DNA of 20,466 bases, from IMG/VR virus record IMGVR_UViG_3300032047_001675, positions 1-20,466 of that record. One strand, given 5' to 3'. The notes below the pieces were generated by a model. The model searched no databases and had not been told where the DNA came from. It saw only the letters and a list, made by a program, of their open reading frames with translations. Source of the stretch: a virus. Each line of letters starts with the position of its first letter. Position 1 is the first letter of the stretch. Positions 1-20,466 of the stretch are shown piece by piece. The position numbers were made by a program, and so were the translations under genes.

Positions 1-288
1 TGGGAATATATCTAAATCAAATTCAGATTGAACTTCATTTTCTTCAACCGATGTCAAGTTTAATTTATACTTAATATTTTTACTAATATCACCACTTACC
101 AATGATTGTGATATTGGTGTTAGATTAAACTGAGTTAGTACCCTACTGTTACCTATCCAAATGGAATCACTATCATCATCGTAAAACTTAGTAACTTCTA
201 AGATTTCATCTTTACCAGTATTCTGGTCGTTACGAAAATTTTGTTCGTATATAGTAGTGTCTTTTTGTCCGTATATTCTATAAATCAT
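1..288 (-). CDS. Probable fibre/decoration structural protein, N-terminal part (runs off left edge)
   Basis: The frame opens at an ATG (286-288) and stays open to the window edge, giving 96 residues that begin MIYRIYGQKDTTIYEQN. The pattern of a D-T-T-I-Y start, N-T-G-K then a hydrophobic strand (ILEV), and S-R-V-L-T-Q-F-N-L resembles the DNRLRE/CBM96-like beta domains found on exported and virion surface proteins, where N-G-x-x-x-x-L-x-V and S-R-x-L-x-x-F-D-L are typical. It starts 10 nt after the gp6-like stop, with an AAAGGG Shine-Dalgarno-like stretch just before the ATG, so it is the next gene of the baseplate operon. Role inferred: an adhesin, fibre or baseplate-attached decoration protein. 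Only the N-terminus is visible. Confidence 0.6.
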   Translation of the reverse strand, partial: MIYRIYGQKDTTIYEQNFRNDQNTGKDEILEVTKFYDDDSDSIWIGNSRVLTQFNLTPISQSLVSGDISKNIKYKLNLTSVEENEVQSEFDLDIFP

Positions 289-298
289 ATTCTGCCCT

Positions 299-2278
299 TT
301 AGAAAGATTGAGTTACAACCTTACCCCTTATATCTACATTAGGATATTTAACTTCAAATATAGAAGGGTCTTTAGGTGGATATATAATACCCAATCTAGT
401 TGCCCTACTTAAATCATATTTATTTGGTGAGTAGTTTCCATTAAATCTATTTTTGATTTGTAATCCACCCTCTCCATCACTATTTGGTCTTGGAACTGTC
501 TGAACACCGTCAACTTTATCCAATAGTACATATACTTGAGATATGTTAATTGGTTGGTTTATTTTCCAATTATCTATACTAAAGTAATCTTTTAATGCCT
601 TTATACATCTCAAAAGAACTTCATTAGAATTATAATCTGGTAAAACTACAATATCAAAATTAATTGTAATATTTACAATGTATGCATCTTTAATATTTAC
701 TGCATCAGTTAAGATTCTGTAATAAGAAAGATAATTTTTTAAATTATTTTTAGTAGCTGGATTCAACTCTGTTACTTTTTTATCTTTATCATAACCTAAT
801 GTATATAGGTTAAGTGCTAATGGATTTGGTACTTCAGTACTAATAGGTGTTGGAATCGGGTCATCAGGTAATAATGCATGAGGTGCAAAGTTTCCATTTG
901 ATTTTGTTTCGATTTGATAATCTTGTACTAAGTATGCTTTTGCAACTGAACCGAATTGTGGTGGAAGTGCATAACATCTCATAATATAATCTTCTCTACT
1001 TACAGTTCTGTTTTGTGCCGCAAAGTAAGCCATTGCATTGTTACGAATCTCATCTTCAGTTTCTTTACTTCTACCACCAACAGCTGGTTCTGGATTAGTA
1101 ACCGCCAATGAGTTCTCAATAAATCTTAGAGTGTTTTGATTTAAATTTATAGTGTTATCATTTGTAAATATTCTACTATTAACATTAATTAAATCTTTAG
1201 CAGGAACATTATCAGCAACACCATTACCCACTAAGTACTCAACATCTAATGTTGTGTTTTGTGGAGCTACTCCGTATGTTTTTGTGTATAGGAAATTAGA
1301 TGGGTCAATCCCTTGGTCTAACCTTCCTGTATTTTGATATAACGCAGAACCTACATTATCAGGATTAGGAATAATTTCTTCATCTGCATTTGATGATATA
1401 CCTGCTCCAAACTGAACCACTAATTCTGATTCTGATTCGAATTTTGTTATAAATCTTTTTGGTACTCTCTTTAATTCTAATAAGAATGGAGTTTCACCAC
1501 TATATGGTTGTAAGTTAGTAGAATTATCTTCATTGTTTTCTATTTGTTCAAATACAGTATCTTGTGCTAAGTATGGAACTTCAGTCCATAAATCTTCATC
1601 ATCATCTTTAATTGATTTAATTTTAATGATTTGTTCATCTGTGATTTTTAACTTATCATATATCTTTGGTGAACCGAATACGAACTGAGCACTCTTTACT
1701 CTACCACTTGAAGCTTTTACTTTCTTTTTCAGTAGATAGTAAATTGGTTCACTAGAAGATTCATCTATTTGATAAACAGAAACTTCAGTTGGATTAAATG
1801 AAGATGATACTGCAAAATCTATTTCAAAGTTAGTTGAGAATTCAACATCGGAGTTTGAATCTGAACCTACTTGCATACCACTTGCAATTTTTAAAGCATA
1901 ATCATAATCAGGTCTTACATTATCACCACTACCTTTGGCTGGTAATATTTGGAACACATCTAAATCTACAGATGCTGGGCAAACGTTTTTTGGTTTGTAT
2001 CCATGTACAGCAGCTAAATTAAAAAGATTTGCCTTTTCTTCTGCGTTAGATAATAATGATTCTCTTAATTGAGTATCTGTATAAAAAGATAATACATCAC
2101 CCACATACGATGCCATCTCAATGAACATCATACCTGGTGAAGATTCATTAAAGTCATTAAAAGTATTTGGGAAATAAGTTTTAGAAAAATCAATTAAGTT
2201 TTTTCTTAACTCTCCGAAATCCTTTCCAATGAGTTTAACATCCTTTTGGACTAAATCTGATTTGTTTGCCTTTGCCAT
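299..2278 (-). CDS. Baseplate wedge protein, gp6-like (Baseplate_J family)
   Basis: A 659-residue protein about the length of T4 gp6, which forms the inner ring of the baseplate and joins the wedges together. Residues 44-74 carry a block (ESSPGMMFIEMASYVGDVLS, then FYTDTQL) that is highly typical of gp6/Baseplate_J proteins of T4-like phages. Around residues 395-450 a second conserved block, GGRSKETEDEIRN followed by QNRTVSREDY, is the usual J-family signature. It lies directly after the gp25-like gene (stop 2285, start 2278), the same gene neighbourhood as in marine T4-like phages. Expressed late as part of the virion. There are no membrane segments or signal peptide. The family call is solid; the subunit name is by analogy. 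Confidence 0.88.
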   Translation of the reverse strand: MAKANKSDLVQKDVKLIGKDFGELRKNLIDFSKTYFPNTFNDFNESSPGMMFIEMASYVGDVLSFYTDTQLRESLLSNAEEKANLFNLAAVHGYKPKNVCPASVDLDVFQILPAKGSGDNVRPDYDYALKIASGMQVGSDSNSDVEFSTNFEIDFAVSSSFNPTEVSVYQIDESSSEPIYYLLKKKVKASSGRVKSAQFVFGSPKIYDKLKITDEQIIKIKSIKDDDEDLWTEVPYLAQDTVFEQIENNEDNSTNLQPYSGETPFLLELKRVPKRFITKFESESELVVQFGAGISSNADEEIIPNPDNVGSALYQNTGRLDQGIDPSNFLYTKTYGVAPQNTTLDVEYLVGNGVADNVPAKDLINVNSRIFTNDNTINLNQNTLRFIENSLAVTNPEPAVGGRSKETEDEIRNNAMAYFAAQNRTVSREDYIMRCYALPPQFGSVAKAYLVQDYQIETKSNGNFAPHALLPDDPIPTPISTEVPNPLALNLYTLGYDKDKKVTELNPATKNNLKNYLSYYRILTDAVNIKDAYIVNITINFDIVVLPDYNSNEVLLRCIKALKDYFSIDNWKINQPINISQVYVLLDKVDGVQTVPRPNSDGEGGLQIKNRFNGNYSPNKYDLSRATRLGIIYPPKDPSIFEVKYPNVDIRGKVVTQSF

Positions 2279-2284
2279 AAGTTC

Positions 2285-2725
2285 CTATTCTATAGTTGCA
2301 GTTCCAGCGGAATCTACATATAATATTATTTCTTCGTTAGCACCTTGTTCCGTTACTCTAAAATTTAAAGATATAGCAACAAAGTTTTTATCCTCATTCG
2401 GAGTAACGTTAACCTTATCTATAATTATGTAGGGAAGCCAGAAATTTACATCAGCTAATATACCTTCTTCTAATCTTTGTTTTAAATCTAAAGTTATTGG
2501 TTCAAATAATAGTGCATAAATCTGAGAGCCGAATGTGGGTTGGAACACCCTTTCACCCTTTCTTGTCAACAATAGATTTTTTAAATTAGATATAGCCTGT
2601 TCCTCAGTTGAGTACGATAAGTCAAACAAACCACTATTCTTAGAGAATGGTAGTTTTATTCCAACTGCAATATCTTTTTCAAAATCTATTGGATTATAGA
2701 AATATTCTTTTCTCGCTTTAGCCAT
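2285..2725 (-). CDS. Baseplate wedge protein, gp25-like (GPW/gp25 family)
   Basis: A 146-residue protein with the GPW_gp25 fold. Residues 55-76 contain RKGERVFQPTFGS and then ALLFEP, matching the family core in which G-E-R, P-x-F-G-S and the F-E-P (EPR-type) motifs are conserved. gp25 forms part of the wedge core with gp6 and gp53 and has relatives in contractile injection systems. It sits 6 nt upstream of the gp6-like gene and 3 nt downstream of a small unknown gene, clearly one transcript. Length is normal for the family (about 130-150). The MAKARKEYFYNP start is consistent with relatives. Confidence 0.9.
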   Translation of the reverse strand: MAKARKEYFYNPIDFEKDIAVGIKLPFSKNSGLFDLSYSTEEQAISNLKNLLLTRKGERVFQPTFGSQIYALLFEPITLDLKQRLEEGILADVNFWLPYIIIDKVNVTPNEDKNFVAISLNFRVTEQGANEEIILYVDSAGTATIE

Positions 2726-2728
2726 TTA

Positions 2729-3208
2729 CTATTTTCCTTTTTTCTTATTAATCGCTTTCATCAATTGAGAATAATCTTTTGTTATAGCTCCCATTACATT
2801 AGCCACTTCAGGATTATTTGTATCAACTGGTCTACCATCTATATCTTGTGTTGGTGCTACTGTAGTAGATTCTCTACCACTCCATGCTTGTGCTTGATTA
2901 GAGCCAAACTGAGCATCCATACTTCTCCACTCACCACTTTGATGTGTTTCATTTAGTAACTGATTTAATACGCTATCATTTGTAAACTTTTGTTTCTTAA
3001 CTGCTTTTTGTTTTTTTACTTCTTCTATTGCTAAAATTGTTTTCATATCAATATCCAATGGGTCGTTAACCTTTTTAGATTTTGATTTTGTTTCTTTTAT
3101 AATCGGTTTAGAAGCGTTTCTAACTTCTGTAATGATAGGTTTTAGTTCTTCTCTAACTACCTTTCTTACGATTACTTCTAATAATTGTGCTAATTGTTGT
3201 GCCTTCAT
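2729..3208 (-). CDS. Unknown protein in baseplate operon
   Basis: A 159-residue protein I do not recognise. Residues 1-30 are predicted amphipathic helix (QQLAQLLEVIVRKVVREEL), followed by a lysine-rich stretch at 35-75 and a polar, disordered-looking middle with GSNQAQAWSGRE. The C-terminus is again lysine-rich. There is no signal peptide or membrane segment. It lies between the 201-residue gene (39-nt gap) and gp25 (3-nt gap), so it probably belongs to virion assembly. Similar-sized helical proteins next to gp25 occur in marine T4-like phages, but no function can be given. A baseplate chaperone or minor structural protein is possible. Confidence 0.75.
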   Translation of the reverse strand: MKAQQLAQLLEVIVRKVVREELKPIITEVRNASKPIIKETKSKSKKVNDPLDIDMKTILAIEEVKKQKAVKKQKFTNDSVLNQLLNETHQSGEWRSMDAQFGSNQAQAWSGRESTTVAPTQDIDGRPVDTNNPEVANVMGAITKDYSQLMKAINKKKGK

Positions 3209-3247
3209 AATGATATACTTTACATATAAATATTAAAATGTTTATTT

Positions 3248-3853
3248 TTATACTAATCCTGACCAAGGATATGGTATTGGCCCTAATGGGACTGGTGTTG
3301 CTGGTGTTCCTGCGGTTACTACATGGGTATGTAATCCTTGTACTGTTGTTAAATGATTTGTAAATGCCGTTGCTAATTTTGTTGCAAATGGAATCCCAAA
3401 TAAAGCTGGTGCTGGTGGATGGGTGAATGCTTTTAATAAATCATTTGCTAATGTTGGTGGAGTTCCCCCTACAGTTGTAACATTTGTAACTGGAACGGGA
3501 ACACCAGCCGTACCTGTTGATGTTGCTATTGCTATTGGATGGAATGGTACTAATTGATATTGTACACTCATCCAATATGAAACTGTCTTTGCCGACCAAT
3601 CTGTAAAATGGAATAGTTGTGGTTTGCCTTCAGAATCTCTAATATCATCTAAACACTTTTTTATTGACATCTTAATGGGAATATATGGTGGTTGTACCAT
3701 AACCATTGTTGCGTGTAAAGAAGTTTGGGCAGTAGATACTGCCTTATGATACTCTGATGCTATTTTTTCAGCCGTATCCATATGGGTTTTTTCTGATTTG
3801 TCATCTAACCACCCACCAACTGATGTTATAAATCCTGGCCAAACTGCTGGCAT
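3248..3853 (-). CDS. Unknown structural-module protein with C-terminal HxH motif
   Basis: A 201-residue protein with no family I can name. Residues 1-105 are mixed alpha/beta and rich in aromatic residues. Residues 106-200 are rich in Pro, Gly, Thr and Val. Near the C-terminus is GLHTHVVTAGTPATPVPLG, with H175-T176-H177. An HxH in a Gly/Thr/Pro-rich C-terminal segment recalls the metal-binding apex of membrane-piercing spike proteins of contractile phages, but that is an inference from one motif. It follows the OB-fold spike/hub-like gene by 12 nt, which fits a baseplate-centre role. A clear Shine-Dalgarno-like AAAAGGAAAAG precedes the ATG, one of the strongest in the window. The start MPAVWPG is supported by that site. 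Confidence 0.75.
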   Translation of the reverse strand: MPAVWPGFITSVGGWLDDKSEKTHMDTAEKIASEYHKAVSTAQTSLHATMVMVQPPYIPIKMSIKKCLDDIRDSEGKPQLFHFTDWSAKTVSYWMSVQYQLVPFHPIAIATSTGTAGVPVPVTNVTTVGGTPPTLANDLLKAFTHPPAPALFGIPFATKLATAFTNHLTTVQGLHTHVVTAGTPATPVPLGPIPYPWSGLV

Positions 3854-3865
3854 AATCTTTTCCTT

Positions 3866-4858
3866 TTATTGTTTCATTGCCTTTATATCACTAAGTATCT
3901 TAGCAACTTTACCCGCATTAGTTGCAGGTCCTGTTGGGCCAACTCCAGTTGAATATGTTGATTTAGCTGATGTTAAATCTGCTAACTCACTTGCTAACTT
4001 CTCAACCAACGTAAAAAACTTATCCATCTCCATCGCCCATCCAGGTGTAGCATTTATAATATCTTTCTTAGATGTTAATATTACATTTTCTTCTCTTGAG
4101 TTTAATAATATTCTATCTGATGTAATTACTACTGATGGTGATTTAAAAGCTGATTGTGCTTTTACACCCTTACCTAAATTTGTTTGAGCTGTCTTTAATT
4201 GTAGTTTTTGTGATGAGGTTAAATACACCGATGATAAATCATCATCAATAGTTTCTATAATAAATTTGTTATAAGAACCACCACTCTTTCTACCATTTGC
4301 TAAAATAGTAATTGGGTCATTATCTGTAGATGAGCTCCAAGTTGGTTGTTTAGTTGTTTTAGCACCTGATGGGGTATATCCAAATCTTAAAGAATGTCCA
4401 AACCTACCTTCCATCATTACATCACCAATAAATGGTTGTAAAGAACCTATATCAGTTCTTTCAGTAAACCCATCACCTAATTCAGCACCTGGTGATGCAC
4501 CTGATGCGTTTGGGTTTCCAGCCAAAACAGCAGAAATTAACCCACCGATTCCTTTTGATTTTCTTGAAACTGAACCTTTAGGTAATGCATTATTGTGTAC
4601 ATTAAGTTGTACGGATGTTGGTGCGAAATAATATTGTCGAGCTCTTCTACTACCACCAGTTGCCTCAGGCCCTAAACCTGTAAACACTAATACGGATTCA
4701 CCGATTAGTGGAATTCTTTTTATATTACTATCAGTAGGATAACAAACTTCAAACTGTCCCTGTCCTTGTGATGTTAATATTTCAATACTATACAGTTCAT
4801 TTACATCATCATCTTTAAGATTGATTCTTTGAACTGTACCAATTTTAAATGAACTCAT
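3866..4858 (-). CDS. Baseplate hub/central spike-like protein with OB-fold (gp5-like)
   Basis: A 330-residue protein. Residues 1-80 look like an OB-fold, with alternating strands and the PLIGESVLVFTG turn seen in gp5/VgrG-type OB domains. Residues 144-160 (GDVMMEGRFGHSLRFG) and 181-189 (DPITILANG) match a block common in the spike/hub proteins of marine T4-like phages. Residues 205-270 form repeated short strands (SVYLTSSQKLQL, VVITSDRILLNS, NVILTSKKDII), like the beta-prism part of gp5-type spikes. No lysozyme domain is visible, unlike T4 gp5. The start codon overlaps the stop of the 122-residue gene by 1 nt (TAATG). Role inferred: central hub/spike of the baseplate. Confidence 0.7.
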   Translation of the reverse strand: MSSFKIGTVQRINLKDDDVNELYSIEILTSQGQGQFEVCYPTDSNIKRIPLIGESVLVFTGLGPEATGGSRRARQYYFAPTSVQLNVHNNALPKGSVSRKSKGIGGLISAVLAGNPNASGASPGAELGDGFTERTDIGSLQPFIGDVMMEGRFGHSLRFGYTPSGAKTTKQPTWSSSTDNDPITILANGRKSGGSYNKFIIETIDDDLSSVYLTSSQKLQLKTAQTNLGKGVKAQSAFKSPSVVITSDRILLNSREENVILTSKKDIINATPGWAMEMDKFFTLVEKLASELADLTSAKSTYSTGVGPTGPATNAGKVAKILSDIKAMKQ

Positions 4859-5226
4859 TATTCATCTCCTTCAATCTTTTCAAGTGATTCTATAGATTTA
4901 TCTATTGCTTCTGCATTTGACATTAACTGTTTCTTTTCTTCTTCAGTTAAACCAAACCCACCGTCCTCACCTGAGTTAGCATCTTTCATCATTCTTTGTA
5001 CGATTGCGGCTAACTTAACAATCTGGTCATCGTTCTTTACAGCGACTTCCATATATTCTTTTATTAAGGGAACTATTACAGTAGCATCCTGTAAGTTCTT
5101 TACCAATGGTTCTAATTGTGCAATAAGAAGTTTTAGTTGCCTATCCTTCTTTTTAGAATTATGATAAACATCTGACATAATATCAGCAAATGTTTTACCT
5201 TTAAATAATTCTGTATCCTTATCCAT
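4858..5226 (-). CDS. Unknown helical acidic protein between sigma factor and baseplate genes
   Basis: A 122-residue, almost wholly helical protein. It has an N-terminal basic helix (KKKDRQLKLLIAQLEPLVKN, about 26-45), further helices at 55-85, a Gly-rich turn (SGEDGGFG) and an acidic helical tail from about 94 to 122. There are no transmembrane segments and I recognise no family. Its ATG overlaps the end of the sigma-factor gene by 8 nt, and its stop overlaps the start of the spike-like gene by 1 nt. It is therefore translated in step with both. Possible roles are a structural or scaffolding helper or a transcription accessory protein, but nothing in the sequence decides. Confidence 0.75.
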   Translation of the reverse strand: MDKDTELFKGKTFADIMSDVYHNSKKKDRQLKLLIAQLEPLVKNLQDATVIVPLIKEYMEVAVKNDDQIVKLAAIVQRMMKDANSGEDGGFGLTEEEKKQLMSNAEAIDKSIESLEKIEGDE

Positions 5227-5941
5227 TACTATCCTTTAATTTATAATGTATTGACAAATGACCTGTTCTATTATATTCCATATATAACTCTGCATAAATA
5301 CCTTTTAGTTTACCAACCACTTTGGTAATATACTGAGTATGTACACCTGTTCTTTCTCTAATAAGTATGTAAAGAGCTTTCTTATTGTACGAATAAAGGT
5401 CTAATCTATTTTTAAATAACTCATTTATTGAATCAGCAATGGCCCTATCTCTATCTTTTAGGAATAACGTATATAAATGATAATCTACATATTTTGTATA
5501 ATGGTCAATAAAATCTGATTTAGCCTCTTTGTTGTTTTGGTCTACAATTTCATTTGTAATGTTTCTTTGTGTATCAATTGCCGCAACTTTCTCTTTTGAT
5601 TTCATTCGAGCATAGTTTGCGTTATTCTCATTGAATAAGTAGTTTCTTGCCACTACCGTAAAGTAAGAGAAGGCTCTACCGTTCTCACCATTAAACTTAT
5701 GAATCTTTTCATTCAAAAATGCAACTACACTTGCCTTTACATCTTCATATGGTACATCAAAGTAATATGTTTTGTAAGTGTGGATTACATTTTCTGATAA
5801 CTTATCAAATGGATAATGAATGAATCTGTTATAGATTTTGTTCTTTAGTTTATTATCATCACATCCGTTATAAGCGTTTATGGCAATTTCGGTAATTTTA
5901 GTAAAATATCTTTTACTTCTCTTTCTTCTTTTTCTAGGCAT
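5219..5941 (-). CDS. Late-transcription RNA polymerase sigma factor, gp55-like
   Basis: A 240-residue protein with a very basic start (PRKRRKRSKR). Residues 83-102 carry F-x-x-x-x-GRAFSYFTVVARNYL, a clear sigma region 2 signature (G-x-A-F-S-Y-F-x-x-x-A-R/K-N) of the gp55 family of T4-like phages. Residues 160-225 are helical and could form a short region 4-like helix-turn-helix. The family directs host core RNA polymerase to late promoters, usually with a sliding clamp and a co-activator. It is longer than T4 gp55 (185 aa) but close to marine relatives. It overlaps the 93-residue membrane gene by 8 nt and the 122-residue gene by 8 nt. No conserved late promoter could be derived from this window. 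Confidence 0.8.
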   Translation of the reverse strand: MPRKRRKRSKRYFTKITEIAINAYNGCDDNKLKNKIYNRFIHYPFDKLSENVIHTYKTYYFDVPYEDVKASVVAFLNEKIHKFNGENGRAFSYFTVVARNYLFNENNANYARMKSKEKVAAIDTQRNITNEIVDQNNKEAKSDFIDHYTKYVDYHLYTLFLKDRDRAIADSINELFKNRLDLYSYNKKALYILIRERTGVHTQYITKVVGKLKGIYAELYMEYNRTGHLSIHYKLKDSNG

Positions 5942-6215
5942 TAGGGTTTATTTCATTGTTTAACTTATCTAAAGCTTTTTGTATTTCTTCAAATACAAAT
6001 CCGCTCTCATCATCCGCTTCAAACGAGCCAATTCTATCCACCTCTTTCATCCTATCCATTGCTCTGTTTACAGAGAAGGCTACTGATTCGATTGTTTTAT
6101 CAGATTCTTCTATACCATCTTCTAACTTCTCAACCTTACGAAGTAAATTCCATACTACATATAATAAGATTGCAATTATTATTAATGGTAAAATTAATTG
6201 TATTGTTATTTCCAT
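5934..6215 (-). CDS. Small membrane-anchored coiled-coil protein
   Basis: A 93-residue protein. Residues 4-25 (TIQLILPLIIIAILLYVVWN) form one transmembrane helix, followed at 26-60 by a heptad-like charged helix (LRKVEKLEDGIEESDKTIES). The tail contains RIGSFEADDESGFVFEEI, a block I associate with small conserved proteins of marine T4-like phages, though I cannot name the family. Orientation is probably N-out with the coiled coil in the cytoplasm. It starts 1 nt after the HD-domain gene stop and overlaps the sigma gene by 8 nt. Function unknown. A lysis-timing or membrane-scaffold role would fit but is only a guess. Confidence 0.75.
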   Translation of the reverse strand: MEITIQLILPLIIIAILLYVVWNLLRKVEKLEDGIEESDKTIESVAFSVNRAMDRMKEVDRIGSFEADDESGFVFEEIQKALDKLNNEINPNA

Positions 6216-6216
6216 A

Positions 6217-6981
6217 TTAGTTCTCTACATCACCAAAGATAGATTTGAAATCTAATTTCTCTGGCATTTTTACGTTTTCTAATTTTTGTTTTTTAGTTGG
6301 TCTACCACCTACGTTTTTAGTTTGAACTTTTTTATCAGAGTTCACAACTCTATCTCTTTCAAAATTAGCTGCACATAAATCAGCCTGATGCATAATGAAT
6401 GGTAATTGAGTTTTTAATACATTATCTTTATTGTAAGTAATGTAATACTCTTTATTGTTTTCATCATATAACCCATCAGTTAATTTAATTCCGATATATT
6501 CTTCTTCAGTAATGGTAATACCATAGTGATTTAATAACCACATAGTTCTATCATTAAGATTCATCCAATGCATATTGGAACTCGTCTTATAAATCTTTCC
6601 TTGATTTTCAATGTGCCATTGAGAATCATTTGGGATATACCAATTCTCTTCGTGATTACCCACCTTACCTAAATCATGATGAAGTGCTGTAAAGATTAAG
6701 GTTTGTTTATCAAACCCTAAAGGCATTCCTAACTCTTTATACAAATCATAAATCTTAACGGCATTGAATGTAACCCTAAGAATGTGGTCAATGTATCCAC
6801 CTGCAAATGCATTGTGGAAATGTTCTGTAGATGATGCTGGAGTTAGAACGATTCTATCTTCCAATGCATCATACATCTTATTTAATTTTTCTAATCTCTC
6901 ACCTTCAAAGGTTTGATTGATTAATTTTCTGAACTTCTCGTAGTTCTCTTTGATTTTATTTTCATCTAAAATGTGTACCAT
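6217..6981 (-). CDS. HD-domain metal-dependent phosphohydrolase
   Basis: A 254-residue protein with the HD superfamily layout: H66 in GGYIDHILRV, H102-D103 in ALHHDLGKVG, and a distal D201 in FIMHQADLCA. These are the expected metal ligands (H...HD...D). HD enzymes hydrolyse phosphate esters in nucleotides, dNTPs or second messengers; homologues annotated only as hydrolases are common in T4-like marine phages. The exact substrate cannot be read from the sequence. The C-terminus (about 215-250) is a lysine-rich linker ending DFKSIFGDVEN. It is preceded by an 82-nt gap with two copies of a 17-nt repeat, and is followed closely by the membrane and sigma genes. Nucleotide recycling or signal degradation are both plausible. 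Confidence 0.8.
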   Translation of the reverse strand: MVHILDENKIKENYEKFRKLINQTFEGERLEKLNKMYDALEDRIVLTPASSTEHFHNAFAGGYIDHILRVTFNAVKIYDLYKELGMPLGFDKQTLIFTALHHDLGKVGNHEENWYIPNDSQWHIENQGKIYKTSSNMHWMNLNDRTMWLLNHYGITITEEEYIGIKLTDGLYDENNKEYYITYNKDNVLKTQLPFIMHQADLCAANFERDRVVNSDKKVQTKNVGGRPTKKQKLENVKMPEKLDFKSIFGDVEN

Positions 6982-6999
6982 AATTTATTTTTTATTTGT

Positions 7000-7058
7000 T
7001 AACTAATTGATTATCAATGTGTTGTGATGATAGTGATAGTGTAACTGATTGATTATCA
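7000..7058. repeat. Two direct repeats, TAACTnATTGATTATCA, upstream of HD gene
   Basis: The 17-nt sequence TAACT[A/G]ATTGATTATCA occurs at 7000-7016 and 7042-7058 with one mismatch. Each copy contains a near-palindrome: ATTGATTATCAAT in the left copy (arms of 6 around one base) and CTGAT...ATCAG in the right copy. The spacer holds GATGATAGTGATAGTG. The pair fills the gap between the groES-like stop and the HD gene start. It could be an operator pair or RNA stem-loops in a leader. No Bacteroidetes-type core promoter was found inside it. Confidence 0.5.
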
Positions 7059-7063
7059 GACAC

Positions 7064-7360
7064 TTACACCTCATCTAATATAGATAAGAACTCACTCTCT
7101 CTATAAATGTTATATGTTTTACCACCATTTTTGTGTTTGAATCCAGTTCCATCTAATAGAACTATATCACCCACCTTTGTACTCATAGGGATAATCTCAC
7201 CTGAATGAGTAAATAATCCACTACCAACGGCTACTACTGTACCCATCATTGTAGTTTCTGAACCTGATGGTTTGTATAAACCACCCTTAGTTTTTTCATC
7301 GTTTCTTTTTAGTATCTCTACTACTACTCTATCCCCTAAAGGTCTATAATTGTATTCCAT
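7064..7360 (-). CDS. GroES-like co-chaperonin (gp31 analogue)
   Basis: A 98-residue Cpn10-family protein. It begins with the canonical RPLGDRVVVE (6-15), has TKGGLYKPSG (24-33) in the mobile-loop position, then GTVVAVGSG (40-48), and VGDIVLLDGTGF (63-74) in place of the usual V-K-V-G-D-x-V-L-F. Length equals that of host GroES. Family role: it caps the host GroEL ring. T4 gp31 replaces GroES to fold the major capsid protein, and the same is inferred here. No GroEL is in the window. Its ATG lies 3 nt from the ClpP stop, so it is co-transcribed with clpP from the promoter at 8043-8074. Confidence 0.88.
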   Translation of the reverse strand: MEYNYRPLGDRVVVEILKRNDEKTKGGLYKPSGSETTMMGTVVAVGSGLFTHSGEIIPMSTKVGDIVLLDGTGFKHKNGGKTYNIYRESEFLSILDEV

Positions 7361-7363
7361 AAC

Positions 7364-8008
7364 TTAAATAATTTTATCTATAATTCCTAATTCTAATGCT
7401 TCTTCTGCCGATAAGAAGTAATCGGTTCTTTGATTTTCTTTCCAAAACTCTTTATCTTTTTTTGTAACTTCCGCCATAAGTGTATTACAATCATCTTCTA
7501 ATTGTTCTGCAAACTTAGCGTTAGATTTTACATCTTCTAACTTTCCAAAATTCATTGTTGATAATTGGTGAACCATAACCTTAGAATGTTTTGATGCGGC
7601 TCTAAGACCAGTTCCACAAGATAGTAATAATGCCGCAGCACTCATAGCTGAACCTCTACATACAATATTTGTAGTGATTCCTTCGTTATCCTTTATAGTT
7701 CTAATGTAATCTATTAGTGCTAATGTTTCTACTACATCTCCACCTGGTGAGTTTAATAAGATAGTTACTGATTTTAAATCTTTATTTATTTTTCTTAGTA
7801 ATCTAACTTTAGATATTGTATCAAATACCATTCCTTGTGATATCTCATCCTGTACTAAGATAATGTTTGATTCAATATCAATTCCATAATCAAACTCTCT
7901 AAACTCTTGGAAGTGTTTATCTCTTTCGGATGGTGTCTTTACATCATACTTTGGTTCTATCTGACTCTCAGTAGATGATGTTCTGCCTTCATTATATAAA
8001 TCGCTCAT
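7364..8008 (-). CDS. ClpP-like serine protease
   Basis: A 214-residue ClpP-fold protease. NSPGGDVVETLALIDYIR (86-103) is the oxyanion-loop block. The catalytic triad is visible as S123 (RGSAMSAAALLL), H147 (KVMVHQLS) and D196 (TDYFLSAEEALELG). Residues 1-45 form an extra polar N-terminal segment that may be a propeptide or an adaptor surface. ClpP peptidases need an AAA+ unfoldase; no ClpX/ClpA is seen here, so it probably uses the host unfoldase or acts on peptides. Phage ClpP proteins may also take part in capsid maturation, but that cannot be decided. It has its own promoter at 8043-8074 and is followed 3 nt later by the groES-like gene. Confidence 0.85.
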   Translation of the reverse strand: MSDLYNEGRTSSTESQIEPKYDVKTPSERDKHFQEFREFDYGIDIESNIILVQDEISQGMVFDTISKVRLLRKINKDLKSVTILLNSPGGDVVETLALIDYIRTIKDNEGITTNIVCRGSAMSAAALLLSCGTGLRAASKHSKVMVHQLSTMNFGKLEDVKSNAKFAEQLEDDCNTLMAEVTKKDKEFWKENQRTDYFLSAEEALELGIIDKII

Positions 8009-8042
8009 ACGCTTTTGTAACTATTTTTATGTTAAACTTATG

Positions 8043-8074
8043 TAAATATACAAAATAAATTTAACAATACCAAA
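8043..8074 (-). promoter_or_regulatory. Bacteroidetes-type promoter for clpP-groES
   Basis: On the minus strand, TTTG (8074-8071) is followed after exactly 20 nt by TATATTTA (8050-8043). This fits the Bacteroidetes primary-sigma pattern of -33 TTTG and -7 TAnnTTTG. It starts 4 nt after the stop of the 361-residue gene and about 35 nt before the clpP ATG. There is no TTAACA direct repeat upstream of the -33 element, unlike the four composite promoters. A TTTACA-N5-TTAACA match overlaps and follows the -7 element (about 8032-8048), possibly by chance. Confidence 0.65.
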
Positions 8075-8078
8075 TCTT

Positions 8079-9164
8079 TTAATAAGTTTTTATATCGTCC
8101 TCATCTGAACCATTTATATTAGTACCATCGGAATATGGTTTTGAGAACCCACCATATATTTTCTTTTTCTTTTTTGGTTCTTCTACAACTTTAGTGGCCA
8201 ATATTTCTTCATTCTTTTTAATCATTTCTTCAGAATCATAATGTGTTCCATCATTTCCATTCTGTCCTATGATATTCATTCGTTCATCATCTTCTTCATA
8301 TATTGGTGTAATCACAGGTTCTTTCTTAACAACAACTTCTTCTTCCCTTCTACCATTACCAAAGTATTTGTTTAAAGCAATTACCATTGCAATAGCCATT
8401 GGGTCGAACACAAATACAATCATTAGTGTGAACCAATTTACAATTATATCCATTGGTTTACCTGTAATCTTCGCCATATATCTAAGTGGTCCGATTTCTG
8501 CCGCCACTTCGTTGTTAGATTCTAAATCTAAAATCTGTAATTCTAATTTAGTAATCGAATCGGTTACAGTTTCCATCTTAATGGATACTCTGTTTCTTTG
8601 TTCCTTCATATCATCTAACTGAGAGTTAAGAACTCTACGAGTAGATGATGAGGTTGTGGTGATGATATTACCTAACGTATCTTTATATTGAATTACATTA
8701 TTAGATAATCCTTTAGTAAGTTCTGTAATAGAATTATTTAATTGAGCTCTTTCTATTTTATACCCTTCTAATGATTCTGAGAATCTATCTCTTTTCATTT
8801 GAACTACAGCAACTTGTTTATCCATAACACTTAATTGGTCGGCAGTAGTTTGATATGCTGATGTTAGGAATCCATAGATACCTGCTGAGGTTATAATCAT
8901 TAAGATACCCACACCCAATGTAAGATATGATTTTAAAATCAATCCTAACTTACTCCAATAGTTGTGTAAGTAAGATGCTACGATTAATTTAGCTAACTCT
9001 AATGCCGATGCCATTATGATTACTTCAGTTTTAGCTCCAGCGAATAAAGAACTTAATCCAAATACTGAATAATATGCAGCAGTTCCGGCTAAAGATAATG
9101 TTGAAAACACCATCAAAAATCCAAATCCTACCTTTTTTGAAAAAAAGTTTTTAACAATATCCAT
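8079..9164 (-). CDS. Multi-pass membrane protein with central coiled coil
   Basis: A 361-residue protein. Hydrophobic segments lie at about 13-42, 46-66, 79-104 and 241-265, with a long heptad-rich region at about 108-216 between the third and fourth. The fourth segment contains IVFVFDPMAIAMVIALN, a motif I associate with proteins annotated as coil-containing membrane proteins in marine phages. The C-terminal 95 residues are charged and disordered, including PKKKKKIYGGF. The topology suggests a coiled-coil domain held between membrane anchors, perhaps a scaffold or a superinfection/lysis-related protein. No enzymatic motif is visible. It is separated from uvdE by a 167-nt gap holding AT-rich repeats. 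Function unknown. Confidence 0.75.
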   Translation of the reverse strand: MDIVKNFFSKKVGFGFLMVFSTLSLAGTAAYYSVFGLSSLFAGAKTEVIIMASALELAKLIVASYLHNYWSKLGLILKSYLTLGVGILMIITSAGIYGFLTSAYQTTADQLSVMDKQVAVVQMKRDRFSESLEGYKIERAQLNNSITELTKGLSNNVIQYKDTLGNIITTTSSSTRRVLNSQLDDMKEQRNRVSIKMETVTDSITKLELQILDLESNNEVAAEIGPLRYMAKITGKPMDIIVNWFTLMIVFVFDPMAIAMVIALNKYFGNGRREEEVVVKKEPVITPIYEEDDERMNIIGQNGNDGTHYDSEEMIKKNEEILATKVVEEPKKKKKIYGGFSKPYSDGTNINGSDEDDIKTY

Positions 9165-9206
9165 ATTTTATTCCTAAAATTAGTTTTATTAACTTTGGGT
9201 TCTGTA

Positions 9207-9238
9207 TTTATATACAAATCTATTATATTTAAATAAAG
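9207..9238 (-). promoter_or_regulatory. Weak candidate promoter upstream of the membrane/coil gene
   Basis: On the minus strand CTTT (9238-9235), a 20-nt spacer and TATATAAA (9214-9207) sit in the same geometry as the clear promoters, but both boxes deviate from consensus. An overlapping alternative -7 element TAGATTTG (9222-9215) matches TAnnTTTG but has no -33 partner at the right distance. The string TATAAATA inside the first option equals the T4 late -10 box but is expected by chance at this A+T content. Confidence 0.3.
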
Positions 9239-9274
9239 AATTGTGTTGACAGCAACCCAATAATCTTAATAATA

Positions 9275-9301
9275 AGTATTAAAATAATAATTATTAATAC
9301 T
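9275..9301. repeat. AT-rich inverted repeat after uvdE
   Basis: AGTATTAA (9275-9282) and TTAATACT (9294-9301) form 8-bp arms around an 11-nt loop, 31 nt downstream of the uvdE stop on the minus strand. The sequence after the stem is T-rich (TTATTATTAAG) but interrupted. It could be a weak terminator or just AT-rich symmetry. The left arm overlaps an 18-nt sequence also found at 12405-12422. Confidence 0.35.
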
Positions 9302-9331
9302 AAATCAAGTCAAAACCCCATACTATGCCTT

Positions 9332-10231
9332 CTACTGAAGGTATTCTAAGATGGCCAATTCTTTGGCTTTAGATTCCACCATAATATCTACATTTAATCC
9401 ATAAGTATTAGGAACACTATTGATGTAATCTGAGTGTGCTTGAGGTTTCAGTTTCTCATTATTCTCATGTAAAGCTTTAGATTCTGAATAGTGAACTACA
9501 GGTACAATATCTTTAGGCCAGGTAGAAACTGCTAACTTCAGTGCTTCTTCCTCTGATAAATCTCCAGTACAAAATTTGTGGTGGTGATAATCGAATACAA
9601 TAGGAATACCAATACGTTCATGTATGTACATCAAATCTTTTACTGAGTACATAGATGCTTTATCATCGTTCTCTACAGTCAAACGAGTCTGAACTGATTC
9701 AGGTAACCTCTCAAAGTTCTTACAGAACCTATCCATAGCAGATTGTTTATCACCATACACACCATTACAATGTATATTAAGTTTGTTGTAAGGAGTACGA
9801 GATAACCCCATCATATCAAACACCTCACCATGTGTAGTAAGGTCTGTAATTGTATTTTCTACAACGTGCTCTTTGGGAGATACTAATACATTGAATGGGC
9901 CAGGATGTGATGTGATACGTTGCCCGTACTTCTTAGCAAGATGTCCAGCACCTGCCATAAGATTAGATATACGATGGTAATGAGGTAACTCTGATAAGTT
10001 GTACTCAGAAGCCCAAGGAAACAAATCAGAACTCAACCTAAAGAAGTTGATACCGTTACGATGATTCCATTTGATAATCTCCACTAAATCTCTAGCGTTT
10101 TGAATTCCTAACTCAGATGCGTAAGGAATACCTTTTTCTAAAAAGGTTTTTTTAATCATACTACGATTGGTAGTAATTTTGGGTTTCTGTTTACCCAATG
10201 TCATGTTGATACACGCATACCCTAAATTCAT
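9332..10231 (-). CDS. uvdE: UV-damage endonuclease, UvdE/UVDE family
   Basis: A 299-residue TIM-barrel endonuclease. It starts MNLGYACINMTL (the canonical LGYA/C-x-N start), followed by NGINFFRLSSDLFPWAS (60-76, the R-x-S-S-x-x-x-P block), ITSHPGPFNVLVSP (the H-P-x-x-x motif), the H-x-x-G-V-Y-G-D-K segment near 154-162, LTVENDD, and FDYHHHKF with metal-ligand histidines. UvdE nicks DNA 5' to UV photoproducts and starts a repair route independent of UvrABC. Length is full for the family. It has its own composite promoter (10262-10319), overlapped by the upstream terminator. Role inferred: repair of UV-damaged phage DNA, as T4 DenV does by other chemistry. Known in some phages of sunlit waters. 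Confidence 0.92.
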   Translation of the reverse strand: MNLGYACINMTLGKQKPKITTNRSMIKKTFLEKGIPYASELGIQNARDLVEIIKWNHRNGINFFRLSSDLFPWASEYNLSELPHYHRISNLMAGAGHLAKKYGQRITSHPGPFNVLVSPKEHVVENTITDLTTHGEVFDMMGLSRTPYNKLNIHCNGVYGDKQSAMDRFCKNFERLPESVQTRLTVENDDKASMYSVKDLMYIHERIGIPIVFDYHHHKFCTGDLSEEEALKLAVSTWPKDIVPVVHYSESKALHENNEKLKPQAHSDYINSVPNTYGLNVDIMVESKAKELAILEYLQ

Positions 10232-10261
10232 ATGTTACAATTTTTAATTATTATTATACTA

Positions 10262-10319
10262 CTAATATACAAAAAAAGGGGGACTTATACAAGCCCCCCA
10301 TGTTAAGAAATTGTTAAAT
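10262..10319 (-). promoter_or_regulatory. Composite promoter of uvdE: TTAACA direct repeat plus -33/-7
   Basis: Minus strand: ATTTAACAATTTCTTAACAT (10319-10300), then 6 nt (GGGGGG), CTTG (10293-10290), 20 nt, TATATTAG (10269-10262), and the uvdE ATG about 30 nt on. The first TTAACA contains the TAA stop of the upstream 67-residue gene. The 20-nt repeat sequence is identical to those at 15384-15403 and 17928-17947. The spacing matches all four composite promoters exactly. The -33 CTTG lies inside the terminator stem at 10278-10299. Confidence 0.75.
10271..10299 (-). terminator. Intrinsic terminator after the hsp20 unit
   Basis: Minus strand: GGGGG-CTT, a short loop, AAG-T-CCCCC (stem 10298-10278 with one bulged base), followed by seven T (10277-10271). 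It lies 15 nt after the stop of the 67-residue gene. It should end transcription of hsp20 and its neighbour, and it is interwoven with the uvdE promoter, whose -33 CTTG is part of the stem. Confidence 0.8.
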
Positions 10320-10517
10320 TTCAAAGTACTCTACATCCATAACTTCTTCTAAGAAGTAATAATAATTATCACTTCCTTTGAGTACTAAATCGCTGTTTAG
10401 GTGTTCCTTCCAAGTTGATACAATGGGCCTACTATCGGAATGAATCTTTCTGATTATTAAATATAACTTACCGTTATGTTTTAATTTCTTATACCTAAAC
10501 CACGAATACCACGACAT
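10314..10517 (-). CDS. Unknown 67-residue protein after Hsp20
   Basis: A small, basic-aromatic protein (MSWYSWFRYKKLKHNGKLYL...) with beta-strand character in the middle and an acidic end (LEEVMDVEYFEI). No membrane segment is evident and no family is recognised. Its ATG directly abuts the hsp20 stop codon (TAA-ATG), so it is translated from the same message. Its stop codon lies within the first TTAACA of the uvdE regulatory repeat. The coding frame is supported by its fit between hsp20 and the terminator. Confidence 0.65.
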   Translation of the reverse strand: MSWYSWFRYKKLKHNGKLYLIIRKIHSDSRPIVSTWKEHLNSDLVLKGSDNYYYFLEEVMDVEYFEI

Positions 10518-10874
10518 TTACTTAACAGTTACTTCAACAATTTTTGTTTTCTTTTCTTCCACTTTAGGAATCGATACAGATAAAATACCATCCTTTACTT
10601 TAGCTGAAGTTTTAGATACATCCCAATCTTCACTAATGTTATACTTTTTATTAAAAGTTCTTGTTTCATTCTCTCCTTTAATAGAAAGAACTGTATCTTC
10701 TACTTTTACATTAATGTCTTTTTTGGATAATCCTGGCACTTCAAACTCCATTGTTAGTACATCATCCTTTACTTCCATAGAACGACTCGGGTCTACAGTT
10801 GGTTTATTGAAATGATTCCTAAGTACAAGTTCATCTAATAGATTCCATGCTCCGTTGCTCATTGATATATTCAT
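10518..10874 (-). CDS. Small heat-shock protein, Hsp20/alpha-crystallin family
   Basis: A 118-residue protein whose alpha-crystallin domain spans about 33-118. VKDDVLTMEFEVPGLSKKDI (35-54), VKVEDTVLSIKGE (61-73) and KVKDGILSVSIPKVE (96-110) match the family strands, including the G-x-L-x-V-x-x-P signature. The N-terminal arm is short and there is no classic C-terminal I-x-I tail. Role: an ATP-independent holdase that keeps unfolding proteins soluble. T4-like cyanophages also carry hsp20. A strong Shine-Dalgarno (AAAAAAGGAG) lies 5 nt before the ATG. Upstream are a candidate promoter (10901-10932) and two TGACA/TGTCA palindromes (10954-10997), so it probably has its own regulation. Confidence 0.88.
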   Translation of the reverse strand: MNISMSNGAWNLLDELVLRNHFNKPTVDPSRSMEVKDDVLTMEFEVPGLSKKDINVKVEDTVLSIKGENETRTFNKKYNISEDWDVSKTSAKVKDGILSVSIPKVEEKKTKIVEVTVK

Positions 10875-10900
10875 TTTTCTCCTTTTTTAAGTTAAACAAT

Positions 10901-10932
10901 TCAGTTTACTATAGTACCAATTGTGTACCAAA
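10901..10932 (-). promoter_or_regulatory. Candidate hsp20 promoter
   Basis: Minus strand TTTG (10932-10929), a 20-nt spacer, and TAAACTGA (10908-10901) occupy the usual Bacteroidetes geometry, 27 nt before the hsp20 ATG. The -33 box is perfect; the -7 box keeps only TA and the final G-containing end, so the promoter may depend on an activator or another sigma factor. Confidence 0.4.
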
Positions 10933-10939
10933 GGGATTT

Positions 10940-10997
10940 GTAAGGTTATAGTATGACAAAATGTCAGTTAAGTAAGGATATAGTATGACAATTTGTC
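10940..10997. promoter_or_regulatory. Tandem palindromic operator candidates upstream of hsp20
   Basis: A 20-nt sequence, GTAAGG[T/A]TATAGTATGACAA, occurs at 10940-10959 and 10972-10991 (one mismatch, 32-bp period, about three helical turns). Each copy runs into a palindrome with TGACA and TGTC arms: TGACAAAATGTCA at 10954-10966 and TGACAATTTGTC at 10986-10997. On the minus strand both read TTGTCATACTATA. The pair is just upstream of the candidate hsp20 promoter and touches the stop codon of the preceding gene, as expected for paired binding sites of a dimeric regulator. Confidence 0.6.
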
Positions 10998-11455
10998 TAA
11001 TTTAGAGAGATTGGTGAACCTTGTCCTGCAATATCGTAGGTTAAAACAACGTGCCAAGGGTCATATTTTGTAAAATCTATTTTTCTGTTGAGTAACATAA
11101 GACCATTCATCTGCATATCTGATGCTACTTTGAGTATAACATCCAATGTTGGTCCTGATATTTTAAGAACTTCATTATTAACCACCACATTAATTTCATT
11201 TCTAAAGGTCTGTTCGGGCTCGGCATCATCTAATGATTCACCCATAGCACGTAATGCATCTTCCATCGACTGATTGATTTCCGCATCTTGTCTATCTTGT
11301 TCAACTACCTCATTATGTATATCCATATAGGAAACTTCACCTAAACATAAATCGTAGATGTACATTAGTTTATCTTCATCTTCTAATGTATTAAAAAACT
11401 CAAATTCACTTTCATCCCAATATCCTGCCCAATCCATAATGATATCTCCACTCAT
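10997..11455 (-). CDS. Unknown acidic 152-residue protein
   Basis: The protein is strongly acidic in residues 1-85 (DESEFEFFNTLEDEDKLMYI, then a D/E-rich helix), followed by a beta-rich region (RNEINVVVNNEVLKIS) and a C-terminal part with ASDMQMNGLMLLNRKIDF. I recognise no family and see no membrane segment. Its ATG overlaps the stop of the upstream 61-residue gene by 4 nt (ATGA), which supports the MSGDII start over the internal M7. It is the last gene of a run of small genes before hsp20. The acidic character could suit a DNA-mimic or binding protein, but this is only a possibility. Confidence 0.7.
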   Translation of the reverse strand: MSGDIIMDWAGYWDESEFEFFNTLEDEDKLMYIYDLCLGEVSYMDIHNEVVEQDRQDAEINQSMEDALRAMGESLDDAEPEQTFRNEINVVVNNEVLKISGPTLDVILKVASDMQMNGLMLLNRKIDFTKYDPWHVVLTYDIAGQGSPISLN

Positions 11456-11637
11456 TTTTTAAAGTCCTTAATAATTTCTTTAGTTAACCATGTGGGTTCT
11501 GCTGAGAACTTTTTGAAGTAATTCTCTTTTAGTAAATAGAGTTTAAGATTTGATTGTTTTGATTCCTTAGTATTATCTGAAGAAAGGATTTCAATCACTT
11601 TATCTCTATATGGTTGCTCAATGTATTCTATACTCAT
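11452..11637 (-). CDS. Unknown 61-residue helical protein
   Basis: A small lysine- and glutamate-rich protein (MSIEYIEQPYRDKVIEILSS...), predicted to be mostly helix with no membrane segment or known motif. ATGA overlap with the 152-residue gene downstream shows coupled translation and supports the reading frame. It follows the 137-residue gene after a 19-nt AT-rich gap. No function can be assigned. Confidence 0.65.
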   Translation of the reverse strand: MSIEYIEQPYRDKVIEILSSDNTKESKQSNLKLYLLKENYFKKFSAEPTWLTKEIIKDFKK

Positions 11638-11656
11638 TTAATATAAATATTGGTTG

Positions 11657-12070
11657 TTAATGTTTTCCTTTATAAATTTCGTTTAGAAACAGTAAAGTTT
11701 CTTTAGGTAATGCTAATTTATTTTTTGATACGGTGTTTAGAATTAACTCTAAGAACTTCTGAATATGTAATTCAAGTTCCTTACCACTTTCGAAAATAGT
11801 ATCAATACGTTCTTCTAAATTAACAATGTATTTTGAATCAACCACAACATCAGATTCTAAGTATCGTTGGGTCATATATCTTTCAGAAAACCATTGATGA
11901 GGTTTAGCATCTAATGTAACGGCCTTCTTATAAACTGTATTAACGTATTCAGATAAAGTCAAAACATCAGGAACGGTTTTGGAGAAATGTTTATAATTAA
12001 CCCACTCTCTTGCGGATTCCATTTCTTCATCACCAAGTCCTAATTGTTTAAATAACTCGTTTGAATTCAT
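11657..12070 (-). CDS. Unknown 137-residue protein
   Basis: A mixed-charge helical protein starting MNSNELFKQLGLGDEEMESAREW and ending in hydrophobic helices (LHIQKFLELILNTV, LALPKETLLFLNEIYKG). There is no recognised domain, signal peptide or membrane span. It lies 15 nt downstream of the 97-residue gene at 12086 in the accessory small-gene block. Coding status is supported by length, frame consistency and flanking gene spacing; function is unknown. Confidence 0.65.
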   Translation of the reverse strand: MNSNELFKQLGLGDEEMESAREWVNYKHFSKTVPDVLTLSEYVNTVYKKAVTLDAKPHQWFSERYMTQRYLESDVVVDSKYIVNLEERIDTIFESGKELELHIQKFLELILNTVSKNKLALPKETLLFLNEIYKGKH

Positions 12071-12085
12071 TTGTTTTGGTTTTGT

Positions 12086-12379
12086 TTATCCAAACAATCC
12101 CAACTGAATTTTTCTGTGATGGGATGATTTGGCATCTTCTAATGTTGTAATAACTTTATTACATTCAGACCATGTCAATTCTACTCTTTGATTACCAACA
12201 AGTAAGTAACCGATTGGAACACTTCTATCTTTATAGTTATTTAGATTTACATTACTACTCAATTCAAAATCTATTGAGTTATAATTTTTACCTAATGCTT
12301 TTAATCTATCTCTATCTTTTTGATGAGTTGCTCCGCCATGATTGATTCTACCCTTTGGCTTTCCAGAATATCTTTTCAT
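12086..12379 (-). CDS. Unknown basic 97-residue protein
   Basis: A basic N-terminus (MKRYSGKPKGRINHGGATHQKDRDRLKALG) suggests nucleic-acid contact or disorder. The middle (SVPIGYLLVGNQRVELTWSE) looks like a beta-hairpin, and the end (SSHHRKIQLGLFG) is again basic. I recognise no family. A 63-nt AT-rich gap precedes it and contains the 18-nt sequence shared with 9266-9283, so it may have its own promoter, but no clear -33/-7 pair is present. Confidence 0.65.
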   Translation of the reverse strand: MKRYSGKPKGRINHGGATHQKDRDRLKALGKNYNSIDFELSSNVNLNNYKDRSVPIGYLLVGNQRVELTWSECNKVITTLEDAKSSHHRKIQLGLFG

Positions 12380-12404
12380 TTTATTTAAGTTTAATTATTA
12401 TACT

Positions 12405-12422
12405 TTAATAATAAGTATTAAA
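12405..12422. repeat. 18-nt AT-rich sequence shared with 9266-9283
   Basis: TTAATAATAAGTATTAAA occurs exactly here and at 9266-9283. Both copies are intergenic, upstream of minus-strand genes (26 and 102 nt before the ATGs). On the minus strand it reads TTTAATACTTATTATTAA. It could be a regulatory site, but A+T richness makes a chance match possible. Confidence 0.35.
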
Positions 12423-12442
12423 TAAACTTTAATGAAACTATA

Positions 12443-12736
12443 TTATTTTCTATTTCTTTTAGATAGTCTAGCGAACTTAGCCTCAAATGATTTTAAGTCC
12501 ATTCTGTTAGGATTGGTTCTCTCTATATTCTGATTAATCTTCATCGTATCAGCAAACCAATACCACGCTTCACCTATAGTTGGCTGGTTAGGAATCATAT
12601 ACTCTTTGGTAAGGAAATTATCCTCTCCATCATGTACATAAAACAACCCATTTGTACCAACCATAGTTTTAGCCTTTGGATATTTTTTAACTACTTTTCT
12701 TTTTATCTTTGTAAATTCTTTTTTATCTATTACCAT
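12443..12736 (-). CDS. Unknown 97-residue basic protein
   Basis: A lysine/arginine-rich protein: residues 1-25 are MVIDKKEFTKIKRKVVKKYP and on, the middle (GTNGLFYVHDGEDNFL) looks like a short beta element, and the tail (SFEAKFARLSKRNRK) is basic. There is no membrane segment and I recognise no family. It starts 3 nt after the stop of the 89-residue gene and is the last member of a continuous run that begins at 13919. The 63-nt gap downstream may end this transcription unit. Confidence 0.65.
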   Translation of the reverse strand: MVIDKKEFTKIKRKVVKKYPKAKTMVGTNGLFYVHDGEDNFLTKEYMIPNQPTIGEAWYWFADTMKINQNIERTNPNRMDLKSFEAKFARLSKRNRK

Positions 12737-12739
12737 TTC

Positions 12740-13009
12740 TTAAATATTATTTGCAATATCGATTGCATCATCTAATAGTTTATTAGTTTGATTCTGATGG
12801 TTTACAAATGATTTAGTTAATCTACTATCAATGTAAACTGTAACATCGTTAGAATCTACATAAACATCCTCATGCTCTCTACCATCTTCTGTATTAACTA
12901 AATATCTAAACCCCTTTACAGTTTTAGATTTTTCAACAATAGTTCCAACCCTACGATTTCCGTAAACTTCAACAACTACTGTATCTCCTTTTTGATAAGT
13001 TACCGCCAT
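12740..13009 (-). CDS. Unknown 89-residue protein with SH3/KOW-like N-terminus
   Basis: Residues 1-57 (YQKGDTVVVEVYGNRRVGTI, then EKSKTVKGFRYLVNTEDGRE) have the strand pattern of a small SH3-like or KOW-type barrel: K-G-D-x-V-x-V, then G-x-x-R-x-G-x-I. The C-terminal 30 residues are helical. Such folds bind nucleic acid or protein, but the assignment rests on pattern only. The ATG overlaps the stop of the 65-residue gene by 1 nt (TAATG), so the two are translationally coupled. Confidence 0.65.
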   Translation of the reverse strand: MAVTYQKGDTVVVEVYGNRRVGTIVEKSKTVKGFRYLVNTEDGREHEDVYVDSNDVTVYIDSRLTKSFVNHQNQTNKLLDDAIDIANNI

Positions 13010-13206
13010 TATATTACTTTTATGATTCTGGTTTCTAATACTGATGTTACTTCGAACTCAACTGAATCGTTCTTAAACTCTTCGTGAACTTTAGTTTCAG
13101 CATCCGTTACCGATACTGCGTGTACTAAATATTCTTCTACGTTTTTCTTTTGTCTACCTTTATCATCTTGTGTGATAACTTTTACTTTTGCTTTATAATA
13201 CTTCAT
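13009..13206 (-). CDS. DUF4494-like small protein
   Basis: A 65-residue protein. The pattern Y-Y-K-A-K-V-K-V, D-D-K-G-R-Q-K-K-x-x-E-E-Y-L-V-H-A-x-S-V-T-D-A-E-x-K and F-E-V-x-x-V resembles DUF4494, a small family of unknown function found mainly in Bacteroidetes and their phages (typical core: K-K-V-T-E-x-Y-L-V-D-A-x-S-F-T-E-A-E-A). The match is from memory of the motif, not a search. If right, it supports a Bacteroidetes host. It lies 10 nt after the 136-residue gene and overlaps the start of the 89-residue gene by 1 nt. Confidence 0.65.
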   Translation of the reverse strand: MKYYKAKVKVITQDDKGRQKKNVEEYLVHAVSVTDAETKVHEEFKNDSVEFEVTSVLETRIIKVI

Positions 13207-13216
13207 ATTTACTTTT

Positions 13217-13627
13217 TTAGTTATTGAAATTTAAATTATACTTATCTAACAGTTCGGTTTCTGATATAAGAGAATACTCTCCATTACATTCACCACCTTC
13301 TAAATCTTCCACAATAATGTGAAACATCTGAACTACCTTATCTCCATCATGCTGTCTACCCGCTGGGATAACCATCAATTGAAGTGGAAGGAATTTATTT
13401 TGGTATGATTTCCATACTCTCGGCCCAATCTCATCTGGTCCTTTGTCAAATCGTTGTCGTAAGTGTTGGAAATATTCTTCATCCATTTCTTTCCACTCAT
13501 CGTAATTTTGATACTCAATAGAGGCTTCTTCTTGTGCCTTTGTTAACGCATCTTTTTCTTCTTCGGATAACTCATTCCAAAAATCTTCTGGAATAGGATT
13601 CTCCTTACTGATAAAATCTTTACTCAT
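13217..13627 (-). CDS. Unknown acidic 136-residue protein
   Basis: Residues 1-60 are strongly acidic and helical (ELSEEEKDALTKAQEEASIE). The C-terminal half has beta character (LPLQLMVIPAGRQHDGDKVV, FHIIVEDLEGGECNGEYSLI). No family is recognised. The gene overlaps the upstream 99-residue gene by 8 nt (ATGAGTAA), fixing its start. It is part of the unit transcribed from the promoter at 13934-13965. Confidence 0.7.
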   Translation of the reverse strand: MSKDFISKENPIPEDFWNELSEEEKDALTKAQEEASIEYQNYDEWKEMDEEYFQHLRQRFDKGPDEIGPRVWKSYQNKFLPLQLMVIPAGRQHDGDKVVQMFHIIVEDLEGGECNGEYSLISETELLDKYNLNFNN

Positions 13628-13919
13628 CTTTTTTTATTTTTAATTTATAAGTTGGTTCATCGGAATCAATAGATTCTACTAATCCCTTTTTAACTAAATC
13701 CTTCATAGTACCATCAATGTTTTCTCTGATGATATCTTTTGAAATACTTTCTGCTATATCAAACATTTTTGCAAATGTAGTTGTATCTTCATTGAGTTTA
13801 GATACTGCATTTATGAAACGAGGCCTGAACTTATGTTCATCAATCCATTCATTATCGAAGAACCCATCTTCAGTTAGTGTTTCTAATATCGCCTTAGAGG
13901 CTACTTTTATCTTGCTCAT
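13620..13919 (-). CDS. Unknown 99-residue protein, first gene of small-gene operon
   Basis: A mostly helical protein. The C-terminal part (IDGTMKDLVKKGLVESIDSD, then PTYKLKIKK) resembles the second half of a winged helix, in which a recognition helix is followed by a two-strand wing; this is a pattern-based guess. There are no membrane segments. It has a clear Bacteroidetes-type promoter (13934-13965) immediately after the terminator of the AAA+ gene. It leads a run of at least five coupled genes (13919 to 12443), so it probably belongs to the early accessory set. Confidence 0.7.
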   Translation of the reverse strand: MSKIKVASKAILETLTEDGFFDNEWIDEHKFRPRFINAVSKLNEDTTTFAKMFDIAESISKDIIRENIDGTMKDLVKKGLVESIDSDEPTYKLKIKKDE

Positions 13920-13933
13920 AATAATATTTTTAT

Positions 13934-13965
13934 CTAATATACAAAATTATTTCTTAATTTCCAAA
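13934..13965 (-). promoter_or_regulatory. Bacteroidetes-type promoter of the small-gene operon
   Basis: Minus strand TTTG (13965-13962), a 20-nt spacer, TATATTAG (13941-13934), 14 nt before the ATG of the 99-residue gene. The -33 box begins a few bases after the terminator stem at 13972-13989, so the terminator and promoter are fused. No TTAACA repeat is present. Confidence 0.7.
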
Positions 13966-13989
13966 TAAACCCCCACCTAATTTGGTGGG
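13962..13989 (-). terminator. Intrinsic terminator after the AAA+ gene
   Basis: Minus strand CCCACC (13989-13984), loop AAATTA, GGTGGG (13977-13972), then GGTTTATTT. The stem is 6 G:C-rich pairs and the T run is interrupted by one A. It lies 30 nt downstream of the AAA+ stop and upstream of the next promoter, as expected for a unit boundary. Confidence 0.6.
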
Positions 13990-14018
13990 AGTCCTTTGGG
14001 AGTAATCAAGAGTAATAA

Positions 14019-15302
14019 TTAAAATGGGTTAGAGATATCAACTTCTTCAGTTGAATCTCCTTCCACGTTGAATAAATCTTCCTCATCAGTAGAACCAACG
14101 TATTTCTGAACGAATTGTTTAACGTAAGTTCTCTCTGATTGAGCTCCACCAGCATCATCGAACAATGGGTAGATAGTAATTTCAGCGGCCTCAGCCAGAT
14201 TGAATCCATCATAAAGTAGTGAACCAATCTCAACAGCCGTTCTGGTCGATAGTGAGTTTGAAAGAGTTGGAACTTCTTTCTTAACATCGTTTCTAGTCAT
14301 CGAAGTAATCTTAGCAACATTACCTAAGATAGTTGAATCAACTGAAGGATACATCATCTGAAGTAAATCAGTTTCTTCATCAGAAGTTAGAGTATCCATT
14401 TCGATGATTGTAAATCTATCAATAATCGCTCTATCCAATTGTCTAGTCGATGTGTACTCATTACCGATGTTAGCCGATGCGATGAAGGAAACACCTTCAG
14501 CAACTTTAACAACAGGTGAATCAGATGCCTCATCTAATCTAAGGTATCTCTGTCCACTATCTAAAACAGTCATTAGAATGTTGTGAGCCTCAGGGTGAGC
14601 TCTGGATATCTCATCTAATACAATTACAGTATTTGGAGTTTGGATAGCCTTCACAAATGGTGAAGGAGAAAACACAGTACCTTTTTTGGTATCGAACTGA
14701 GTGTTACCGATTAAGGTAGCTCTCGGGTCTTGTGTAGAACCTAAGTTGAAGATTTCCATAGTGTAACCTTCAATTGAATTGGCCGCCGCTTTAGCTGCCA
14801 TAGTTTTACCACAACCAGCCGGTCCGGTCATCATAATATTTTTACCTCTCAGAATGTTTCTGATTAGGTACTTCCACTTTAGTGGATTCATAAACAACAT
14901 CTGAGGTTTTAATCCTTCAGATTCATTGTGAATAAACTTTAGGAAATCTTCTTCCATTGGTTTCTCAGCAACTTCCATAGTTGGTTTTTGTTTTAGTTGG
15001 TATTGTTCCAACCCACCATTCGGTTTGTTGAAGTTTGTTACAGGGTCAGAACCATTGAACTTCTCACCAGGTACTCTGTTGAACTCAACAGAACCATTGG
15101 TAAGATTACCTTTGATTCTTGCTTTGATACAATACTTAGAAGGATTGTTAGCTGCCGATATACACCTTTTATATATTGATGTACCAACTTCATTTAATTG
15201 AGGAACTAAGAACTCAGTTCCTGCGGAATCGATAAGGATAATCTCCTTATTCTCGTTTTTCTTTGATTGAAGGAAAACACTTCTTTGACTTTTATTACTC
15301 AT
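14019..15302 (-). CDS. MoxR/CobS-type AAA+ ATPase
   Basis: A 427-residue protein. Residues 1-110 are a non-conserved N-terminal region with beta character. The AAA+ core follows: Walker A GPAGCGKT (160-167), Walker B VIVLDEISRAHPEAH (226-240), sensor 1 ASANIGNEY (276-284) and arginine-finger region DRAIIDRF (290-297). The E-I-S-R-A-x-P form is typical of MoxR/CbbQ/CobS ATPases, which work with VWA-domain partners. T4-like cyanophages carry a gene annotated cobS of this type. Its partner is probably the VWA protein encoded directly upstream. It has its own composite promoter at 15346-15403 and a terminator after it. Cobalt insertion into corrinoids is unlikely without the rest of the pathway; protein remodelling is the better guess. 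Confidence 0.85.
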   Translation of the reverse strand: MSNKSQRSVFLQSKKNENKEIILIDSAGTEFLVPQLNEVGTSIYKRCISAANNPSKYCIKARIKGNLTNGSVEFNRVPGEKFNGSDPVTNFNKPNGGLEQYQLKQKPTMEVAEKPMEEDFLKFIHNESEGLKPQMLFMNPLKWKYLIRNILRGKNIMMTGPAGCGKTMAAKAAANSIEGYTMEIFNLGSTQDPRATLIGNTQFDTKKGTVFSPSPFVKAIQTPNTVIVLDEISRAHPEAHNILMTVLDSGQRYLRLDEASDSPVVKVAEGVSFIASANIGNEYTSTRQLDRAIIDRFTIIEMDTLTSDEETDLLQMMYPSVDSTILGNVAKITSMTRNDVKKEVPTLSNSLSTRTAVEIGSLLYDGFNLAEAAEITIYPLFDDAGGAQSERTYVKQFVQKYVGSTDEEDLFNVEGDSTEEVDISNPF

Positions 15303-15345
15303 ATAATTTAATTTTTAGTTTTTACTCTTATTAATTATTACTCTA

Positions 15346-15403
15346 CTAAAGTACGACTTTTATTTTACAATTCCAAATTTCTAATGTTAAGAAATTGTTA
15401 AAT
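15346..15403 (-). promoter_or_regulatory. Composite promoter of the AAA+ gene
   Basis: Minus strand: ATTTAACAATTTCTTAACAT (15403-15384), 6 nt, TTTG (15377-15374), 20 nt, TACTTTAG (15353-15346). It lies between the VWA stop and the AAA+ ATG. The following leader GTAATAATTAATAAGAG is shared, with one or two changes, with the VWA and 65-residue genes. No Shine-Dalgarno precedes the ATG. Confidence 0.78.
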
Positions 15404-15406
15404 CTT

Positions 15407-17554
15407 TTACTGAAACAATTTGTTTAATGTTTTAGTTAACGCCATCAGATTCGTACAATCTACTGATGTCGCTGATTTACCATACATTCTTTTGAACTGG
15501 TCGATACCACCTTCGTAACCATCGTACACAAAGTATGAAAGAACCTTAACTCCTGCTTGTTGGATTTTCTTAACCTGAGCTGCCGTATGTTCAACAGCCG
15601 CAGTTCCACCGTAATCGATATCTCTGTTAGAGAAACCTGGCCATCCATCTGAAAAATTGATGAAGTAAGAATCAACACCTTTGTTAGTTTTGGTGATATC
15701 ATCTAAAACAGTTTCAAAACATAAACCTTCAGGAGTAGTTCCACAAGGATTAAGATATTTAAATAATTGTTGAATCTTAGAGAACTTATCTTTTCTACTA
15801 TCGTAAGCTATCAACATTAGTGGTTGTGTAGTCCCATCATGTTGAATACTTCTGTAAGATATAACCACATCTAAATTAGAAGTCATCGAAGCGGCCTTAG
15901 CGATAGCAACTGCCGATGTTTGGGTTTGTTTCCACTTACCACCACCCATTGATGAACTAGCATCAATCGATATGTGAACTAAGGCTGGGTTATGTTTGTT
16001 AATTGTAATCTGGTCGAAGATTTGAGTATTACCCATTCCCAACTCATGTAACAATCTACCTGAGATTCTACCATTCTTCATTCTAGGATTAACCAAACTT
16101 CTTTCCTCATTTCTGAGTTTAAGTTTCTTACCCAATACAGTACCCAATACGATACCCTTTTGAATAGCTCTTTCGTTTCTTTCAGAACTCCAAGAGTAAT
16201 TAGATAACATACTAATCATATCAGAATCAACTAATTGTTTAGTGTAGTTTCTTACAACCATTACAGGAGTTTGTTTATCTTGTTTACCATACCATCTGTT
16301 GTTTTGGTAATCTTTACCAGCCAACTTTTCTTCGATACCACTCTTAACCAAAGTATCTAACTTCTTAGATTCACCTTTGGAAACTTTCTTCTTTTTGATA
16401 TCACCATTCTGAAAATTCTTTTGTTTCTCAATAGCGTTATCTAATTGTTTCTTTTGTCTACCTGATAGAGAACCATTACCTTCAGTAGTTTTGGTATCTG
16501 TGATTTGAGAATCAGAACCACTACCACCAGCTCCATTAGGATTGTAACCACCGTTACCTTTCTTTGGAGTATCTCCTTCAGCATCTCCTTTGGAATCATC
16601 TTTACCATCAGAACCATCTTTAGGTTTACCACCGTTACCTTCGGTGTTATCAGTACCATTGGTATCGGAATTATCTCCACCACCACCAGTTCCACTACCT
16701 TCTGATTGTTCATCATCAGATTCTCCATCACCACTATTTTGTTGGTTAGGTGATTGGATTGGTTTTTGTTCAGCTGGAAGTGAGTTCTCAACTACTTTGA
16801 AAATCTGTTCAGCCAACACCATAGAACCATTAGTATCTGTTATCATATCGATGTTTTTCAAATCCATAAGATTCCATACATTTCTCAATTGAGGAAGAGC
16901 ATCTAAATCTCTATTCTTATTAGTGATGTTTATGATTCTAAACATATAAGAAGCCCAATCCAACTCTCTGTACTCTGAGGATTGTAATCCCTTATCAACT
17001 ATCTTAGAGTTGAAGTATTTATCGTACATAGCGTGGTAGTAACCTTTGTAACCAGGTGATGTACTGTAAATGTAGTTATCGATTCTTCTATCTTCGATTA
17101 TGTTAAGTAAGTTCTTAACGATACCCCTAACATACTCTTTAGTTTCCCACTCATCTTTAGAGTGTTTTTCCATTAAGTGAGTGATGTAAGGAACACCAAC
17201 AATCAAATCGATGTTGTTGTTAATTGTATCTAATATACTGAAATCTGTTAACTTAATGTGAGAACCTTCATGCAGTGCCAACCCAACGGTTGAATCAAAA
17301 TCTTTATCATCCATCTTAGCTGATATCACAACCGAATTACCATCAGTATAAGAATCAATACCCCTTACATCAAATGTAACAGGTATATTATCATTAGTAA
17401 CGATGTTAACAAAGTTACCGATAGATTTCTTATAAGAGGCAAGTGCCATCAGATTTGAATGTTTAGATTCTATAACATTCAACCCATCATCTACATCATC
17501 GAACAGGTTATCTTTCAACCAGAACGAACTATATTTTGTATTATCTCTATTCAT
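15407..17554 (-). CDS. HExxH + VWA-domain protein (CobT-like partner of the AAA+ ATPase)
   Basis: A 715-residue protein in three parts. Residues 1-260 are helical, with a zinc-metallopeptidase-like HEGSH (95-99) and NIIEDRRID (151-159), which could supply a third ligand, as in VWA-linked metallopeptidase domains. Residues 262-365 form a low-complexity Gly/Ser/Asp/Asn linker. Residues 525-715 are a VWA domain with a complete MIDAS: DASSS (531-535), a Thr at 606/607 and D636 in FSDG. Residues 430-515 join linker and VWA. The layout matches CobT-like proteins paired with MoxR/CobS ATPases. Role inferred: metal-dependent protein remodelling or proteolysis together with the AAA+ ATPase. It has its own composite promoter. 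Confidence 0.82.
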   Translation of the reverse strand: MNRDNTKYSSFWLKDNLFDDVDDGLNVIESKHSNLMALASYKKSIGNFVNIVTNDNIPVTFDVRGIDSYTDGNSVVISAKMDDKDFDSTVGLALHEGSHIKLTDFSILDTINNNIDLIVGVPYITHLMEKHSKDEWETKEYVRGIVKNLLNIIEDRRIDNYIYSTSPGYKGYYHAMYDKYFNSKIVDKGLQSSEYRELDWASYMFRIINITNKNRDLDALPQLRNVWNLMDLKNIDMITDTNGSMVLAEQIFKVVENSLPAEQKPIQSPNQQNSGDGESDDEQSEGSGTGGGGDNSDTNGTDNTEGNGGKPKDGSDGKDDSKGDAEGDTPKKGNGGYNPNGAGGSGSDSQITDTKTTEGNGSLSGRQKKQLDNAIEKQKNFQNGDIKKKKVSKGESKKLDTLVKSGIEEKLAGKDYQNNRWYGKQDKQTPVMVVRNYTKQLVDSDMISMLSNYSWSSERNERAIQKGIVLGTVLGKKLKLRNEERSLVNPRMKNGRISGRLLHELGMGNTQIFDQITINKHNPALVHISIDASSSMGGGKWKQTQTSAVAIAKAASMTSNLDVVISYRSIQHDGTTQPLMLIAYDSRKDKFSKIQQLFKYLNPCGTTPEGLCFETVLDDITKTNKGVDSYFINFSDGWPGFSNRDIDYGGTAAVEHTAAQVKKIQQAGVKVLSYFVYDGYEGGIDQFKRMYGKSATSVDCTNLMALTKTLNKLFQ

Positions 17555-17584
17555 ATATTTTTACTCTTATCAATTATTACTATA

Positions 17585-17660
17585 CTAAAGTAGTGAATTT
17601 TTTCCACATAAACAAGCATTTTATGTTAAATTTTTGTTAAAGTTATTAACAAGTTATTAA
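17585..17660 (-). promoter_or_regulatory. Composite promoter of the VWA gene with extended repeat array
   Basis: Minus strand: TTAACA-N5-TTAACAT (17640-17623), 6 nt, CTTG (17616-17613), 20 nt, TACTTTAG (17592-17585). Upstream are two more related hexamers, TTAATA at 17660-17655 and 17649-17644, within a tandem 11-nt repeat TTGTTAATAAC. That gives four hexamers with offsets of 11, 9 and 11. The array reaches the stop codon of the 65-residue gene. The N5 of this copy differs from the other three, which shows that only the hexamers and spacing are conserved. Confidence 0.75.
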
Positions 17661-17663
17661 CAA

Positions 17664-17861
17664 TTAAAGTAATCCTTTTAGTAGTTTCTTATAATCTATG
17701 GATAGTAAACCCATACCACCTATCATTAAACCCATAACGGCGAACACTATTTCGTTAAGAACCGCCTCAAACTGAATAAGGTTTTGTAGTGTTCCTTTCA
17801 TTGTTAAATAACACGCAGTAAACCCTACTACTGTTAATAAAATTGCTTGGTAATTTTTCAT
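17664..17861 (-). CDS. Small two-helix membrane protein
   Basis: A 65-residue protein with hydrophobic segments at about 5-22 (QAILLTVVGFTACYLTM) and 36-56 (EIVFAVMGLMIGGMGLLSI), separated by a short polar loop and ending in a basic tail (DYKKLLKGLL). This is the layout of a small holin or inner-membrane accessory protein, but holin-like topology alone is weak evidence and no lysis gene is next to it. It has its own composite promoter and is followed by the VWA gene, which also has one, so the two may act together at the membrane. Confidence 0.7.
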   Translation of the reverse strand: MKNYQAILLTVVGFTACYLTMKGTLQNLIQFEAVLNEIVFAVMGLMIGGMGLLSIDYKKLLKGLL

Positions 17862-17889
17862 ATTATATCTCTTATTAATTATTACAGTA

Positions 17890-17947
17890 CTAAAGTACGA
17901 AATAATTTCGATATATCCAAGCCGCCAATGTTAAGAAATTGTTAAAT
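17890..17947 (-). promoter_or_regulatory. Composite promoter of the 65-residue membrane protein gene
   Basis: Minus strand: ATTTAACAATTTCTTAACAT (17947-17928), 6 nt, CTTG (17921-17918), 20 nt, TACTTTAG (17897-17890). The TAA stop of the dehydratase gene lies inside the first TTAACA. The spacer contains the palindrome CGAAATTATTTCG. The leader after -7 reads GTAATAATTAATAAGAG, as for the AAA+ gene. Confidence 0.78.
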
Positions 17948-18847
17948 TTTTACTAATTCTTCTTTTAAGAATTCGTGAAGTGTTTTCGTAGTTTCGTTAT
18001 ATGAGTGTAGCCTATACTTTCTGTCGTGTCCTAATCTATCTTCTACGAATTCAAACTTAGGAGTTATACCTAATATATCACCAATGGTGTTTATTATATC
18101 TATGTTAGTTGTTGTGAAATCACTACCTATATGATAGATTTCATTTACATCACCTTCTAACACTATATCCAATATAGATTTGACATTATCCTCAACCCAT
18201 ATCCACTCTCTCATTTGTTTACCATCACCATAAACAGGTATAGTAATATCATTCTTAACATTGTGAATAATCTTAGGAATAAACTTTTCTTTGTGTTGTC
18301 GTACACCAAAGTTGTTACAAGTTCTTGTAATGTTATATGGTAATCCAAACGTAGTAGCACAACTCTGTACTAATAAATCAGCAGCTGCTTTAGTAGATGA
18401 GTAATAAGATGATGGTATTAACCTATCATATGGATATGATGGGGCATTATGATTATCAAGCTTTTCTAAATCCCCATAAACCTCATCTGTAGATATTTGA
18501 ACAAACCTTTTTAGCTTGGGATTCTGCCTTGCACATTCTAATAAATTAAATGTACCTTCTACATTAGTTCTTACAAATGGCCTACCATCTGCAATTGAAT
18601 TATCAACGTGAGATTCAGCAGCAAAGTTTACTAAGTAATCATACTCACCTAAATCTGATGGTGTAACATCACATATATCTCTTATTAAGGTTTGAACTAA
18701 TAATGGATTTGATTTAGGCATTCTATCATAATCACCAGCATATGTTAGTAAATCAACTACCATAACTTCATGTCCATTTTCTACACAATGATGTACAAAA
18801 GATGAACCTATAAAACCTAAACCACCTGTAACTACTATTCTATTCAT
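17942..18847 (-). CDS. dTDP-glucose 4,6-dehydratase-like SDR enzyme
   Basis: A 301-residue extended short-chain dehydrogenase of the RmlB type. It has the NAD-binding GGLGFIGSSF (8-17), the RmlB-typical NFAAESHVDNSI (74-85), the catalytic STDEVYG (119-125), YSSTK with Y149 and K153, and the RTCNNFGVRQHKEKFIP segment. D121-E122 are the acid/base residues expected for dehydration of dTDP-glucose to the 4-keto-6-deoxy sugar. It is slightly shorter than bacterial RmlB (about 350 aa). The start overlaps the thioesterase stop by 1 nt (TAATG). Role inferred: a nucleotide sugar for glycosylating host surface, virion or DNA. No RmlA, C or D is in the window, so it may feed or divert a host pathway. 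Confidence 0.85.
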   Translation of the reverse strand: MNRIVVTGGLGFIGSSFVHHCVENGHEVMVVDLLTYAGDYDRMPKSNPLLVQTLIRDICDVTPSDLGEYDYLVNFAAESHVDNSIADGRPFVRTNVEGTFNLLECARQNPKLKRFVQISTDEVYGDLEKLDNHNAPSYPYDRLIPSSYYSSTKAAADLLVQSCATTFGLPYNITRTCNNFGVRQHKEKFIPKIIHNVKNDITIPVYGDGKQMREWIWVEDNVKSILDIVLEGDVNEIYHIGSDFTTTNIDIINTIGDILGITPKFEFVEDRLGHDRKYRLHSYNETTKTLHEFLKEELVKI

Positions 18848-19233
18848 TAATCTAATATTTTATTTTTAACTCTATCTGATATTGGAATTGGGTCTCCCAT
18901 CTCATCTATCCTAACAAATGTTATGTTTGTTCTTAGGATTAAATTTTGTTTACCATTGTAAACATTATGAGAACGAGCTTCCAATATTAATCTTATTGAT
19001 GAACCACCTACCGATTCTACATCCCCATATATCTTTAGAAGTTGTCCTTCTCTCGCAGGTTTATTGAATATACATTTATCAATTGCTTTAGTTACCATAC
19101 GAGGTGTATCACAAAACTCAGCGGCGAATCCAGCGGCCGCAGCATCTAACCATGCTAATAGTTTACCACCAAACAGATTTCCATGAAACCCTAAATCGGA
19201 TTTCTTAATTGGATGTTGTGTTATATACTTCAT
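18847..19233 (-). CDS. Acyl-CoA thioesterase, hotdog fold (YciA/BFIT-like)
   Basis: A 128-residue protein with the acyl-CoA hydrolase signature: N-terminal DLGFHGNLFGGKLLAWLDAA (13-32), including the N-x-x-G-G helix start and D30, the expected catalytic acid, followed by the long hotdog helix (AAAGFAAEF). Later strands LKIYGDVESVGGSSIRLILE and RTNITFVRID fit the fold. Family role: hydrolysis of acyl-CoA thioesters in the cytoplasm. The start overlaps the nucleosidase gene by 29 nt, an unusually long overlap, but no later in-frame ATG would preserve the conserved N-terminus. A thioesterase in a phage is unusual. Possible targets are host lipid or acyl-CoA pools. Confidence 0.8.
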   Translation of the reverse strand: MKYITQHPIKKSDLGFHGNLFGGKLLAWLDAAAAGFAAEFCDTPRMVTKAIDKCIFNKPAREGQLLKIYGDVESVGGSSIRLILEARSHNVYNGKQNLILRTNITFVRIDEMGDPIPISDRVKNKILD

Positions 19234-19771
19234 CTAATATTTTTTTAAATTCTAAGATACCATCTGATACATTCTGTTCCCAATCGTTTGGGGACTTTTC
19301 ATCAGCGTTATCTGTAATGTATTTGTAACATTTAAATGGGATGTTCCATTTATCACATATTTTGGCAATACAAAAAGCCTCCATATCAAATACATCAATA
19401 CCTTCATATTCTTTTTTGTTTATTACAAATGAATCACCTGAACCCACAACTAACGAATCTATAAAATGAGCATCACCTAATACACTTGCAGTTTTATCAA
19501 ATGGTGTTGTACCTCTCGGAAATCCTAATGGTGATACATCCATATCTCTTTGTACGAATCTACCACACTCTACTAACTCACCGATTGGTAAATCTCTACT
19601 ACCAGCAGTTCCGTAGTTGATTACTAATTTAGGGAATCCATATATCATAAAATGACGAGTTAGTTCAAATGTTGAATTTACTTTACCAACACCTGTATAT
19701 AAAACATTATAATCATTTAATTGATTATTTGTTTCTTGTTCTAATGCACATACAATTAAAGTATCTATCAT
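19205..19771 (-). CDS. 5'-methylthioadenosine/S-adenosylhomocysteine nucleosidase-like protein
   Basis: A 188-residue member of the purine nucleoside phosphorylase/MTAN superfamily. TGVGKVNS (26-33), INYGTAGSRDLPIG (51-64), GSGDSFVIN (110-118), DMEAFCIAKIC (129-139) and ITDNAD (152-157) match E. coli MTAN blocks. E131 and D154 correspond to the ribose-binding Glu174 and catalytic Asp197; E11 or E13 is the candidate for Glu12. It is about 45 residues shorter than E. coli MTAN, so a strand or loop is trimmed. Expected reaction: hydrolysis of MTA or SAH to adenine plus the thioribose or ribosyl-homocysteine. The start overlaps the APRT stop by 4 nt. A related nucleosidase or phosphorylase specificity cannot be excluded. 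Confidence 0.8.
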   Translation of the reverse strand: MIDTLIVCALEQETNNQLNDYNVLYTGVGKVNSTFELTRHFMIYGFPKLVINYGTAGSRDLPIGELVECGRFVQRDMDVSPLGFPRGTTPFDKTASVLGDAHFIDSLVVGSGDSFVINKKEYEGIDVFDMEAFCIAKICDKWNIPFKCYKYITDNADEKSPNDWEQNVSDGILEFKKILDEVYNTTSN

Positions 19772-20271
19772 TTAATCAAACATTTAATTGATTCATCCCC
19801 TTTGTAAATTCCTATATCTAACAAACATAATCTATCAACAACATCTAATCCAACCATTTCACATAGGTTAGATGCCGCTTCCATAGTACCGCCAGTTGCT
19901 AATACATCATCAACAACAACACAAGTACCTAAATCATGTTGAGGTATATATGCCATTTCTAATTCATCACTACCATACTCCAACCCATATTGAACAAAAA
20001 ACTTTTTGTTGTTTGGTAACTTACCCCTCTTTCTTACTATTCGTATTCCACCACCAAATTGATAACTTAATGCAGATGCGAATAAAAACCCTCTACTCTC
20101 AATACCTACCCAATAGGTAGGAACTTTATTTATAAGTTGCCCCATTTCTAATATGGCGTTTTTAAAAACAGAACTCTCAGCCAACAATGGTTGAATATCC
20201 TTATACTGAATTCCTTTTACAGGAAAGTCATCTACGTTATTTATGTAATTATTATAATCCATTACTTCCAT
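19768..20271 (-). CDS. apt: Adenine phosphoribosyltransferase
   Basis: A 167-residue APRT. DFPVKGIQYKDIQPLL (15-30), GIESRGFLFASALSY (56-70), VRKRGKLP (79-86), YGLEYGSDELE (95-105) and the PRPP-binding loop CVVVDDVLATGGTMEAA (117-133) are all family hallmarks. Reaction: adenine + PRPP to AMP + pyrophosphate. It lies between metK and the nucleosidase gene, with a 10-nt overlap with metK if the first ATG (20271) is used, or a 1-nt TAATG overlap if the second ATG (20262, MDYNN) is used; the latter is the commoner junction type in this genome. The neighbouring nucleosidase would produce its substrate, adenine. Confidence 0.9.
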   Translation of the reverse strand: MEVMDYNNYINNVDDFPVKGIQYKDIQPLLAESSVFKNAILEMGQLINKVPTYWVGIESRGFLFASALSYQFGGGIRIVRKRGKLPNNKKFFVQYGLEYGSDELEMAYIPQHDLGTCVVVDDVLATGGTMEAASNLCEMVGLDVVDRLCLLDIGIYKGDESIKCLIK

Positions 20272-20466
20272 TTAAAACCAGCACCCATATGTCCAAATGC
20301 CGCTGTATCTCCAAATATTGGTTGTTTAAGTTCTAAGAAATCTATAATACCTTTTGGTGATAAATCATAACCTTTAATCACTTCATGTTTACCATCAACA
20401 ATAGCACTTGCTTGAAGTGGTTGGTTATATCCAATTGCATAAGCAAGTTGAACTGTTACTTCTTTA
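20262..20466 (-). CDS. metK: S-adenosylmethionine synthetase, C-terminal end (runs off right edge)
   Basis: The frame enters from the right edge and ends at TAA (20264-20262), giving 67 residues. TVQLAYAIGYNQPLQ, LSPKGIIDFLELKQPIF and DTAAFGHMGAGFKW match the MetK C-terminal domain (E. coli Q-V-S-Y-A-I-G, L-x-P-x-G-L-I-x-x-L-D-L-x-x-P-I-Y and T-A-A-Y-G-H-F-G...W). The segment between the first two blocks is about ten residues shorter than in E. coli, and the protein ends soon after the Trp. Reaction: methionine + ATP to SAM. Most of the gene, including the ATP site, lies outside the window, so activity cannot be judged. It heads the apt-nucleosidase cassette. Confidence 0.85.
   Translation of the reverse strand, partial: KEVTVQLAYAIGYNQPLQASAIVDGKHEVIKGYDLSPKGIIDFLELKQPIFGDTAAFGHMGAGFKWK

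Follow-up and report, generated by a model that had tools for sequence, protein, structure and literature searches.

The gene cobS, reported to be part of the core of T4-like cyanophages, is commonly listed among the auxiliary metabolic genes for vitamin B12, and two adjacent genes in a phage genome fragment, one coding for an AAA+ ATPase (P0001) and the other for a VWA protein that also carries an HExxH motif (P0002), raise the question of what such viral pairs really do. A sequence-only reading of this DNA took the two genes for a CobS/CobT-type pair that may form an ATP-driven protein remodelling or protease complex, and suggested that cyanophage cobS might belong to the same system under a wrong name. 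The window, by which we mean the whole stretch of DNA analysed, is a virus record of 20,466 bases, probably a fragment of a larger genome. Its gene content resembles that of a T4-like phage; the nearest matches of the protein encoded at 299-2278 are one from Microcystis phage Mel-JY01 and the baseplate wedge proteins of Flavobacterium phage immuto, and ClpP, GroES, Hsp20 and UvdE are also encoded. Immuto, a relative by this baseplate gene, gave no match to P0001 or P0002 at the sensitivity used. As had been remarked from the sequence, the scanned window proteins yielded no further recognisable cobalamin gene; as the record covers 20 kb only, this holds for the window, and other parts of the phage genome may differ.

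The AAA+ gene is indeed of the MoxR type, with its catalytic residues intact (Table 1). The best domain match of P0001 is Pfam AAA_5 (5.5e-18), and the protein has the Walker A and B, sensor and Arg residues of an AAA+ core, including N278, R287, R296 and R354; none of the key catalytic positions varies among 35 aligned sequences. In the PDB, Midasin is the best match (1.9e-25), followed by NorQ (2.1e-8) and CbbQ, with CobS at 9.8e-6. An identity as CobS was considered and rejected, P0001 scoring 26.3 against TIGR01650, whose curated cut-off is 558.55 bits. In a tree of AAA proteins, P0001 falls outside the CobS side.

Table 1. Position of the AAA+/VWA pair, its motifs and the neighbouring promoter-like elements in the window
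Feature	Position	Strand	Basis
P0001, MoxR-type AAA+ ATPase gene, 427 aa	14019..15302	-	ORF, Pfam, PDB matches, alignment
Walker A GPAGCGKT, residues 160-167	14802..14825	-	sequence, alignment
Walker B VIVLDE, residues 226-231	14610..14627	-	sequence, alignment
P0002, metallopeptidase-like/VWA partner gene, 715 aa	15407..17554	-	ORF, alignment
P0002 N-terminal domain, residues 32-262	16769..17461	-	AlphaFold2 pLDDT 92.9, pTM 0.89
HEGSH (HExxH motif), residues 95-99	17258..17272	-	sequence, alignment
NIIEDRRID, residues 151-159; E154 candidate third metal ligand	17078..17104	-	sequence, alignment
Low-complexity linker, residues 265-359, predicted disordered	16478..16762	-	pLDDT below 50
VWA domain, about residues 520-714	15413..15997	-	predicted fold closest to NorD VWA
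MIDAS DASSS, residues 531-535; T607 and D636 complete the site	15950..15964	-	sequence, alignment
Promoter-like motif upstream of AAA gene	15325..15353	-	motif search
Promoter-like motif upstream of VWA gene	17564..17592	-	motif search
Promoter-like motif upstream of 65-aa gene	17869..17897	-	motif search
65-aa gene with the same promoter-like motif	17664..17861	-	ORF and locus survey

P0002, encoded next to the AAA+ gene, has the layout that had been read from its letters, that is, HEGSH followed by NIIEDRRID in its N-terminal half, a low-complexity linker (about 95 residues, where 100 had been estimated) and a VWA domain whose MIDAS is complete, D531, S533, S535, T607 and D636 all being present and invariant in 58 sequences. 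A neighbouring VWA partner of this sort is one mark of a MoxR-type AAA+/VWA pair, and it is found here. The linker is much shorter in the phage LR756508 than in P0002, so that its length is not essential. Searches of Pfam and NCBIfam gave no match to P0002, and a sequence search of the PDB no credible relative; the protein matches PHROG families weakly, one of them (8.9e-8) being named 'cobalamin biosynthesis protein'. CobT was rejected as an identity, neither of the curated models TIGR01651 and PF11775 matching P0002.

The two genes had also been said to share a promoter type, and this is real: TACTTTAGTANNGTAATAATTRATAAGAG occurs three times in the window (0 expected by chance), upstream of the VWA gene, of the AAA gene and of a gene coding for 65 aa, with no further copy of this promoter-like motif within the window. 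The 65-aa gene lies close to the AAA/VWA pair in 15 of the 58 family loci; its membership of the AAA/VWA system is uncertain.

A scan of viral contigs recovered 380 relatives of P0002, of which the best 80 were kept, as against two MAG contigs when prokaryotes were scanned with each species represented by one genome; the family is thus virus-associated. At 44 of the 58 non-redundant loci the AAA gene is inside the fetched flank, and when the other 14 records were searched whole, it was found farther off in three, most of the others being short fragments. The two genes adjoin in phage LR756508 and stand about 13 kb apart in Mel-JY01. Among the translated neighbours of the AAA genes of Staphylococcus phage 812h1, crAss-like cr10_1 and Mycobacterium Silverleaf, there is no motif-bearing VWA partner.

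The residues of the metal motif are strictly conserved in the family. H95, E96, H99, N151, E154, D155, I158 and D159 are invariant in all 58 non-redundant aligned family proteins, and the motif, whose absence from relatives had been named as an argument against a zinc site, is kept by every family relative that spans the region. We also aligned ten divergent proteins, all motif-bearing, from the window, LR756508, Mel-JY01, S-PM2, Ochrobactrum phage OC, Microcystis phage Mae-Yong1326-1, Bacteroides phage BS162P1, a phage-plasmid-like E. coli plasmid, halovirus HCTV-2 and a Wolfebacteria MAG contig. In their N-terminal 300 residues only H95, E96, H99, N151, E154, D155, I158 and G168 are identical, the metal-motif residues making up most of these few unchanging columns. 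Comparison of N-domain profiles links the window with BS162P1 (97%) and the cyanophages with Ochrobactrum OC (98%).

The full-length AlphaFold2 model of P0002 has a pLDDT of 72, and its best fold match in the PDB is the NorD VWA domain of the NorQD complex (3.5e-7), the MIDAS domains of Midasin matching as well. In the AlphaFold2 model of the N-domain, HExxH lies on one helix (52-71) and E123, which corresponds to E154 of the full-length protein, on another (104-134), both confident; the gluzincin arrangement of HExxH on one helix and a downstream Glu on a second is therefore present, as judged from the sequence and the predicted helices. A Foldseek search of the PDB with the N-domain gave no significant solved zincin, the best match being PprI (E 0.88) and the ninth myroilysin (E 5.0), both of which we take to be zinc metallopeptidase-type proteins. 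The top matches among viral predicted structures include proteins named CobT, VWFA and cobalamin biosynthesis protein. The structure prediction that had been recommended for the zinc site thus gave a confident helix each for HExxH and the E, but no significant match to a solved zincin. The zinc site is a predicted one, supported by conservation and by placement.

One could argue that the site serves metal handling instead of proteolysis, the pair inserting a metal cofactor like NorQD or CobST, with HExxH/E carrying or sensing the metal. This is in line with the fact that NorD, the nearest structural relative of the VWA domain, inserts iron into nitric oxide reductase together with NorQ, and that the N-domain profile of the E. 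coli phage-plasmid-type/ZY21 proteins aligns with cellular CobT at 86% probability. Direct alignment to cellular CobT fails for the window and cyanophage N-domain profiles (4% and below 1% probability), so that the CobT link exists only through the phage-plasmid-type proteins. However, cellular CobT inserts its metal without HExxH: the CobT-type proteins of Rhizobium, S. meliloti, Pandoraea and Caballeronia lack the motif and keep FDAVEQARVE or similar, and the solved cobaltochelatase CobT has GDSMALRQARHNPRIH at the corresponding place, with no HExxH. Moreover, HExxH with a downstream E is the classical signature of a zinc protease. We consider metal handling an unlikely function for the pair, though one that deserves to be taken seriously.

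The same architecture is found in the cyanophages. In S-PM2 a 'peptidase' gene (S-PM2p122) is directly upstream of CobS (S-PM2p123), and its product shows, in order, GHEVGH, NVIEDARIE, KYPGL, a Gly/Asn/Glu-rich linker and a VWA domain with DWSGS. It had been proposed to search phages with cobS for a neighbouring VWA gene, and this HEVGH/NVIEDARIE/linker/VWA 'peptidase' is what was found beside cyanophage cobS. The cyanophage CobS corresponds to phrog_249 and the 'peptidase' to phrog_459. Peptidase records retrieved by tblastn (365 Synechococcus, 61 Cyanophage and 24 Prochlorococcus) are identical in number to those of CobS, and CobS is downstream of the peptidase in 77 of 79 viral contigs, the other two ending within 270 bases. 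HExxH is kept in 79 of 79 cyanophage-type partners, with H, E, H and N, E, D invariant in 40 non-redundant sequences, and the window and cyanophage N-domain profiles match at 84% probability. The idea that cyanophage cobS is part of the same kind of system is largely borne out by this gene order, by the equal record counts and by the common architecture of the partner.

The gene has a different reputation in the literature. As a cyanophage core gene, cobS has been called a cobalamin biosynthesis gene (Sullivan et al. 2010, PMC3037559), a 2010 review lists it with genes that had not been detected in the host cyanobacteria (PMC2984593), and viral cobS/cobT are still treated as B12 genes in a study of 2026 (PMC13390420). 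The S-CREM1 paper calls the gene a MoxR ATPase and leaves the VWA partner unmentioned; its text does not name the pair among the 14 virion proteins identified by mass spectrometry, so that the pair may not be a virion component (PMC9964418). Finally, Liu et al. 2021 (PMC8651126) proposed that viral CobS and CobT form, with host CobN, a cobaltochelatase that boosts B12 production, and that the cyanophage 'peptidase' label is a mistake. It is true that cyanophage CobS is distantly CobS-like (70.1 bits with PD_CobS) and that in the AAA tree it is placed with CobS (support 76-80); this tree is rooted at its midpoint, a rooting too weak to tell which group descends from which. Nevertheless, the 70.1-bit score is far under the curated cut-off of 558.55 bits, the window AAA is off the CobS side, and the curated CobT model, which detects a Caulobacter control, is silent on S-PM2 and Mel-JY01. 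Furthermore, CobN is absent from the S-PM2, P-SSM2 and Syn9 genomes (although a host CobN could serve), and cellular CobT lacks the HExxH that most viral partners strictly retain. As far as sequence comparison can tell, the intact metal site argues against dismissing the 'peptidase' label as a mistake, and we find a viral cobaltochelatase quite improbable.

ICP2 gp41 lacks the E ligand and the Pseudomonas ZY21 and Thermus P23-45 relatives lack HExxH, all three keeping the gene pairing, so that in some phages the site is dispensable for a pair of this kind. That the N-domain is in general a pseudopeptidase, a scaffold that binds peptide or metal without catalysis, in a pure chaperone like RavA-ViaA, is nevertheless very improbable indeed, as H, E, H, N, E and D, including the presumed catalytic E96, are near-completely retained across very large divergence in most lineages.

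We think that the pair is probably a phage machine for remodelling, of the MoxR/VWA type, and that its VWA member bears an N-terminal gluzincin-like putative metal site (HExxH and a downstream E). The intact ATPase, the intact MIDAS, the invariant HExxH...NxxED and the strong linkage of the two genes are established at the sequence level. The window pair is most probably not a cobalt chelatase; the likeliest reading is a machine that uses ATP to remodel and cleave proteins, possibly while virions are assembled. By analogy with NorQD, P0001 would form a hexamer, the VWA domain of P0002 would dock in this ring, and ATP hydrolysis would twist and pull the substrate via the VWA domain and the linker, the phage ring acting on a protein bound by P0002. 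The tethered N-terminal domain may then bind zinc and cut or hold the remodelled protein, which would most plausibly be a phage protein during virion assembly, or otherwise a host protein. Two precedents favour such a machine, the tail-development chaperone p618/p892 of ATV and the proposal made for jumbo phages; the lack of a significant solved zincin match for the N-domain counts against it. In the open-access literature we found no report of protease activity, zinc content or substrate for any member of the family. Of the interpretation first made from the letters, the MoxR AAA+ with a conserved metal-motif VWA partner stands, as does the likeness of cyanophage cobS; the CobS identity does not, in view of the curated model.

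Judging from their sequences, the cyanophage combination of 'cobS' and 'peptidase' is probably a system of this kind, as are several further viral 'CobST' pairs. A bolder proposal, to which we give slightly less than an even chance, is that many of the viral 'CobST' pairs, the core cobS of cyanophages among them, have nothing to do with B12 and constitute a metalloprotease system of viruses that is powered by ATP, cellular CobT being a derived relative in which the metal site was lost. If the partner of cobS is a metalloprotease-like VWA protein, the B12 claim, and the ecology deduced from counts of viral cobS/cobT, need revision, and the strong link to cyanophage cobS makes this claim directly testable. 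Marine phages would then own a dedicated ATP-driven machine, whose substrate can be searched for directly. Pairs of MoxR with a metallopeptidase-VWA protein had been proposed before, in some jumbo phages (Iyer et al. 2021). What this analysis adds is that the metal site was tested throughout the family, that cellular CobT turned out to have no HExxH, and that a strong link to cyanophage cobS emerged. We found no open-access paper joining the jumbo-phage, cyanophage cobS and CobST strands.

Among known systems, cobaltochelatase CobS/CobT resembles the window pair in combining an AAA+ protein with a VWA/MIDAS partner, and CobT has a weak profile match to the phage-plasmid-type N-domain, but it has no HExxH and the window proteins fall below the curated CobS/CobT models. 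Midasin/Rea1, the best PDB sequence match of P0001 and a fold match of P0002 by its MIDAS, is a single giant eukaryotic polypeptide of ribosome assembly, in which we know of no peptidase domain. NorQ/NorD, like the window pair, unites a MoxR-class AAA+ with the VWA domain that is the best fold match, but its function is that of an iron-insertion chaperone; in this complex the AAA+ ring receives the VWA domain, and a linker is twisted and stretched as ATP is consumed (PMC13036017). The p618/p892 proteins of ATV, an archaeal virus, are also a viral MoxR and VWA pair; they interact and are implicated in tail development (PMC4124505), and according to Iyer et al. 2021 they have no peptidase domain (PMC7824862). 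In the cyanophage CobS/'peptidase' system, as in the window, the AAA+ gene adjoins that of an HExxH...NxxED/linker/VWA protein, although the tree puts cyanophage CobS, but not the window AAA protein, on its CobS side and full-length similarity is below the reach of the A2 profile. Finally, for group 2.2 jumbo phages Iyer et al. 2021 described a MoxR AAA+ protein paired with a vWA cochaperone to which a metallopeptidase domain is fused at the N-terminus (ASV44729.1/ASV44728.2), and proposed for this pair a role in virion assembly and processing (PMC7824862). Going by this published description, the window pair, from a T4-like phage fragment instead, is like the jumbo-phage pair in having a metallopeptidase motif fused to a VWA domain beside MoxR.

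The metal ligands of the N-terminal domain (in HExxH and NxxED) are partly or wholly gone from the phage partners ICP2 gp41, ZY21 and P23-45, each of which retains its AAA neighbour. Several hundred enterobacterial plasmids harbour genes resembling the ZY21 CobT, and E. coli plasmid pCUVET18-789.1 carries an AAA ATPase adjoined by a so-called "porphyrin biosynthesis protein", in which HEVAH...NALEDVFIE is combined with a VWA domain (L212:2956-6518). Among cellular genomes, scanned at one per prokaryote species, the family of P0002 (the metallopeptidase-like/VWA protein) matched only two MAG contigs, assigned to Nitrosopelagicus (15 kb) and Wolfebacteria (11 kb), which are possibly misbinned virus.

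Features of the window and of the phage partners with lost ligands
Feature	Coordinates	Remark
ICP2 gp41, ZY21, P23-45 partners	L202:1967-3709, L204:1442-3526, L119:5714-7405	
GroES, ClpP, Hsp20 genes	window 7064-8008 and 10518-10874	close to the P0001/P0002 pair
UvdE-type UV endonuclease	window 9332-10231	Pfam 1.1e-68
65-aa gene	window 17664-17861	same promoter motif as the pair
Gene run: S-adenosylmethionine synthetase (partial), adenine phosphoribosyltransferase, MTA/SAH nucleosidase, acyl-CoA thioesterase, dTDP-glucose dehydratase-like protein	window 17942-20466	synthetase recognised by eye

The 65-aa product is perhaps a membrane protein, and the first three genes of the terminal run could form a SAM recycling set. 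As for the chaperone genes, Hsp20 lies close to a pair of the P0001 (MoxR-type ATPase)/P0002 type in 35 of the 58 family loci, and in cyanophage S-PM2 it is also located downstream of cobS.
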